DNA of 64,000 nucleotides from Parvibaculaceae bacterium. GTDB lineage: Bacteria > Pseudomonadota > Alphaproteobacteria > Parvibaculales > Parvibaculaceae. The notes beneath the pieces were generated by a model that was not told the origin of the DNA, searched no databases, and worked only from the letters and a program-made list of their open reading frames with translations. The stretch is from contig JAPWJY010000002.1 of assembly GCA_028283765.1 (NCBI GenBank), forward strand, positions 186,001 through 250,000, given 5' to 3'. Both the position numbers and the translations under genes were made by a program. Shown one piece after another: positions 1 through 64,000 of the stretch. The stretch's first letter is position 1, and the number at the start of each line of letters is the position of its first letter.

Positions 1-585
1 GATGGCGATGGCGAGCACCGCTGCCGCATCCGGCTGGGGACTGGCGTCCGACAGGCGATAGACCGTTCCGGGCGCAAGCCGCGCCGCCACCAGCCCCGCG
101 CCGGAACCGGCAAGGACCAGAGGGCGGCCGGGAAGACGCGCAGCGGCCCCATCGAGCGAGACGATGGCCGGTTCGCCCAGCACCACCGGAACCCCGGAAC
201 ATGGCTCGAAAGCCTGAAGATAGACCTCGTTGCGCCGGGCGTCGAAGGCGACGACGACCGCCTCGTCCGGGGCGGCCTCGACAAGGGAACCGACAGCTTC
301 GAGCGTCGTCACGGGGACGACAGGCAGTCCCCTGGCAAGGGCGATGCCGCGCGCCGTGGCAAGCCCCGCCCGCAGTCCCGTGAAGGTGCCGGGGCCGACC
401 GTCACCGCCAGCGCATCGAGCGCTTCGGGCGCGATGCCGCCACGCGCCATGATGTCCTGCAACAGGGGAAGCAGGGTTTCCGCATGGCCGCGCGTGCGCA
501 ATTCAAAATGACGGGTCAGTGGCCCCCCGGCGGACAATGCCGCCGAGAGAGCGCCCAGCGCCGTGTCGAAGGCGAGAATGTTCAA
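1..585 (-). CDS. tsaB: tRNA threonylcarbamoyladenosine biosynthesis protein TsaB (3' end beyond window)
   Basis: The first ~195 residues of TsaB (YeaZ), the ASKHA-fold partner of TsaD in making the t6A modification at position 37 of ANN-decoding tRNAs. Translating the minus strand gives LNILAFDTALGALSAALS at the N-terminus and the family block VGPGTFTGLRAGLATARG near residue 65; the frame stays open to the window edge, so the C-terminus is missing. No ATG is available in this frame near the N-terminus. The likely start is TTG at 583-585, with GGAAGG about 10 nt upstream. The upstream nitroreductase gene ends at 614, so the two may be co-transcribed. Its partner TsaD is encoded in this window at 19423..20517, not adjacent. 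Confidence 0.9.
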   Translation of the reverse strand, partial: MNILAFDTALGALSAALSAGGPLTRHFELRTRGHAETLLPLLQDIMARGGIAPEALDALAVTVGPGTFTGLRAGLATARGIALARGLPVVPVTTLEAVGSLVEAAPDEAVVVAFDARRNEVYLQAFEPCSGVPVVLGEPAIVSLDGAAARLPGRPLVLAGSGAGLVAARLAPGTVYRLSDASPQPDAAAVLAIAI

Positions 586-613
586 ACCAGACTGCCTTCC
601 CGCAAGACCGGAC

Positions 614-1207
614 TCAGAGAATCCGGCACGCGACGTCAAAGTCCAGACGGGGGCTGCGGTCGAACAGGCCGGCCGGATCGCCATAGCCCAGATTGCACAG
701 GAAATTCGCCTTCACCTTGCCGTCGGGGAAGAATTCCTTGTTGACGCCGTCCACATCGAAACCGGACATCGGGCCCGCATCGAGCCCGAGCGCGCGCGCC
801 GCGATAATCAGATAGGCGCCCTGCAGCGAGCCGTTGCGGAAGGCGGTCTGCTCGGCGAACTCGGGGCTCCAGTTGAACCATTTCTTGGCGTCGGGGCTGT
901 GGGGAAAGAGTTCCGGCAGCCTTTCGTAGAATTCCAGGTCATGACCGATGATCGCGGTCACCGGCGCGGCCAGCGTCTTGGCCCGGTTGCCCTCGCTCAG
1001 GAACGGGCTCAGGCGCTCCTTGGCGGCGGGCGTGGTCACGAACAGGATGCGCGCGGGCGAGGCGTTGGCGCTCGTCGGCCCCATCTTCATCAGATCGTAG
1101 ATCGCATGAAGCTGCTCGGTGGTGACGGGCTTGTCCGCCCAGGCGTTATGGGTGCGGGCGGTGCGGAAAATACGGTCAAGCACGTCGGCAGAGAGGGGTG
1201 CGCTCAC
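614..1207 (-). CDS. Nitroreductase family protein, RutE-like (malonic semialdehyde reductase type)
   Basis: A 197-residue FMN-dependent nitroreductase-fold protein. The N-terminal stretch [19 protein letters not shown] followed by [16 protein letters not shown] and the C-terminal [20 protein letters not shown] are characteristic of the RutE/HadB branch, which in E. coli reduces malonic semialdehyde to 3-hydroxypropionate in the Rut pyrimidine pathway. No other rut gene is nearby, so here it is probably a stand-alone aldehyde or nitro/quinone reductase of unknown physiological substrate. Length is normal for the family. It lies between the NifU-like gene (35 bp upstream) and tsaB, all on the minus strand. 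Family assignment is firm; the RutE substrate is inference. Confidence 0.85.
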
Positions 1208-1242
1208 AGGGATTTACTCCGGAAACAGGGGTCGGGAACCGA

Positions 1243-1803
1243 TTAGACGGGAACGGCGCGCACTTCGACCACCTCGGGCACGAAATGCTTGAGCATGTTT
1301 TCAACGCCGCGCTTCAACGTCAATGTCGAACTGGGGCAACCGGCGCAGGAGCCCTGCATGTTGAGGTAGACGATCCCGTCCTCGAAGCCCTGAAAGGTGA
1401 TGTCGCCGCCATCCTGCGCCACGGCCGGGCGCACCCGGGTGTCGAGGATTTCCTTGATCTGCTCGACGATCTCGCCGTCCTCGCCCTCATGGGCCGCATG
1501 ACCATTCCCCTCGACCTCGCCCATCAGAATCGGCGCGCCCGCCGTGTAATGGTCCATGATCGTGCCGAGAATGGCGGGCTTGAGGTGCTGCCACTCGCCC
1601 TTGTCCTTGGTGACGGTGATGAAATCTCCGCCCAGAAAGACACCCGTGACGCCGTCAATGGCGAACAGCCGCTTGGCCAGCGGCGAACGCTCGGCCGAAC
1701 CGGCATCGGGGAAATCCGCCGCACGGCCATCGCCCAGCACCTCGCGCCCGGGGCGGAACTTGAGGGTGGCCGGGTTCGGCGTCGACTCGGTTTCGATGAA
1801 CAT
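1243..1803 (-). CDS. NifU family Fe-S cluster carrier (NFU1-like)
   Basis: A 186-residue Fe-S scaffold/carrier of the bacterial and mitochondrial NFU type. The N-terminal NFU domain begins MFIETESTPNPATLKFRPG, the usual opening of this family. The C-terminal NifU-like domain holds the cluster-binding CAGC motif (Cys153 and Cys156 in MQGSCAGCPSSTLTLK). Such proteins pass 4Fe-4S clusters to targets such as lipoate synthase and respiratory enzymes in the cytoplasm. GAGAGG lies about 8 nt before the ATG. It follows the DUF2333 gene by 115 bp. The neighbourhood trpS-(x)-NifU-(x)-tsaB recalls the order common in Alphaproteobacteria. Confidence 0.93.
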   Translation of the reverse strand: MFIETESTPNPATLKFRPGREVLGDGRAADFPDAGSAERSPLAKRLFAIDGVTGVFLGGDFITVTKDKGEWQHLKPAILGTIMDHYTAGAPILMGEVEGNGHAAHEGEDGEIVEQIKEILDTRVRPAVAQDGGDITFQGFEDGIVYLNMQGSCAGCPSSTLTLKRGVENMLKHFVPEVVEVRAVPV

Positions 1804-1918
1804 GGCACGGCCTCTCGCAGACGAAAGAGATGATCCAGCCCCTTAAATGGCCCGCCCGGCGCCCGGAATCAAGTGAAGCCAAACCCCTAATAAAACTATG
1901 GTTTTTGGCCGGAGCGCC

Positions 1919-2974
1919 TTATTTCTGCAGAATATTGGAGACTTCCCGCAATTGCGTGCGGGCCCTCAGCAGGAAAAAGCCCTGAGCCGAGAGATGGCTC
2001 GGGATGATGACGCTCATGGGCGAACCGTTCATGACCACCAGCGGCTGGAGCATGGCCGCCGTCTTGAAGGTCTCCAGCATCTGGTCCCAGGGCTTTTGCA
2101 GGTTGCGCTCCTTGATGACCGGGGCGAAATCCTGACCCATGCCCTTGAGGATCATGTAATAGGCGTAAAGCTTGCCCTTGGAGCTGTAGAAAACATCGTC
2201 CGCGCTCCAGTCGATGATGCCGCCGGAACTGTGCAGCACCTCATTGTCGATGATCGCCGACTGGGAGCCGAGGTCCGAGGCGATGCGGTCGAGCGTGCCG
2301 AGCAGATTGTCGGCCCGTATCTCGTAAACCGCCTGGCCGGAGCCGAGCCGCTGGTTGAAGGTGCGCAGCAGCCCAAGCGCCTGACGGTACTGGGACACCG
2401 AGCTTGAGCCGGGAATGAGCGACTGGCTCGGATTCCATATCCACTTGTCGCCGGGATATTGCAGCAGGCCCGCCGCCTTCTGGAGATCGGGGTCGGCCTC
2501 GCTCGATCCGCGCGTGCGGCCGATCTGGTCGGTCAGCTCGAAGGCGAAGCGCCCGAGCGCCGAGACGATGCCCTGCTGGTAGTTCGGCATATTGTCCAGC
2601 ACATAGCCCGGCATGAAGAAGGGATCGTTCGCCACCCAGGCGTGATCGTTCACCTCCCGGTCGACGAGTCCGATCATCATGGACACGGCCGCGCTGCCGC
2701 CCTGCACCTGATCGCGCGCGGGAGGCACGAAATCGGGATTGTCGTCGATGGTGTGCAGCAGCGCCGCGCCGCCAACGTAATAAAGGACGATCACCAGAAG
2801 GATCAGCATCAGCCCGGTGAGGCCGATCCGCTCGATGCGCCGGGGCGGGCGTCCCGCGGGGGCAGCGGCAGGGCCTTCGCCCAGATCGAAGGAGGGCATG
2901 TCGCCGTGGCGGCGATATTTCCAGCGCAGGGCCAGCTGTTCTTTCCAGCCGTTGAAGCGTTCGCCGAATGCCAT
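1919..2974 (-). CDS. DUF2333 family inner-membrane protein
   Basis: About 351 residues with one strong membrane segment near the N-terminus (GLTGLMLILLVIVLYYVGG, roughly residues 50-70) after a basic cytoplasmic stretch, then a ~280-residue domain predicted to be periplasmic. The body, with WVANDPFFMPGYVLDNMPN and GDKWIWNPSQSLIPGSSS, matches my recollection of the DUF2333 family, whose function is unknown. I place the start at the ATG giving MAFGERFNG, which has GGGAG nine bases upstream; an in-frame GTG at 3019 is the alternative. It follows trpS closely, so the two may be one transcript. Confidence 0.8.
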   Translation of the reverse strand: MAFGERFNGWKEQLALRWKYRRHGDMPSFDLGEGPAAAPAGRPPRRIERIGLTGLMLILLVIVLYYVGGAALLHTIDDNPDFVPPARDQVQGGSAAVSMMIGLVDREVNDHAWVANDPFFMPGYVLDNMPNYQQGIVSALGRFAFELTDQIGRTRGSSEADPDLQKAAGLLQYPGDKWIWNPSQSLIPGSSSVSQYRQALGLLRTFNQRLGSGQAVYEIRADNLLGTLDRIASDLGSQSAIIDNEVLHSSGGIIDWSADDVFYSSKGKLYAYYMILKGMGQDFAPVIKERNLQKPWDQMLETFKTAAMLQPLVVMNGSPMSVIIPSHLSAQGFFLLRARTQLREVSNILQK

Positions 2975-3052
2975 GCCTGCAAGCTCCCGAAATTGACCCG
3001 ATCCGGACCCTTTTATCACCCCGCCGCCACCCGGGGATAAAATAAGCCGATC

Positions 3053-4072
3053 CTAGATAAAGCCGACGATTTCCTTGACCCGGGCGACAATCGGGTCGGC
3101 GATGGCCCGCGCCCGGTCCGCCCCCTCTGCCAGCACCTGATCGAGATAGCCCTGATCGTTGCGCAACATGCGCTGCATCCCGGCCATCATCGGCGACAGT
3201 TTTTCAACCGCCAGATCGGCCAGCCTCGGCTTGAAAACCGAGAATTGCGCACCCCTGAACTCCGCCAGCACCTCGGCCTTCGTCTGGCCGGAGAGCGCCG
3301 CATAGATGCCGACCAGATTGTCGGCCCCGGCCCGGCCTTCGAGCCCTTCGACCGTTTCCGGCAGCGGATCAGGATCGGTCTGGGCCTTGCGGATCTTCTG
3401 GGCGATCGCCTCGGGGCTGTCGTTGAAGGTGATCCTCGAATTGTCGGAAGGATCGGACTTCGACATTTTCTTCGTGCCGTCCCGGAGCGACATAACCCGG
3501 GTCGCGGTGCCCATGATCAATGGCTCGGGCAGGTAGAAAAAATCCTTGCCTCCAAATTCGCCATAATCATGATTAAACTTCTGCGCCGTGTCCCTCGCGA
3601 GTTCCAGATGCTGTTTCTGATCCTCGCCCACCGGCACATGGGTCGAGCGGTAGGCCAGAATGTCGGCAGCCATCAGCACGGGATAATTGTAGAGCCCCAC
3701 GGATGCCTGCTCGCGGTCCTTGCCCGCCTTTTCCTTGAACTGGGTCATGCGGTTGAGCCAGCCGATGCGGGCCGTGCAGTCCAGAATCCAGGCAAGCTCG
3801 GCGTGCGCCGCCACCCTGGACTGGTTGAAGATGATGTGTTTCTTCGGATCGACGCCCGCCGCGATGTAGGCGGCCGCCACCTCACGCGTGTTCGCGGCGA
3901 GTTCTCTGGGATCCTGCCAGGCCGTGATGGCGTGGAGATCGACCACGCAGTAGATGCATTCATGGGTTTCCTGAAGCGCCACGAAATGACGGATCGCGCC
4001 CAGATAATTGCCGAGATGCAGATTGCCGGTCGGCTGAACGCCGGAGAAGACCCGGTTGCGAGGCTGGTCCAT
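3053..4072 (-). CDS. trpS: Tryptophanyl-tRNA synthetase
   Basis: Class I aminoacyl-tRNA synthetase that charges tRNA-Trp. At 339 residues it has the usual bacterial length. The N-terminus [26 protein letters not shown] carries the HIGH-type signature as HLGN, and [14 protein letters not shown] near residue 205 is the KMSKS loop. The catalytic Rossmann fold is complete and the C-terminal helical anticodon domain ends [11 protein letters not shown]. In many alphaproteobacteria trpS directly follows murJ; here murJ is about 31 kb away (35642..37180) and trpS heads a minus-strand run with the DUF2333 and NifU genes. Confidence 0.97.
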
Positions 4073-4264
4073 GAGGAATGTCCCGTAGATCGAAGAGGCC
4101 GGGCGCGCCTGATCGGGCGGGCCAGCCGGTGGCCCGGTTTATCGCGCGGGATGCGCTCCAAGGCAAGATTGGAGAAATCCGGCGCGGATTACGCCCGGGC
4201 TCCCGCCACCAAAATACCTAAAATGCCGTATTCATTCATGAATAGGCCGTGACGCTTTGGATTG

Positions 4265-4285
4265 ACCTTCCCGCCGTGGCAAGCT
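4265..4285 (+). promoter_or_regulatory. CueR-type MerR operator and promoter upstream of cueR
   Basis: The 21-bp element begins ACCTTCC, has a 7-bp centre, and ends GCAAGCT. It matches the E. coli CueR dyad (ACCTTCC-N7-GGAAGGT) perfectly in the left arm and in 5 of 7 positions in the right. It overlaps a -35-like TTGACC at 4262-4267, and a TACCTA at 4286-4291 could be the -10 with an 18-bp spacer, the elongated spacing that MerR activators correct. It sits 42-62 bp before the cueR start, suggesting autoregulation of cueR and the overlapping GST gene. Confidence 0.7.
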
Positions 4286-4326
4286 TACCTATCTGGCAGC
4301 ACGCCGGAGACAGGGGATCGGGACGC

Positions 4327-4740
4327 ATGAATATCGGGCAGGCAGCCGAACGCTCCAGCGTTCCAGCCAAGACCATCCGCTATTACGAGGAAATCGGCCT
4401 GATCGCCGCGCCGCCGCGCCACGTCAACGGCTATCGCGACTATGACGAGCCCCGCATCAACGAGCTGAGTTTCCTCGCCAGCGCCCGGCGGCTGGGATTC
4501 TCCATCGACGAATGCCGCAGCCTGCTCTCGCTTTACCGCGATGAGCACCGCGCGAGTTCCGACGTGAAGGCCATCGCGGCCAGCCATGTGGCGCGCATCG
4601 ACGCCCAGATTGCGGACCTCAAAGCCATGCGCCGCGTTATTGACAGTCTGGCCGGGCGATGCCATGGCGACAGCCGGTCCGACTGTTCCATCATTGACGG
4701 GCTTGCCGCGCGCACAGCCGGCCACCCGAAGGAAGCTTAA
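4327..4740 (+). CDS. cueR: Copper-responsive MerR-family activator CueR
   Basis: A 137-residue MerR-family regulator. The N-terminal winged helix (MNIGQAAERSSVPAKTIRYY) is followed by the dimerisation helix. The metal loop holds Cys112 and Cys120 in CHGDSRSDC, the same positions and spacing as E. coli CueR, and Ser77 is conserved; together these mark the monovalent-metal (Cu+, Ag+) subgroup. The frame is open from 4249, but the ATG at 4327 fits the family N-terminus and the upstream stretch contains the operator, so the later start is chosen. Its stop overlaps the next gene's start (TAATG). Neither a copper ATPase nor a chaperone gene is adjacent; the only downstream partner is a glutathione S-transferase. 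Confidence 0.92.
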   Translation: MNIGQAAERSSVPAKTIRYYEEIGLIAAPPRHVNGYRDYDEPRINELSFLASARRLGFSIDECRSLLSLYRDEHRASSDVKAIAASHVARIDAQIADLKAMRRVIDSLAGRCHGDSRSDCSIIDGLAARTAGHPKEA

Positions 4741-5420
4741 TGCGTCTTCTCTACCATCACCCGCTTTCCCCCGGCAGCCGCAAGGTGCGCCTCGCGCTTG
4801 GTGAAAAGGGCGTTCCCGTCACGCTGCGCGAGGAGCGCGTGTGGGACCACCGGCCTGAATTCATGGAACTGAATCCGGCCGGCGAGGTGCCCGTGCTGGT
4901 CGAGGAAGACGGCACCGTGCTGAGCGGTGCGACCGCCATCGTCGAATATCTCGACGACATCCATCTGGGGCCCTCGCTGATGCCGCGCGAGCCGCGCGAA
5001 CGGGCCGAGGTGCGCCGGATCGTCGACTGGTTCGACCGCAAGTTCGCCGTCGAGGTCAGCGATGCGATCCTGTATGAGCGTATCGAGAAGCGGTTCATCA
5101 GCACCCAGATGGGGGGCGGCGCGCCGGACATGGAGATCGTGCGCACGGCCATGCACAATCTGCGCTACCACCTCGATTATGTCGCCTATCTGATCGAGCG
5201 CCGCCGGTGGCTCGGTGGCGAGACGCTGACCATCGCCGACCTGACGGCGGCGGCCCATCTTTCCTGCATGGATTATGTCGGCGGCGTGCCGTGGGACGCC
5301 TATCCGGGCGCCAAGGACTGGTATGTCCGCCTCAAATCGCGGCCGGGTTTCCGCCCGCTGCTGGCGGATGCCCTGCCGGGCATGGCCCCGCCCCGATCCT
5401 ATGCAAACCTCGACTTTTAA
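4740..5420 (+). CDS. Glutathione S-transferase family protein
   Basis: A 226-residue two-domain GST. The N-terminal thioredoxin-like domain starts MRLLYHHPLSPGSRKVRLAL, and SPGSRK occupies the place of the catalytic Ser/Cys region. The glutathione-binding NPAGEVPVLVEEDG with the cis-Pro (VPVL) and the following SGATAIVEYLDD are typical. The C-terminal helical domain carries LTIADLTAAAHLSCMDY, the N-capping box region. It overlaps cueR by one base and queG by 20 bases, so it is translationally coupled to both. GST-queG adjacency is common in Alphaproteobacteria; placement behind cueR hints at a thiol role in copper stress, which is inference. Substrate unknown. Confidence 0.9.
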   Translation: MRLLYHHPLSPGSRKVRLALGEKGVPVTLREERVWDHRPEFMELNPAGEVPVLVEEDGTVLSGATAIVEYLDDIHLGPSLMPREPRERAEVRRIVDWFDRKFAVEVSDAILYERIEKRFISTQMGGGAPDMEIVRTAMHNLRYHLDYVAYLIERRRWLGGETLTIADLTAAAHLSCMDYVGGVPWDAYPGAKDWYVRLKSRPGFRPLLADALPGMAPPRSYANLDF

Positions 5421-6570
5421 AAAGCGCCCCCCGCCGCCCGCCACGCCGCAGGACTGGAAAGCGGGGATCATTCTCCATGCCCGTGAGGCCGGTTTCGACG
5501 CCGTGCGCTTCACCTCCGCCAGCGCCGCGCCGGACCTTTCAGGGCCTCTGGGCCAATGGCTCGAAAAAGGCGCTCACGGCTCGATGGCATGGATGGCCGA
5601 AACCGCCGCCCGGCGCGCGCATCCCAACGCGCTCTGGCCCGAAGCCCGCAGCATCATTGTGCTCGGCCTCAACTACGGCCCCGGCCGCAACCCGCTGGAG
5701 GCGCTGGAGCACAGGGATCGTGGCTCCATCTCCGTCTATGCCCGCAATCGCGACTATCACGACATCGTGAAGAAGAAACTCCGCCAGATCGCCCGCTGGC
5801 TCGCGGAAAGCTCGGGCGAAGAGGTGAAGATCTTCGTCGATACCGCGCCGGTGATGGAAAAACCGCTGGCGGCGGCGGGTGGCCTCGGCTGGCAGGGCAA
5901 GCACACCAATCTCGTTTCGCGCGAGTTCGGTTCATGGCTGCTGCTGGGCTCGATCTTCACCACCATGGAACTCCCCGCCGACGAAGCGGAGGCGGATCAT
6001 TGCGGCTCCTGCAACGCCTGCCTCGCGGCCTGCCCGACAAACGCCTTCCCCGCGCCCTACCAGCTCGATGCGCGGCGCTGCATTTCCTATCTGACCATCG
6101 AGCACAAGGGGCATATACCGTCAGAGTTCCGCGCGCCCATCGGCAACCGCATCTATGGCTGCGACGATTGCCTGGCCGCCTGCCCGTGGAACAAGTTCGC
6201 GCAGATGGCCCATGAGGCGGCGCTCCACGCCCGGCCTGAATTCACCGGCCCGGCGCTGGCCGGGCTGGCCGGGCTGGACGACGCAGGGTTCCGCACGCTC
6301 TTTTCCGGCTCGCCAATCAAGCGGATCGGACGCGACCGCTTCGTGCGCAATGTGCTGATCGCCATCGGCAATTCCGCACTGCCGGCGCTGGCCGCTCCGG
6401 CGCTCGCCCTCACGCGCGATCCCTCGCCGCTGGTCCGCGCCATGGCGGTCTGGGCGGCGGGCAGACTCGGGCAGGGCAATGCCCTTGCCGCGATGGCCCC
6501 GGCAGCCCTCTCCGGTGAAGAGGACGAGGGCGTGCGCGCCGAATGGTCGGCCTATTGCGAGAGCGTCTGA
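5401..6570 (+). CDS. queG: Epoxyqueuosine reductase QueG
   Basis: A 389-residue cobalamin- and Fe-S-dependent enzyme that reduces epoxyqueuosine to queuosine in the wobble position of His, Tyr, Asn and Asp tRNAs. The cobalamin-binding N-terminal domain includes YGPGRNPLEALEHRDRGSIS and VFVDTAPVMEKPLAAAGGLG-like sequence. Two 4Fe-4S motifs follow: CGSCNACLAACPTNAF with the later RRCISYLT, and GCDDCLAACPWNKFA. The C-terminal ~90 residues look like HEAT-type repeats. The start chosen is the ATG at 5401 (MQTSTFKKRP), overlapping the GST end by 20 bp; a longer open frame from 5275 lies inside the GST gene and is not family-like. Confidence 0.95.
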   Translation: MQTSTFKKRPPPPATPQDWKAGIILHAREAGFDAVRFTSASAAPDLSGPLGQWLEKGAHGSMAWMAETAARRAHPNALWPEARSIIVLGLNYGPGRNPLEALEHRDRGSISVYARNRDYHDIVKKKLRQIARWLAESSGEEVKIFVDTAPVMEKPLAAAGGLGWQGKHTNLVSREFGSWLLLGSIFTTMELPADEAEADHCGSCNACLAACPTNAFPAPYQLDARRCISYLTIEHKGHIPSEFRAPIGNRIYGCDDCLAACPWNKFAQMAHEAALHARPEFTGPALAGLAGLDDAGFRTLFSGSPIKRIGRDRFVRNVLIAIGNSALPALAAPALALTRDPSPLVRAMAVWAAGRLGQGNALAAMAPAALSGEEDEGVRAEWSAYCESV

Positions 6571-7310
6571 AGCCGCGCGAGATAGGTTTTGGCGGCAAGC
6601 GCGGCGGGATCGTCCTTGCGTCCGCTCTGGGCCGCAAACTGGATCACGGTTTCATAATCCTTGCGCGCGCCCGCGACATCGCGCTGCTGTTCAAGGATAA
6701 GCCCGCGCTGCAACAGCGCCTGCAGATTATGCGGGGCGAGATCGAGCGCCCGGTTCGCGTCGATAAGCGCGGGAGTCAGAATCTCAAGCCCCATGAAGGC
6801 GGCGGAGCGCAAGGTCAGCGCATCGACGAGATTGGGATTCTCTGCCAGCGCGGCATCGAGATCGCGCCCCGACTCCTTCCACTTCTTCTGAAGCTGGTAG
6901 GCCCGGGCCCGGTCAGTCAGAAGGGTCGTATCCGATGGCGCGAGCCTGAGGCCCGCCGTGAAGGACTTCAGCGCCTCGGCATCCTTGCCCGCCAGCAGAT
7001 AGGTATTGCCCGCCTGATCATAGACCGAGGCGCGATCCTCGGCGGGAGCACCGGTCATCGCGGCGGCCGCGGCCATGAAGGCGGCTCCCCCCGAGGTCAG
7101 CTTGTTTTCCGCCACCAGCGCCAGCGCCTTGCAGTGGAGGGCGGCGGCCCCGCCCCCCGCCTTGGCCCATAGAGCGGCCTCCTTCGCCGCCCTGGCCGGA
7201 TCGCTCCGGGCAAGGGCCGTGCAGGAATCATAATCCGCGACAGTGGTGGCCCATGCCGGGACAGGAAGCGAAAGGAGGATGGCCGCAAGGGCTGTACGCA
7301 GGTGCATCAT
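6552..7310 (-). CDS. Secreted TPR-repeat protein
   Basis: A 252-residue protein with a clear signal peptide (MMHLRTALAAILLSLPVPAWA, cleavage expected after AWA) and tetratricopeptide-like repeats from about residue 95 to the C-terminus (for example AGNTYLLAGKDAEALKSFTA and ANRALDLAPHNLQALLQRG). It is therefore probably a periplasmic protein-interaction factor. No enzymatic motif is seen and I cannot name a specific family. The 3' end overlaps the end of queG by 19 bp tail to tail, and the 5' end is divergent from the epimerase-like gene at 7362. The frame extends upstream to 7820, but that part lies antisense to the neighbour and lacks a signal peptide, so the ATG at 7310 is used. Confidence 0.8.
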   Translation of the reverse strand: MMHLRTALAAILLSLPVPAWATTVADYDSCTALARSDPARAAKEAALWAKAGGGAAALHCKALALVAENKLTSGGAAFMAAAAAMTGAPAEDRASVYDQAGNTYLLAGKDAEALKSFTAGLRLAPSDTTLLTDRARAYQLQKKWKESGRDLDAALAENPNLVDALTLRSAAFMGLEILTPALIDANRALDLAPHNLQALLQRGLILEQQRDVAGARKDYETVIQFAAQSGRKDDPAALAAKTYLARLQTLSQ

Positions 7311-7361
7311 GGGCGCTAAGTTCCGCCAGCTTCGGTTCAAAGGCAAGGGAGAGTTGGGCGC

Positions 7362-8240
7362 ATGATGGGCGAGAAAAAACTCTTCTGTTTCGGCTTCGGA
7401 TTCTGTGCCGCCGCGCTGGCGAGGCTGCTGGCTCCGCAGGCCTTCCGCATCGCCGGCACCTGCCGGACGCAGGAAAGAGCCCATGAACTGAAAGCCCGGG
7501 GCATCGAGGCCTATCTTTTCTCCGACAGGCATCCCCTGACCCCGGAAGCGCTGGAAGGCGCGACCCATGTGCTGGCTTCCGTGCCGCCGGAGCCGGACGG
7601 GGACCCGGTGCTCGCCCATGCCTGGAGCGACCTGCTGCAAGCCGCCCCGCATCTTGAATGGGCGGGCTATCTCTCGACCACCGGCGTCTATGGCGACCGG
7701 GGTGGCGGCTGGGTGAATGAGCAATCCTCTCTCGAACCCTCGACCGACCGGGGCGAGCGCCGCCTGCGCGCGGAACGGGGCTGGCTCGCCTACGGGGTCG
7801 ATACCGGCGTGCCGGTGCACCTGTTCCGCCTCGCGGGCATCTATGGCCCGGGCCGCACCCAGTTTCGCGCGGTTGCGGACGGCACTGCGAAACGGGTGAT
7901 CAAGCCCGGACAGGTTTTCTCACGGATCCATGTCGATGATGTCGCCGCGATCCTTGCCGCCTCGATCGCACAGCCCCGGGCCAACGCCGCCTATAATGTC
8001 TGCGACGATGAACCGGCCCCGCCGCAGGACATCATCGCCTTCTGCGCAGGTCTGCTCGGGCTCCCGGTGCCGCCCGGCACGCCTTTCGGGGAAGCCGTGC
8101 TGTCGCCCATGGCCCGCAGCTTCTTTGCCGAAAACAAGCGGGTGTCGAACCGGCTGATCCGGGAAGAGCTGGGGGTAACCCTGAAATATCCGACCTATCG
8201 CGAGGGGCTTCGCGCCCTTTACGAAAGCGGGGATTACTAG
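7362..8240 (+). CDS. NAD(P)-dependent epimerase/SDR-like protein (YeeZ type)
   Basis: A 292-residue atypical short-chain dehydrogenase/reductase. A Rossmann start (KLFCFGFGFCAAALARLL) lies at the N-terminus. The region YLSTTGVYGDRGGGWVNEQS is the usual extended-SDR active-site neighbourhood, although no canonical YxxxK follows it. LAGIYGPGR and FSRIHVDDVAAIL are conserved in the extended SDR/YeeZ group. The product is probably cytoplasmic, substrate unknown. GST-queG-SDR is a recurrent order in Alphaproteobacteria. The stop codon shares the palindrome CTAG with the convergent hydrolase gene (8237-8240). Confidence 0.85.
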   Translation: MMGEKKLFCFGFGFCAAALARLLAPQAFRIAGTCRTQERAHELKARGIEAYLFSDRHPLTPEALEGATHVLASVPPEPDGDPVLAHAWSDLLQAAPHLEWAGYLSTTGVYGDRGGGWVNEQSSLEPSTDRGERRLRAERGWLAYGVDTGVPVHLFRLAGIYGPGRTQFRAVADGTAKRVIKPGQVFSRIHVDDVAAILAASIAQPRANAAYNVCDDEPAPPQDIIAFCAGLLGLPVPPGTPFGEAVLSPMARSFFAENKRVSNRLIREELGVTLKYPTYREGLRALYESGDY

Positions 8241-9016
8241 GCTTCAACCTCGGCGAGCACGGCTTCTATTTCCCGTTCGAGCCGGGCAATGTCGCCCGCC
8301 GTCGAAAGCCGGTGGTCGCCCGACCGGATCAGCGTCAAGGTCACGTCATCCCCACTCAGCGCCTCGACCAGACGCAGCGCATGCCGCCACGGCACGTCGG
8401 CGTCCTTCATGCCCTGAAGGATGCGGACCGGCATGGCCAGATTGATCGGCCCATCAAGCAGCAGATGGTTGCGGCCCTCCTCGATCAGGCGCAGCGTGAT
8501 CTCATAAGGTTCGCCATAGTCGGACGGCTCGGCATACAGGCCGTCGCGCCGCAGCGTCTCGCGGATTTCCGGGGAGAAATTTGCCCACATCAGGCTTTCG
8601 GTGAAATCCGGCGCGGGGGCGACCAGCACGATGGCCCTGACCCGCTCCGGGCGGGCAAGCGCCAGATGCAGCGTGATCCAGCCGCCCATGCTGGAGCCGA
8701 CGAGGATTTGCGGCCCTTCGGTCAGTTCATCGAGCACCGACAGCGCATCCCCGATCCAGCGGCCGATGGTGCCGTCGGTGAAACGGCCGGAGGACTGGCC
8801 ATGGCCGAAATAATCGAAGCGCACCAGCCTGCGCCCCGCGCGCCGCGCCCATGCGCCGAGCGCCTCGGCCTTGGTGCCGGTCATGTCGGACTTGAAGCCG
8901 CCGAGCCAGAGCGCTCCCGTGGCCTTCCCCGTCCCCTCCTGCGGTTCGTCCGCCAGCCAGGCGATGGTTTCGCCATCCGCGCGGGTGAACTTGCGGGGTG
9001 CCGGACTGTCGGTCAT
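8237..9016 (-). CDS. Alpha/beta hydrolase, ABHD10-like
   Basis: A 259-residue serine hydrolase. The nucleophile elbow is GSSMGG (in PQILVGSSMGGWITLHLAL). The oxyanion/strand region LWLGGFKSDMTGTKA and FDYFGHGQSSGRF resemble the ABHD10 thioesterase/acyl-glucuronide esterase family. The acid is probably the Asp in ILQGMKDADVPW and the base the His in SGDHRL. In mammals ABHD10 removes acyl groups from cysteines; the bacterial substrate is unknown. The ATG at 9016 has GGAG eight bases upstream and is preferred over an in-frame TTG at 9028. It is convergent with the SDR gene and divergent from the glycosyltransferase. Confidence 0.87.
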   Translation of the reverse strand: MTDSPAPRKFTRADGETIAWLADEPQEGTGKATGALWLGGFKSDMTGTKAEALGAWARRAGRRLVRFDYFGHGQSSGRFTDGTIGRWIGDALSVLDELTEGPQILVGSSMGGWITLHLALARPERVRAIVLVAPAPDFTESLMWANFSPEIRETLRRDGLYAEPSDYGEPYEITLRLIEEGRNHLLLDGPINLAMPVRILQGMKDADVPWRHALRLVEALSGDDVTLTLIRSGDHRLSTAGDIARLEREIEAVLAEVEA

Positions 9017-9084
9017 GGTGGGCTCCAATGGAGGGATAAACCCCGACTTAAACGGCAGAGCCTGCCCCGATCAAGAGCGGATGA

Positions 9085-10284
9085 ATGGCGACAGTTCTGG
9101 AGCAGGGTCCTTTCGCGGGCATGAAACCACCCGCGATCCTGCAGGTGATCCCGACACTCGACACCGGCGGCGCGGAACGCACGACGCTGGACATGGCCGC
9201 CGCCATCCTGCGCGCCGGGGGCCGGGCGCTGGTGGCAAGCCATGGCGGGCGGCTTGTGCCCGAACTGGTCGCGATGGGAGCGAGCCATATCATGCTGCCC
9301 GTCCACACCAAGAATCCCGTCGAAATGATTGCCAACATATGGCGGCTGCGCGCGCTGATCGCACGGGAAGGCGTCGATCTCGTCCATGCCCGCAGCCGGG
9401 CGCCCGCCTGGAGCGCGCTCGCCGCCGCGCGGCTCGCCCATGTGCCGTTCGTCACGACCTACCACAGCAAGGTTCATGAAGGGCCCGCCTCCAAGGTGTT
9501 CTACAATTCCGTGATGACGCGCGGCAACGCCGTCATCGCCAATTCGGCCTTCACGGCGGAGGCGATCCGCCGGGTTCACCACACACCGGACGCGAAGCTT
9601 TTCACCGTGCCGCGCGGGGTCGATACTGCCATCTTCGACCCGCAAGCCGTCGACCCCGCCCGCATCGAAGCCCTGAGACGGGCCTGGGGCGTGGAGCCCG
9701 GCCAGTTCATTTTCCTCCTGCCTGCCCGGCTGACCCGCTGGAAAGGACAAACCCTCGCCATCGAGGCCGCCGCCCGGCTGGGCGGGCGGACCGGCCAATC
9801 CTTTGCGCTGGTGCTGGCGGGAGACGCACAGGGACGCGACGCCTATGTCACGGAACTGCGCGCGCAGATCGCCCGTCTGGGTCTTCTGGACCGGGCGAAG
9901 CTCGCCGGTCACGTCATCGACATGCCTGCCGCCTATCTGCTGGCGGACGCGGCTCTCGCCCCCTCGCTTGAGGCGGAACCCTTCGGCCGGGTGCCGGTCG
10001 ACGCGCAGGCGATGGGCTGCCCCGTGATCGTGAGCGATGCCGGCGGCCAGAGGGAAACAGTGATCGATCCCGCAGAAAGCTGCGAGGCGGCGACCGGCTT
10101 CAGGGTCCAACCCGGCAATATCGAGGCACTGGCGCAGGCGATGGAGCGGGTGCTGGGACTCGACTCGCAGGCACGCGCGGCCATGGGCAAGCGCGGCCGG
10201 GCGCGGGTATGCGCGGATTTCTCCCTCGACGCCATGTGCGCGAGAACGCTTGAAATTTACGCCTGTTTGCTGAAAAAGCGCTGA
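9085..10284 (+). CDS. Glycosyltransferase family 4 protein
   Basis: A 399-residue GT-B glycosyltransferase. The N-terminal acceptor domain has VIPTLDTGGAERTTLDMAAA, and the C-terminal nucleotide-sugar domain has FLLPARLTRWKGQTLAIEAA and EPFGRVPVDAQAMGCPVIVS. The latter corresponds to the EX7E motif of GT4, with Asp in place of the second Glu. Similar proteins transfer sugars to lipopolysaccharide or other surface glycans on the cytoplasmic face of the inner membrane. No other glycan genes are adjacent, so the substrate cannot be told. A second in-frame ATG at 9121 (MKPPAILQVIP) is a possible start. It is followed by the infC promoter region. Confidence 0.9.
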   Translation: MATVLEQGPFAGMKPPAILQVIPTLDTGGAERTTLDMAAAILRAGGRALVASHGGRLVPELVAMGASHIMLPVHTKNPVEMIANIWRLRALIAREGVDLVHARSRAPAWSALAAARLAHVPFVTTYHSKVHEGPASKVFYNSVMTRGNAVIANSAFTAEAIRRVHHTPDAKLFTVPRGVDTAIFDPQAVDPARIEALRRAWGVEPGQFIFLLPARLTRWKGQTLAIEAAARLGGRTGQSFALVLAGDAQGRDAYVTELRAQIARLGLLDRAKLAGHVIDMPAAYLLADAALAPSLEAEPFGRVPVDAQAMGCPVIVSDAGGQRETVIDPAESCEAATGFRVQPGNIEALAQAMERVLGLDSQARAAMGKRGRARVCADFSLDAMCARTLEIYACLLKKR

Positions 10285-10360
10285 ACCGCCCGGCAGGTGC
10301 GGCAAAAGCCCCTATATATCCGGCAAGGCCGCCATTTCACGGATCAGGCCGCGCCTTTCC

Positions 10361-10388
10361 TTGACTTGGGCGGGGAAGGTCGTAAATC
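10361..10388 (+). promoter_or_regulatory. Putative sigma-70 promoter of infC
   Basis: TTGACT at 10361-10366 and TAAATC at 10383-10388 are separated by 16 bp. This resembles a housekeeping promoter and would give an infC leader of about 75 nt before the ATA start. The prediction is from pattern only. Confidence 0.45.
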
Positions 10389-10469
10389 TACGCCACCCTC
10401 GACAATCATGCCGCGTGTGAAGGTGTTCGCCCCAGCGACGCCCGCCCGGTGAAACAAGGAGAGACGTAC

Positions 10470-11006
10470 ATAGCTCGCCGCCCAATGCAGACGCCGCCCA
10501 CCAAAGACGGGCCGCGCGTCAATGAGATGATTGATTCCCAGCAGGTTCTGGTTATCGACGGAGAAGGTGCCCAGCTCGGCGTCATGGCGACCCGCGCCGC
10601 AATCGCGCTTGCCGAGGAGGCCGGTCTCGACCTCGTCGAAGTATCGCCCAACGCAAGCCCCCCCGTCTGCAAGATGCTCGACTACGGCAAATTCAAATAC
10701 GAGTCGCAGAAGAAGGCCAACGAGGCCCGCAAGAAGCAGAAGACCGTCGAGGTCAAGGAAATCAAGATGCGTCCGAATATCGACGATCATGATTACGACG
10801 TGAAAATGCGCTCGATCCTGCGGTTCTTCGAAGAAGGCGACAAGGTCAAGGTGACGCTGCGCTTCCGCGGCCGCGAAATGGCGCATCAGGAACTGGGCAT
10901 GGAACTGCTCAACCGCGTGCGCGCGCAGGTCGACGAAATCGCCAAGGTCGAGCTTTATCCCCGCCTCGAAGGCAGGCAGATGATCATGGTGCTCGCGCCG
11001 AAGTAG
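10470..11006 (+). CDS. infC: Translation initiation factor IF-3
   Basis: A 178-residue IF-3, which binds the 30S subunit, blocks premature 50S joining and checks the start codon-anticodon match. The N-domain has [20 protein letters not shown] and [16 protein letters not shown]; the C-domain has [18 protein letters not shown]. No ATG or well-placed GTG fits: an ATA at 10470-10472 is preceded by GGAG with an 8-nt spacer and opens the sequence (I/M)[18 protein letters not shown], the usual family length. Rare starts on infC are a known autoregulatory device because IF-3 rejects them. An in-frame GTG at 10449 has no Shine-Dalgarno. rpmI and rplT, often downstream, are absent; a strong terminator follows. 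Confidence 0.93.
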
Positions 11007-11042
11007 CGCGGAAGATACAAGGCGGAGCCTCGCTCCCGCAAA

Positions 11043-11072
11043 AAAGGCCCCGCAGATCTGCGGGGCCTTTTG
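11043..11072. terminator. Bidirectional intrinsic terminator between infC and the dehydrogenase gene
   Basis: A perfect 30-bp palindrome with 15-bp arms (AAAAGGCCCCGCAGA and its complement) ends in TTTT followed by GTTTT. Flanking A and T tracts on both sides let it act for infC (+) and for the convergent hydroxyacid dehydrogenase gene (-), which ends at 11086. Confidence 0.92.
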
Positions 11073-11085
11073 TTTTGGCGAACCG

Positions 11086-12078
11086 TCACATGATGGCGGG
11101 GATAACCCGGTCCGGCGGGCGGTGGCCATCCATGAAGGTCTTGATGTTGATGATGACCTTCTCGCCCATTTCCGCCCGGCCCTCGATGGTGGCCGAGCCC
11201 ATGTGCGGCAGCAGCACCACATTGTCGAGATTGAGCAGGCGGGGGTTCACGGCGGGCTCGTTCTCGAACACGTCGAGGCCCGCCCCGGCGATCTGACCGG
11301 CTTCGAGCATCCGCACCAGCGCGTTCTCGTCGATAATCTCGCCGCGCGCGGTGTTCACCACATAGCAATGGGGCTTCAGCAACTGGAGGCGGCGGGCGCT
11401 CAGCAGATGGAACGTCGCAGGCGTGTGCGGGCAATTGACCGAAACGATGTCGACCCTCGCCAGCATCTGGTCGAGGCTTTCCCAGTAGGTCGCCCCCAGT
11501 TCCTCCGCGATCACGGCGTTGACCGGCTTGCGGTTGTGATAGTGGATTTCGAGGCCGAACGCATGGGCGCGCCGGGCCACGGCCTGACCGATACGGCCCA
11601 TGCCGATGATGCCGAGCCGCTTGCCAGTGATGCGCCGGCCCAGCATCCATGTCGGAGCCCAGCCCGGCCATTGGCCCTTGTGGCCACGCAGGAAGGCGGC
11701 CCCTTCGGCGAGGCGGCGGGGCACCGCCAGAATGAGCGCCATGGTCATGTCGGCGGTGTCTTCGGTCAGAACGCCCGGCGTGTTGGTGACCGTGATACCG
11801 CGCCGCAGCGCCGTTTCAACATCGATATTGTCGACGCCGGTGCCGAAATTCGCGATCAGCCTGAGATCGGGACCCGCCTGGGAGAGCATGCGCGCATCAA
11901 TGCGGTCCGTCACCGTGGGCACGATGACGGCGGCATGGCGCAGCGCATCGGTCAGGTCCGCCGTGGACATCGCGCTGTCGCTGTCCCGCAAACGGACATT
12001 GAACAATTCCGCCATCCGCGCCTCGATGGCATCGGGCAACTTGCGGGTCACGATGACGAGCGGTTTTTCGGCAGGCAT
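11086..12078 (-). CDS. D-2-hydroxyacid dehydrogenase (glyoxylate/hydroxypyruvate reductase type)
   Basis: A 330-residue NAD(P)-dependent D-2-hydroxyacid dehydrogenase. The dinucleotide fold GKRLGIIGMGRIGQAVARRA (GxGxxG) is at about residues 155-174. The catalytic Arg is in NTARGEIIDENAL, Glu in GLDVFENEP and His in VVLLPHMGSATIE. The ordering and the FGTGVDNIDVETALRRGI block favour the glyoxylate/hydroxypyruvate reductase or D-glycerate dehydrogenase subgroup. The start MPAEKPLVIVTRK at 12078 matches the family; an open frame continues to 12141 without similarity. It is divergent from the SH3 protein gene across ~240 bp. Confidence 0.9.
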   Translation of the reverse strand: MPAEKPLVIVTRKLPDAIEARMAELFNVRLRDSDSAMSTADLTDALRHAAVIVPTVTDRIDARMLSQAGPDLRLIANFGTGVDNIDVETALRRGITVTNTPGVLTEDTADMTMALILAVPRRLAEGAAFLRGHKGQWPGWAPTWMLGRRITGKRLGIIGMGRIGQAVARRAHAFGLEIHYHNRKPVNAVIAEELGATYWESLDQMLARVDIVSVNCPHTPATFHLLSARRLQLLKPHCYVVNTARGEIIDENALVRMLEAGQIAGAGLDVFENEPAVNPRLLNLDNVVLLPHMGSATIEGRAEMGEKVIINIKTFMDGHRPPDRVIPAIM

Positions 12079-12317
12079 GACAGACCATCTGTTACTGGGC
12101 GTTTTCTCATTCCTGTCTAGCAGAGCCAGCGCCCGGGACAAAGCAGGATCAAGGCAGGCTGGGGCCGGGGCGTGAAATTCCCGTCAACTTGACCCTGACG
12201 GCCCTCCGCCGCCATAAAGAACCGGCATAAAACAGTAGATGATTCGGGTTTCGGCAAGGGCGCGTTCCGGCATGCCCGCAAGCGCCCCGACCCGGCCAAC
12301 AGGGCAACAGACACGGC

Positions 12318-12944
12318 ATGGCGCGCAGGTTTCGCGGATATATCTTCACTGGCGCGTGTCTTCTCCCCCTTGTCCTGGGGCTGGCTCCCGCCTCTGCCTA
12401 TGCCGCCGACCCCGCGCCTGCAGCAACGCCCGCGCCTGAAGCCAACGCCGCCAAACCGCCGAAGCCACCTGCCAAACCGACCGCCGCCACGCTGATGGCG
12501 AACGGCATCGGCCCGGTGAGCGGCCTGCCGGTGCCCCGCTATGTCAGCCTCAAGTCCAACAAGATCAATGTCCGGCGCGGTCCCGGCGACGATTATCCGG
12601 TCGTGTGGACGTTCACCCGCAAGGGCATGCCGGTGCAGGTGACCGGGGAATATTCGCTGTGGCGGCGGATTCAGGACGCGGACGGCGATTCCGGCTGGGT
12701 CTATCACAGCATGCTTTCGGGCGACCGCACCGCGACCATCCTCCCCGTTCCCGGCAGCACCGATCCACGCCCCATCTATGCCTCGCCCGACCCGCAGGCG
12801 AAGCTGGTGGCCGTGGCCGAGCCCGGCGTGGTGGCTGATATCAAGGGCTGTGAAGGCCAATGGTGCCGGATCGAGGCCAGCGGCTATGAAGGCTATATCC
12901 CCCGCAGCCAGATCTGGGGCGTCGGTCCTGCCGAGAATTTCTGA
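12318..12944 (+). CDS. Exported SH3-domain protein
   Basis: A 208-residue secreted protein. A signal peptide (GACLLPLVLGLAPASAYAA) is followed by a low-complexity Pro/Ala/Lys linker (residues ~30-60) and two bacterial SH3-like units: one around NKINVRRGPGDDYPVVWTFT and one around VADIKGCEGQWCRIEASGY. Tandem SH3 domains of this type occur in periplasmic or cell-wall proteins and are thought to bind peptidoglycan or other proteins. No catalytic domain is present. The two cysteines in GCEGQWC could form a disulphide. It stands alone, divergent from the dehydrogenase gene and upstream of argG. Confidence 0.85.
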   Translation: MARRFRGYIFTGACLLPLVLGLAPASAYAADPAPAATPAPEANAAKPPKPPAKPTAATLMANGIGPVSGLPVPRYVSLKSNKINVRRGPGDDYPVVWTFTRKGMPVQVTGEYSLWRRIQDADGDSGWVYHSMLSGDRTATILPVPGSTDPRPIYASPDPQAKLVAVAEPGVVADIKGCEGQWCRIEASGYEGYIPRSQIWGVGPAENF

Positions 12945-12989
12945 CCGGCGATCCTGAGCGATCCCGGCCTTCCGGACAGGGCGAACCCC

Positions 12990-13017
12990 TTGTTCACCGC
13001 CGGGTTTTGCCTATAGT
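12990..13017 (+). promoter_or_regulatory. Putative sigma-70 promoter of argG
   Basis: TTGTTC at 12990-12995 and TATAGT at 13012-13017 with a 16-bp spacer lie 66 bp before the argG ATG. The -10 is close to consensus. Pattern-based only. Confidence 0.5.
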
Positions 13018-13082
13018 GCCCCCCGATCCGCCCCCTTTCCGTGCCCGGCATCCGCCTGGCGAAGACTCCGTGAAGAGGCTTC

Positions 13083-14303
13083 ATGGCCCAAAAAGTGAAT
13101 AAAGTTGTGCTCGCCTATTCAGGCGGGCTGGATACCTCGATCATCCTGAAGTGGCTTCAGGAGACCTATCAGTGCGAGGTCGTGACCTTCACCGCCGATC
13201 TCGGCCAGGGCGAGGAGCTGGAACCCGCCCGCAAGAAGGCCGAACTGCTCGGCATCAAGCAGATATTCATCGAGGATCTGCGCGAAGAATTCGTGCGCGA
13301 CTATGTTTTTCCGATGTTCCGCGCCAACGCCCTTTACGAGGGCGTCTATCTGCTCGGCACCTCCATCGCCCGGCCGCTGATCGCCAAACGGCAGATCGAG
13401 ATCGCGCGCGCGACCGGCGCCGACGCCGTCTGCCATGGCGCCACGGGCAAGGGCAACGATCAGGTCCGCTTCGAGCTTTCCTATTATTCGCTGAACCCCG
13501 AGATCAAGGTGATCGCGCCGTGGCGCGAGTGGGACCTGACCTCGCGCACGAAGCTCATCGAGTTCGCCGAGAAGAACCAGATCCCCATCGCCAAGGACAA
13601 GCGCGGCGACGCCCCCTTCTCGGTCGATGCGAACCTGCTGCACACATCTTCCGAAGGCAAGGCGCTTGAGGATCCGGCGGAGCAGGCCCCGGAGTTCGTC
13701 TATCAGCGCACGGTTTCGCCCGAGGATGCGCCAGACATAGCGACCTATATCGAGGTCGGCTTTGAAAAGGGCGACGCCGTTTCCATCGACGGCGAAAGGC
13801 TCTCTCCCGCCATGCTGCTGACGAAGCTCAACGAGCTTGGCGGCAAGAACGGCATCGGCCGCCTCGATCTCGTCGAGAACCGCTTCGTCGGCATGAAGTC
13901 GCGCGGCATCTATGAAACACCCGGCGGCACGATTCTGCTTACCGCCCATCGTGGCATCGAATCGATCACGCTGGACCGGGGCGCTGCCCATCTCAAGGAT
14001 GAGCTGATGCCGCGCTATGCGGAACTCATCTACAACGGCCTGTGGTGGAGCCCGGAGCGCGAGATGCTTCAGGCCCTGATCGACAAGAGCCAGGAAATGG
14101 TGACCGGCAGCGTGCGTCTGAAGCTCTACAAGGGCAATGTCTCCGTCGTCGGCCGCACATCGCCCTATTCCCTTTATTCGATGGCGCACGTCACTTTCGA
14201 GGAAGATGCGGGCGCCTATGACCAGCAGGACGCCAGCGGCTTCATCAAGCTCAACGCGCTGCGGCTGCGGCTGCTCAGCGCCCGGAACAATCGCGTCAGG
14301 TAA
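13083..14303 (+). CDS. argG: Argininosuccinate synthase
   Basis: A 406-residue enzyme condensing citrulline and aspartate with ATP in arginine biosynthesis. The PP-loop [18 protein letters not shown] is at the N-terminus. The citrulline/aspartate site sequences [19 protein letters not shown] and [20 protein letters not shown] are intact. AGAGG precedes the ATG by 6 nt. It appears to share a transcript with ppa 27 bp downstream, an arrangement that would clear the pyrophosphate produced by ArgG, although that link is inference. Confidence 0.98.
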
Positions 14304-14330
14304 TCAAAATTAAACGGGGTAAGGTTTAAC

Positions 14331-14873
14331 ATGCGTATCGAAGCCATTCCGGTCGGCAAGAATCCGCCACACGACATCAACGTCATCATTGAGGTGCCTC
14401 ATGGCGGCTACCCGGTGAAATACGAGATGGACAAGGCCTCCGGCACCTTGTTCGTCGACCGCTTTCTGCACACCGCCATGCAGTATCCCTGCAATTACGG
14501 CTTCATTCCCCACACCCTGTCGCAGGACGGCGACCCGGTGGACGTGCTGGTGGTGAGCCGTATTCCGGTGGTGCCGGGCGCCGTCATCCGCGCGCGTCCC
14601 GTCGGCGTGCTGCTGATGAGCGATGAAGCCGGACAGGACGAGAAGATCCTCGCCGTGCCGGTCGAGAAGCTGAACCCCTATTACAAGAACGTCCGGAACT
14701 ACACCGACCTGCCTGAAATCCTGATCAAGCGCGTCGCCCACTTCTTCGAGCACTACAAGGATCTGGAAGAAGGAAAATGGGTGAAGGTCGATCGTTGGGG
14801 CGATGCCGCGGAAGCCGAACAGCTGATCCTCGCCGGGATCGAGGCCGAAAAGGTCGCCAAGGCGGCAAAATAA
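14331..14873 (+). CDS. ppa: Inorganic pyrophosphatase (family I)
   Basis: A 180-residue soluble family I pyrophosphatase hydrolysing PPi to two phosphates. The signature [10 protein letters not shown] contains the three catalytic Asp residues, and [13 protein letters not shown] and [11 protein letters not shown] are typical. GGGGTAAGG precedes the ATG. It follows argG closely and ends just before a 12-bp hairpin. Confidence 0.97.
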
Positions 14874-14884
14874 TCCGTTCGGGC

Positions 14885-14914
14885 ATCCGTCATGCCAATA
14901 CTGGCATGACGGAT
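14885..14914. terminator. Hairpin after ppa, probable transcription terminator
   Basis: A perfect 12-bp stem (ATCCGTCATGCC with its complement) with a 6-nt loop lies 11 bp after the ppa stop and just before the convergent beta-lactamase-like gene end. There is no T-run after it, so it may stall or protect the transcript rather than act as a classic intrinsic terminator. Confidence 0.55.
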
Positions 14915-14926
14915 CGCGTCCCGCGC

Positions 14927-16387
14927 CTAACGGGGACCCATCACCTGGGAGGCCATCTCGCGGGCGAATTTCTGCCCGTTGGCGGCGTTGACCATCACGA
15001 CGAGCGCTGCGCAGCGGGCAGGGTCCGCCGCGATCAGGCTTGAATAGCCTTCGCTGCGATCCTGCTGCCACAACAGCGGGCCGTGAGAGCCCATCATCAC
15101 ATTGACGCCAAGCCCACGCTGAAGCGGGCCGCCATTATCCGGATCACGCTCCGCCAGCATGCGGTCACGCATCCGGGGGCCGGCGATGTCGCCCCTCATG
15201 AAGGCGATGGCAAAGCGCGCCATGTCAGGCGCCGTCGTGCGGAACGCGCCCGCGGACTTGTCCTGCTGCAAGGTAAAAAGCGGCATCTGGAGCCGCAGCA
15301 GAGGAGCCGCGACCAGACAGCCGATCAGCGCCAGCATGATGAATTTGCCAAACACCGGGGTCGCAGGCGCGCCCAGACGCCGCCTTCTGGGCGCAGCGAT
15401 GCCAAGCAGGCGCACCACGACATCGAGCCCGGCCACGATCAGGAAAACGCTCAGCACATAGCCAAGACCGCCCACCGCCGTCGCGAGCAGGAAGCGCCCG
15501 CCACCGGACAGCACCGTGCACACCACGGCAAACAGCAGCGCCGCGCCGAACGACATCGCGACATGGCGGAACGCGATCCGTCCGGGCCCGTAGAGCGACT
15601 GCCGCAGCAGCGCGACAGTGCCGAGAATGAGGGAGAAGGCAAAGGCAAACGGCAGGCCGAAGATCGCCACGACCGATGAAAGCGGTGCATGACCGCGGGC
15701 ATCCGGCGCAGGCCCGCCGCCGAAACCCGATGACGCCATGCCGAGCGGCGTGAACAGCCGGTTTTGCATGAAGACGGGGAACGGCGTTCCGGCCATACGC
15801 CCAAGCTCCGTACTCAAATAATCCTTCGGCAGATCGGGCTCGGCCTCAAGCCGCAGCGTCACCGTTTCCCCCAATCGCTGCAACAGGACGGATTGCAGCA
15901 TCTTGAGCCGCTCAGGCGGCGCCTGCCATAAAATCTGGCGCAGGGTGAGCTGCCGCAGGGCATCTGGAAGACCGGGCGGCGCGCCCGCGCCTGATGCAAG
16001 CGGCGCATCGAGGAACAGCAGCTTGTCGCGCGCCATGCTCATCGCGGCATAGGCGGTCAGCATCGCGCCGAAACCGTCGCTGCGAAACCGGGTGTCCGGC
16101 GCAACCGCATCATCCGAAAGACTCGACACCGCGCCATAGCTGCCCTGCCAGACCAGCTTGCAGCCGGAGACGACGGCAAGCGATGCGCCCGGCAGCCGGT
16201 GTCCCGCAAGTTCGGCGGGCACATATTCTTCCAGCGCCCGCGCCATTGTGCCTGCGGGCCAGTCGGCCATGCCGCCCTGCCCGGGCGAGGTGTCCGCAAG
16301 CGCCGCCATGGGCGCAAGCATGGCCAGCACCACGAGCAGCGCGAGAAGTCCCGCGCCTTGTGTGGGAGACCGGCTAAAGAACGGCAT
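14927..16387 (-). CDS. Beta-lactamase-fold membrane protein lacking catalytic Ser/Lys
   Basis: A 486-residue protein of the serine beta-lactamase/PBP-like family. A signal peptide (residues 1-31) leads to a beta-lactamase-like segment. At the expected SxxK position, DTRFRSDGFGAML aligns without gaps to the usual FRIGSVTKLFT but has Gly105 and Ala108 where Ser and Lys belong; the YxN position reads YLS (190-192). After PLGMASSGF (215-222) four membrane segments occur (about 237-261, 271-293, 299-329, 344-363). The fold then resumes with AGAFRTTAPDMARFAIAF and ends with a degenerate SHG box (434-436). It looks like a pseudoenzyme, perhaps a cell-wall sensor or scaffold. Its start overlaps the aldo/keto reductase stop by 14 bp, so it closes the folD operon. 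Family firm, role unknown. Confidence 0.82.
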   Translation of the reverse strand: MPFFSRSPTQGAGLLALLVVLAMLAPMAALADTSPGQGGMADWPAGTMARALEEYVPAELAGHRLPGASLAVVSGCKLVWQGSYGAVSSLSDDAVAPDTRFRSDGFGAMLTAYAAMSMARDKLLFLDAPLASGAGAPPGLPDALRQLTLRQILWQAPPERLKMLQSVLLQRLGETVTLRLEAEPDLPKDYLSTELGRMAGTPFPVFMQNRLFTPLGMASSGFGGGPAPDARGHAPLSSVVAIFGLPFAFAFSLILGTVALLRQSLYGPGRIAFRHVAMSFGAALLFAVVCTVLSGGGRFLLATAVGGLGYVLSVFLIVAGLDVVVRLLGIAAPRRRRLGAPATPVFGKFIMLALIGCLVAAPLLRLQMPLFTLQQDKSAGAFRTTAPDMARFAIAFMRGDIAGPRMRDRMLAERDPDNGGPLQRGLGVNVMMGSHGPLLWQQDRSEGYSSLIAADPARCAALVVMVNAANGQKFAREMASQVMGPR

Positions 16388-17384
16388 CGAGCGGAATACG
16401 CGGGATCTGGCGGCGCAGGCCCAGCGCCTCGATCCGCTCCATGATTTCAGGCTCAAGCGGACCTTTTCCGGCGGCATCAAGCAGACCGATCAGTTCGGCG
16501 CGGTTCTTGGGACCGACCACCAGCGTCTCGACGCCTTCGATCGCCAGCGCATAGCGATGCGCGATGATCGCCGGGTCTTCGCCCAACTCCCGGCAGAGCA
16601 CGCGGAAAGGCGCTGCCCGGGCGTAATCCTTCGCTTCGGGGCTTTCCGGCGCTTCATCGCGATCGAGCGCGCTGGTGAGCGCGCCCGCCTGCACGGCACG
16701 GATGCCCATGACGCCCACCCCGTTGTTATGGGCGGTACGGATGATATTGCGCGGCTCCGGCGGCTCCTCGTAAAGACGCATGCCGCCCGCCGAATCCAGA
16801 AGGTTCGCCACCACCTGCGTCACGGCCGGACGGGGCTCCTCGCGCAGCGCCTGCATGATCGAGATCGGGAGCCCCGTGCCCGTGATGCCCCAATCCCCGA
16901 TCAGGCCCTTTGCCTTGAGCGCCTCGAAAGCGGGGATAACCGATTCGACATAGAGCGACCAGGGAATGGCGCTGCGGCGCGTAATATCCGGAGCGTCCTC
17001 GTAAACATAGCCGTCGGGATAGATGTTCGAATGCAGGATATAAAGATCGGCATGGTCGCGGCCCATGGTCTCAAGGCTGCGCAGGAGCGAGCTTTCCATG
17101 CGCCCCGCCACATCCCCGGCATGCATCAGCCCAAGCATGCATTTGGTGGTCACGCGGACATGATCCGGCCAGCCGCCGGCAAAGGCCGCGCCCGCCACCG
17201 CCTCGGCCTCGCCACGCCCATAGGCGGGCGCAAGGTCGATCAGGTTGACGCCGCGCTCGACGGCCAGCCGCAGCGTGGCGATCGCCTCGTCGCGGTCCGT
17301 CTGTCCCCAGACCTGACCGATACCGCCGCCGCCCATCGTCAGGAGGCTGACGGGCCAGAGCCCGCCGAGCATGTGTGTCTTCAT
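16374..17384 (-). CDS. Aldo/keto reductase
   Basis: A 336-residue NADPH-dependent TIM-barrel oxidoreductase. The catalytic tetrad is recognisable: Asp and Tyr in [15 protein letters not shown], Lys in [10 protein letters not shown] and His in [10 protein letters not shown]. The C-terminal cofactor site has [20 protein letters not shown]. The substrate is unknown. The start overlaps the folD stop as ATGA, and its own stop overlaps the start of the beta-lactamase-like gene, so all three are translationally coupled. Confidence 0.92.
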
Positions 17385-18316
17385 GAGAGATCCTGCATAT
17401 CTTCCGGCAGCGCGAGGCCATGCTGGCGGCAGGCCGCCACCAGCGTGTTGCGCAACAGGCAGGCGATGGTCATGGGGCCGACGCCGCCGGGCACGGGAGT
17501 GATGGCGCCCGCGACCGCCTTCGCTTCTTCAAATGCCACGTCGCCGACGAGGCGCGTCTGGCCCTCGCCCTTTTCCGGCGCATCGACGCGGTTGATGCCG
17601 ACATCGATGACGACCGCGCCGGGCTTGATCCAGTCGCCGCGCACCATGCCGGGACGCCCGACGGCGGCCACCAGCAGATCAGCCTGACGGCAGATGCCGG
17701 CCAGATCGCGGCTGCGGGAATGGGCGATGGTGACGGTGCAGTTTTCCGCAAGCAGCAATTGCGCGACAGGCTTGCCGACAAGGTTCGAGCGGCCGATCAC
17801 CACGGCGTTCGCCCCCGCGAGCGTGCCGCCGGGCAAAAGGGACGCGGCGCTCTTCGCAAGGATCAGGCAGCCGAGCGGCGTGCATGAAACCATGCCGGGG
17901 AGGCCGCTTGCCAGCCGCCCCGCGCTCACCGGATGAAGCCCGTCGACATCCTTGTCGGGGCTGATCGTGTCGATCACCGTCTGCTGGGAAATCTGGGAAG
18001 GCACCGGAAACTGCACGAGAATGCCGTTGACCGCGGGATCGGCATTGAGTTCGCGGACCTTGGCCAGCAGATCCTCTTCGCTGGTGTCCTCGGGCATCTT
18101 GTATTCATAGGAATTCATGCCGACCTCGACGGTCTGCACGCCCTTGAGGCGGACATAGACCTCGCTTGCCGGGTCCTGACCCACAAGCACGACGGCAAGG
18201 CCGGGCGTAAGACCATGTTCGGTCTTCAATTCAGCCACTGCGCGGGCGATTCTGGCCCGCAGGTCGGCGGCGACGGCTTTCCCATCGATGATTTTTGCGT
18301 GGACGGCTTTGGACAT
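17381..18316 (-). CDS. folD: Bifunctional methylenetetrahydrofolate dehydrogenase/cyclohydrolase
   Basis: A 311-residue FolD that interconverts 5,10-methylene-THF and 10-formyl-THF in one-carbon metabolism. The catalytic Lys lies in [10 protein letters not shown] (YVxxK). The conserved [28 protein letters not shown] and [10 protein letters not shown] are all present, as is the NADP-binding [18 protein letters not shown]. It is the first gene of a coupled minus-strand operon with an aldo/keto reductase and the beta-lactamase-like protein. Confidence 0.97.
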
Positions 18317-18441
18317 GAGGCACCCTGTTTACCAAGACTTGAATGCCCAGGCGCGCGGCTCGAATGACCCCCCGCGCTCCCCGATGGTTATACCCATCCC
18401 GTCTCGCCAGTTACGCAAGGCCGGAGCAATACATCAGGAAT

Positions 18442-18762
18442 CTAGCCCAGCGGCAAGCCGGAGAGCCAGTCCGTCAATTGCATTTGCAGGAGAGTGACGT
18501 CGCCGCGCACCAGTACGGTCTTCAGCCGGGCCGTGTCGCCCGAGACAATCTCGAAGCGGCTTGCGGGCATCCTGAGCGCCCTGGAAAGCAGCCGGACCAC
18601 GCCTTCGTTGGCCTTGCCCTTTTCCGGCGGCTCATTGACCCTGACCTTGAGGAACGCGCGATCCGCGCTGTCGTGCCCCAGTCCCTCGATCCGGGCCGCC
18701 CCGCCGCGCGGCGTTGCCCGCACCATGAGGAGCACGCCGTCCGCCGCGGGCCGCAGGGGCAT
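18442..18762 (-). CDS. DUF167 (YggU) family protein
   Basis: About 106 residues of the small DUF167/YggU family (archetype E. coli YggU), function unknown. The conserved KVRVNEPPEKGKANEGVVRL and FEIVSGDTARLKTV blocks are clear. The ATG giving MPLRPAADG is used; an in-frame TTG at 18771 is possible. The frame extends further upstream through the yggT gene but with no similarity there. It follows yggT by about 12 bp, a widespread yggT-yggU arrangement. Confidence 0.88.
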   Translation of the reverse strand: MPLRPAADGVLLMVRATPRGGAARIEGLGHDSADRAFLKVRVNEPPEKGKANEGVVRLLSRALRMPASRFEIVSGDTARLKTVLVRGDVTLLQMQLTDWLSGLPLG

Positions 18763-18773
18763 TTCAGCCAAAC

Positions 18774-19070
18774 TCAGCCACCGGCCTGCAGGGAGCCGTA
18801 GAGTTCCCACAGCAGGTTCTGGATGAAATAAAGCCCCAGAATGAGCACCACCGGCGAAAGATCGATGCCGCCCAGATCCGGCAGAATGCGGCGGATGCGC
18901 GACAGGGCCGGTTCCGTCATCCGGTAGAGCACATCGACGACGGTATAAACGAACCGGTTGTTGGTGTTGACCACGTTGAAGGCGATGAGCCAGCTCAGCA
19001 CGGCACTGATGATCACCACCCATATATAGATCTGGATGATCTGGGTAATCAGAATCAATAGCGAATACAT
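18774..19070 (-). CDS. YggT family integral membrane protein
   Basis: A 98-residue membrane protein with two hydrophobic stretches (SLLILITQIIQIYIWVVIIS and VVLILGLYFIQNLLWELYG) around a conserved loop containing RFVYTVVDVLYRMTEPALSR. The family is linked to osmotic tolerance and division in other bacteria, but its biochemical role is unsettled. The ATG at 19070 is preceded by GGGAAG. It is coupled to the DUF167 gene. Confidence 0.92.
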   Translation of the reverse strand: MYSLLILITQIIQIYIWVVIISAVLSWLIAFNVVNTNNRFVYTVVDVLYRMTEPALSRIRRILPDLGGIDLSPVVLILGLYFIQNLLWELYGSLQAGG

Positions 19071-19272
19071 GCTGTTCTTCCCGGCTTTGAGGCGCGCCGG
19101 AGAACCGGCAAACTCTTCGGAGACAAGCTGCCCCGGCGGCATCATCTAACCGACGCCCCGTGATCTGTGCAAGAGCTTCGGGCCGAAGGGCCCGGCCTGA
19201 TCCTTCCAGTCTCTTGACAGGCTGAGCGCCCCCCCATATCAACACAGGACTTGAGGCCCCCGGCGGGCCCTC

Positions 19273-19348
19273 GGGGCCGTAGCTCAGATGGGAGAGCGCT
19301 GCAATCGCACTGCAGAGGTCAGGGGTTCGATTCCCCTCGGCTCCACCA
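19273..19348 (+). tRNA. tRNA-Ala (anticodon CGC)
   Basis: A complete 76-nt cloverleaf including encoded CCA. Acceptor GGGGCCG pairs with CGGCTCC; D arm GCTC/GAGC; anticodon stem CTGCA/TGCAG around the loop ATCGCAC, so the anticodon is CGC (reads GCG, Ala); T arm AGGGG/CCCCT. It stands alone between yggT and tsaD. Confidence 0.97.
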
Positions 19349-19422
19349 AGATTTCCCGAATCACGATTCCTGCCTTGACCATCTCCCCGGCCAAAGGGGC
19401 CCTGGACAGGCTTTCTTCTATT

Positions 19423-20517
19423 TCAGTTTGATAAAGGACTCTGCAACGAACTGAGCGGCCAGCGGGCGCGGGGGGCGGTGTCGAGGCCGTCCACAAGGCC
19501 CAGCGCAAGGCGTTCGGCCCCGGCCCAGGCGATCATCGCGCCATTATCCGTGCAAAGACCGAAGGGGGGGACGACCAGCTCAAACCCCGCCGTCCGGGCT
19601 TCCCCGTCCAGCCGGGCGCGCAGGGCGCGGTTGGCCGCGACGCCGCCCGCGACGACCAGACGGCAGGGGCCGGCGCCCATTTCCGGCTTCACCATGGCCA
19701 TGGCATGGCGCACCCGGTCGGCGACCACCTCCGCCACCGTCGCCTGAAACGAGGCGGCGATGTCGGCCTTGTCTTCTTCAGTGAGACCGCCGCTCTTTTC
19801 CTTTTCCCGCTCGACAGTGAGGCGCACCGCCGTCTTCAGCCCTGAAAACGAGAAGTCGCAACCCGCGCGGCCGAACATGGGCCGGGGCAGGGAAAAGCGT
19901 TTCGGGTCGCCCCGCTCCGCCGTGCGCTCCAGCGCCGGGCCGCCGGGGAAACCCAGATTCATCAGCTTCGCCACCTTGTCGAAGGCCTCGCCCACCGCGT
20001 CATCGACGGTCGAGCCCAGAAGCTCGAAACGGCCGACGCCGCTGACGAACAGAAGCTGGCTGTGGCCACCCGAAACCAGCAGCAGAAGATAGGGGAAAGG
20101 GATGCCGTGGGTCATGCGCACGGTCAGCGCGTGCCCTTCCAGATGATTGACGGCAATGAGCGGCTTGCCGCTGGCGAAGGCGAGGCCCTTGGCCGTCATC
20201 AGGCCCACGATCACGCCGCCGATGAGACCGGGCCCCGAGGTCGCCGCAATGCCGTCGAGATCGCCGAGCCCAACGCCCGCTTCCGCCAGCGCCTGCGCCG
20301 TCAGCCGGTCGAGATGCTCGACATGGGCGCGGGCCGCGATCTCGGGCACCACGCCGCCATAGGGCGCATGTTCCTCGACCTGGCTCAGCACCACATTGGA
20401 GAGAATTTCGCCCCTGACCGCGCCATCAGGCGCGACGGTGCGCCGCACGACGGCGGCCGCCGTCTCGTCGCAACTTGTCTCGATGCCCAGAACGAGGTGG
20501 GCGCGCGCGCTTGTCAT
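19423..20517 (-). CDS. tsaD: tRNA N6-adenosine threonylcarbamoyltransferase
   Basis: A 364-residue TsaD (Gcp/YgjD), the catalytic subunit transferring the threonylcarbamoyl group to A37 of tRNA. The N-terminal ASKHA start [15 protein letters not shown], the metal-binding NHLEGHAL (HxxxH), and [12 protein letters not shown] and [15 protein letters not shown] are family hallmarks. It needs TsaB, the first gene of the window, plus TsaC and TsaE (not here). It is divergent from hemC across ~150 bp, an arrangement often seen in Alphaproteobacteria. Confidence 0.97.
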
Positions 20518-20663
20518 AGGTTCCTGCGGCTCCTGCCGCTTTTGCGGGGCGCGGGCCGGACTTGCCCTCGCCCGCCAATAATGAAATGAAGGGCCAACCC
20601 TTCGCCCGGCGCTCTACACCCGCACGCGCCGCCGTTCAAGAGCCTGACGCCGAGAGACCCGAG

Positions 20664-21590
20664 ATGGAACACCGCCTGCGCATCGGTACGAGAGGATCGA
20701 AGCTCGCTCTTTATCAGGCCCATGAAACCGCCCGCCGCATCGGGCTTTCGCTGGGCCTCGCCCCTGAGGACGCCACCGAAATCATCGTCATCAAGACTAT
20801 GGGCGACCGGGTGCAGGACCGGGCGCTCTCCGAGATCGGCGGCAAGGGGCTGTTCACCCGGGAAATCGAGGAGGCCCTGCTGACGGGCGCCATCGACATC
20901 GCCGTCCATTCCATGAAGGACATGCCGACGATCCACCCGGACGGCCTGACCGTCGATTGCCTGCTGGAGCGCGCCGATCCGCGCGACGCCTTCATCAGCC
21001 GCTCGGCCCGTTCGCTCGGCGATCTGCCACGGGGCGCACGGGTCGGCACCTCGTCATTGCGCCGCGCCGCCCAGATTCTCGCCCGCCGCCCCGACCTTGA
21101 GATCGTGCCCTACCGGGGCAATGTCGACACGAGGCTGCGCAAGCTGGACGAGGGGGTGGCCGACGCCACCCTGCTGGCGGTGGCGGGCCTTTCGAGGCTC
21201 GGCCTCGACCATGAGATCACAGAGGCCATTTCAAGCGAGATCATGCTGCCCGCCATCGCCCAGGGCGCCATCGGCGTCGAGCGCCGGGTCGGCGACGAGC
21301 GCACTCACGGCATTTTGAATGATCTTCATCATGCAGAAACCGGCATCCGGGTCGCCGCCGAGCGCGCCTTCCTTGCCGGACTGGACGGCTCCTGCAAGAC
21401 CCCCATCGCCGGGCTGGCCGAATTCAAGGCGGACCGGCTGGTCTTCCGGGGCCTGATTCTGACCGTGGACGGCAAGGAAGTGCTGGAAACCAGCCGTGAA
21501 GGCTCCGCATCGGACGCCGTGGCCATGGGCGCGGACGCCGCCGCCGAGCTGAAATCAAGGGCCGGGCCGCATTTCTTCGATTTCGGATGA
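20664..21590 (+). CDS. hemC: Hydroxymethylbilane synthase (porphobilinogen deaminase)
   Basis: A 308-residue enzyme joining four porphobilinogens into hydroxymethylbilane for haem synthesis. [15 protein letters not shown] opens the protein, HSMKDMPT carries catalytic residues, and Cys244 in GSCKTPIAG anchors the dipyrromethane cofactor. The ATG at 20664 fits the family; open frame upstream to 20562 has no similarity. It begins the hemC-hemD-mic60-hemY block, an order typical of Alphaproteobacteria. Confidence 0.97.
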
Positions 21591-21602
21591 CAGGCATCAT
21601 CC

Positions 21603-22331
21603 ATGGCCAGGCACCTGTTGATCACAAGGGCGGAAGAGGATGGCGAGGCGACCGCGGCCAGATTGACCGCGCTGGGCCATACCGCCACCCAGTCGCCCCT
21701 GCTCTCCATCCGCTATCTGGACAAGGCGCCTGAACCCCGTGACTGGCAGGCGGTGCTCTTCACCAGCGCGAACGGCGTCCGGGCGCTCAGCCGCCATCTG
21801 GACCGGCACGCCAGCCAGCGATCCATATTGTCTCTGCCTGCCCTCGCCGTGGGCGACCGCTCCGCCGCCGCCGCGCGGGAGGCGGGGTTTTCCCATGTGA
21901 AAAGCGCCGGGGGCGACGTGACCACGCTGGCGGCGCTCGTGCGGGCCGAACTCGACCCCGCCGCAGGCGCGCTGCTGCATATCGCGGGCAGCGTCACGGC
22001 AGGCGACCTCGAACATGATCTCTCCGGCGACGGCTATCTATTCGTGCGCAGCGTCCTTTACGAGGCGGTAACGCCCGGCGAACTGCCCCCCGCCGCCCGC
22101 GAGGCGCTGACCGGCGGCAGGTTCGACGGCATCCTGTTCTATTCGCCCCGGACCGCCCGCACCTTCGCCCGGCTGGTTTCGGAGGCCGGATTGGCGGGCA
22201 GACTGGGCGCGATCACCGCCTTTTGCCTGTCGCCCGCCGTCGCCGCCGCGCTGGCCCCGCTCGATTTCGGGCAGGTTTTGACGGCATCCGTGCCCACGGA
22301 AGACGCACTTCTTTCGCTCCTGACCGCGTGA
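21603..22331 (+). CDS. hemD: Uroporphyrinogen-III synthase
   Basis: A 242-residue HemD that cyclises hydroxymethylbilane with inversion of ring D. The sequence is poorly conserved, as usual for the family, but LLITRAEEDGEATAARL, VLFTSANGVRALSR and FDGILFYSPRTARTFARL are recognisable. It starts 12 bp after hemC ends. Confidence 0.93.
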   Translation: MARHLLITRAEEDGEATAARLTALGHTATQSPLLSIRYLDKAPEPRDWQAVLFTSANGVRALSRHLDRHASQRSILSLPALAVGDRSAAAAREAGFSHVKSAGGDVTTLAALVRAELDPAAGALLHIAGSVTAGDLEHDLSGDGYLFVRSVLYEAVTPGELPPAAREALTGGRFDGILFYSPRTARTFARLVSEAGLAGRLGAITAFCLSPAVAAALAPLDFGQVLTASVPTEDALLSLLTA

Positions 22332-22411
22332 AATGCAGTTGGGGCGTTACCCTTGCCCGTTTGGCCGGTATAGTCGGCGCTCTGGAGCCGCAGTCGAAGG
22401 ACCTGAATGAC

Positions 22412-23521
22412 ATGACAGACGTGACCCCGGCGAACCTCGATCCGGCCGCCCCTTCCTCCAAGGAAGAGACGCCCAAAATCGAGTCCGCCAAGGCCGGAAC
22501 CGTCAGGGCTGAAGTTCCCCGGCCCGCGCCTCGCCCGGCAGAACAACGCGCACCGCGCGGCGGTTTCCTGTCCGGCCTGATCGGCGGCGTCATCGGCGGG
22601 GCCGCTCTGGTCGCGGCGCTCTATGTGACGCTTGGCCCCAAATATCTGGGCAATGGCGCGGACCTTGCCGGGCTTGACGCGAAGGTCGCGGCGCTCACCC
22701 GGCAGACGGAAGCGCTGGGTGCGGCGCAGCAGAGCCAAAGCCAGCAGATCGACCAGCGGCTGGCGGCGGCCGGGAACGGCGCTGCCAGCAATGAAGCGAC
22801 CGGCGCGAAGGTCGAGGCCCTCGCCACCGGGCTTGCGGCCCTGCATGAAACCCTGACCAATCTTCAACAGAACATGCCCCCGCAGGGGCTTGGCGACCGG
22901 GTCGCCTCGCTCTCCGCAACGATCGGCAATCTCCAGCCCCAGGTCGAGCGGCTCCAGACGGATCTGGCCGCCGTGACAGCCAAGGTGACCGAGCCGACCG
23001 CCGCGCGCCGGGCCGCGCTGACCCTTGCCATCGGCACCCTCACCCGGGCCACGGAAACGGCGGCCCCCTTCCGCACCGAACTTGCCGCCGTCGCCTCCGG
23101 CCTGCCGGACGAGCCTCTGGTGCAGGGGTTGAAGCCCTTGGCTGAAACCGGCGTGCCGACCCTGCCCATGCTCACCCTGCGGTTCCCCGCCGCCACCGAC
23201 CAGATCGTCGCCGCCGTCAACGCGGCCCAGGATCAGGGTTTCTGGTCCCGGCTCTGGCGGCGCGCGCGCAACCTCGTCACCATCCGCCGCACCGGCCCGA
23301 TCGAGGGGGCAAGCACGGAGGCCGTGCTCTCGCGCATGGAGGCGGCGCTGGCTGCGGCCGACCTGCAAGGCGCGGTCACGGCCGCCGCCGATCTCAAGGG
23401 AACCGCCGCCGGGGCCGCCAAGCCCTGGCTCGACCAGGCCCAGGCGCGCCTTCTGACGGACGCCACGGTGCAGAAGCTCAATGCGCTGGCCGCCGAGCAA
23501 CTCGCCAACCCGAAAGGCTGA
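22412..23521 (+). CDS. Mic60/mitofilin family inner-membrane protein
   Basis: A 369-residue bacterial relative of mitochondrial Mic60. A cytoplasmic Pro/Ala/Glu-rich N-terminus (residues ~1-55) is followed by one Gly-rich transmembrane segment (GLIGGVIGGAALVAALYVTL), a long region predicted to be periplasmic and alpha-helical/coiled coil (about 85-210), and a C-terminal mitofilin-type domain (FWSRLWRRARNLVTIRR). Mic60 bends inner membranes and forms contact sites in mitochondria; alphaproteobacterial versions are linked to intracytoplasmic membranes. It is placed between hemD and hemY in the classic order. The ATG at 22412 precedes MTDVTPANLD. Confidence 0.87.
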   Translation: MTDVTPANLDPAAPSSKEETPKIESAKAGTVRAEVPRPAPRPAEQRAPRGGFLSGLIGGVIGGAALVAALYVTLGPKYLGNGADLAGLDAKVAALTRQTEALGAAQQSQSQQIDQRLAAAGNGAASNEATGAKVEALATGLAALHETLTNLQQNMPPQGLGDRVASLSATIGNLQPQVERLQTDLAAVTAKVTEPTAARRAALTLAIGTLTRATETAAPFRTELAAVASGLPDEPLVQGLKPLAETGVPTLPMLTLRFPAATDQIVAAVNAAQDQGFWSRLWRRARNLVTIRRTGPIEGASTEAVLSRMEAALAAADLQGAVTAAADLKGTAAGAAKPWLDQAQARLLTDATVQKLNALAAEQLANPKG

Positions 23522-23525
23522 CCTG

Positions 23526-25100
23526 ATGTTCCGTCTGATCACCGCCTTTATCGGCATCGCGCTCCTTTGCTTCGCCGCCATCTGGCTCACGAACCATCCC
23601 GGCAGCCTCACCCTCGACTGGTACGGCTATCAGGTGCACACAAGCTTCGTGCTCGGCGTCGTGCTGGTCGCATTCGCCGCCTTCATTCTTCTCGTGATCC
23701 TGCGCCTGCTGCTGGCGCTGGTGCGGGGTCCGTCCGGCTTTCTCTCCTTCATGTCGGCCCGGCGCGAGCGCAAGGGCCTTGCCGCCCTTTCCGACGGCAT
23801 GGTGGCGGTGGCGGCGGGCGACGTCCGCAGTGCGCGCAAGCATGCCCGCGACGCCGCGAAACTGCTGCCAGATGCGCCACTCACGGGGCTTTTGACGGCC
23901 CAGTCCGCCCAGTTGGAAGGGCGCGACAAGGATGCGGCCAAATCCTTCGAAGCCATGCTCGACAATCCCAAGACGGAATTTCTGGGTCTGCGCGGCCTGT
24001 TCATTCAGGCCCGGCGGCTGGGCGACCGCGACAATGCCCAGAACTATGCCGAACGCGCCTTCGCCCGGAACCCGCGCACCCGCTGGGCGGCGGAAGCCCT
24101 GTTCGAACTGCAGGCGGCGGAAGAAGACTGGGTGGCGGCCATCGACACGCTTGACCGCGCGTTCAACATGAAGCTGCTGCCGCGCGAACTGGCGCGCCGC
24201 CGACGCATGGTCATTCTCACCGCCCAGGCGCTGGAGGCTGAAACCGCCGCCCACGCCCAGGCCGATGAAGGCACCGACGTCGCCTATGAACGGGCCTTGC
24301 GCCTCGCCAATGAAGCTCTTGTGATCGATCCGCTGTTTCCGCCCGCGGTGGCGATCGCCACGCGCTGCTACGGGGCGCTCGACCGGACGAAAAAAGGCGC
24401 GCGGCTGGTCGAGGACGTCTGGAGCCAGTCGCCCCACCCGGAAATCGCCGACGCCTATGAGGGCCTGTTTCTCAAGGAAAGCGCCATTGACAGGCTGGCC
24501 CGCATCCGCACGCTGGTGGCGAAGCGTCCCGACCACATCGAAAGCCAGCTCATGCTGACGCGCGCCGCCATCCTCAGCCGTGACTGGTCCACGGCGCGGC
24601 TCGCCCTGCGCTCCAGCATCGACGGCAGTTCGCCCCGGGCGGCCAGCCGCCGCGTCTGCATCCTGATGGCCGCCATCGAGGAAGGGGAGCGCAAGGACAG
24701 CCTTGCGGCCCGCACATGGCTTGGCCGCGCGCTCGGCGCGCCGGAAGACCCGCAATGGCTCGGCGACAATTACCGTTCGGACCGCTGGTCGCCCATCGAT
24801 CCCGTCTCGGGCCAGTTCGACGGCCTCAAATGGGACGAGCCTCCGCTGAAACTGACCGTGGCGCCCTGGTCGCGCGCCGGCCTGCCGCAGGATGACGGGC
24901 AGACGGCGTCGGCGCTCGCCGCGATGGCCGGGGCGGGGGCCCTTGCCGCACATCCCGCATCCGGCACGGCGCCATCCACACACGCCCCAGCCGATGCGGA
25001 TGCGACCGACAGCCTTTTCAGGCTGCCGCCGCTGCCGGACGACCCGGGCGTGGGCGATGATGAGTATGCGGACTCGTCCGGGGCGGAAAAGCACTGGTAG
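23526..25100 (+). CDS. HemY-like membrane TPR protein
   Basis: A 524-residue protein with two N-terminal membrane segments (residues ~1-20 and ~38-60) and the HemY_N signature DWYGYQVHTSFVLGVVLV, then TPR-like helices to about residue 440 (for example YAERAFARNPRTRWAAEAL) and a disordered Pro/Ala/Asp-rich tail. HemY proteins of this type occur with hemC/hemD and are thought to help organise haem synthesis enzymes at the membrane, but they are not the protoporphyrinogen oxidase also called HemY. It starts five bases after mic60 ends. Confidence 0.9.
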   Translation: MFRLITAFIGIALLCFAAIWLTNHPGSLTLDWYGYQVHTSFVLGVVLVAFAAFILLVILRLLLALVRGPSGFLSFMSARRERKGLAALSDGMVAVAAGDVRSARKHARDAAKLLPDAPLTGLLTAQSAQLEGRDKDAAKSFEAMLDNPKTEFLGLRGLFIQARRLGDRDNAQNYAERAFARNPRTRWAAEALFELQAAEEDWVAAIDTLDRAFNMKLLPRELARRRRMVILTAQALEAETAAHAQADEGTDVAYERALRLANEALVIDPLFPPAVAIATRCYGALDRTKKGARLVEDVWSQSPHPEIADAYEGLFLKESAIDRLARIRTLVAKRPDHIESQLMLTRAAILSRDWSTARLALRSSIDGSSPRAASRRVCILMAAIEEGERKDSLAARTWLGRALGAPEDPQWLGDNYRSDRWSPIDPVSGQFDGLKWDEPPLKLTVAPWSRAGLPQDDGQTASALAAMAGAGALAAHPASGTAPSTHAPADADATDSLFRLPPLPDDPGVGDDEYADSSGAEKHW

Positions 25101-25101
25101 C

Positions 25102-26574
25102 TCAGTTCGCCGCCAGCCGCCGGTTGACCCATTTTTCGACCTGCACGGCCCGCAAGGGTTTTGCAAAACCGTAGCCCTGCAATTCATCGACGCCACAGGC
25201 TTTCAGCCGCCGCGCCTGGGAAAGCTGCTCGACCCCTTCCGCGGTCACGGTCAGGCCAAGGCTATGCCCCAGATCGGCGATGGCCCGGATAACCGAAACC
25301 CCCGAGGGCTCGTCCAGCCGCAGCACGAACTGCCGGTCTATCTTGATGCCGTCGACCGGCAACTCGTGCAGATAGGCGAGCGAGGAATAGCCGGTGCCGA
25401 AATCATCGATCAGAATGCGCACGCCCTTTTTGCGCAGGTGCTGGAGCGCCTCGCGCCGCAAGGCCACGCTCCCCATCAGCACCGATTCCGTCAGTTCAAT
25501 CTCGATGGCCGCCCCTTCAAGCCCGAACCGCTCAAGCGTCGAGAGCACCATCTGGGCATAATTGGGATCATCCAGCTCGACAGCCGAGGCATTGATCGAA
25601 ACGGTGAGATCGATGCCCCGCGCGCGCCACTCGACGGTCTGGCGGCAGGACCGGGTCAGCACGAAACGGCCAAGCGAGCGGATCAGGCCGCTGAGTTCGG
25701 CGGCGGCGATGAAGTCGGTGGGCTGCACGACGCCTCTGGTCGGATGCTGCCAGCGGATCAGGGCCTCGACGGATGTCGGCCGGAAGTCTTCCGCCGCAAC
25801 CCTCGGCTGATAGAGCACGAAGAATTCGCCCGAATGCATGGCAAGCGCCAGATCATGTTCAAGCCGCGCATTGGCCCAGGCCCGCTCGCGCATCTGCCGG
25901 TTGAACAGCATGATGGCCCCCGGCCCTGCCTGTTTGGCCCGGGCCAGCGCGGTTTCGGCCGCGACGATCGCTTCCGCGCCGCGTTCCGCCGCCGCCGGAA
26001 ACCGGACGACGCCTGCCCGGGTCTGAAGGGAAAACCGCATGCCGGCGATGTCATAGGGATCGGAGAGCAGGGCGGCGGCCTCGCCGGCAAGCCGCTTCGC
26101 CTCTCCATCGGAGGTGACGCCTGAGAACACCAGACCGAACATGTCGCTTTCAAGCCGCGCCAGCACCCGCCGCTCGCCAAAAGCAGCCTTCAACCGCAAG
26201 GCGGCTGCCTGAAGCACCCGGTCTCCCGTGTGGCGGCCATGGCCATCGTTCACGGTCCTGAAACGGCCAAGATCGAGCAATACAAGGGCAATACCCGACT
26301 CCGGCGCGCCCTGGGCGGCAGAGTCTCCCGCCAGCACCTTCAGGGCCACCTGCAGGCCGGTACGGTCATAAAGGCCGGTTAATTCATCAAAACTCAAACT
26401 GTCCACCAATGGCACCAGGAGAGGGCTCGTCCTCTCGGGAAGCACCAGCCCCGGCAGATCCGGCTGGAGAAACGAAGATACGGGCGCGGCAGTTCCCGTC
26501 AGGGCCGCACCGATGGCGGACATTCCCTCATGTACCGGACCTTCGCGTACCGGGATCATATCCGCGTGCTTCAT
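25102..26574 (-). CDS. GGDEF-EAL protein, probable c-di-GMP phosphodiesterase with degenerate GGDEF
   Basis: About 490 residues. An N-terminal region without clear domain is followed by a GGDEF domain (about 60-225) in which the signature is ESDMF (142-146) instead of GGDEF, so diguanylate cyclase activity is unlikely. The EAL domain (about 235-490) keeps EALIRWQHP, the Asn of SINASAVEL, EIELTES, LIDDFGTGYSSLAYL, KIDRQF and TAEGVE, all catalytic positions for c-di-GMP hydrolysis. No membrane segment is seen. The start is uncertain: ATG 26574 has AGGA close upstream, while the frame is open to 26658. It ends 1 bp after the convergent hemY gene. Confidence 0.9.
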   Translation of the reverse strand: MKHADMIPVREGPVHEGMSAIGAALTGTAAPVSSFLQPDLPGLVLPERTSPLLVPLVDSLSFDELTGLYDRTGLQVALKVLAGDSAAQGAPESGIALVLLDLGRFRTVNDGHGRHTGDRVLQAAALRLKAAFGERRVLARLESDMFGLVFSGVTSDGEAKRLAGEAAALLSDPYDIAGMRFSLQTRAGVVRFPAAAERGAEAIVAAETALARAKQAGPGAIMLFNRQMRERAWANARLEHDLALAMHSGEFFVLYQPRVAAEDFRPTSVEALIRWQHPTRGVVQPTDFIAAAELSGLIRSLGRFVLTRSCRQTVEWRARGIDLTVSINASAVELDDPNYAQMVLSTLERFGLEGAAIEIELTESVLMGSVALRREALQHLRKKGVRILIDDFGTGYSSLAYLHELPVDGIKIDRQFVLRLDEPSGVSVIRAIADLGHSLGLTVTAEGVEQLSQARRLKACGVDELQGYGFAKPLRAVQVEKWVNRRLAAN

Positions 26575-26800
26575 GGCGTCCTGACGTTCCAGTTTCAGGC
26601 TCCCGGACCGGCAATACCGCGAAAGGGCACCGCAGATCGATCGAGAAAATGTAAGCATACACCATCAAGTTTAACAAAATACTACCACCGGGGTGTGCCG
26701 ATTGGTTTCACAATACCCCCGACCTGCCTTGAAGCGGCCGAAAGGCGCTCGCATAATGCCTCCCAATTTAAAGACAAATAATACGGCAGAGGAGCGACCC

Positions 26801-28780
26801 ATGACGCAGGCACACCAGACCGGGACGGCTGGACCCGACCTATTTCCCGTTCCCGCGGAATGGGCCGCCCGCGCCTTTGCCGACAAGGCCCGCTATGATG
26901 AGCTTTATGCCCTCAGCACCGCCGATCCCGAGGCCTTCTGGGGCGAACAGGGCAAGCGGCTCGACTGGACGACGCCCTATACGAAGGTCAAGGACGTTTC
27001 GTATGATCCTCATAATCTGCATATCCGCTGGTACGAGGACGGCACGCTCAACGCCAGCGTCAACTGCATCGACCGGCACCTGAAAACCCGCGCTGACCAG
27101 ACAGCCATCATCTGGGAAGGCGACAATCCCGCCGAGAGCCGCCATATCAGCTACCGCGAGCTTCACCGGGAGGTCTGCACCTTCGCCAATGTGCTGAAAA
27201 CCCGGGGCGTGAAGAAGGGCGACCGGGTCACGATCTACATGCCCATGATCCCCGAGGCCGCCTTCGCCATGCTCGCCTGCGCCCGGATCGGGGCCATCCA
27301 TTCCATCGTTTTCGGCGGCTTCTCGCCGGACAGTCTGGCGGGCCGGATCGTCGATTGCGCCTCGACGGTCGTCATCACGGCGGACGAAGGCCTGCGCGCG
27401 GGCCGCAAGGTGCCGCTGAAGGCCAACACCGACGAAGCGCTGAAAAAATGCCCTGACGTGACCTCGGTGATCGTGGTCCGGCGCACCGGCGGCGATGTCG
27501 CCATGCAGGCAGGCCGCGACATCTGGTATCACGAGGCCGCCGCCGGCGTTCCCACGGAATGCAAGCCAGAGGAGATGGGCGCGGAAGACCCTCTCTTCAT
27601 CCTCTACACCTCCGGCTCCACCGGCAAACCCAAGGGCGTGCTGCACACCACCGGCGGCTATCTGGTCTATGCGGCCATGACGCACCAGTACGTCTTCGAC
27701 TATCACGAGGGTGACGTCTACTGGTGCACGGCGGATGTGGGCTGGGTGACGGGGCACAGCTATATCGTCTACGGGCCGCTCGCCAACGGCGCGACGACGC
27801 TGATGTTCGAAGGCGTGCCCAACTATCCCGACAGTTCGCGCTGCTGGGAGGTGATCGACAAGCATCAGGTCAATATCTTCTACACCGCCCCCACCGCGTT
27901 GCGCGCCCTGATGCGCGAAGGCGACGAGCCGGTGACGAAGACCAGCCGCGCCTCGCTGCGCCTGCTGGGCTCGGTGGGCGAGCCGATCAACCCGGAAGCC
28001 TGGCTCTGGTATCACCGGGTGGTGGGCGAGGGGCGCTGCCCCATCGTCGACACCTGGTGGCAGACGGAAACCGGCGGCATCCTGATCACGCCGCTGCCGG
28101 GCGCGACCGATCTCAAGCCCGGCTCGGCCACAAAACCCTTCTTCGGCATCCGCCCCGTCATCGTGGACGCGGCCGGCAAGGTTCTGGAGGGCGCGACGGA
28201 GGGCAATCTGTGCATCGCCGACAGCTGGCCCGGCCAGATGCGCTCGGTCTATGGCGACCACCAGCGCTTCATCGACACCTATTTCATCCAGTATCCCGGC
28301 AATTATTTCACCGGCGACGGCTGCCGCCGCGACGAGGATGGTTACTACTGGATTACCGGCCGGGTGGACGACGTGCTGAACGTCTCGGGCCACCGGATGG
28401 GCACGGCGGAAGTGGAAAGCGCGCTCGTCGCCCACCCCAGGGTGGCGGAGGCCGCCGTGGTCGGCTATCCCCACGACATCAAGGGGCAGGGCATCTATGC
28501 CTATGTCACGCTCAAGACCGGCGAGGAGCCAACCGAGGCGCTGCGCAAGGAACTGACCGTCTGGGTGCGCAAGGAGATCGGGCCGATCGCCGCGCCGGAC
28601 CTGATCCAGTGGGCGCCCGGCCTGCCCAAAACCCGCTCCGGCAAGATCATGCGCCGCATCCTGCGCAAGATCGCCGAAGATGACTTTTCCAATCTGGGCG
28701 ATACCTCGACGCTCGCCGATCCGCAGGTTGTCGACGATCTGGTCCAGAACCGGCAGAACAAGGCGCCCGAACAGGCATGA
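26801..28780 (+). CDS. acs: Acetyl-CoA synthetase
   Basis: A 659-residue AMP-forming acetate:CoA ligase. The ATP-binding P-loop is [18 protein letters not shown], the adenylation core TWWQTETGG and the hinge region [15 protein letters not shown]. Lys615 in TRSGKIMRR is the residue acetylated in regulation of Acs. The ATG at 26801 follows GAGGAGCGACCC. The frame is open about 110 bp upstream without similarity. It is monocistronic or leads into the LptA-like gene 53 bp downstream. Confidence 0.97.
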
Positions 28781-28833
28781 CCGGCTTTCATCCTTCCGGT
28801 CTATGATGTTTTCTTTTTACTCTCGGATCGGGA

Positions 28834-29355
28834 ATGATTTTGCGCCCATACCTCAGGCCCATGCTGGCCGCTCTCGTCACATGCGCCGTTCTGCTCCCCG
28901 CCGCCATGGCGATGGCGGCGCCCGTCATCCTCAAGGCCGATGCGATCAAGGCGGCGGCGGACGGACACACGCTTGACCTGAACGGACGCGCCCACGCCAC
29001 CCAGGGCGCCTTGCTGATCCGGGGCGACAACATGATTGTGACGCTGGCCCCCGGCGCAAAGCCCGATCAGGGCCGGGTCGAGTCCGGCGGCATCACCGGG
29101 ATCGAAGCCTCAGGCTGGGTGCATGTAATGATCAGGGACCAGGTCACCGCGGACGGCCAGTGGGTTCGCTACGACCCGGCAGCCCATAGCCTGACCATGG
29201 GCGACAGCGTCACCCTGTGGCAGGACGGGGCCACATCCAAGGGCTCGAAGCTGACGCTCGATACCCAGACCGGAAAGGCGGACCTTTCCGGCGAGAGCGG
29301 CTCCACCAAGGGCGATGCCCTTCCGCCGCCATGGATCAACGAACGGGCGAAGTGA
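28834..29355 (+). CDS. LptA/OstA-like periplasmic protein (paralogue of lptA)
   Basis: A 173-residue exported protein: a signal peptide (residues ~1-28, ending AMAMAA) followed by an OstA-type beta-jellyroll. The stretch ADGQWVRYDPAAHSLTMGD parallels ADGQWAHYDAPTKIITMGD in the LptA of this window (60118..60714), showing paralogy. True lptA lies with lptB/lptC, so this copy, beside acs, is probably an accessory lipid-binding protein rather than part of the main Lpt bridge. It is shorter than LptA. Function unknown. Confidence 0.8.
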   Translation: MILRPYLRPMLAALVTCAVLLPAAMAMAAPVILKADAIKAAADGHTLDLNGRAHATQGALLIRGDNMIVTLAPGAKPDQGRVESGGITGIEASGWVHVMIRDQVTADGQWVRYDPAAHSLTMGDSVTLWQDGATSKGSKLTLDTQTGKADLSGESGSTKGDALPPPWINERAK

Positions 29356-29427
29356 GGGCGAAGCGCACGCTTTCCCCCGGTCCCGCCCTTGACCGCCTCG
29401 GGGGGGGACGTGGTACCTATTCAGGGC

Positions 29428-30219
29428 ATGAGCCATCCTGTGAAAAAGCGACCTGTCGTCGGCGTGCCCTGTGACATCAAGATGCTGGGGCCGCATCCGT
29501 TTCATGCTGCGGGGGAAAAATATCTCGCGGCGGTCGATGGCGGGGCCGATTGCGTCCCCATCCTGCTGCCGGTGCCGCCCATCGGGCTTACCCATGAAGA
29601 CGCCTTCGCGCTTTGCGACGGCTTCCTCTTCACCGGCTCCCATTCAAACGTGCACCCCTCGCTCTATGGCGGCCCCGCGCCGCGCGACGGAGTGATGCTG
29701 GATACCCAGCGCGACGCGCTGACGATCCCCCTGATGAAAGAGGCCGTCACGCGCGGCGTGCCCGTCTTCACCATCTGCCGGGGCTTTCAGGAAATGAACG
29801 TGGTCTTCGGCGGCACGCTGCACCAGCATTTGCAGGAAGTGCCCTCCGAGCCGGGCTATGCGCCGCGCTTCGATCATCGCGAGGACAAGGAAGCGCCGCT
29901 CGAGGTGCAGTATGGCCCCGCCCATGACGTCGATTTCACGCCTGACGGCTGGTTCGCCCGGACGGTGGGTGCACTGAAGATCAGGGTCAATTCGCTCCAT
30001 GGACAGGGCGTGAACGTGCCCGGCCCCGGCCTCGTCGTCGAGGGGCGCGCGCCCGACGGCACGGTGGAGGCGATGCGGGTGAAGGACGCCATCGGCTTTG
30101 CCGTGGGGGTGCAGTGGCATCCGGAATGGCTCTTTCGCGACAATCCTGTTTCAATGGCCCTGTTCAAGGCTTTCGGCGACGCCGTGCGCGCTCACGCGGC
30201 ATCGAAACAGACAAATTGA
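29428..30219 (+). CDS. Gamma-glutamyl-gamma-aminobutyrate hydrolase (PuuD-like)
   Basis: A 263-residue class I glutamine-amidotransferase-fold hydrolase. The nucleophile elbow is FTICRGFQEMNVVFGGTL (Cys), and QWHPEWLF supplies His and Glu of the triad. GFLFTGSHSNVHPSLYGG is typical of PuuD, which releases GABA from gamma-glutamyl-GABA in the putrescine pathway. It sits directly before a GS-like gamma-glutamyl ligase gene, supporting an amine-catabolic role. The start is either ATG 29428 (MSHPVKKRPVVG) or a GTG at 29389; the former matches the family. Confidence 0.88.
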   Translation: MSHPVKKRPVVGVPCDIKMLGPHPFHAAGEKYLAAVDGGADCVPILLPVPPIGLTHEDAFALCDGFLFTGSHSNVHPSLYGGPAPRDGVMLDTQRDALTIPLMKEAVTRGVPVFTICRGFQEMNVVFGGTLHQHLQEVPSEPGYAPRFDHREDKEAPLEVQYGPAHDVDFTPDGWFARTVGALKIRVNSLHGQGVNVPGPGLVVEGRAPDGTVEAMRVKDAIGFAVGVQWHPEWLFRDNPVSMALFKAFGDAVRAHAASKQTN

Positions 30220-30243
30220 TCCAAACGGAAAGCGTGGTAACCC

Positions 30244-31618
30244 ATGGGAATGGGCAGCGGCAAGGTACAAAACACGGAAGACCTGATCAAATGGCTGAAG
30301 GATCGCAAGATCACGGAAGTCGAGTGCATGGTGTCCGACATGGCCGGCATCGCGCGGGGCAAAATTCTGCCCACGCGCAAGTTCGTCTCCAGCATGACGG
30401 ACCGCTCGCTCAAGCTGCCTGAATCGATCTTCGGCCAGACCGTGACCGGCGACTTCATCGACTCGACGGTGCTCTCCGACATCGAGCCCGACATCATCCT
30501 CGATCCCGATCCCGCACACCGTGCGGCTGGTGCCCTGGTACAGCGAGCCGACGGCGCAGATCATCTGCGACGCCAGCTACCGCGACCACAGCCGCGTGCC
30601 CATCGCACCGCGCAACGTGCTGAAAAAGGTGCTTGATCTCTATACCGCGCAGGGCTGGAAGCCGGTGGTGGCGCCGGAGATCGAATTCTATTTCTCCGCC
30701 AAGAACATCGACCCCGACTATCCGCTCGAACCGCCGGTCGGCACCAGCGGGCGCAAGGAAACCGCGCGGCAATCCTATGGCATCGACGCGGTGAACGAGT
30801 TCGATCCGATCTTCGAGGACATGTACGATTATTGCGAGGCGATGGACATCGACATCGACACGCTGATCCATGAATCCGGCGCGGCCCAGGTCGAGATCAA
30901 TTTCAACCATGGCAACCCGCTCGACATCGCCGACCAGGCTTTCATCTTCAAGCGCACCATGCGGCAGGCCGCGCTGAAGCATGGCGTCTACGCCACCTTC
31001 ATGGCCAAGCCCTATGAGGGCGAGCCCGGCAGCGCGATGCACATCCACCAGTCCATCGTGAGCATGGAGACGGGCGACAACCTGTTCGCCATGAAGAACG
31101 GCAAGGACTCCAAACTGTTCCTGTCCTACATCGCGGGCCTTCAGAAATATCTGCCAGCCGCCATGCCGCTGATCGCGCCGAACGTGAATTCCTACCGGCG
31201 CATCGTCAAGGACCTCGCCGCCCCCATCAACACCCATTGGGGCCATGAGAACCGCACGGTGGGCCTGCGCATTCCTGAATCGAAGCGCGTGGACCGGCGC
31301 GTCGAAAACCGCGTGCCGGGGGCGGACTGCAATCCCTACCTCGCCATCGCCTCGACGCTCGCCTGCGGCTATCTGGGCATGGCGCACGGTCTCGTGCCGA
31401 CCAACGAGATGAAGGGCAACGCCTATGAGTCCAAGCGCTACGCCCTGCCGCGCCATATTCTCGACGCGCTCTACAATCTGCGCGCGTCATCCGACCTCAA
31501 GGAAACGCTGGGGCCGGACTTCGTGCAGATCTATCTCGACGTGAAGGCGACCGAGCATGACGCCTACCAGCAGGTCATCTCGGCCTGGGAGCGCGAGCAC
31601 CTGCTGCTGAACGTCTAG
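30244..31618 (+). pseudogene. Glutamine synthetase-like gamma-glutamyl ligase (PuuA type), interrupted by a +1 frameshift
   Basis: The gene reads in one frame from MGMGSGKVQNTEDLIKWLK to EPDIILDPDP, then shifts. The continuation HTVRLVPWYSEPTAQIICD lies in the next frame and runs intact to 31618. One extra base in CCCG at 30511-30514 accounts for the break (expected GAT CCC GAT CCG CAC ACC). Joined, it would be about 457 residues, the normal length. The catalytic region is complete: APEIEFYF, AAQVEINFNHG, AMHIHQSI, NTHWGHENRTVGLRI and NRVPGADCNPYLA. The break is near residue 91, within the N-terminal beta-grasp domain. It may be a sequencing error, a recent null mutation or, less likely, recoding. 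It lies with the PuuD-like gene. Confidence 0.85.
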
Positions 31619-32037
31619 CTGCCGAGGCTGATGAGGGCCTTCTCGAAACGGGCCGCGTGGTTCTTTTCAGCTTTCGCCAGCGTCTCGAACCACCGGGCGA
31701 TTTCCTCAAAGCCTTCCTCCCGGGCAACCTGCGCCATCTCGGGATAGAGGCTGGTCGCCTCGTGAAGTTCGCCGGCTATGGCCGCCACGATGTTCTGGGC
31801 GGTCGAGCCCAGAGGCAGGCCCGTGACCGGATCGGCTATATCTTCGAGATAATCCAGCAGACCATGGGCATGGCCGGTTTCGCCCTCGGCGGTGGAGCGA
31901 AACACGGAGGCGACGTCGTTGAAGCCCTCTATGTCCGCCTTTCTGGCGAAATAGAGATAGCGCCTGTTGGTCTCGCTCTCGCGGGCAAAGGCGGCCTCGA
32001 GATTTTTTCTGGTCCGGGAGTCCTTGAGGTCCGCCAT
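31615..32037 (-). CDS. Rubrerythrin-family (erythrin) ferritin-like protein
   Basis: A 140-residue four-helix di-iron protein. Iron-ligand motifs ESETNRRYLYFARK, EGETGHAHGL, GELHEATSLYPEMAQ and AEKNHAARFEKAL supply the expected Glu and His residues. The C-terminal rubredoxin domain of classical rubrerythrin is absent, so it is an erythrin. Such proteins act in peroxide reduction or iron handling in the cytoplasm. It lies next to irr in a neighbourhood with katA and sodB. Its stop shares CTAG (31615-31618) with the convergent GS-like gene. Confidence 0.92.
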   Translation of the reverse strand: MADLKDSRTRKNLEAAFARESETNRRYLYFARKADIEGFNDVASVFRSTAEGETGHAHGLLDYLEDIADPVTGLPLGSTAQNIVAAIAGELHEATSLYPEMAQVAREEGFEEIARWFETLAKAEKNHAARFEKALISLGS

Positions 32038-32090
32038 CTGTCACCCTGCCTTGTCATGGTTCATGAATCAGGCGGGAGTATAGCAGGCTC

Positions 32091-32516
32091 TCACCCGGCG
32101 GGGCGGGTGGAACGCAGCCGCACGATGACGTCGACCCGGTCGATGTCGGTGCCCATGGGCGCATCCGGCACACCGGCCACCGTCAGGCAATCGCCCGCAA
32201 TGTCCATCAGCGCGCCCTGCTCCTCGATGAAGAAGTGGTGGTGATCGCCGATATTGGTGTCGAAATAGGTCCGGGCGCTGTCGACCACGACCTCGCGCAG
32301 CAGCTTTGCCTGCGTGAACTGGTGGAGCGTATTATAGACGGTGGCCAGCGAAACGCCGCAGCCGGCCTTCTGCGCCTCGTCATGAAGCGCTTCGGCCGTG
32401 ACATGGCGGTCGCCGCCTTCGAAAAGGAGACGGCCCAGCGCCAACCGCTGGCGGGTAGGGCGCAGCCCCGCATCCCGGAGCCGGTTGAGTGTCTGGCTGA
32501 AAGGCCGTTCATTCAT
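32091..32516 (-). CDS. irr: Iron response regulator Irr (Fur family)
   Basis: A 141-residue Fur-superfamily regulator. The winged helix is RDAGLRPTRQRLALGRLLF ... GVSLATVYNTLHQF, and the His cluster GDHHHFF (His92-94) is the haem/metal site of Irr. The N-terminal Cys-Pro haem-regulatory motif of Bradyrhizobium Irr is absent, as in many other alphaproteobacteria. Irr accumulates under iron limitation and binds ICE boxes to control haem synthesis, iron storage and oxidative-stress genes. It is divergent from fabA; a 19-bp palindrome lies 34-52 bp upstream. Candidate ICE-like sites occur at katA and sodB in this window. Confidence 0.92.
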   Translation of the reverse strand: MNERPFSQTLNRLRDAGLRPTRQRLALGRLLFEGGDRHVTAEALHDEAQKAGCGVSLATVYNTLHQFTQAKLLREVVVDSARTYFDTNIGDHHHFFIEEQGALMDIAGDCLTVAGVPDAPMGTDIDRVDVIVRLRSTRPAG

Positions 32517-32549
32517 TTTCGATACGCCTCGAATAGTTCATCATTCTCA

Positions 32550-32568
32550 GTTTGAAATGATTACAAAC
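32550..32568. promoter_or_regulatory. 19-bp palindrome in the irr-fabA intergenic region, candidate operator
   Basis: GTTTGAAATGATTACAAAC pairs with its own complement at 8 of 9 positions around a central G, the size and form expected of a Fur-family dyad. It lies 34-52 bp before irr and about 170 bp before fabA. It is not a close match to the ICE consensus (10 of 14 positions), so the binder is unknown. Confidence 0.4.
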
Positions 32569-32739
32569 AGCAAGAAGATAACAATCCCCTTCTGTTGTCA
32601 AGCTTGTCAGCCGTGACCACATCTGGACAGTTGGCCGCATCAAACCGCCCTGAGGGTTTGCGCCTCTCCCCATGTATGTTAGGTAGCGTAACAAAAAGTG
32701 ATGCACACTTGGCTTCAGGCTCCCCCGACAGGCAGAAGA

Positions 32740-33270
32740 ATGGCAGATCAACAGTCGAGCTACACTCTTGAGGACTTGCTGGAATGCGGACATGGCCGCA
32801 TGTTCGGCCCGGGCAATGCACAATTGCCGCTGCCGCCCATGCTCATGTTCAACCGCATCACGCAGGCCAGCGAAACCGGCGGCGCCCACGGCAAGGGCCA
32901 CATCGTCGCGGAACTCGACGTGACCCCCGATCTCTGGTTCTTCGGCTGCCATTTCGAGGGCGATCCGGTCATGCCGGGCTGCCTGGGGCTCGACGCCATG
33001 TGGCAGCTCGTCGGCTTTTTCCTCGGCCGCCTCGGCGCCAGGGGCCGCGGCCGGGCGCTCGGCGTGGGCGAGGTCAAATTCTCCGGCATGGTTACGCCCA
33101 TCATAAAAAAGGTCGAATATGTGATCGACCTCAAGCGCGTCATCAACCGCAAGCTTGTGCTCGGCATCGCGGACGGGACCATGCTGGCGGACGGCGCGCC
33201 GATCTATCAGGCCAACGACCTGCGCGTCGGCCTGTTTACCAGCGATGCGCCAGCTGCCGCCCCCGCGTGA
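32740..33270 (+). CDS. fabA: 3-hydroxydecanoyl-ACP dehydratase/isomerase
   Basis: A 176-residue FabA, which dehydrates 3-hydroxydecanoyl-ACP and isomerises the product to start anaerobic unsaturated fatty acid synthesis. The active-site block [20 protein letters not shown] holds His71 and Asp85. FNRITQAS and [18 protein letters not shown] are family features. The ATG at 32740 gives [14 protein letters not shown]; the frame is open to 32698 without similarity. It heads fabA-fabB-fabI on the plus strand, next to irr as in many Alphaproteobacteria. Confidence 0.97.
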
Positions 33271-33362
33271 GCGGCGGGCAGGCGAGAAGCGGTATTTCAG
33301 AAGCTGACTGAGGGCACCCCGGGGGGTTCTGGCGCGTCGTTGCCAGCATGGAGAAAAGCATT

Positions 33363-34580
33363 ATGAGGCGAGTAGTCGTAACCGGCATGGGCATCGTTTC
33401 CAGCATCGGAAACAATGTGACCGAAGTTCTGGCCAGCCTGCGCGAGTCCAGATCGGGCATCGTGCGCGACGAAACCTATGCCGAAATGGGCTTTCGCAGC
33501 CAGGTTGCCGGAAGCCTCAAGATCGACATCGACGCGGTCGTCGACCGGCGCGCGCGCCGCTTCATGGGCGATGGCGCGGCCTATGCCGCGATCTCCATGG
33601 AGCAGGCCATTCTCGATGCGGGCCTTGAGCCCCATGAAGTGAGCAACGAGCGCACCGGCCTCATCGTTGGCTCCGGCGGCCCCTCAACCCGCGCCATCGT
33701 GCAGGCTGCCGACATTGCCCGCGACAAGGGCCCCAAAAAGGTCGGCCCCTTCGCCGTGCCCAAGGCCATGGCCTCCACCTGCTCGGCCAACCTCTCGACA
33801 TGGTACAAGACCAAGGGCGTCAACTACTCGATCAGTTCCGCCTGCTCGACCAGCGCCAACTGCATCGGCAACGCCGCCGAAATGATCCAGTGGGGCAAGC
33901 AGGACATCATGTTCGCCGGCGGCGGCGAGGAGCTGGACTGGACGCTCTCCGTCCTGTTCGACGCCATGGGCGCCATGTCCTCGAAATTCAACGACACGCC
34001 GGAAACGGCAAGCCGGGCCTATGACCTCCACCGCGACGGCTTCGTCATCTCGGGCGGCGGCGGCATCGTGGTGCTTGAGGAATATGAACACGCCAAGGCC
34101 CGCGGCGCGAAGATCTATGCGGAACTGACCGGCTATGGCGCCTGCGCCGATGGCGCGGACATGGTTGCCCCCTCGGGCGAGGGCGCGGTGCGCTGCATGA
34201 AGCTCGCGCTCGGCAACAACCATGAGCAGGTCGACTACATCAACCCGCACGCCACCTCGACTCCGGTGGGCGATCTCCCCGAGATCAACGCCATCCGCGA
34301 GGTCTTCGGCTCGAACATGCCGCCCATCAGCGCGACGAAGTCGCTGACCGGCCACAGCCAGGGCGCGGCGGGCGTGCATGAAGTGATCTACACCCTGCTG
34401 ATGATGAACCATGATTTCATCGCGGCCAGCGCCAATATCGAGGAACTCGATCCCGCCGTGGGCGACGCCAATATCGTGCGCAAGCGGATCGACAACGCCC
34501 GGATCAATGTCGCCCTGTCCAACAGCTTCGGCTTTGGCGGCACCAATGCCTGCCTGCTGTTCAAGCGCCACGACGCCTGA
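33363..34580 (+). CDS. fabB: 3-oxoacyl-ACP synthase I
   Basis: A 405-residue condensing enzyme that elongates acyl-ACP and is required for unsaturated fatty acid synthesis. The Cys-His-His triad is Cys161 ([10 protein letters not shown]), His296 ([11 protein letters not shown]) and His331 ([11 protein letters not shown]). Start ATG 33363 ([13 protein letters not shown]) has GGAG eight bases upstream; an ATG at 33348 is weaker. It is in operon with fabA and fabI. Confidence 0.97.
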
Positions 34581-34643
34581 GACATAACGCGACCGCAACA
34601 AGCGGCGCATCAAAACATGAGATCGCGAAGCATCGAGGACGAT

Positions 34644-35522
34644 ATGCACGGCACGGAACATAATGGCGACACCCAGGACGCTTCCGCTCTCCAGCTCTCC
34701 GGTCCGTTGATGGCCGGGCGGCGCGGGCTGGTGATGGGCGTAGCGAACGACCACTCCATCGCCTGGGGCATCGCGCGCACGCTGGCGCTTCATGGCGCGG
34801 AAATGGCCTTCACCTTTCAGGGCGACGCCTTCGGCAAGCGCGTCAAGCCGCTGGCGGAAGGCATCGGCGTGAAGATGCTGCTGCCCTGCGACGTGACCAG
34901 CCCGGAAAGCCTCGATACCGTTTTCGACACGCTGAAGAAGGAATGGGGCACGCTGGACTTCGTGGTTCACGCCATCGCCCACTCCGACAAGAATGAACTC
35001 AAGGGCCGCTATGCCGACACGACGCGGGAAAATTTCCTGCGCACCATGGATATTTCCTGCTTCTCCTTCACCGACGTAGCCCGCCGCGCCGCGGAGATGA
35101 TGGTATCGCCGCAAGAAGGCGGGCGCGGTGGCGCCATGGTCACGCTCACCTATCTGGGCGCCGAGCGCGTGATCCCGAACTACAATGTCATGGGCGTGGC
35201 GAAAGCCGCCCTTGAGGCGAGCGTGCGCTATCTTGCCGCCGACTTCGGCCGTCAGGGCATCCGCGTCAATGCGCTTTCGGCCGGCCCCGTCCGTACGCTC
35301 GCAGGCTCCGCCATCGGCGACGCCCGCTTCATGTTCCGCTGGAACAGGCAGCACGCCGCACTGAAGGAAACCATCGAACTCGACCATGTCGGCGGTGCGG
35401 GCCTTTACCTTCTATCCGACCTTGCCGCCCGGGTGACCGGCGAAATCCATCATGTCGACTCCGGCTTCAACATCATCGGCCTGCCGCGCGTTGAGGACCT
35501 GAGGGAAGACGGCGAGGCCTGA
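34644..35522 (+). CDS. fabI: Enoyl-ACP reductase (NADH)
   Basis: About 292 residues, an SDR-fold enoyl-ACP reductase completing each elongation round. The NAD-binding RRGLVMGVANDHSIAWGIA is the FabI-type variant, and the catalytic Tyr/Lys pair lies in NYNVMGVAKAALEASVRYL. AGPVRTLAGSAI is the substrate-loop region. The ATG at 34644 has GAGGA close upstream and is preferred over the ATG at 34617. It is the third gene of fabABI. The N-terminal ~20 residues before the fold are longer than usual. Confidence 0.95.
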   Translation: MHGTEHNGDTQDASALQLSGPLMAGRRGLVMGVANDHSIAWGIARTLALHGAEMAFTFQGDAFGKRVKPLAEGIGVKMLLPCDVTSPESLDTVFDTLKKEWGTLDFVVHAIAHSDKNELKGRYADTTRENFLRTMDISCFSFTDVARRAAEMMVSPQEGGRGGAMVTLTYLGAERVIPNYNVMGVAKAALEASVRYLAADFGRQGIRVNALSAGPVRTLAGSAIGDARFMFRWNRQHAALKETIELDHVGGAGLYLLSDLAARVTGEIHHVDSGFNIIGLPRVEDLREDGEA

Positions 35523-35641
35523 GATCGCTCCTGAAATGGGACCTGCCGGTCCCGGGGTGTGGCAATCGCGCCTGAAACCGACTATGCCTTTGAGCGGTCT
35601 CTCCCGGCTTGAGCCGCAACCGTAATCGGGTCCATCCGTCC

Positions 35642-37180
35642 ATGAACCTTGTCCGCTCCGCCGCGACCGTAGGCGGCACCACGCTCGTCAGCCGGGTGCT
35701 CGGTTTCGTCCGCGACATGATGGTGGCCGCCGCAATCGGCACCGGCCCCATCGCCGACGCCTTCTTCGTCGCCTTCCGCTTTCCCAACATGTTCCGGGCA
35801 ATCTTTGCCGAAGGCGCGTTCAACTCCGCCTTCGTGCCGCTGTTCGCCAAACATCTGGAAGGAGAGGGCGAGGAGTCCGCCAGACGCTTTGCCGAAGAAG
35901 CCATGTCGGTCCTGCTTGCCGGACTGCTCGTGCTCACCATCCTTGTCGAGATCGGTATGCCCTGGCTGATGTGGCTGTTCGCGCCGGGCTTCGGCGACGA
36001 TCCGCAAAAGCACGCATGGGCCGTGCAGTTCACCCGGGTCAATTTTCCCTATCTGCTGTTCATTTCGCTGACCGCGCTCCAGACCGCTGTGCTGAACTCG
36101 CTCGGGCGCTTCTTCCCCGGCGCGGCCGCGCCTGTGATGCTGAACATCACCATGGTGCTGGCGCTCTTCCTCGTCGTGCCGTTCGCCACCAATCCCGGTC
36201 TTGCGCTTTCATGGGGCGTGACGGCGGCGGGCATGGTGCAATTCGTCTGGCTCGCCATTTCCTGCCACCGGGTGGGGATGAGCCTGCGCCTGCGGATGCC
36301 GCGTCTGACGCCCGATGTGCGCCGCCTGTTCGTGCTTGCGGTGCCGGGCGTGATCGCGGGCGGCGTCGGCCAGGTCAACCTGACGGTCGGCACCATGATC
36401 GCCTCGCTTCAGGCAGGCGCCGTGTCGTGGCTCTATTATGCGGACCGGATTTATCAGTTGCCGCTCGGCGTCATCGGCATCGCCATCGGCGTGGTGCTGC
36501 TGCCGGATCTTTCACGCCGGTTGCGCGCGGGCGATCATGGCGGGGCGAACTGGAGCCTCAACCGGGCGGTCGAAACCTCCATGCTGCTGACGCTGCCCGC
36601 CGCCATGGCGCTGACCATCATTCCCTATGAAATCCTCAAGGTGCTGTTCGAGCGCGGCCAGTTCCTCGATTCAGATGCTCATGCGTCGGCGCTGGCCCTG
36701 CTCATCTATGCCATAGGCCTGCCCGCCTTCGTGCTGAACAAGGTGTTCTCGCCCGCCTTCTTTGCCCGCGAGAACACATCGACGCCGCTCCGCTTCGCCC
36801 TTGTGAGCGTCTCGACGAACATCGCCACGAGTCTCGCCCTGTTTCCGCTCTTCGGCTTTGCCGGCATCGCCTGCGGCACCACCATCGCCTCATGGGTGAA
36901 TGTCGGACAGCTCGGCATCCGGTTGTGGCGGGCCGATCATTTCCAGCCTGACGACAAGCTGAAGAAGCGGCTGCCGATGATCCTGCTCGCATCGGCGGGC
37001 ATGGGGCTTGTCCTGTGGGGAGGGGCTTATGGCCTGCGCCCTTATTTCAGCATGAGCTTCCATGTTTCCGTCTCGGTGCTGACGGGGCTCATCGTGCTCG
37101 GCCTCATCGCCTATGCGCTGCTGTGCCAGATCACCGGCGCGATGCGGTTTCAGGAATTTCGCCACGGCATAAAAAAATAG
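35642..37180 (+). CDS. murJ: Lipid II flippase MurJ
   Basis: A 512-residue MOP-superfamily protein with about 14 hydrophobic segments that moves lipid II across the inner membrane for peptidoglycan synthesis. The N-terminus MNLVRSAATVGGTTLVSRVLGF and the motifs FRFPNMFRAIFAEGAFNSAF and YYADRIYQLPLGVIGIAIGV are diagnostic. In many alphaproteobacteria murJ lies beside trpS and glnD; here it follows fabI and ends at a bidirectional terminator. Confidence 0.96.
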   Translation: MNLVRSAATVGGTTLVSRVLGFVRDMMVAAAIGTGPIADAFFVAFRFPNMFRAIFAEGAFNSAFVPLFAKHLEGEGEESARRFAEEAMSVLLAGLLVLTILVEIGMPWLMWLFAPGFGDDPQKHAWAVQFTRVNFPYLLFISLTALQTAVLNSLGRFFPGAAAPVMLNITMVLALFLVVPFATNPGLALSWGVTAAGMVQFVWLAISCHRVGMSLRLRMPRLTPDVRRLFVLAVPGVIAGGVGQVNLTVGTMIASLQAGAVSWLYYADRIYQLPLGVIGIAIGVVLLPDLSRRLRAGDHGGANWSLNRAVETSMLLTLPAAMALTIIPYEILKVLFERGQFLDSDAHASALALLIYAIGLPAFVLNKVFSPAFFARENTSTPLRFALVSVSTNIATSLALFPLFGFAGIACGTTIASWVNVGQLGIRLWRADHFQPDDKLKKRLPMILLASAGMGLVLWGGAYGLRPYFSMSFHVSVSVLTGLIVLGLIAYALLCQITGAMRFQEFRHGIKK

Positions 37181-37209
37181 GGCGGTTCCGGGGGGAAACG
37201 GAACCGCCC
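37180..37209. terminator. Bidirectional terminator between murJ and katA
   Basis: An 11-bp perfect stem (GGGCGGTTCCG with its complement) and an 8-nt loop. On the minus strand it is followed by TATTTTTTT, making a strong terminator for katA; on the plus strand the T-run is short, so it is weaker for murJ, whose stop codon it overlaps. Confidence 0.9.
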
Positions 37210-37261
37210 TTGCGCCATGGAGATCACCCGGGGGAAGGCGGTTTCTCCGTAGCGGGACCGA

Positions 37262-38731
37262 TCAGATGGAAAGTCCCAGCCGCCTGGCGACGCCCGCGCC
37301 ATAGGCTGGATCCGCCTTCGACAGATGGCCGATCTGGCGGCGCTGGATGAACTCGGGCACCGTGCCCATGGCACCGGCGATCCGGTCCATCAGCCGTTCC
37401 TTTTCACCGGCCGGCAGCAGGCGGAAGAGATCGCCGGCCTGCGTGTAGTCGTCATTGCCTTCGCGATGATTGTAGCGGTCCGCATCGCCATGGATGGCGA
37501 GCGGCGGCTCCTTCACGCCCGGGTCCTCGACCGGCCCGCCGAACGAGTTCGGCTCATAGTTCGGGCCGCCGCCATTGTTGTCATCGAAGCGCATGGCGCC
37601 GTCGCGATGATAGCTATGGACCGGCGCATGAGGCCGGTTGATCGGCAGCGCCTCGGCATTGACGCCGACCCGGTAGCGATGGGCATCCGCATAGGAGAAG
37701 ATGCGGAATTGCAGCATCTTGTCGGGGCTGTGGCTGATGCCCGGCACGATATTGGCGGGCGAGAAGGTCGATTGCTCGACCTCGGCATGATAATTGTCGG
37801 GATTGCGGTTGAGTTCCAGTTGACCGATCTCGATCAGCGGGAAATCGCCATGCGGCCAGACCTTGGTCAGATCGAACGGATTGTAGGGCGTTTTCTCCGC
37901 CTGCTCCTCGGTCATGATCTGTATGAAGACTGTCCATTTCGGGAAGTCGCCGCCTTCGATAGCGTTGTAAAGGTCGCGCTGGTGGGTTTCACGGTCACCC
38001 GCGATCAGCTGGCCCGCTTCCTCATCGGTCAGGTTCGCGATGCCCTGCTGCGTCTTGAAGTGGAACTTGACCCAGACGCGCTTGTTGGCGGCGTCGATGA
38101 AGCTGTAGGTGTGCGAGCCGAAGCCGTGCATGTGCCGGAAGCTCCTGGGGATGCCCCGGTCCGAAAACAGGATCGTGACCTGATGCAGGCTCTCGGGCGA
38201 GAGCGACCAGAAATCCCACATCGCCGTCGGGCTGCGCAGATTGGTGCGCGGATCGCGCTTCTGGGTGTGGATGAAATCGGGAAACTTGAGCGGATCGCGC
38301 ACGAAGAACACCGGCGTGTTGTTGCCCACCAGATCCCAGTTGCCTTCTTCGGTGTAGAACTTCAGCGCCCAGCCGCGCACGTCGCGCTCGGCGTCCGCCG
38401 CGCCGCGCTCGCCCGCCACGGTGGAAAAGCGCAGGAACACGTCGGTCTTCTTGCCGACGGCGGAAAAGAGCTTCGCCTTGGTGTATTTCGTGATGTCATG
38501 GGTGACGGTGAACGTGCCGTGCGCCGCCGACCCCTTGGCGTGCACCACCCGCTCGGGGATGCGCTCGCGATTGAAGTGGCCGTGCTTTTCAAAGAGCTGC
38601 CAGTCCTGCACCAGAAGCGGCCCCCGGGCCCCGGCTGTGATGCTGTTCTGGTTGTCGGGAACCGGAATGCCGGCCGACGTGGTCATGCGCGGCGCTGGCG
38701 GATTCTTCGGATCGCTGGTCTTGTCGCTCAT
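37262..38731 (-). CDS. katA: Catalase (monofunctional, small-subunit)
   Basis: A 489-residue haem catalase. The active-site His is in [19 protein letters not shown] and Asn in [18 protein letters not shown]. The haem-ligand Tyr lies in [14 protein letters not shown], in the order expected for clade 3 enzymes. [19 protein letters not shown] is typical. GGAG precedes the ATG by 7-8 nt. The upstream region holds two ICE-like 17-bp elements and one OxyR-like half, and the gene ends at a strong terminator. Confidence 0.97.
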
Positions 38732-38757
38732 GGAAATCTCCGTGCCTGGCGAGTTTC

Positions 38758-38774
38758 TTTAGAATAGCTCTAAC
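38758..38774. promoter_or_regulatory. ICE/Irr-like box proximal to katA
   Basis: TTTAGAATAGCTCTAAC matches the published Irr ICE pattern TTTAGAA-N3-TTCTAAA at 12 of 14 arm positions. It lies 27-43 nt upstream of the katA start, exactly the same distance as the similar site at sodB. The overlapping ATAG-N7-CTAT (38764-38778) also resembles half of an OxyR site. Confidence 0.55.
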
Positions 38775-38805
38775 CTATACATGCAACTCACTTTCAACAA
38801 GCCTC

Positions 38806-38822
38806 TTTAGAATTATTTTAAT
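38806..38822. promoter_or_regulatory. Second ICE-like element upstream of katA
   Basis: TTTAGAATTATTTTAAT keeps a perfect left ICE arm and 5 of 7 positions in the right arm. It starts 48 bp from the first site and shares the repeat TTTAGAAT with it, placing the pair on either side of a likely -35/-10 region. Confidence 0.4.
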
Positions 38823-38945
38823 CTGAGGCGCCGGATAAAACCAGAGCCTTGTCATGCAGGCTTTCACCTGATGACCCCTGAAACTCCATAACGTATCATC
38901 CACCCGGAGACGATGCGGCGCATCGCGGAAGCGGGGACAGCGATC

Positions 38946-39812
38946 ATGAAATGGCAGGATGGGCGTCGCAGCGACAATGTAGAAGGGTCAAGCCCGGGCG
39001 GGCGCGGTGGCGGTGGCATGAGGCTGGGCCTCGGGGGCGTCGCCGCCGTTCTCCTGATCGGCCTCTTGTTCGGCAAGAGCCCCGGCGAGATGCTGAGCCT
39101 GATTTCACAGATCGAGGACCAGTCGCAGCCGGCCTCGTCATCCGGCGGACCACAGCCCGTTCCTCAGAACGAAACCACCGATTTCGTGCGCGCCATCCTG
39201 GGTGAAACCGAGGATGTCTGGGGCGATATTTTCCAGCAGGCGGGCGGGCACTATCAGGCCCCCAAGCTCGTGCTGTTCTCGGGGCAGGTGCAGACCTCCT
39301 GCGGCGGGGCCACGTCGGCCTCCGGGCCGTTCTATTGCCCGGAAGACCGGAAGGTCTATCTCGACACCAGCTTCTTTGACGAGATGAAGACGCAACTGGG
39401 AGGCGGCGGCGATTTCGCCGACGCCTATGTCATCGCCCATGAAGTCGGCCACCATATACAGAACCTGACAGGCACCTTCGCCAAGGTGCAGCAGGCCCGC
39501 CAGCAGGGCTACCGGATGGAGGGGGCCGATGGCCTGTCCGTGCGTCTGGAACTACAGGCCGACTGTTATGCGGGCGTATGGGCCAACCGCGCCCAGGCGC
39601 GGCATCAGTGGCTGGAGGATGGCGACATCGAAACGGCGCTGAAAACCGCAACCGCGATCGGCGACGACAGGTTGCAGAAACAGTCGCGCGGCGAAGTCGT
39701 TCCCGACTCCTTCACCCATGGCACGTCCGGGCAGCGCGTACGCTGGTTCAAGGCGGGATTTAACTCCGGGCAGGTCAGCCGTTGCGACACCTTCTCCGCC
39801 CGGAGGCTCTGA
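38946..39812 (+). CDS. YpfJ-type neutral zinc metallopeptidase family protein
   Basis: A 288-residue protein with one membrane segment near residues 25-43 (RLGLGGVAAVLLIGLLFG) and a zinc-peptidase domain. HEVGHH in AYVIAHEVGHHIQNLTG is the zinc/catalytic motif, and ELQADCYAGVWA supplies the further acidic ligand. The start MKWQDGRRSDNVEGS is the usual family N-terminus. The physiological substrate is unknown. It is divergent from katA and convergent with the NDUFA9-like gene. Confidence 0.92.
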   Translation: MKWQDGRRSDNVEGSSPGGRGGGGMRLGLGGVAAVLLIGLLFGKSPGEMLSLISQIEDQSQPASSSGGPQPVPQNETTDFVRAILGETEDVWGDIFQQAGGHYQAPKLVLFSGQVQTSCGGATSASGPFYCPEDRKVYLDTSFFDEMKTQLGGGGDFADAYVIAHEVGHHIQNLTGTFAKVQQARQQGYRMEGADGLSVRLELQADCYAGVWANRAQARHQWLEDGDIETALKTATAIGDDRLQKQSRGEVVPDSFTHGTSGQRVRWFKAGFNSGQVSRCDTFSARRL

Positions 39813-39821
39813 TCGCGGGCT

Positions 39822-40820
39822 TTACCCCGCGAAACGGTCCTCGAACTGGCCGGTGCGGCGGAAGCGGTAGAGATAGGTCGGCAGCACGGCCTCGGGCGCG
39901 GTCGCCTCGATGCCGAGACCGGCCAATGTGAGGCCCGCCTTTTCAGCCTCCCCGCTCACGACATTATCGGCCTTCAACAAGGAAACCTGATCCGGCGTCA
40001 GCGGCGGATTGGGCAGGAATTGCAAAAAGAAGGCGTTGATTTTCGCCAATATGAAAGGCATTGGCACCAGCGCGCACTTGCGGCCGGTTTCGCGCAATAC
40101 CAACTCCATCAGCTCCCTGAAGCTGTAGGTTTCACGCCCGCCCAGCTCATAGACCTTGCCCGCCGCTTCGGGCTTTACCAGCAGGCGGGCGATGGCTTCC
40201 GCCACATCCTGCACATAGACCGGCTGGAACTTCGTGTGGCCCCCGCCGAGCAGCGGCAGGACCGGGGAAATCCGGGCCAGCGCGGCGAAGCGGTTGAAGA
40301 AGTCGTCTTCAGGACCGAACATGATCGACGGACGCACGATGGTCGCGGACGGAATGGCCTTGAGCACGGCGTCCTCGCCCGCCGCCTTGGAGCGGCCATA
40401 GTCGGAAGGGCTGTCATGGTCCGCGCCGATGGCCGAAACCTGAATGAAATGGCGCACGCCTGCGGCGGCGGCAAGCCGGGCCACGCGGGCGGCGCCGACC
40501 AGATGGACGGCATCGAACCTTTGCGCGCCCGCTTCATGGAGAAGGCCGACAAGGTTGATCACCGCGTCGGCCCCGTTCAGGGCCAGCTTCACCGAGCGCT
40601 CGTCTCGGATATTCGCCTGCACCGGCTGGACCTGACCGACATCCCCCATCGGCCGCAGGAAATGAGCGGCATTGGGGCGGCGGACGGCGACGCGGACCCG
40701 ATAACCCCGCCGGGCCAGAACCTGCACGACATGGCGGCCGGCAAAGCCCGATCCGCCGAACACGACAACAAGGCTGCCCTTTTTCAGGCTGCCTTCATCT
40801 CCCGTCACATCTGCACTCAT
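39822..40820 (-). CDS. NDUFA9-like NAD(P)-binding protein (complex I-associated SDR)
   Basis: A 332-residue atypical SDR related to the mitochondrial complex I subunit NDUFA9. The dinucleotide motif is VVFGGSGFAGRHVVQVLARR, and the altered active-site region SPSDYGRSKAAGED has Y-x3-K. The IVRPSIMFGPEDDFFNRFA and GGGHTKFQPVYVQDVAEAI blocks are typical of this family. It probably acts in quinone/lipid metabolism or complex I assembly. No nuo genes are in the window. Confidence 0.9.
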   Translation of the reverse strand: MSADVTGDEGSLKKGSLVVVFGGSGFAGRHVVQVLARRGYRVRVAVRRPNAAHFLRPMGDVGQVQPVQANIRDERSVKLALNGADAVINLVGLLHEAGAQRFDAVHLVGAARVARLAAAAGVRHFIQVSAIGADHDSPSDYGRSKAAGEDAVLKAIPSATIVRPSIMFGPEDDFFNRFAALARISPVLPLLGGGHTKFQPVYVQDVAEAIARLLVKPEAAGKVYELGGRETYSFRELMELVLRETGRKCALVPMPFILAKINAFFLQFLPNPPLTPDQVSLLKADNVVSGEAEKAGLTLAGLGIEATAPEAVLPTYLYRFRRTGQFEDRFAG

Positions 40821-40875
40821 GGCTCTGAAGCTCTCTCAACAATACAGCCCGATACGGCATGAACCCGCCCGTCTC

Positions 40876-41109
40876 TCAGGCCCTGCGCCGTCTGGCACGG
40901 GCCTTCAGGGTGGAGGCGGCCCAGCCGATCAGGATCCCGATAAAAATCGACAGCAGGATGACCAGAAACAGCGGCAGAACAAGGCTGGTGGCCGCATCCG
41001 CCCGATCCAGCGGGTTGATACTGAGCACAACCTCGTCCCGGTTGGCAATCGCCAACAACACCACGATCAGCGACAAAACAGCTATCAGCGTCCAGCGGAC
41101 ATATTTCAC
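40876..41109 (-). CDS. LapA-domain (DUF1049) membrane protein
   Basis: A 77-residue inner-membrane protein with two hydrophobic segments (WTLIAVLSLIVVLLAIAN and LVLPLFLVILLSIFIGILIG) and a basic tail. It is related to LapA, which with LapB controls LpxC turnover and LPS levels in Enterobacteria. It lies just after ihfB, an arrangement widespread in Proteobacteria. Confidence 0.88.
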   Translation of the reverse strand: MKYVRWTLIAVLSLIVVLLAIANRDEVVLSINPLDRADAATSLVLPLFLVILLSIFIGILIGWAASTLKARARRRRA

Positions 41110-41142
41110 CGCGCGCCCTCCCTACCGGCAAGCCGGGGTGAA

Positions 41143-41469
41143 TTATGCCTCGTCATCCCCGAAATCATCCTCGTCCTCGCCGGGATCGGTGCCGCCGTTG
41201 AGGCGCTCGCGCAGTTCCTTGCCGGTCTTGAAGAAGGGAACGAATTTCTCCTCCACCTGCACGGGCGCGCCGGTGCGCGGATTGCGGCCGGTGCGCGCCG
41301 GACGGCGCTTGACCGAGAACGCGCCAAACCCCCGCAACTCCACACGGTCGCCGCGCGCCAGAGCCGTCGTGATTTCATCGAAGATCGTGCTGACGATGCG
41401 CTCGATGTCGCGCTGGTAGAGATGTGGATTAGCCTCCGAGAGAAGGCTCACCAGTTCGGATTTTATCAT
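41143..41469 (-). CDS. ihfB: Integration host factor subunit beta
   Basis: A 108-residue HU/IHF-fold DNA-bending protein. [21 protein letters not shown] opens the protein; [20 protein letters not shown] and [12 protein letters not shown] form the DNA-intercalating arm. It has an acidic C-terminal tail ([12 protein letters not shown]). It pairs with IhfA (not in the window). Downstream of rpsA and sppA, upstream of lapA. Confidence 0.96.
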
Positions 41470-41496
41470 GCCTTCAAGCGCCCCTGCCCGCGGACG

Positions 41497-42447
41497 TTAC
41501 CGTATCTCAGGGTGCCAAACGCTTGTCAGCCCGTCAAGGGTAACCCGTTCTGGCGCAAGCGTTTTTCCGGCCAGAGAGGCCATGGCATCAATCCCGATGT
41601 CGGCGATGGAGCCGGTCAGGAGGTCCCTGAGACTCAAACGCGGGGCCGGAAGCTCCTGATCGCGGACGGGAAGGTCCGGTTCAAGCCCGCGGCTTTTCTC
41701 CAGCCAGGCGACCGCCTGTTTCTGGCCGCCGATCTCGTCGACGAGGCCGTTTTTCACCGCCTGCCAGCCGGTATAGACCCGCCCGTCGCCGATCTTCCTG
41801 GCGTCCGCCAACGACATTTTGCGCCGTTCCGCGACCAGCCCGACGAACCAGTCATAGGAAGCGTTGATCATGGTCTGGGTGGCGGCGACCGCCTCGGCGG
41901 GCGGCTCATCGTAACCGTTGGGTTCGGCCTTGAGGGGTGAGGATTTGACCGAGCGCATGTCCACGCCCACCTTTTCCATCAGACCGGTCAGCTGTGTCCA
42001 CTGGAACAGCACGCCGATGGAGCCGGTAATGGTGTTGCCCCGGGCGACGATATGGTCGGCCGAAATGGCCGCGATATAGCCACCAGAGGCCGCCAGCGTG
42101 CCAAGCACGGCGACCACGGGCTTTTTGGCGGCGGCGTCGCGCACCGTCTCATAAAAGGCTTCCGCGCCGGTGGTGGTGCCGCCGGGGCTGTCGATCGCCA
42201 GAATGATGGCCTGCGCCTTGTCGTCCTTCGCCGCTTGCTCGATCAGTTTCTGAAGGTCTGGATCGTCGGCCAGGACGCCATCGACCGGGATGCGCGCGAT
42301 ATAGTCGCCGCCGCCGATGCTGCCGCCTTCCTCACCGAAGACGAGAACCCCGGCCAGCACCAGCGCAACCAGCGCTCCGACCCGCCAGAAGGTGAGGCGG
42401 CGTTTCAGACGGCGGCGGTCGGCAATCACATCGGGATCAAGGGGCAT
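41497..42447 (-). CDS. sppA: Signal peptide peptidase SppA (S49 family)
   Basis: A 316-residue membrane-anchored serine protease that degrades signal peptides. One membrane helix lies near residue 20-40 (VGALVALVLAGVLVFG). ILAIDSPGGTTTGAEAFYE and GTLAASGGYIAAISADHI hold the substrate groove and the nucleophile Ser, with a Lys expected as general base (RSVKSSPLK region). The short single-domain form is typical outside Enterobacteria. It lies between rpsA and ihfB. Confidence 0.94.
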   Translation of the reverse strand: MPLDPDVIADRRRLKRRLTFWRVGALVALVLAGVLVFGEEGGSIGGGDYIARIPVDGVLADDPDLQKLIEQAAKDDKAQAIILAIDSPGGTTTGAEAFYETVRDAAAKKPVVAVLGTLAASGGYIAAISADHIVARGNTITGSIGVLFQWTQLTGLMEKVGVDMRSVKSSPLKAEPNGYDEPPAEAVAATQTMINASYDWFVGLVAERRKMSLADARKIGDGRVYTGWQAVKNGLVDEIGGQKQAVAWLEKSRGLEPDLPVRDQELPAPRLSLRDLLTGSIADIGIDAMASLAGKTLAPERVTLDGLTSVWHPEIR

Positions 42448-42554
42448 GGCGTAAATCCGTATTAAAGAACCCTGGGCCGCGCAATCTAGCGCGGAAGCCG
42501 GGCGCTGTCGCGCTTTAGCGCATTGCCGGTTCCGGCCGCCGGAGCTCCAAACGA

Positions 42555-42582
42555 AACCGGCGGCCCCTTGGGACCGCCGGTT
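42555..42582 (-). terminator. Intrinsic terminator of rpsA
   Basis: A 9-bp perfect stem (AACCGGCGG with its complement) around a 10-nt loop lies about 30 bp past the rpsA stop. On the minus strand it is followed by TTTCGTTT. Confidence 0.8.
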
Positions 42583-42609
42583 GTTCTTTTCGGGAAGAAA
42601 ACAGGAAGA

Positions 42610-44325
42610 TTACTTCTTGTTCTTTTCCGCGTCGCGCAGCGCGGCGCCCAGAATGTCGCCGAGCGAAGCGCCCGAGTCCGACGACCCATACTGAGCCACG
42701 GCCTCTTTTTCTTCAGCGATTTCCAGCGCCTTGACCGAAAGCTGGATCTTGCGCGAGGCGCGATCGAACTGGGTCACGCGGGCATCGATCTTGTCGCCGA
42801 CCGCGAAGCGCTCGGGGCGCTGCTCGGAACGTTCACGCGACAGTTCCGCACGGCGGATGAAGGCGGAGATGCCCTCTTCGCCGACCGAAACCTCAAGACC
42901 GGTTTCCTGGATCGCGGTGATCGTGCAGGTCACAACCGAGCCCTTGCGCAGATCGCCGACATTATCCATCGGATCGGTGCCGAGCTGCTTGATGCCAAGC
43001 GAGATCCGCTCCTTCTCGGTGTCCACGTCGAGCACGATAGCCTTGACGACATCACCCTTGGTGTAGTCGGCAATGGCTTCTTCGCCCGGACGGTTCCAGT
43101 CGAGATCGGAAAGGTGCACCATGCCATCCACATCGGGTTCGAGACCGATGAACAGACCGAATTCGGTGATGTTCTTGATCTCGCCCTCGACGATCGTGCC
43201 GGAGGGGAAGCGTTCGGCGAAGGTCGTCCACGGATTGTCGAGGCACTGCTTGAGACCAAGCGAGATGCGGCGCTTCACCGGATCGACTTCCAGCACCATC
43301 ACTTCGACTTCCTGAGAGGTCGAAACGATCTTGCCGGGGTGCACGTTCTTCTTGGTCCAGCTCATCTCGGAGACATGGACAAGACCTTCAACGCCGGGTT
43401 CAAGCTCCACGAACGCGCCGTAGTCGGTGATGTTCGTGACGCGGCCCTTGTACTTCGCGGTAACGGGGTACTTGGCCTCGACGCCTTCCCACGGATCGGC
43501 TTCGAGCTGCTTCATACCGAGCGAAATGCGCTGGGTGTCCTGGTTCACCTTGATCACGATGACCTTGACGGCCTGTCCGATCGAGAGAACTTCGGAAGGA
43601 TGGTTGACGCGGCGCCAGGCAATGTCGGTCACATGCAGCAGACCGTCGACGCCGCCGAGATCGACGAACGCGCCATAGTCGGTGATGTTCTTGACGATGC
43701 CTTCGAGCACCTGGCCTTCGCGCAGGTTCTCGACGAGTTCCTGACGCTGTTCGGCGCGGGTCTCTTCCAGCACGGCGCGGCGCGACACGACGATGTTGCC
43801 CCGGCGCTTGTCCATTTTCAGGATCTGGAAGGGCTGCGGCATGTTCATGAGAGGGGTCACATCGCGCACGGGGCGGATATCGACCTGGCTGCCCGGAAGG
43901 AAGGCGACGGCGCCGTCGAGGTCGACCGTGAAGCCTCCCTTGACGCGGCCGAAGATCTGGCCTTCGACGCGCTCCTGCTTCTCGAAGGCGACTTCGAGAC
44001 GGATCCAGCTTTCCTCGCGCTTCGCCTTTTCACGCGACAGCACGGCTTCACCGGCAGAATTTTCGATGCGTTCGAGGAAAACCTCGACCGTGTCGCCAAC
44101 CTTGAAATTGGCCGGCTTGCCGGCGGTGGCGAATTCCTTGAGGGGAACGCGGCCTTCGGTCTTGAGGCCGACGTCGATGATGGCAAGGTCGTTCTCGATG
44201 GCAACAATGGTGCCCTTGATGACCGAGCCTTCATGCATCTCGTTTTCGCTGAAGCTCTGGTCGAGCAGAGCCGCGAAGTCTTCGCGCGTGGGGTTGAATG
44301 AGTCACGCGTCAGTTCATTAGCCAA
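42610..44325 (-). CDS. rpsA: 30S ribosomal protein S1
   Basis: A 571-residue S1 with six repeated OB-fold (S1) domains, recognisable from recurrent motifs such as ITDYGAFVDLGGVDGLLHVTD and ITDYGAFVELEPGVEGLVHVSE. S1 helps mRNAs dock on the 30S subunit. The start is TTG (MANELTRDSFNP), with TAAGGAGAAC upstream; no ATG fits better. It sits in the aroA-cmk-rpsA-sppA-ihfB run on the minus strand and ends at a strong terminator. Confidence 0.97.
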   Translation of the reverse strand: MANELTRDSFNPTREDFAALLDQSFSENEMHEGSVIKGTIVAIENDLAIIDVGLKTEGRVPLKEFATAGKPANFKVGDTVEVFLERIENSAGEAVLSREKAKREESWIRLEVAFEKQERVEGQIFGRVKGGFTVDLDGAVAFLPGSQVDIRPVRDVTPLMNMPQPFQILKMDKRRGNIVVSRRAVLEETRAEQRQELVENLREGQVLEGIVKNITDYGAFVDLGGVDGLLHVTDIAWRRVNHPSEVLSIGQAVKVIVIKVNQDTQRISLGMKQLEADPWEGVEAKYPVTAKYKGRVTNITDYGAFVELEPGVEGLVHVSEMSWTKKNVHPGKIVSTSQEVEVMVLEVDPVKRRISLGLKQCLDNPWTTFAERFPSGTIVEGEIKNITEFGLFIGLEPDVDGMVHLSDLDWNRPGEEAIADYTKGDVVKAIVLDVDTEKERISLGIKQLGTDPMDNVGDLRKGSVVTCTITAIQETGLEVSVGEEGISAFIRRAELSRERSEQRPERFAVGDKIDARVTQFDRASRKIQLSVKALEIAEEKEAVAQYGSSDSGASLGDILGAALRDAEKNKK

Positions 44326-44481
44326 TGTTCAGTTCTCCTTAGGTCTCATGTTTTCCGGCCTGCGGTTGGTTCCGCGGGTCTTCCCCCAGGCGTCCCGAAG
44401 GCGCCGGAGGGCAATCAAAAGAGCGTTCAATCAACAGCTTGTGGTCCAATACCGAAAGGGCACGATCCCTTGGGACCGCGC

Positions 44482-45105
44482 CTATTTTCTAGCGCTTTCG
44501 ATGATGCCGACAGCCGTGTCGAACGCCGCTTCTATATCCAAATTACTGGTATCGAGCAAGTAGGCGTCCTCCGCCTGCCTCAGGGGAGCGATGTCGCGGC
44601 TCATGTCGCGCAGGTCGCGTTCCCTGATTTCAGCCAGCACCTCGGCCTCGTCCACGGGGTGGCCGGTCGCGTTCAGCTCCTGCCAGCGCCGGTGGGCGCG
44701 GACCTCCGGGCTTGCCGTCACGAACAGTTTCACATCCGCATCAGGACAGACCACGGTGCCGATATCGCGCCCGTCGAGAACCGCCCCCGGCTTGCGGGCG
44801 GCATAATCGCGCTGAATCTGGAGGATGGCGGCCCGCACCTCGGGCTTGGCCGCGACGATGGAAGCCGCCTGCCCCACCGCCGCCGAGCGGATCTGTCCAT
44901 GCTCGATCCGGTCGACATCGAGCAGTTCAGCCGCCGAAAAGGCCGCCGAGGTGTCGTTGGGGTCGCGGCCCGCTTTCAGCACCTCATTGGCGACCGCCCG
45001 GTAGAGCGAGCCGGTATCGAGATAATGCAACTCATAATGGGCGGCGATCTTGCGGGCCAGGGTGCCCTTGCCGGAGGCTGCGGGTCCGTCGATGGCGATA
45101 ATCAT
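44482..45105 (-). CDS. cmk: Cytidylate kinase
   Basis: A 207-residue (d)CMP kinase. The P-loop is IAIDGPAASGKGTLARKIA, and LDGRDIGTVVCPDADVKLF carries the CMP-binding Arg/Asp. Its position between aroA and rpsA is conserved in Proteobacteria. Confidence 0.97.
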   Translation of the reverse strand: MIIAIDGPAASGKGTLARKIAAHYELHYLDTGSLYRAVANEVLKAGRDPNDTSAAFSAAELLDVDRIEHGQIRSAAVGQAASIVAAKPEVRAAILQIQRDYAARKPGAVLDGRDIGTVVCPDADVKLFVTASPEVRAHRRWQELNATGHPVDEAEVLAEIRERDLRDMSRDIAPLRQAEDAYLLDTSNLDIEAAFDTAVGIIESARK

Positions 45106-45132
45106 CGCGGGCGTTTTCCTTGATCGGAGAGA

Positions 45133-46614
<1,482 letters not shown>

Positions 46615-46648
46615 TTACAAATCACGCGACGTCTGCGGGGAGATCAAA

Positions 46649-47056
46649 GTGGCTAAACCGGAGTTGGGGACAAAGAGGGATTGCCCAAGCTGCGGCACGA
46701 AGTTCTACGATCTCGCCAAGAACCCCGTGGTCTGCCCCAAATGCGGCCATGAATTCGTGCCTGACCTGACCGCCAAGCCCAAGCGCGCCAAGGCCCCTGA
46801 AAAGGTCAAGGAAAAGCCTGCGGCGCGCGTGCGGCCCAAGACCATCATCGACGAGGACGATCCCGATTCCGTGTCGCTGGACGAGTTGCGCGATCAGGAG
46901 CTGGCGGAGGACGACATCGACGACGATCTGCTCGTCATCGATGCCGACGCGGACGAGGAAGACGCCGCCGACGACACCTTCCTGCCGGACGACGAAGACG
47001 GGGACGACGTCTCCGATCTGCTGCGCGGCGGGCATGAAGACGACGAGGAAATCTGA
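46649..47056 (+). CDS. FYDLN-acid (TIGR02300-like) protein
   Basis: A 135-residue protein with an N-terminal zinc ribbon (Cys12/Cys15 and Cys29/Cys32 in CPSCGTKFYDL ... CPKCGHEF), the diagnostic FYDL motif, a short basic linker and then an extremely Asp/Glu-rich C-terminal half. The family is restricted to Alphaproteobacteria and has no known function; the zinc ribbon plus acidic tail suggests nucleic-acid or ribosome contact. The start is GTG with GGGGAG seven bases upstream. It is divergent from aroA, as is common. Confidence 0.92.
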   Translation: MAKPELGTKRDCPSCGTKFYDLAKNPVVCPKCGHEFVPDLTAKPKRAKAPEKVKEKPAARVRPKTIIDEDDPDSVSLDELRDQELAEDDIDDDLLVIDADADEEDAADDTFLPDDEDGDDVSDLLRGGHEDDEEI

Positions 47057-47192
47057 TCCATTTCCGCAACTTCCGGCGAAATGAAGCGCCGGGATGTCAC
47101 CATGCAAAGTTTCGCTTGCTCCCGTGACCTCCCGCGCTTAAGTTCCGCCACCTCAAGACAGCCGGTGTCCCCAAAACACCGGCTCACCGGTC

Positions 47193-47268
<76 letters not shown>

Positions 47269-47315
47269 GACCTTCCCGTAAAATCCAGACCACTTCCCGA
47301 CAGCGCGTCCGCACC

Positions 47316-47969
47316 TTATGTGATACGCAAACGCGGCTCGGCTGCCGGCTCCAGCACACGGCACAGCCGTAATGCGGTTGCGGCGACCTCGCTGACCGGG
47401 CGGACATAGCCCTGCCCGATCCATTGCAGGGCAATATGGATGATGCCGCCGACGATCCCGATCATCAGCAGTTCGTCGGACGGCCCGTCGGCGGCCTTTC
47501 CCGGATAAAGGGTCCGCTCGATCAGAACGCCAAGGTCGCACAAGGAATTCTGAAGCTCCCGGTCCATCTCGGCGCTGACGCCGCTGATTTCGACCAGAAA
47601 GACCCGCGCCGGGGCCGGGGAGCGCTTCAACCCCTCATAATAGGCCGTGAGCATGGCCCGCACTCTTTCATAGCCATCCGCCAGGTCCGACGCCGCGCCC
47701 GCCCGGGCGACCTCCTCGAACAGATGGTCGGTAACCGCCCTGAAGGAGGCGATCAGCAACGCCTCGCTGTTGGGGAAGCTTTCGTAGAAATAGCGTTCCG
47801 TCAGGCCCGCCGCATCGCAGACCGACTTGACCGTCGCCTGGCGGTAGCCCCGCTCTCCATAAACCTCGACCGCGGCCATGATGAACTGTTCGCGGCGGCG
47901 CGCGCGCCGTTCATCGGCGGTGGAACCCTTGTAGCGCCGGTCTGCGGCAGGAGCGGGGACGGGAGTCAT
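47316..47969 (-). CDS. TetR-family transcriptional regulator
   Basis: A 217-residue regulator. The N-terminal helix-turn-helix region is EQFIMAAVEVYGERGYRQAT and VKSVCDAAGLTERYFYESFP (residues ~28-70), with a C-terminal ligand-binding domain. It is divergent from the Baeyer-Villiger monooxygenase gene, and two copies of TGACA-N8-TGTCA lie between them, so it most likely represses both the monooxygenase and itself and responds to a hydrophobic ketone, steroid or terpenoid-like ligand (inference). Confidence 0.92.
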   Translation of the reverse strand: MTPVPAPAADRRYKGSTADERRARRREQFIMAAVEVYGERGYRQATVKSVCDAAGLTERYFYESFPNSEALLIASFRAVTDHLFEEVARAGAASDLADGYERVRAMLTAYYEGLKRSPAPARVFLVEISGVSAEMDRELQNSLCDLGVLIERTLYPGKAADGPSDELLMIGIVGGIIHIALQWIGQGYVRPVSEVAATALRLCRVLEPAAEPRLRIT

Positions 47970-47979
47970 GCTTTTTTAT

Positions 47980-47997
47980 TGACACAGATCATTGTCA
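47980..47997. promoter_or_regulatory. TetR operator copy 1
   Basis: An 18-bp inverted repeat: TGACA, an 8-bp spacer CAGATCAT, TGTCA. It is 11-28 bp upstream of the TetR gene start and 54-71 bp upstream of the monooxygenase start. Confidence 0.7.
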
Positions 47998-48006
47998 GAT
48001 ACAAGT

Positions 48007-48024
48007 TGACAAGAAACAATGTCA
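48007..48024. promoter_or_regulatory. TetR operator copy 2
   Basis: The same arms and spacing as copy 1 (TGACA, spacer AGAAACAA, TGTCA). The two copies are 27 bp apart start to start. Being duplicated in the short divergent region supports specific binding by the adjacent regulator. Confidence 0.7.
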
Positions 48025-48050
48025 CTTGGACAGGGCAGAAGGACGCATCC

Positions 48051-49607
48051 ATGGGTATTCATCAATCCGGTCTGGCCGCGCCGCAGAGAGGCGCATCCCC
48101 TGCGGAAGCGACGCATTTCGACGTGCTGATCGTCGGCGCGGGCCTGTCGGGCATCGGGGCCGCGGCCCATCTCCAGATGAAATGCCCGGACAAGAGCTAC
48201 GCCATCATGGAGGCGCGCGACGCGCTCGGCGGCACATGGGACCTCTTCCGCTATCCCGGCATCCGTTCCGATTCGGACATGTACACGCTCGGCTATTCCT
48301 TCAAGCCATGGACCGATCCGAAGGCCATCGCGGGCGGCCCCTCGATCCGGAGCTACATCGCCGAAACGGCGCGCGAGCGCGGCATCGACAAGCATATCCT
48401 GTTCAGCCACAAGATCGTCAGCGCCGACTGGTCCGCCGCCCGCTCGCTCTGGACCGTCGAGGCCCGGAAGGGCGAGGAGACTGTCCATTTCACCTGCGGC
48501 TATCTGCTGATGTGCAGCGGCTATTACAGCTATGCCGAGGGCTACCGCCCCACCTTCGCAGGTGAGAGCCAGTTCAAGGGCCAGATCATCCATCCCCAGT
48601 TCTGGCCGGAAAATCTGGACTACAAGGGCAAGCGCGTCGTCATCATCGGCAGCGGCGCGACCGCCGTGACGCTGCTCCCGGAAATGGCCCGCGACGCCTC
48701 CCATGTGGTCATGCTCCAGCGCTCGCCCTCCTATGTGGTGTCGCGCCCGTCGCAGGACTCCATCGCCGAGAGCCTGAAGCGCCGCCTGCCCTCGATGCTC
48801 GCCTACCAGCTCGTGCGCTGGAAGAATGTGCTGCTCGGCATGTTCTTCTTCCGGCTCGCCCGCAAGAAACCGCAGCAGGTGAAGGAGCGGATGATCGGCT
48901 GGGTGCGCGACCATCTGGGACCGGACTATGACGTCGAAAAGCATTTCACCCCCAGCTACAACCCCTGGGACCAGCGCGTCTGCGCCGTGCCGGACGGCGA
49001 TCTGTTCCGCGCCATCCGCAAGGGCAAGGCCTCGGTGGAAACGGACACGATCGACACATTCACGGAAAACGGGATCAGGCTTGCCAGCGGCAAGGAACTC
49101 GACGCCGACATCGTCGTCACGGCGACCGGGCTCAAGCTCAACCTGCTTGGCGACGTCGCCTTCAGCCTGGACGGCAAGGCCTGCGACATGTCCCGTCACC
49201 TTGTCTACAAGGGCTTCATGTTCAGCGGCATCCCCAATCTGGGGCAGACCTTCGGCTACACCAACGCCTCATGGACGCTCAAGGCCGATCTGACGGCGGA
49301 ATACATGTGCCGCCTGCTCAATTATATGGACAAGCACGGCTACACAGCCGCCACGCCCCGGCCCGAAGCCGGCGTCGAGGAGGAGCCGTTCCTCGACTTC
49401 TCCTCGGGCTATGTCCAGCGCGCGCTCGACATGCTGCCCAAGCAGGGCTCGAAAAGGCCGTGGAAACTCTACCAGAACTATGCGCTCGACATGCTCACGC
49501 TCCGGCTGGGCAGGCTCGACGACGGTTCCATGGATTTTTCGAGCGCACCCGCCTCTAAGGCGGAAGCCCCGGTACCCGCCGCTGCTGAAAAGCGCTCCGC
49601 CGCCTGA
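48051..49607 (+). CDS. Flavin-containing (Baeyer-Villiger type) monooxygenase
   Basis: A 518-residue class B flavoprotein monooxygenase. The FAD motif is VLIVGAGLSGIGAAAHLQ and the NADP motif VVIIGSGATAVTLLPEMA. FKGQIIHPQFWP is the BVMO fingerprint FxGxxxHxxxWP. Members insert oxygen next to ketones or hydroxylate, often on cyclic or terpenoid substrates. The Ala/Pro-rich C-terminal ~20 residues look disordered. ATG 48051 follows AGAAGGACGCATCC; the frame is open far upstream only antisense to the TetR gene. Single gene, divergent from its likely repressor. Substrate unknown. Confidence 0.92.
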   Translation: MGIHQSGLAAPQRGASPAEATHFDVLIVGAGLSGIGAAAHLQMKCPDKSYAIMEARDALGGTWDLFRYPGIRSDSDMYTLGYSFKPWTDPKAIAGGPSIRSYIAETARERGIDKHILFSHKIVSADWSAARSLWTVEARKGEETVHFTCGYLLMCSGYYSYAEGYRPTFAGESQFKGQIIHPQFWPENLDYKGKRVVIIGSGATAVTLLPEMARDASHVVMLQRSPSYVVSRPSQDSIAESLKRRLPSMLAYQLVRWKNVLLGMFFFRLARKKPQQVKERMIGWVRDHLGPDYDVEKHFTPSYNPWDQRVCAVPDGDLFRAIRKGKASVETDTIDTFTENGIRLASGKELDADIVVTATGLKLNLLGDVAFSLDGKACDMSRHLVYKGFMFSGIPNLGQTFGYTNASWTLKADLTAEYMCRLLNYMDKHGYTAATPRPEAGVEEEPFLDFSSGYVQRALDMLPKQGSKRPWKLYQNYALDMLTLRLGRLDDGSMDFSSAPASKAEAPVPAAAEKRSAA

Positions 49608-49629
49608 TAATTGACGGAACGGGGGATAA

Positions 49630-50115
49630 TTATCCCCCGAATCCCGCCCGCTTCAGCCGCCCGACCGTGAGATCGAGCGTGGACAGAAATGTGGAGCGGT
49701 CCCGCTTCGAGAAGGGTTTGGGGCCACCGGTGATCTGGCCGGTGGAGCGGATGTCCTCCATCAGGTTGCGGGTGGCCAGCGCCATGCCGATGGTCGCCTC
49801 GGTAAAGGCCCGGCCCGACGGCGAGATCACATCCGCCCCCGCCTTGACGCATCGTGCGGCGAGCGGAACGTCATTGGTGATGACCACATCGCCCCGCACG
49901 GCGCGTTCCGCGATCCAGTCGTCGGCGACATCGGGACCGGCATCGACGACCACACGCTCGATCATCGGGTCGCGCGGAATCATCATCGGGCTGTTCGAGA
50001 CCACATAGACCTTGAGCCCGTAGCGCGCCGCGACGCGGTAAACCTCGTCCTTGACCGGACAGGCGTCGGCATCGACATAGATCAGGATCGGTTTTTTATT
50101 CACGGTTTCACTCAT
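49630..50115 (-). CDS. YaiI/YqxD family (DUF188) protein
   Basis: A 161-residue protein of the DUF188 family, which has a PIN-like nuclease fold and no settled function. The opening ILIYVDADACPVKDEVYRVA and the acidic VVVDAGPDVADDWIAERA and DVVITNDVPLAARC blocks are typical. Its start overlaps the stop of the BaiN-type flavoprotein (ATGA), so the two are coupled. Confidence 0.92.
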   Translation of the reverse strand: MSETVNKKPILIYVDADACPVKDEVYRVAARYGLKVYVVSNSPMMIPRDPMIERVVVDAGPDVADDWIAERAVRGDVVITNDVPLAARCVKAGADVISPSGRAFTEATIGMALATRNLMEDIRSTGQITGGPKPFSKRDRSTFLSTLDLTVGRLKRAGFGG

Positions 50116-51299
50116 GCCACCTGCCCGGCGCTCCAGCCCGACGACCAGGCCCACTGAAAATTATACCCGCCGAGCCAGCCCGTCACATCCACCGCCTCGC
50201 CGATGAAATAAAGGCCGGGAACGCCGCTCGCCGCCATTGTGCGCTGATCGAGATCGCGCGTGTCGACGCCGCCCAGCGTCACCTCCGCTGTGCGATAGCC
50301 TTCGCTGCCAACCGGCCTGACCCGCCAGCCGTTCACGGCCCGGTCGATGGCCTGCATGCGCTTGTCGGACAGATCCGCCAGCGCCATGCCCGCCGCATCC
50401 TCGCCCTCGGCGATCGTCTGCGCCAGACGCTTCGGCAGAAGAGACGCCAGCGCCGTCGTCACCGTCTGGCGGCCATGGCGAGCCCGGGCTTCCCTGAGCG
50501 CTTGAAACATATCTGTCCCCGGTTTCATCGCGATTGCGAGTTCCGCACCCTCGCGCCAGAAGGAGGAAATCTGCAGGATGGCGGGGCCGCTGAGGCCGCG
50601 ATGGGTGAAGAGCATTGCCTCTTTGAAATGCGTCCTGCCGCAAGCCACATCCACATCGACGGCAACGCCCGCGAGCGGCTTCAGCCGTTCCAGCATCGCG
50701 GGATCGAAGGTCAGCGGCACCAGCGCCGGGCGCGTTTCCGTCACGCGCAGGCCGAAACGCAAGGCCAGTTCATAGGCCAGACCGGTCGCGCCCATTTTGG
50801 GGATCGACTTGCCGCCGCTCGCCACCACCAGCGAAGCGCATTCAACGACCTTCTCCGACAATTTCAGCCTGAACCCGTCCGCCGTCTTTTCCGCCGCTTC
50901 GACAGAAACTCCCGTCCGCAGTTCCACCCCGGCAAGCCGCATCTCGCCCACCAGCATGTCGATGATCTGCTGCGCCGAACCATCGCAGAAAAGCTGGCCC
51001 AGCGTCTTTTCATGCCAGGCGATGCCGTGGCGGCCGACCAGCGCGATAAAATCGTGCTGGGTATAGCGGCGGAGCGCCGAAATGCAGAAATGCGGGTTGG
51101 CGGAGAGATAATTGGTGGGCGTCGCATTCAGGTTGGTGAAGTTGCAGCGTCCGCCGCCGGAAATGCGGATCTTCTCTCCCGGCGCGCGCGCATGATCGGC
51201 AATGAGAACCGAACGCCCGCGCTTGCCCGCCTCGATGGCGCACATCATGCCCGCCGCGCCCGCACCGATAATCACCACATCGAAACGGTCCATCAGCAT
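50112..51299 (-). CDS. NAD(P)/FAD-dependent oxidoreductase (HI0933/BaiN family)
   Basis: A 395-residue flavoprotein. FAD-binding DVVIIGAGAAGMMCAIEAGKRG opens it (start MLMDRFD at 51299), followed by ISGGGRCNFTNLNATP and a C-terminal GGVDTRDLDQRTM ... FIGEAVDVTGWLGGYNFQWAWSSG, the family signature. In gut bacteria BaiN acts in bile-acid reduction, but the wider family is of unknown function. It lies 14 bp downstream of the GS-like gene and is coupled to YaiI. Confidence 0.92.
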   Translation of the reverse strand: MLMDRFDVVIIGAGAAGMMCAIEAGKRGRSVLIADHARAPGEKIRISGGGRCNFTNLNATPTNYLSANPHFCISALRRYTQHDFIALVGRHGIAWHEKTLGQLFCDGSAQQIIDMLVGEMRLAGVELRTGVSVEAAEKTADGFRLKLSEKVVECASLVVASGGKSIPKMGATGLAYELALRFGLRVTETRPALVPLTFDPAMLERLKPLAGVAVDVDVACGRTHFKEAMLFTHRGLSGPAILQISSFWREGAELAIAMKPGTDMFQALREARARHGRQTVTTALASLLPKRLAQTIAEGEDAAGMALADLSDKRMQAIDRAVNGWRVRPVGSEGYRTAEVTLGGVDTRDLDQRTMAASGVPGLYFIGEAVDVTGWLGGYNFQWAWSSGWSAGQVA

Positions 51300-51313
51300 G
51301 GAAAATCCGGCAT

Positions 51314-52657
51314 CTAGACGACTTCCAGATAGCGGCGGATTTCCCACGGGCTGACCTGGCGCGCATAGGCCGCCGCCTCATAGCGGCGCGATTCAACGAA
51401 ACTGTCCACGAATGCGTCGCCGAAAAGCTCACGGGCGACGATGCTTGCATCCAGCCGGTCGGCCGCCTCGCGCAGGTCGCGCGGCAGGCGCGATTCCGGC
51501 GCGGGCTCGACCGCATAGAAATCGCCGCTGCTGCCTTCACCGGGCATAACCTTGTTGCGGATGCCCCAGAGCCCGGCGGCAAGGCAGAGCGAAAGCGCCA
51601 GATAGGGGTTCGTGTCCGCCGAGGGCACGCGGAACTCGATGCGCGTCGCGGCTGGCTGATCATTGATGATGCGGACCGCCGCCGTGCGGTTCTGCACCCC
51701 CCAGTTGGAGGCGGTCGGCGCCCAGCTTCCCGGCACGATGCGCTTGTAGGCATTGACGGTGTGGCTGCACATGGCCAGCAGTTCCGGCATCAGCTTCGTC
51801 AGTCCGCCAATAAAGTGAAGGGCCGTTTCGCTCAGGCCGTCGGGCCGCGCGGGATCGGAGAAGACCGGCGCGCCGTTGCGGTCGCGCAGGGAAAGATGCA
51901 GATGTCCGGATTGTCCCGGCAGGTCCGGCGACATTTTCGACATGAAGCCCGCCATCAGGCCCTGACGCAGGAAATAGGCCTTGGCGAAATTCTTGAACAG
52001 GGCCGCATCGTCCGCCGCCTTGATGCCCTCGGCATAGGTGAGCGGGGCCTCGAAGCAGCCCGGCCCCAGTTCGGTATGGATGGCGTCCAGCGCAATGCCC
52101 ATGGTCGTCATGGTCTCGCGCAGACCGGCCATCAGGTCGCCGTACAGCGCAGCCGTGGAGAGCGAATAGGTGCGGTTGGCCCGGGCGAAAGGCGTGAGCT
52201 GGTCGAAGCGCTTGTCGCGCGCGCTGCCCGGGGTTTCATCCAGCAGCACGAACTCGAATTCCAGCGCGGAGAAAACCGAGAAACCCATGCCGGCGGCCAG
52301 ATCGAGCTGGCGCAGAAGCTGGTTGCGGGGCGAAAGCACGCCGAACGGCGCCTCGAAATCGGCGATGACCACGGCCTGACCGGGCGCGAAGGGATAGGCG
52401 CGCACGCTGCCTTCATCGAGAAAGGCAGGACGGTCGATATAGGCGGCGCTGCCATAGGTCTCCTCCGCGATGTCCCATTTGTAGAGAACCTCGCAGAAAG
52501 GATAGCCCTCGGCGGCCAGCTTCACCGCCTTGTCCGCATCGACCAGCTTGTGGCGGAAGACGCCCTCGACATCGAACAGGCCGAGATGGACGTGACCGGC
52601 ATTCAGATCAGCGAGCTTTTGTCCCAGAATTTTCGCAGACGACGCATTGGCCCGCAT
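51314..52657 (-). CDS. Glutamine synthetase-like gamma-glutamyl ligase
   Basis: A 447-residue GS-superfamily protein, divergent from GlnA. Catalytic features are kept: EFEF (metal-binding Glu) in FSALEFEFVLLDE, DAIHTELGPGCFEAPLTY, GQSGHLHLSLRD (ATP/metal His), ASNWGVQNRTAAVRI and RIEFRVPSADTNPYLAL. It resembles gamma-glutamylpolyamine or ethanolamine synthetases more than ammonium-assimilating GS; no adenylylation loop is apparent. This is the second such ligase in the window and it is intact, unlike the one at 30244. Substrate unknown. Confidence 0.88.
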   Translation of the reverse strand: MRANASSAKILGQKLADLNAGHVHLGLFDVEGVFRHKLVDADKAVKLAAEGYPFCEVLYKWDIAEETYGSAAYIDRPAFLDEGSVRAYPFAPGQAVVIADFEAPFGVLSPRNQLLRQLDLAAGMGFSVFSALEFEFVLLDETPGSARDKRFDQLTPFARANRTYSLSTAALYGDLMAGLRETMTTMGIALDAIHTELGPGCFEAPLTYAEGIKAADDAALFKNFAKAYFLRQGLMAGFMSKMSPDLPGQSGHLHLSLRDRNGAPVFSDPARPDGLSETALHFIGGLTKLMPELLAMCSHTVNAYKRIVPGSWAPTASNWGVQNRTAAVRIINDQPAATRIEFRVPSADTNPYLALSLCLAAGLWGIRNKVMPGEGSSGDFYAVEPAPESRLPRDLREAADRLDASIVARELFGDAFVDSFVESRRYEAAAYARQVSPWEIRRYLEVV

Positions 52658-52763
52658 ATTTCATCACCCTGTCTTCACACGTCTCCCCGGGGTGAGCATA
52701 GGGGGATGATGGACCTGTGGAAATAGCGGTGCCTGGAAGGAGAAGAGAGGGAAGAGAAAGGGC

Positions 52764-52793
52764 AAGCCGTGGCGATGGGCGTCGCCACGGCTT
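52764..52793. terminator. Hairpin terminator after mntH
   Basis: A 12-bp perfect stem (AAGCCGTGGCGA with its complement) and a 6-nt loop lie just past the mntH stop codon. The T-run is stronger on the plus strand; on the minus strand TTGCCCTTTCTCTT follows. Confidence 0.65.
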
Positions 52794-52801
52794 TTTCGCG
52801 C

Positions 52802-54142
52802 TCAGCCGAGGAGGGTCTCGGTGAGTACGAGGAGATCGAGGGCAACAAGCCCGGCAGTGGTGATAACGGCGGCCCCCACAAGGACGCGGGGAAGCGCGAA
52901 CCGGCCAAGCAGATCGCGCCGGGCGGCAAAGACGATGAGCGGCACCAGCACGAAGGGCAGCGCCATGCCGAGCACCGTCTGGCTCAGCACCAGCAGCCCG
53001 TCCGCGCCTGCCGCGCCACCCGTCAGCATCATCGTGGCGATGACCACGGCGATGATTCGCGTGACGATGCCGCGCAGCCAGGGCGTGCTGTGGGCAGCAG
53101 GCGTTGCGCCCTTTTTCCCGTGGAAACCCTGGATCAGCACGCGTCCGGCCAGCATGCCGGTGATGGCCGAGCTTTGCCCCGCCGCATAGAGCGCGATGGC
53201 AAAGACGAGCGCGGGACCGACGCCGAGCGCCACCGCGATGGCCTGATGCGCGCCCGCAAGGCTGGTCACATCGAACCGGCTGCCGCCGAGCGAGGCCGCC
53301 GCCACGATCATGATCGCCATGTTGACCAGCATGGCGAGGCCCAGCGCCGCCATCGTGTCGATGGAGGCGATCCGCAGGGCCTTGTCCTTGTCGGCGTCCA
53401 CAAGATGACGGGCGCGATCCGCGATCAGGCCCGAATGAAGGTAGAGATTGTGCGGCATGATCGTCGCGCCGACGATCCCGATGGCCAGCAGCAGGCCCGC
53501 CTTGTCGGAGAGCGCGCGGGGAGTTTCGGCAATGCCCGCAGCCGCCGCGCTCCAGTCCGGCCCGACCTTGAGCACCAGCAGCAGGAAGGAGACCGCGACA
53601 ATGGCGATCAGCACATTGATGCAGGTTTCCAGCGCCTGCTGGCCCCGGGCATGGGTATGCATCATCAGCAGGATCGAGCCCACGGCCGTGAGGATCAGAC
53701 CAAACGCCAGCGGCAGGCCGAAGAGCAGCAGCAGGGCGACGGCCCCGCCGGTCAGTTCGGCGACAGCCGTCGCCACGATGGCCGCCTCGCCCGCCAGCCA
53801 TATGCCCAGCGCCACGGGGCGCGGCATATGCCGGCTGGTCAGCGTCGCGAGGTCCGCGCCCGTGGCAAGCGTGACCCGCGCCACCAGCAATTGAATCGCC
53901 ATGGCGAGCAGGCAGGCGACAGCGACGACCGAGAGCAGGCCATAGCCATGGAGCGAGCCACCGGCCATGTCTGTCGCCCAGTTGCCGGGATCGACATAGC
54001 CGACCGCCACCAGCAGGCCCGCACCCGCCATGCCCCTGACCGGAACACCACCCGCCGGCAGGCGTACAGGACCGCCGCCCGTACCGGTTTGCGGTACAGC
54101 GGCTCCTTTCCAGCCGGACAGGGTTTTGACGAGGGCCGACAT
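52802..54142 (-). CDS. mntH: Nramp-family divalent metal transporter (MntH)
   Basis: A 446-residue transporter with about 11 membrane segments that imports Mn2+ (and Fe2+) with protons. The metal-binding DPGN in AVGYVDPGNWATDMAGG is in TM1, and IMPHNLYLHSGL is the TM6 MPH motif. The upstream region is AT-rich on the minus strand but no MntR or Mur box was recognised. Neighbouring sodB and mntH would together support metal supply for superoxide defence. Confidence 0.95.
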   Translation of the reverse strand: MSALVKTLSGWKGAAVPQTGTGGGPVRLPAGGVPVRGMAGAGLLVAVGYVDPGNWATDMAGGSLHGYGLLSVVAVACLLAMAIQLLVARVTLATGADLATLTSRHMPRPVALGIWLAGEAAIVATAVAELTGGAVALLLLFGLPLAFGLILTAVGSILLMMHTHARGQQALETCINVLIAIVAVSFLLLVLKVGPDWSAAAAGIAETPRALSDKAGLLLAIGIVGATIMPHNLYLHSGLIADRARHLVDADKDKALRIASIDTMAALGLAMLVNMAIMIVAAASLGGSRFDVTSLAGAHQAIAVALGVGPALVFAIALYAAGQSSAITGMLAGRVLIQGFHGKKGATPAAHSTPWLRGIVTRIIAVVIATMMLTGGAAGADGLLVLSQTVLGMALPFVLVPLIVFAARRDLLGRFALPRVLVGAAVITTAGLVALDLLVLTETLLG

Positions 54143-54269
54143 GATCGTGGAATCCAGTTGAGTTTGGAACGATACTAAGAATTAGAATGAATATAGAAAA
54201 CCGGACCAGAGGCCGCAAGAGGAAAATGCGAACGGCTCGCAGAAATAAAAGGCCCCACCCCAAAAGAAA

Positions 54270-54297
54270 ACGGGCCGGAGCCAAGGCTCCAGCCCGT
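54270..54297 (-). terminator. Intrinsic terminator of sodB
   Basis: Two stem blocks (ACGGGC/GCCCGT and GGAGCC/GGCTCC with one mismatch between them) around a 2-nt loop lie 24 bp past the sodB stop. On the minus strand TTTTCTTTT follows. Confidence 0.88.
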
Positions 54298-54320
54298 CAA
54301 TTACCTGGATCAGCCGCCAA

Positions 54321-54917
54321 TCAGAGCCTGGCGAAATTCTCTTCCGCGAAGTCCCAGTTGATCAGCTCGTTCACGAAAGTGGTGAGATAATCGGGACGGC
54401 GGTTGCGGTAATCGATGTAATAGGTGTGCTCCCAGACGTCGGAGGTCAGGATCGGCACATCCGCCGTCGTGATCGGCGTTTCCGCATTCGCGGTGCCGAT
54501 CACCTTGAGCACGCCGCCCGAGGAAACGAGCCAGACATAGCCGGAGCCGAACTGGCCCGCGCCCTTGGTCTTGAATTCCTCGTAGAACTTGTCGAGACCG
54601 CCGAAGTCGCGGTCGATCGCCTCGGCGAGCTTGCCGGTCGGCTTGCCGCCGCCCTTGGGCTTCATCGAATGCCAGTAGAAGTCATGATTCCAGATCTGGG
54701 CGGAATTGTTGAACAGGCCCTTCCTGGAAGGGTCCGCCGCCGCGACCTTGATCAGCTCGACCAGCGGCAACTTCTCAAGCTCGGTGCCCGCAATCAGCTT
54801 GTTGGTGTTATCAACATAGGCCTTGTGGTGCTTGCCGTAATGGAAGCTGATCGTTTCGGCCGAGATGTTCGGGGCCAGCGCATCTTCCGCATAAGGCAGA
54901 GCGGGAAGTTCATGCAT
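54321..54917 (-). CDS. sodB: Superoxide dismutase (Fe, SodB type)
   Basis: A 198-residue cytoplasmic Fe/Mn-family SOD. Metal ligands lie in ISFHYGKHHKAYVDNTN (His), DFYWHSMKP (His) and DVWEHTYYIDYRNRR (Asp/His). The N-terminus MHELPALPYAEDALAPNIS and the residues around the active site point to the Fe type. The frame is open to 55106 without similarity. CAGGAG precedes the ATG. An ICE-like element lies 27-43 nt upstream of the start. Confidence 0.96.
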   Translation of the reverse strand: MHELPALPYAEDALAPNISAETISFHYGKHHKAYVDNTNKLIAGTELEKLPLVELIKVAAADPSRKGLFNNSAQIWNHDFYWHSMKPKGGGKPTGKLAEAIDRDFGGLDKFYEEFKTKGAGQFGSGYVWLVSSGGVLKVIGTANAETPITTADVPILTSDVWEHTYYIDYRNRRPDYLTTFVNELINWDFAEENFARL

Positions 54918-54943
54918 GGATCGATACTCCTGTTTGTTTTCAC

Positions 54944-54960
54944 TTTTGAACCATTCTAAC
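54944..54960. promoter_or_regulatory. ICE/Irr-like box upstream of sodB
   Basis: TTTTGAACCATTCTAAC matches the ICE pattern TTTAGAA-N3-TTCTAAA at 12 of 14 arm positions. It sits 27-43 nt from the sodB start codon, the same spacing and orientation as the katA-proximal site. Confidence 0.55.
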
Positions 54961-55197
54961 GCAGACGCGGACGAATGCCACCCGCGATTGGCGATAATCG
55001 GGGCAAACATTGATTGCGGGCTGGCCGGGATCAATTCACGGCCGGAATGATGCCGTAAAATGAATGGCGCTTGCATTCCCGGCACGGCATACCCACATTT
55101 GCGCAAGGCGATGCCGCACTGGCGGGTCGCCAGCTTCGCCGGGTGCCGTCAGGGCCTGCCGGGGTAACGAAACCATTGCTTTCGGCTTTTCCGGCGG

Positions 55198-55240
55198 CCT
55201 CCCGGCCCTGCCAGAGCCGAACCGGGTCGCTTCAGGGAGG
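55198..55240 (+). promoter_or_regulatory. Possible RNA thermometer in the hsp20 leader
   Basis: The ribosome-binding site GGGAGG (55235-55240) is exactly complementary to CCTCCC at 55198-55203, and the overlapping CAGGG (55233-55237) is complementary to CCCTG at 55206-55210. Either pairing would hide the ribosome site, as in the ROSE-type thermometers known for rhizobial hsp20 genes. There is no close match to the ROSE consensus, so this is suggestive only. Confidence 0.3.
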
Positions 55241-55251
55241 GCTTGGGACAG

Positions 55252-55677
55252 ATGTCACGCCTGGTACAGTTCAATAACCCCTTCGTCCTCGGCTTCGAGG
55301 AGATGGAACGGCTCATCGACCGGGTCGCCAAGGGCTCGGAAGGCTACCCCCCCTACAATGTGGAGCGGGTGGCGGCTGCTTCCGGCGATGTTCTGCGCAT
55401 CACGCTGGCGGTCGCGGGCTTTCCCCGCGCTTCCCTGACCGTGACGCTGGAAGGCAACCAGCTCGTTGTCCGGGGACGCCAGCAGGAAGACGAAAGCCCG
55501 AGGGCCTTCCTCCATCGCGGCATTGCGGCCCGCGCCTTCGAGCGGGCCTTCGTTCTGGCTGAAGGGATCAGGATCAGCGAAGCAAAGCTCGTCAACGGGC
55601 TTTTGTCCATCGACCTCATCATCCCCGAGCCCGCGCACACCGCGCGCCAGATAAATATTATTGAGGAACCTGAATGA
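55252..55677 (+). CDS. Hsp20 small heat-shock protein
   Basis: A 141-residue alpha-crystallin-domain chaperone of the IbpA type that holds unfolding proteins. The N-terminus VQFNNPFVLGFEEMERLIDR, NVERVAAASGDVLRITLAVAGF and the crystallin strand AFERAFVLAEGIRISEAKLVNGLL are typical. The C-terminus ends in a short tail with INIIEEPE. The ATG at 55252 (MSRLVQF) is used; a TTG at 55243 lies too close to the GGGAGG. It is followed by its usual partner DUF1150. Confidence 0.93.
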   Translation: MSRLVQFNNPFVLGFEEMERLIDRVAKGSEGYPPYNVERVAAASGDVLRITLAVAGFPRASLTVTLEGNQLVVRGRQQEDESPRAFLHRGIAARAFERAFVLAEGIRISEAKLVNGLLSIDLIIPEPAHTARQINIIEEPE

Positions 55678-55752
55678 TCCTCTGGAAGTAAGTCAGATAG
55701 ACAATATGTATTGTCAGGGGTTGCCTCTATGGGACCCCGGAAGGAGTTGCAA

Positions 55753-56052
55753 ATGGACAGGAACGAACAAGAGACGATCGAAGACGCTGCCACGATCTGG
55801 AGCGCTGTCGATCTCAAGCACCTCACGCCCGAAGCCTTCGCCGCCATGGGCGGGCCGAAGCTGGTCTATATCCGCGATATTCTTGCCGGCGATCTCGCCC
55901 GCGAGCTTGGGTCTGAAATCAATTTGCCGGCCGATCAGCGCCTCTATGCCGTACATGCCGCCAATGGCGAGCGTATGGCGGTCGTCGACAACCGGGACGT
56001 CGCCTTCGCCGGCGCCCGCCAGCACGATCTGGAGCCGGTCAGCACCCACTGA
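55753..56052 (+). CDS. DUF1150 family protein
   Basis: A 99-residue small protein with the DUF1150 core LTPEAFAAMGGPKLVYIRDI and VHAANGERMAVVDNRDVAF. It occurs next to hsp20 in many Alphaproteobacteria and is presumed to act in the same stress response; its function is unknown. AAGGAG precedes the ATG by 7 nt. Confidence 0.92.
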   Translation: MDRNEQETIEDAATIWSAVDLKHLTPEAFAAMGGPKLVYIRDILAGDLARELGSEINLPADQRLYAVHAANGERMAVVDNRDVAFAGARQHDLEPVSTH

Positions 56053-56087
56053 CCTGAGGGCTGGCCTATACTGGCCGATACATGACA

Positions 56088-56115
56088 AAAGCCCCGCCGG
56101 GAACGGCGGGGCTTT
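56088..56115. terminator. Bidirectional terminator between DUF1150 and ptsN
   Basis: A stem of GCCCCGCC with its complement around a 6-nt loop, flanked by AAA before and TTT after, lies between the ends of the convergent DUF1150 and ptsN genes. Confidence 0.85.
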
Positions 56116-56147
56116 CCGTATTCTGGTATTCTGGCCGCAGGTGCGGA

Positions 56148-56612
56148 TCAGGCGGCGTCGCTGGCCGAAGGTTCCGTCATGATCGCATAGAGCGCGGCCT
56201 TGTCATGGGTGGCGCGCAGCTTTTCCACAATCGACTTGTTGCGCAGGATGCGCGAGACCCGGGCCAGCGCCTTGAGATGGTCCGCCCCGGCGTTCTTCGG
56301 CGCCAGCAGGAGGAAGATCAGGTCCACCGGCTCCTCGTCGATGGATTCGAAATCGATCGGCGTATCGAGCCTTGCGAAAACCCCGTAGAGGCGGGTCAGC
56401 TCGTCGAGCTTGCCATGGGGAATGGCGATGCCCTGGCCGACACCGGTCGAGCCCAGCCGCTCGCGCTCCAGCAGCCGTTCGAAAATCTCACGCTCGGAAA
56501 TACCGGTCAGTTCCGCCGCCCTGGCGGCCAGCTCCTGCAGCGCCTGCTTCTTGCACGTAACCTTGAGGCTGGTGATGACGGCATCGGGCGACAAGAGTTC
56601 TTGAAGGTCCAT
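56148..56612 (-). CDS. ptsN: PTS IIA-like nitrogen regulatory protein PtsN
   Basis: A 154-residue EIIA-Ntr. The phosphorylated His is in GQGIAIPHGKLDEL; MDLQELLSPDAVI and FLLLAPKNAGADHLKALARVS are family features. The protein takes phosphate from the Ntr-PTS chain and regulates potassium and nitrogen-linked processes. It closes the lptC-lptA-lptB-rpoN-hpf-ptsN run. The open frame upstream to 56810 overlaps hpf and is not coding. Confidence 0.95.
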   Translation of the reverse strand: MDLQELLSPDAVITSLKVTCKKQALQELAARAAELTGISEREIFERLLERERLGSTGVGQGIAIPHGKLDELTRLYGVFARLDTPIDFESIDEEPVDLIFLLLAPKNAGADHLKALARVSRILRNKSIVEKLRATHDKAALYAIMTEPSASDAA

Positions 56613-56694
56613 CGCCTGGATCCTGTTTTTTGGTTGGGCTTCCGGTGCCTGCCGGGATCCGGCAACAGCGGCGGGAGCGTTGTTCAGGGAGGCT

Positions 56695-57279
56695 TTAGAC
56701 TGATCCACGTTCGCTTCCCGCTTCGATCCAGCCGATATGTCCGTCTGGGCGCTTGTGAACGAAGTTGATCCGGCCCGAAGCCTGGTTCCTGAAAATAACG
56801 AAAGGGGCATCAGTGATGTCCATCTGCATCACGGCGTCCCCGACGCTCAAACTGGGAATGGATGTGGTCTCTTCGGCAATGATGACCGGCTGAGCATCCA
56901 TCTGTTCCTCTTCCACGTCATTCTCGCTCGCGGAGATGACGAAGGTCGGTACAGTTTCCGTCGGTAACGGGGACTTTCCGTGACTGTTGTGATTCTTGAG
57001 GCGGCGCTTGTAGCGGCGTAACCGTGATTCCAGCCGGTCCAGTGCCGCTTCGAAGCTGGCATAAATATCCGGCGACCGGCCTTCCACCTTGAGCATCAGG
57101 CCTGAACTCAAATGCAGCACACAATTGGCATAGTGCTCATAGCCATCCTTGCCGAAAACGACGGTGGCCTCGACCGGCCTGTCGTAATACTTGGAAACGC
57201 TACCGGTCAGCTTCTCGGTGACATGCGTGCGAAGAGCATCGCCGACATCAAGCTGGTGACCACTCACCTGTACGTGCAT
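56695..57279 (-). CDS. hpf: Ribosome hibernation promoting factor (long form)
   Basis: A 194-residue HPF with the N-terminal S30AE/YfiA domain (residues ~1-100) and the C-terminal dimerisation domain (about 130-185, with GDAVMQMDITDAPFVIFRN and KRPDGHIGWIE). The long form alone dimerises 70S ribosomes into 100S particles in stationary phase. It lies between rpoN and ptsN, the classical order. Confidence 0.95.
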   Translation of the reverse strand: MHVQVSGHQLDVGDALRTHVTEKLTGSVSKYYDRPVEATVVFGKDGYEHYANCVLHLSSGLMLKVEGRSPDIYASFEAALDRLESRLRRYKRRLKNHNSHGKSPLPTETVPTFVISASENDVEEEQMDAQPVIIAEETTSIPSLSVGDAVMQMDITDAPFVIFRNQASGRINFVHKRPDGHIGWIEAGSERGSV

Positions 57280-57405
57280 TTGGGACCTTTCCCAGCCACG
57301 CCTTGCCAGACGCTCAAAAGAGCCTGACCGGCTCGAACGGGCTGTATTGAAGCGCGCCCCACTGTGAACCGGCCGGACGAAACCGCCCGGGTCAAAGCGG
57401 GGCGG

Positions 57406-57434
57406 ACACTAGTGATACCGCTACAACGTGTCAA
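57406..57434 (-). promoter_or_regulatory. Putative sigma-70 promoter of hpf
   Basis: On the minus strand TTGACA (57429-57434) and TAGTGT (57406-57411) are 17 bp apart, ~127-155 bp before the hpf start and past the rpoN stop codon. The -35 is consensus and the -10 is weak. Confidence 0.4.
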
Positions 57435-57532
57435 CCAAGCCCCCGTCCACCCTGTTTTAACTTTGTTTTTCAACAAGTTACCTGTTGTGGAAGTATTTTC
57501 CCAGACCCAGCGGCCCCATCATATCCGATCAG

Positions 57533-59104
57533 CTATGCATAGACCCGCTTTTCCCGCCTGCGCTGGACGGAAGAGGGGATGTGAAGCGCTTCGCGGTATT
57601 TTGCGACCGTCCGGCGGGCAATGTCGATGCCTGACTTGCGCAGAATGTCGACAATATTGTCGTCGGAGAGAACGCTCTGGGGCTCCTCGCGCTCGATCAG
57701 TTCGCGGATACGGTGGCGTACAGCCTCCGCCGAGTGCGCATCGGCGCCGCCGGTCGCGGCAATCGAGGAGGTGAAAAAATATTTGAGTTCGAACACGCCG
57801 CGGGGCGTCGCCACGAATTTATTCGAGGTAACGCGGCTCACCGTTGATTCGTGCATCGAAATGGCTTCCGCGATCGTGCGCAGATTGAGCGGCTTGAGGT
57901 GCTCGACGCCATGGGTGAAGAACGCCTCCTGCTGGCGCACGATCTCGCCTGACACCTTGATGATGGTGCGTGCACGCTGGTCCAGCGACTTCACCAGCCA
58001 GTTGGCGTTGGTCAGGCATTCCGACAGGTAGGATTTGAGCTTCACGTCCCCCGGGCCCCGGCTGATCCGGGCATGATAGCTCTGGTTGACGAGCACGCGC
58101 GGCAGGGTTTCCGCATTGAGTTCGACGGCCCAGGCCCCATCGGGCGTCCGCCGCACGAAGACATCAGGCACCACGGGGGCGGCCGGTTCGCCACCGAACG
58201 CGATGCCCGGCTTGGGGTGGCAGGCGCGAATGTCGCTCAGCATGTCGGCGACATCCTCACGGGTCGCCCCGGTCACCTTCGCCAAAGTCTCGTAGTCGCG
58301 CTTGCCCAGCAGGTCGAGACGGTCGAGGCAGGCCGCCATCATGGGGTCGAGACGGTTGCGCTGGGCAAGCTGGAGCGCCAGACATTCGCGCAGATTGCGC
58401 GCACCGATGCCTGTCGGATCGAAGGTCTGGATGAGCTTCAGCACACGCTCGGCTTCCTCGGGCGCGATCCCGAGATTTTCCGCGGCGTCCGCCAGATCGC
58501 CCGAGAAATAGCCGGCCTCGTCGATCAGGTCGATGAGGTAGGCGCCGATGATGCGGGTGCGCTGGTCGCTGGCGGCAAGCTGGAGCTGGCCGCGCAGATG
58601 ATCGAAAAGGGTGGGCGTGGCGGCGACGTAATCCTCGGCCTGGGGGCCGGTTCCCTCCCCGCTGCCCGAGCCCGTGGCCCAGAACAGCTCCCCCTCGCCG
58701 GGCGAGGCTTCCTGATCGTTGGCCCGGTCGCTCGAACGGTCGCTCATCAGATCGTTTGCAAGGTCCGGCGTCCGGTCGGCCCGGGCCTCGTCGGCATAGA
58801 CATTGTCGAAGTCGGTGTCGAGTTCACCGCCCGGCTCGGGCATGGGGCCGTTATCGTCGAGCGTCAGCAATTGCAGGGAAGCTGGCTCATCGGGCACACC
58901 GTCGGCGGCGTCGATGCCGTTCACCGGCGCGGCGGATACGGTTTCCTCGACCGCTTCCAGCAGCGGGTTGCGCTCAAGCTCCTCCTCGACATAACGCGAG
59001 AGTTCGAGATTGGAGAGTTGCAGCAGCTTGATCGCCTGCTGGAGCTGGGGCGTCATGACCAGCATCTGGCCCTGGCGCAGTTCCAGCCTTGGTCCTAGAG
59101 CCAT
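57533..59104 (-). CDS. rpoN: RNA polymerase sigma-54 factor
   Basis: A 523-residue sigma-54. The N-terminal activator-interacting region is GPRLELRQGQMLVMTPQLQQ, followed by an acidic linker rich in Asp/Glu. The C-terminal RpoN box ARRTVAKYREAL contacts the -24 element. Start ATG 59104 (MALGPRLEL); the frame is open to 59185 without similarity. It controls nitrogen, motility or other regulons through enhancer-binding proteins, none of which is in the window. Confidence 0.97.
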   Translation of the reverse strand: MALGPRLELRQGQMLVMTPQLQQAIKLLQLSNLELSRYVEEELERNPLLEAVEETVSAAPVNGIDAADGVPDEPASLQLLTLDDNGPMPEPGGELDTDFDNVYADEARADRTPDLANDLMSDRSSDRANDQEASPGEGELFWATGSGSGEGTGPQAEDYVAATPTLFDHLRGQLQLAASDQRTRIIGAYLIDLIDEAGYFSGDLADAAENLGIAPEEAERVLKLIQTFDPTGIGARNLRECLALQLAQRNRLDPMMAACLDRLDLLGKRDYETLAKVTGATREDVADMLSDIRACHPKPGIAFGGEPAAPVVPDVFVRRTPDGAWAVELNAETLPRVLVNQSYHARISRGPGDVKLKSYLSECLTNANWLVKSLDQRARTIIKVSGEIVRQQEAFFTHGVEHLKPLNLRTIAEAISMHESTVSRVTSNKFVATPRGVFELKYFFTSSIAATGGADAHSAEAVRHRIRELIEREEPQSVLSDDNIVDILRKSGIDIARRTVAKYREALHIPSSVQRRREKRVYA

Positions 59105-59135
59105 GATTTGGATGCCCACCCCACGTCGCGCACGC

Positions 59136-59945
59136 CTACAGACTAAACCGGTCTCCGAGATAGAGCCGCCGCACCTCATCGTCATCGACGATGTCGGCGG
59201 GCACGCCCTCCATCAGCACCGCCCCGTCATGGATGATGATGGCCCGGTCTATCAATTCGAGTGTCTCACGCACATTGTGATCCGTGATCAAAACGCCGAT
59301 GCCCCTGTGCTTCAGGTGCCCGACAAGATCGCGGATTTCGCCAATGGCGATCGGATCGATGCCCGCGAAAGGCTCGTCCAGCAGCATGAAGGAAGGCTGC
59401 GTCGCGAGCGCGCGGGCGATTTCCACCCTGCGCCGCTCGCCACCCGACAGCGCGACCGAAGGGGTCCTGCGCAAATGGGTGATCGAGAACTCCGCCAGCA
59501 ATTCATCCAGCCGGTGCTCGCGCCGGTCGCGGTCGGCCTCGACCACCTCCAGCACGGCGCGGATATTTTCCTCCACCGACAGCCCGCGAAAGATCGAGGC
59601 TTCCTGCGGCAGATAGCCGATGCCCATCCGCGCGCGGCGATACATGGGGAGCCCCGTGATGTCCTGGCCGCCCAGTTCAATGGTGCCGTAGTCGGGCGCG
59701 ACAAGGCCCGTGATCATGTAGAAAAGCGTGGTCTTGCCCGCGCCGTTGGGGCCCAGCAGGCCGACCGCCTCGCCGCGCTCCAGCCGGAAGCTGACTTCGC
59801 GGACGACAGGGCGGCGCTTGAAGGACTTGCCGACCTTCTTCACTTCAAGACCAGCGTTGCCCTCGACAGGTTTTGATTGCTGTCTTGCGGCTTCAATCGC
59901 CAATCCCGGAGCGCCGGGGCGCCTGATCTGGACTATTTCTTCCAT
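59136..59945 (-). CDS. lptB: LPS export ABC transporter ATP-binding protein LptB
   Basis: A 269-residue ABC ATPase. Walker A LLGPNGAGKTTLFYMITG, the signature VALSGGERRRVEIARAL, Walker B SFMLLDEPFAGIDP and switch His in VLITDHNVRET are all present. It powers LptF/LptG for LPS transport to the LptA bridge. The start is MEEIVQIRRPGAP at 59945; it has a ~30-residue N-terminal extension before the ABC fold. Upstream of rpoN. Confidence 0.96.
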   Translation of the reverse strand: MEEIVQIRRPGAPGLAIEAARQQSKPVEGNAGLEVKKVGKSFKRRPVVREVSFRLERGEAVGLLGPNGAGKTTLFYMITGLVAPDYGTIELGGQDITGLPMYRRARMGIGYLPQEASIFRGLSVEENIRAVLEVVEADRDRREHRLDELLAEFSITHLRRTPSVALSGGERRRVEIARALATQPSFMLLDEPFAGIDPIAIGEIRDLVGHLKHRGIGVLITDHNVRETLELIDRAIIIHDGAVLMEGVPADIVDDDEVRRLYLGDRFSL

Positions 59946-60061
59946 AAAACTCTCAAAAGTCGCGACGACGCCCCAGATTGGCACCTAACTTGCTTGATAA
60001 ATTGGCTTGGGCCAAGCGGTAAGTGTGCTTGCGTGCTTAAATGCCGCTTTTGTGCCGTTGA

Positions 60062-60091
60062 TTGCGACATTTTTCTATTAATTTTTCGCAA
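60062..60091. repeat. AT-rich inverted repeat upstream of lptB
   Basis: TTGCGA and TCGCAA arms flank an 18-bp AT-rich core in the 172-bp gap between lptA and lptB, the only long gap inside the otherwise compact lpt-rpoN run. It may be part of a promoter or a weak hairpin; nothing more can be said. Confidence 0.35.
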
Positions 60092-60117
60092 GAATGCCTT
60101 TCGGTGCCTCAAGCTGG

Positions 60118-60714
60118 CTATTTCTTCGGCGGCGGCAGAAACAGACCCTCGACCCGGCCCGGCTTCGTGGCGTCCCCGCCCGCGCCATAGATCATGCTCT
60201 TGTTGGTGTCGAGATTGACGACCAGCTTGGCCCCCTTGATGACGTTCTGGCCCTGCCGCAGCACCACATTATCGCCCATGGTGATGATTTTGGTGGGGGC
60301 GTCGTAATGGGCCCACTGGCCATCGGCCGACTGATCGTTCGCGGTGACGACATGGACATTGCCCGTGGCGTCGATCGTGGAAATCTGGCCGCCGCCGTTT
60401 ACCGGCGAGCTCTTGTCGTCCCTGGCGGGCTTTGCCGTATCATTATTCTTCACCATGGTGATCTTGAGCCTGTCGGACGTCATCCGCATATCGCCCTGCA
60501 CCACCACCACATTGCCCACAAAAGTCGCAATATTGTCGTTCTGGCTTACATCCAGCGTATTCGAGGTGATGTGGATCGGCTCATCCGAGCGGGTGATCCC
60601 GGCCGCCGGATCCTTTATCGGCTGTCCCCCCACGGGGTCGGCGGCAAGGGCGCTCGCCCCCGACAACAGAACGGCGGCAAGGGACATGACGGGAAGGGCA
60701 TTGCTGAACCGCAT
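60118..60714 (-). CDS. lptA: LPS transport periplasmic protein LptA
   Basis: A 198-residue exported OstA-fold protein that bridges inner and outer membranes for LPS. Signal peptide MRFSNALPVMSLAAVLLSGASALA is followed by strands such as PIHITSNTLDVSQNDNIATF and GNVVVVQGDMRMTSDRLKI. Compared with E. coli LptA it has an internal Lys/Asp-rich insertion near residues 90-110. Four bases downstream of lptC. Confidence 0.93.
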   Translation of the reverse strand: MRFSNALPVMSLAAVLLSGASALAADPVGGQPIKDPAAGITRSDEPIHITSNTLDVSQNDNIATFVGNVVVVQGDMRMTSDRLKITMVKNNDTAKPARDDKSSPVNGGGQISTIDATGNVHVVTANDQSADGQWAHYDAPTKIITMGDNVVLRQGQNVIKGAKLVVNLDTNKSMIYGAGGDATKPGRVEGLFLPPPKK

Positions 60715-60718
60715 GGAT

Positions 60719-61399
60719 TCACTTCTCTTTTCTGGCCTGTGGCGCCGGGAAGACCGTAACCTTCACATCGCCCTCAAAATGGATCATATCGCTGTTCTGG
60801 TCAGCCGCCATGCTGTTGGCGGCCAGAGTACCCGAGGGGCCATGGCCCTGCACAGGCTCCCTTGAGCGAAGCGTGCCCTGCTTGAAATCAATATCGGCCG
60901 AGGTGCCATGAAACTCATAGCCCCAGCTCGTATAGACATCGAACTTCTGTGAAAGCGCGAGCATGTGCGTGTCGGTATTGAGCACGCCGGCGGGCGAGCT
61001 TGCCGAAACCCAGTTGCCCTTGTCATCGAGCTTGAGGTCCGCCTGCAGCTTGTCGAGCTTCATGATGCCGGGCTGGTCGTTGGATTGCAGCGCTTTTTCG
61101 GCGGTCACCACATAAGGCCGTCCGGACGTGTCGACGCCCGTCACCTTGGGGTTCGCCATCTGGATATCCTGGCTCTGGGGCGAGGTGTTGCCCGTCTGGT
61201 TGATCTTGCGCGCCTCGCGGTCGAACATGCCCGAATACACCACCACGATCACGAGCACGGCGCCCGCGATAACCGGCAGCATGTATTTCATGGCCGAGAC
61301 GAAGCGGCTGTAGAGCGCGGGCCGGTAATAACCCGGCCGGGGGGCGTAGCCTTCCGGGGCGGCATTCCTGCCTGCGTTTCGCTCGTTCAGATCCGTCAT
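60719..61399 (-). CDS. lptC: LPS export ABC transporter periplasmic protein LptC
   Basis: A 226-residue bitopic protein that hands LPS from LptBFG to LptA. After a ~40-residue cytoplasmic N-terminus comes one membrane helix (YMLPVIAGAVLVIVVVYSGM) and a periplasmic OstA-like jellyroll. GYEFHGTSADIDFKQGTLRS is part of the beta structure. The start MTDLNERNAGRN at 61399 is used; frame open to 61522 without similarity. First gene of the lptCAB-rpoN-hpf-ptsN run. Confidence 0.9.
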   Translation of the reverse strand: MTDLNERNAGRNAAPEGYAPRPGYYRPALYSRFVSAMKYMLPVIAGAVLVIVVVYSGMFDREARKINQTGNTSPQSQDIQMANPKVTGVDTSGRPYVVTAEKALQSNDQPGIMKLDKLQADLKLDDKGNWVSASSPAGVLNTDTHMLALSQKFDVYTSWGYEFHGTSADIDFKQGTLRSREPVQGHGPSGTLAANSMAADQNSDMIHFEGDVKVTVFPAPQARKEK

Positions 61400-61564
61400 G
61401 CCATCCACCGGCCCGGGGCCGGCCGATCCGGCTCTCCGAGGCAAGGGCAGCTTAGAGCATGATCCGCGAAGTTGCAGGCTTTTTGGAACATGCGTCCGCA
61501 CGCCGCTCCCGCCCGGGCACATCCCTGCCTCAAACCATGCCCTCCCGGCCCGCCAATTCTTGAT

Positions 61565-62176
61565 CTAGTGGGCGAAAATATCCTCATCCGCCCAGCCCGC
61601 AAGGTCGAGCGAGGCCCGGACCGGCAGAAAGGCGAAACAGGCCCCGGCAAGCTCGGCGCGCCCCTCACGCACAAGCATCTCGTCAAGCCGCGCCTTGAGC
61701 TGATGGAGGTAAAGCACGTCGGACGCGGCATAGGCGAGCTGGGCGTCGCTGAGCACCGGCGCGCCCCAGTCCGAGCTTTGCTGCTGCTTGGACATGTCCA
61801 CGTTCAGCACCTCCTTGCAGAGGTCCTTGAGGCCATGGCGGTCGGTGTAGGTGCGCACCAGTCTGGAAGCGATCTTGGTGCAGTAGACCGGCGCGGGCAC
61901 GATACCGAGATAGCGCTGCATCATGGCGACGTCGAAGCGGGCGAAGTGGAATATCTTGAGCACCCTGGGGTCGCTCAGCAGCGCCTTGAGGTTCGGGCAG
62001 TCATAGATGGGCCGGTTGAGCTGCACCACATGGGCCGTGCCGTCGCCCGCCGAAAGCTGGACCACGCAAAGCTGGTCGCGGAAGGGATCGAGGCCCATCG
62101 TCTCGGTGTCGATGGCGACCGACGCCCCGAAGCTCAGGCCCGCGGGCAGATCGCCCTTGTGCAAGGTGACACTCAT
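61565..62176 (-). CDS. Ribonuclease D-like 3'-5' exonuclease
   Basis: A 203-residue DEDDy exonuclease. Exo I is VAIDTETMGLDPFRDQL (Asp, Glu), Exo II IFHFARFDVAMMQRYLG (Asp), and Exo III AYAASDVLYLHQLKARL (Tyr/Asp). It lacks the HRDC domains of E. coli RNase D, as is common in Alphaproteobacteria. Start MSVTLHKGDLPAG at 62176; the frame is open to 62269. It matures tRNA or other RNA 3' ends; a tRNA-Leu gene lies 102 bp upstream on the same strand. Confidence 0.92.
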   Translation of the reverse strand: MSVTLHKGDLPAGLSFGASVAIDTETMGLDPFRDQLCVVQLSAGDGTAHVVQLNRPIYDCPNLKALLSDPRVLKIFHFARFDVAMMQRYLGIVPAPVYCTKIASRLVRTYTDRHGLKDLCKEVLNVDMSKQQQSSDWGAPVLSDAQLAYAASDVLYLHQLKARLDEMLVREGRAELAGACFAFLPVRASLDLAGWADEDIFAH

Positions 62177-62277
62177 GCAATCGTCCCCGTGAATGCGTTC
62201 AACAAACGCAAAGTCCCCGCCCCTCGCCGGGGCGTCGCCAAACATGCTGAGGGTGGGGACATTTCGCAATGAAATTA

Positions 62278-62364
62278 TGGTGCCCAGAAGAGGACTCGAA
62301 CCTCCACGCCCTTTCGGGCACTAGCACCTGAAGCTAGCGCGTCTACCAATTCCGCCATCTGGGC
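62278..62364 (-). tRNA. tRNA-Leu (anticodon CAG)
   Basis: An 87-nt class II tRNA with a long variable arm. Acceptor GCCCAGA/TCTGGGC, D-arm region GGCGGAATTGGTAGACGC, anticodon stem CTAGC/GCTAG around TTCAGGT (anticodon CAG), variable arm GCCCGAAAGGGC, T arm GAGGTTCGAGTCCTC. The CCA is encoded. Confidence 0.97.
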
Positions 62365-62550
62365 CGATGGAGGCAGACACTTAAGGGGCGGCTCCGCCCT
62401 TGTCAACAAGGCTGATGGTCCGTCCGCCGGGAAAGTGACGGAAGAGCGCCCGCGACCTCGGGACGCTGGACTTGGCGGGCGAACGGGCCGACATTTCGCG
62501 TGATATTCCGATGCCCCTGTTACCCGATGTCCCGCAAGGAGGCCGCCATC

Positions 62551-63798
62551 ATGACCACCAGGGAAGCCATGCCCGGCGCTGTGACCGATGTCGTGATCGT
62601 CGGCGGCGGGCTCGCCGGACTGCCGCTGGCGCTGGCGCTGGCCAAAGGCGGCCTTGAGGTGACCGTGATCGACGCCATCGCCCCGGCGACGAGCGCCGAC
62701 CCCGGCTTTGACGGCCGGACCTCGGCCATCGCCTTTTCCTCCTGCCGGATGCTGGATGAGCTGGGCGTGATGACCCGCCTGAAAGGCCAGACGCAGCCGA
62801 TCAACGACATTCTGGTCAGCGACGGCCGGGTGCGCGGCGGGGCATCGCCGCTTTTCCTGCATTTCGACCATCGCGAGATCGGCGACGAGCCGCTGGGCCA
62901 GATGATCGAGAACCGCTTCCTGCGCATCGCCCTCCAGAAATCCGTCGACGCCGAACCCGCCATCACCCAGATCGCGCCCGCGACCGTGCGCAAGGCCGAA
63001 TTTTCCAGTGCGGCCGGGACCGTGACGCTCAGCGACGGACGCCGCCTTTCGGCCCGGCTCATCATCGCCGCCGACGGCCGGGGCTCGCCCATGCGCAAGC
63101 AGATGGGCATCCGCACCATCGGCTGGGACTATGGCCAGTCCGGCATCGTCACCACCGTGGAGCATGAATTGCCCCATGAGGGCGTGGCGCAGGAATATTT
63201 CCTGCCCGGCGGCCCCTTCGCCATGCTGCCCATGACCGGCAACCGCTGCTCGCTGGTCTGGACCGAAAAAACCGCCGCCGCAAAAGCCATGGTGGCCCTT
63301 CCCGACGCGGATTTCGCCAACGAGATGCGCGCGCGCTTCGGCACCCACCTCGGGGCCTGCCGCCCGGTCGGCCCGCGCTGGAGCTATCCGCTTTCGATGC
63401 ACCTTGCCCGCGGCTATGTGAAGCCCCGCTTCGCGTTGCTGGGCGACGCCGCCCACGGCATCCATCCGATCGCGGGGCAGGGCCTCAATCTGGGCTGGCG
63501 CGACGTCGCCGCCATGGCGGAGGTGATCGTGGATGCGGCCCGCCTCGGTCTCGACATCGGCGCGCTCGACATTCTGGAGCGCTACGAGCGCTGGCGGCGT
63601 TTCGACAATACCGTGCTCGCCATGACCATGGACGGCCTCAACCGGCTGTTTTCCAACGATATCGCCCCGGTGCGCCTTGCCCGCGATCTCGGCCTTGGCA
63701 TCGTCAACCGGATCGGACCGGCGCGCCGCCTGTTCATGCGCCATGCGGGCGGCAGCATCGGCGACCTGCCGCGGCTGCTGCGCGGCGAGGCTCTATAG
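62551..63798 (+). CDS. UbiH/UbiF/COQ6 family ubiquinone hydroxylase
   Basis: A 415-residue FAD-dependent aromatic-ring monooxygenase of ubiquinone biosynthesis. The FAD dinucleotide motif is DVVIVGGGLAGLPLALALAK; the DG-type site is IIAADGRGSPMRKQMGI; and RFALLGDAAHGIHPIAGQGL is the GD motif and UbiH signature. It would hydroxylate the ring at C5, C6 or C1; which one cannot be told. Start ATG 62551 (MTTREAMPG) has AAGGAGG upstream. Convergent with the DUF971 gene. Confidence 0.93.
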   Translation: MTTREAMPGAVTDVVIVGGGLAGLPLALALAKGGLEVTVIDAIAPATSADPGFDGRTSAIAFSSCRMLDELGVMTRLKGQTQPINDILVSDGRVRGGASPLFLHFDHREIGDEPLGQMIENRFLRIALQKSVDAEPAITQIAPATVRKAEFSSAAGTVTLSDGRRLSARLIIAADGRGSPMRKQMGIRTIGWDYGQSGIVTTVEHELPHEGVAQEYFLPGGPFAMLPMTGNRCSLVWTEKTAAAKAMVALPDADFANEMRARFGTHLGACRPVGPRWSYPLSMHLARGYVKPRFALLGDAAHGIHPIAGQGLNLGWRDVAAMAEVIVDAARLGLDIGALDILERYERWRRFDNTVLAMTMDGLNRLFSNDIAPVRLARDLGLGIVNRIGPARRLFMRHAGGSIGDLPRLLRGEAL

Positions 63799-63819
63799 GT
63801 CTGGAAAAGCTGCGGCGGT

Positions 63820-64000
63820 TCAGTCCCGGCTCATGCCGAGTTCGGCCAGACGCGCCAGATAGACGGCCCATTTCTCGTCATGGGTCTCGCCCAGCTCGTA
63901 GAGATAATCCCAGGTGAAAAGCCCGCTGTCATGGCCATCGCCGAACAGCAGCCTGACGGCATAATTGCCGACGGGCTCAAGCCGCTCGATGGTGACATCG
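63820..64000 (-). CDS. DUF971 domain protein (5' end beyond window)
   Basis: The last ~59 residues (beginning DVTIERLEPVGNYAVRLLFG and ending LAELGMSRD) match the DUF971 family, also found at the N-terminus of gamma-butyrobetaine hydroxylase and near Fe-S or respiratory genes. GDGHDSGLFTWDYLYEL is the family signature. The start lies outside the window. Function of stand-alone members is uncertain. Confidence 0.88.
   Translation of the reverse strand, partial: DVTIERLEPVGNYAVRLLFGDGHDSGLFTWDYLYELGETHDEKWAVYLARLAELGMSRD

Follow-up and report, generated by a model that had tools for sequence, protein, structure and literature searches.

Paired candidate TetR operators and a predicted promoter in the gap between divergent tetR and EthA-like Baeyer-Villiger monooxygenase genes

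The 81-bp gap between a TetR-family regulator gene and a divergent gene for a type I Baeyer-Villiger monooxygenase (BVMO) in a Parvibaculaceae bacterium carries two exact copies of the palindrome TGACA-N8-TGTCA. This gap is very probably a shared control region, in which the TetR protein, acting as an autorepressor, blocks both promoters until a ligand releases it, and in which the two sites are spaced to suit a promoter with 17 bp between its -35 and -10 hexamers. The arrangement is real, functional-looking and ordinary in kind, and it is the promoter geometry in its closest relatives that is informative. The features, in coordinates of the window (the whole stretch of 64,000 nucleotides that was analysed), are as follows.

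47316..47969, minus strand: TetR-family regulator gene (open reading frame of 217 amino acids; PF00440; recognition helix LTERYFYESF)
47980-47997: operator 1, TetR-proximal, TGACACAGATCATTGTCA, an exact match to TGACA-N8-TGTCA
47991..48019, minus strand: weak candidate tetR promoter, with -35 TTGTTT at 48014-48019 and -10 GACAAT at 47991-47996 (complement); 7 of 12 positions
47992..47997, plus strand: predicted BVMO -35, TTGTCA, the right arm of operator 1; best forward match, 9 of 12 positions with its -10
48007-48024: operator 2, BVMO-proximal, TGACAAGAAACAATGTCA, an exact match to TGACA-N8-TGTCA
48015..48020, plus strand: predicted BVMO -10, AACAAT, in the spacer of operator 2; 4 of 6 positions to consensus
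48037..48043, plus strand: Shine-Dalgarno-like AGAAGGA, 7 nt before the BVMO ATG, read from the sequence
48051..49607, plus strand: EthA-like type I BVMO, 518 amino acids (PF00743, Rossmann motifs, fingerprints)

The initial annotation had placed two copies of the palindrome at these positions, 27 bp apart in a divergent gap of about 80 bp, and this description holds. Both copies are exact, their starts lie 27 bp apart (9 bp from edge to edge), and the gap measures 81 bp (47970-48050) from the TetR start codon, the complement of 47967-47969, to the BVMO ATG at 48051, with operator 1 starting 11 bp from the TetR start codon. The G+C content is 41% in the gap and 64% in the window as a whole. 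When the window was shuffled 100 times with its dinucleotides preserved, exact sites averaged 0.02 per shuffle and no shuffle held two or more. The genome search that had been proposed for the 18-bp site returned four exact places in 3,236,079 bases (3.24 Mb): the two operators, one site inside a 306-amino-acid reading frame that matches no Pfam family (L001) and one where two convergent reading frames meet, between their 3' ends (L002), neither of the latter being at a readable gene start where reading frames are called mechanically. At one mismatch or fewer there are 44 places in the genome versus 12 for a backward control, so that the motif alone is weak evidence and the case is carried by position and comparison.

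A regulon beyond the locus was rejected after inspection of L001, L002 and four of the 40 one-mismatch sites. One of the four, TGACACAGACCATTGTAA (L103), differs little from operator 1 and, as it coincides with a probable start codon, is coding; a second (L105) is inside a reading frame, as is the exact site of L001; a third (L104) belongs to another TetR gene. In this last case (G000:C3:1440287-1440328, positions 1488-1529 of L104) a different TetR gene faces an Oxidored_FMN gene across a gap with two palindromes, CGACAGCAATAACTGTCG and TGACAGCAATCGCTGTCC, and twin operators are thus not unique to the BVMO locus. The fourth, AGACAATATGTATTGTCA at 55699-55716 of the window, has palindromic arms of 7 bp and differs from the operator at one position; it lies in the gap between an apparently Hsp20-like gene and a small gene that resembles DUF1150. 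Of 18 loci of the latter gene, only those of the window and of G004, which belongs to the same genus, have this palindrome, the remaining 16 lacking it. It was set aside. Another one-mismatch site lies at 32039 in the window.

The neighbouring gene was rightly called a class B flavin monooxygenase. Its product has both Rossmann motifs (GAGLSG at 29, GSGATA at 200), scores 60.8 bits against the FMO-like family PF00743, and carries GGTWDLFRYPGIRSD at 60 and FKGQIIHPQFWP at 175, matching the two type I BVMO fingerprints that are given in the cited part of PMC4498894 as [A/G]GxWxxxx[F/Y]P[G/M]xxxD and FxGxxxHxxxW[P/D]. We describe it as EthA-like because it is 53% identical over 489 amino acids to a mycobacterial BVMO (L057) whose divergent neighbour matches PDB EthR at E 8e-76; it is a close relative of an EthA that stands beside EthR. 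The next gene is on the other strand, so the window BVMO stands alone. In one Massilia locus (L008) an alpha/beta hydrolase reading frame lies downstream of the BVMO on the same strand, and in one Cupriavidus locus (L006) a Coq4-like reading frame does. A BVMO and a hydrolase acting in turn convert a ketone to an ester and the ester to an acid and an alcohol, and an arrangement such as that in L008 would fit this chemistry.

The regulator has the N-terminal TetR_N helix-turn-helix domain (PF00440, 35.6 bits against a cut-off of 24). Its AlphaFold2 model (mean pLDDT 88.1, nine helices) has the predicted all-helical TetR fold with a C-terminal ligand domain, the best PDB match reaching Z 17.6 over 188 residues at an rmsd of 2.8. 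Among the closest solved folds are Rv0078/EthR2 (Z 17.6), FadR (17.4), FasR (16.9) and EthR (16.5); differences in Z under 1 were counted as ties, and with the scores tied the fold names no ligand. The NCBIfam models for FasR and FadR score far below their cut-offs on this protein (44 of 330 and 42.7 of 200 bits). Just past the 3' end of the gene is a tRNA-Ala (GGC) gene at 47193-47268. According to the cited portion of Ahn et al. (PMC3511530), TetR genes less than 200 bp from a divergent neighbour most likely regulate that neighbour, and the window pair, with its 81-bp gap, follows this rule.

To place the sites in a comparative setting, we searched genome contigs with the window TetR protein, blind to the site, and obtained 50 loci. 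Six of these have a divergent BVMO more than 58% identical to that of the window: a sister MAG titled Hyphomicrobiales bacterium (L005), two Cupriavidus (L006, L007) and three Massilia (L008, L009, L010); a seventh pair, from Cupriavidus campinensis (L075), came from a plasmid search. These seven are the closest TetR-BVMO pairs that TetR similarity yielded, and each retains one site or more, in L010 with one mismatch. Together with the window and L135, which were chosen by site, they make up the nine closest pairs, with TetR proteins at least 52% identical. Operator 2 is exact in eight of the nine, the window included, and has one mismatch in L010. Operator 1 has an identical sequence in L005 and L107, two loci of the same genus that perhaps come from one genome; it is an exact match in L006, L007, L075 and L135, and degenerate in the Massilia loci L008-L010. 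Taken over all 50 loci, a 250-bp stretch around each TetR start, nominally 12,500 bp in total, contains 29 sites that are exact and 12 with one mismatch, against one of each in the other 383,283 bp. The earlier proposal that these are TetR operators with autorepression is therefore supported by comparison: the divergent TetR-BVMO pair is conserved with its sites, and autorepression is the natural reading of a site 11 bp from the TetR start.

The same site stands upstream of homologues that face other genes: a Coq4-like gene (L015, L019, and L016 at one mismatch), an Oxidored_FMN gene (L011), a metal-hydrolase gene (L033, L036) and, in Acinetobacter, an SDR gene (L077). The inducer thus need not be a BVMO substrate. 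An exclusive link with BVMO genes is opposed by nine loci of Nocardia (L025, L028, L029, L030, L032, L033, L038, L043, L054), in which an EthA-type BVMO more than 52% identical lies downstream of the TetR gene and on the opposite strand, so that the site is not at the BVMO start. A more distant divergent TetR/EthA-type pair (L152, in G114; helix LTNRYFYESF) has a two-mismatch site only, which counts against the pattern. L109 has an exact site with a TetR protein 36% identical, and its 59% identical BVMO stretch is on the same strand as the TetR gene rather than divergent. In Burkholderia, L076, the one examined of four TetR homologues, has a different helix and lacks the site. In another set of nine Nocardia loci (L026, L030, L031, L034, L036, L037, L040, L041, L054) the operators read TGACATCANNTGCTGTCA or near it, and each overlaps a two-mismatch palindrome 16 bp on, CAACATCANNTGATGTCA or near it, forming a tighter twin.

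A scan for the twin pattern that was blind to gene content, over 398 genomes of the window's phylum, matched six, the window included, with two for the backward control. Four of the six (the window, G083, G421 and G240) have a homologous TetR gene and a divergent BVMO gene at the site, the BVMO of G083 being only 26.5% identical to that of the window and belonging to another clade. Around the matches in G117 and G314 there is no TetR or BVMO homologue, within about 1.5 kb on each side in G117 and on a contig that ends 180 bases from the site in G314; genes for an ABC transporter and a DHDPS-family protein are among the neighbours there.

The site also follows the recognition helix. We judged 75 distinct TetR sequences, leaving out the window and the loci selected by site; the comparison set includes nine LARPTFYRYF-type TetR genes from the same Nocardia loci, and the helix class, [LV]T[EAN]RYFYESF, was defined after most of these sequences had been inspected. 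An exact site lies upstream of 28 of the 48 helix-class genes versus 0 of 27 with other helices, and a site within one mismatch upstream of 39 of 48 versus 2 of 27, leaving nine helix-class homologues without one, which counts against the association. A later set of 19 loci was gathered by running a profile against 385 genomes from the window's class and 369 from that of G421, after dropping loci already seen and L145 of the site-selected G421. There, exact sites accompany 6 of 7 helix-class genes versus 3 of 12 others (p 0.02). Allowing one mismatch weakens the link, with sites at 6 of 7 helix-class genes and at 6 of 12 others (Fisher p 0.17). Both p values overstate the significance, since several rows share a genus or genome and are related by descent rather than independent. 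The three exact sites outside the class belong to near-variant helices (LTERYYYEAF twice, LTKRYFYESF), suggesting that the class was drawn too narrowly. These observations bear on whether the sites might instead serve a different transcription factor, or the palindromes be nothing but facing sigma-70 -35 hexamers: the arms do contain TTGACA/TTGTCA, one of them the predicted -35, yet the 18-bp palindrome accompanies TetR homologues in alpha-, beta- and gammaproteobacteria and in Nocardia, before unrelated targets, and tracks the recognition helix, which makes either idea very improbable.

What the 27-bp spacing is for can be addressed in the nine closest pairs. Taking positions 9-14 of the BVMO-proximal operator as the -10, we scored the hexamers 10-27 bp upstream against TTGACA. 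A 17-bp spacing gave a mean score of 4.89 of 6 across the nine pairs, and every other spacing 2.78 or less. Exactly 17 bp upstream is TTGTCA in eight of the nine pairs and TTGCCG in the ninth, with -10 hexamers in the relatives such as TATGTT, TATGGT, TACAGT and TAGAGT, and in a free scan the same -35/-10 pair is the best forward match in each of the nine gaps (tied in L008). Five pairs have operator 1 at the 27-bp distance (in degenerate form in L008), and since its right arm supplies the TTGTCA, this hexamer is built in there. In the other four, from about two lineages (Cupriavidus-like and Massilia), the TTGTCA or TTGCCG hexamer is separate from operator 1 and keeps the same 17-bp distance: L006 and L135 have a 39-bp operator spacing, and in L009 and L010 operator 1 has decayed. 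Since the -35 is kept where operator 1 has moved or decayed, the promoter seems to be conserved even without the twin arrangement. So the 27-bp operator spacing in the closest pairs probably reflects the 17-bp -35/-10 geometry and not repressor cooperativity.

None of the six more distant pairs examined has this geometry. In L134, L141 and L142 (TTGACA-17-CAATGT) the -10 falls between the operators, L137 has TTGACA-18-CAGAGT, L144 has GTGACA-18-CATATT, and L152 has TTGACG-17-TATATT without an exact operator; the BVMOs of L137 and L152 are EthA-type (52% and 51%). L134, L141 and L142 come from a single genus of alphaproteobacteria and have identical sequence, TTGTCAGATGCAATGTCGATATTGACA, between their operators; the operator spacers differ. 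The window's predicted -10, AACAAT, is a poor one, and a general promoter scan gave one promoter-like match, not above the shuffled mean (0.4, sd 0.7). The candidate tetR promoter is the best match on its strand, with one hexamer in each operator, and is of low confidence; its position is conserved only in L005 among the other pairs, and its location is not convincing.

The initial annotation had also predicted cooperative control, which would mean that one dimer helps the next to bind and produces a sharp switch. We counted spacings in the 56 TetR-homologue loci that have an anchor site within one mismatch, among which L004 (the window), L135 and L137 had been chosen by site. A second site within one mismatch, 19-80 bp away, recurs in 18 of the 56, as a cooperative pair would lead one to expect. 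However, the spacings are 25-29 bp in ten loci, 32-34 bp in five, 39 bp in two and 77 bp in one, which puts the dimers on different faces of the helix without a constant phase; Massilia keeps operator 2 while operator 1 decays; and promoter geometry already accounts for 27 bp in the close pairs. Cooperation is thus unsupported, and we regard it as unlikely; independent occupancy of the operators is the likelier arrangement compared with contact between dimers. In L148 and L150, of one genus in the class of G421, three sites stand in a row upstream of a TetR homologue (one exact and two one-mismatch, at spacings of 28-29 and 25 bp), and the divergent gene in L148 is an SDR.

Under the autorepressor reading, in the ligand-free state one TetR dimer would occupy each TGACA-N8-TGTCA site. 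Operator 2 would cover the predicted BVMO -10, and operator 1 would cover the predicted -35 and abut the tetR start, so that occupancy of both would keep tetR and the BVMO gene low. A small molecule entering the helical C-terminal domain would then release TetR and turn on both genes, the two sites being presumably spaced to fit the 17-bp promoter rather than to bring dimers into contact. Some TetR-family proteins act as activators, and the sites could in principle serve autoregulation alone, with the regulator activating the BVMO gene or affecting it only indirectly. In favour of this, operator 1 adjoins the tetR start, and in some relatives the site-bearing homologue has no BVMO facing it. 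Against it, conservation is stronger for operator 2, which contains the predicted BVMO -10 in all nine closest pairs, and we consider such a role improbable. The ligand can be guessed at: the enzyme class, and the fold neighbours FadR and FasR, which were solved with acyl-CoA, might point to a ketone or a long-chain lipid-like compound.

Among known systems, the mycobacterial EthR/EthA pair is the most similar in layout, with a TetR-family gene divergent from an EthA-type type I BVMO across a short common gap; the L057 BVMO adjoining EthR, to which the 53% identity refers, is taken as EthA. The window TetR itself was rejected as an EthR orthologue, being 25% identical over 64 amino acids (E 0.003) to the L057 protein that matches the PDB EthR chains, and 13-14% identical to EthR in structural alignments of the model. 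Unlike the window operators, the EthR motif is described in the cited part of PMC4482099 as larger, more complex and not a classical palindrome; the same passages call the physiological role of EthR unknown. No TGACA-N8-TGTCA within two mismatches occurs around the gap of L057, the one EthR locus compared. EthR2 (Rv0078) and the FadR/FasR-type regulators are among the closest solved folds of the model, yet share only about 13-22% identity with it in structural alignments. AlmA, the BVMO of long-chain alkane breakdown, is likened here by description alone as a group B flavin monooxygenase; in the relevant sections of PMC11784139, AlmA of A. baylyi oxidises C10-C16 2-ketones. Its control as described in the literature differs from that proposed here, an AraC/XylS activator acting in A. 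venetianus and AlmR repressing in Alcanivorax. That Alcanivorax AlmR might be a TetR protein was not borne out, a predicted Ig-like domain being mentioned in PMC11784139. EdcR of Caenibius tardaugens is similar in being a repressor with a putative palindromic operator overlapping a -10 box, as set out in part of PMC8700777, and differs in operator sequence and target cluster. A search confined to openly licensed literature, with few subscription papers, found no paper on this operator or TetR subfamily.

Of 98 relative genomes searched (its own included), nine have a TetR match at E 1e-20, and the close version is present only in the window's genus (G000, G004); identity is 33-36% for the homologues in five genomes of the same family and 44-45% for those in two genomes of the same class. 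Among the fetched loci, the next nearest complete pairs are in Cupriavidus and Massilia, which suggests transfer. A broader picture, which we offer tentatively and think somewhat less probable than its negation, is that these regulators form a coherent TetR subfamily not described before. Its members would share a recognition helix that hardly varies (LTERYFYESF or something close to it) and a single fixed operator, TGACA-N8-TGTCA, which is often present twice. The subfamily would have passed between Nocardia and the alpha-, beta- and gammaproteobacteria, serving as a ready-made repressor of Coq4-like genes, metal-hydrolase genes and unrelated oxidoreductases, the last including SDR, Oxidored_FMN and no fewer than two BVMO clades, and its members would respond to one shared class of ligand. 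In the window's EthA-type branch, the twin operator would have come to overlie the two promoter hexamers, -35 and -10, of the enzyme gene.

The 18-bp operator and the recognition-helix signature together predict targets for TetR proteins that the family libraries used leave unnamed, and the gap provides a compact repressor-promoter part adjoining an EthA-like BVMO. As an EthA-type enzyme is found here beside a regulator other than EthR, the pairing of enzyme and regulator has probably arisen on more than one occasion, and such independent EthA-type pairs could help to narrow down the natural substrate.
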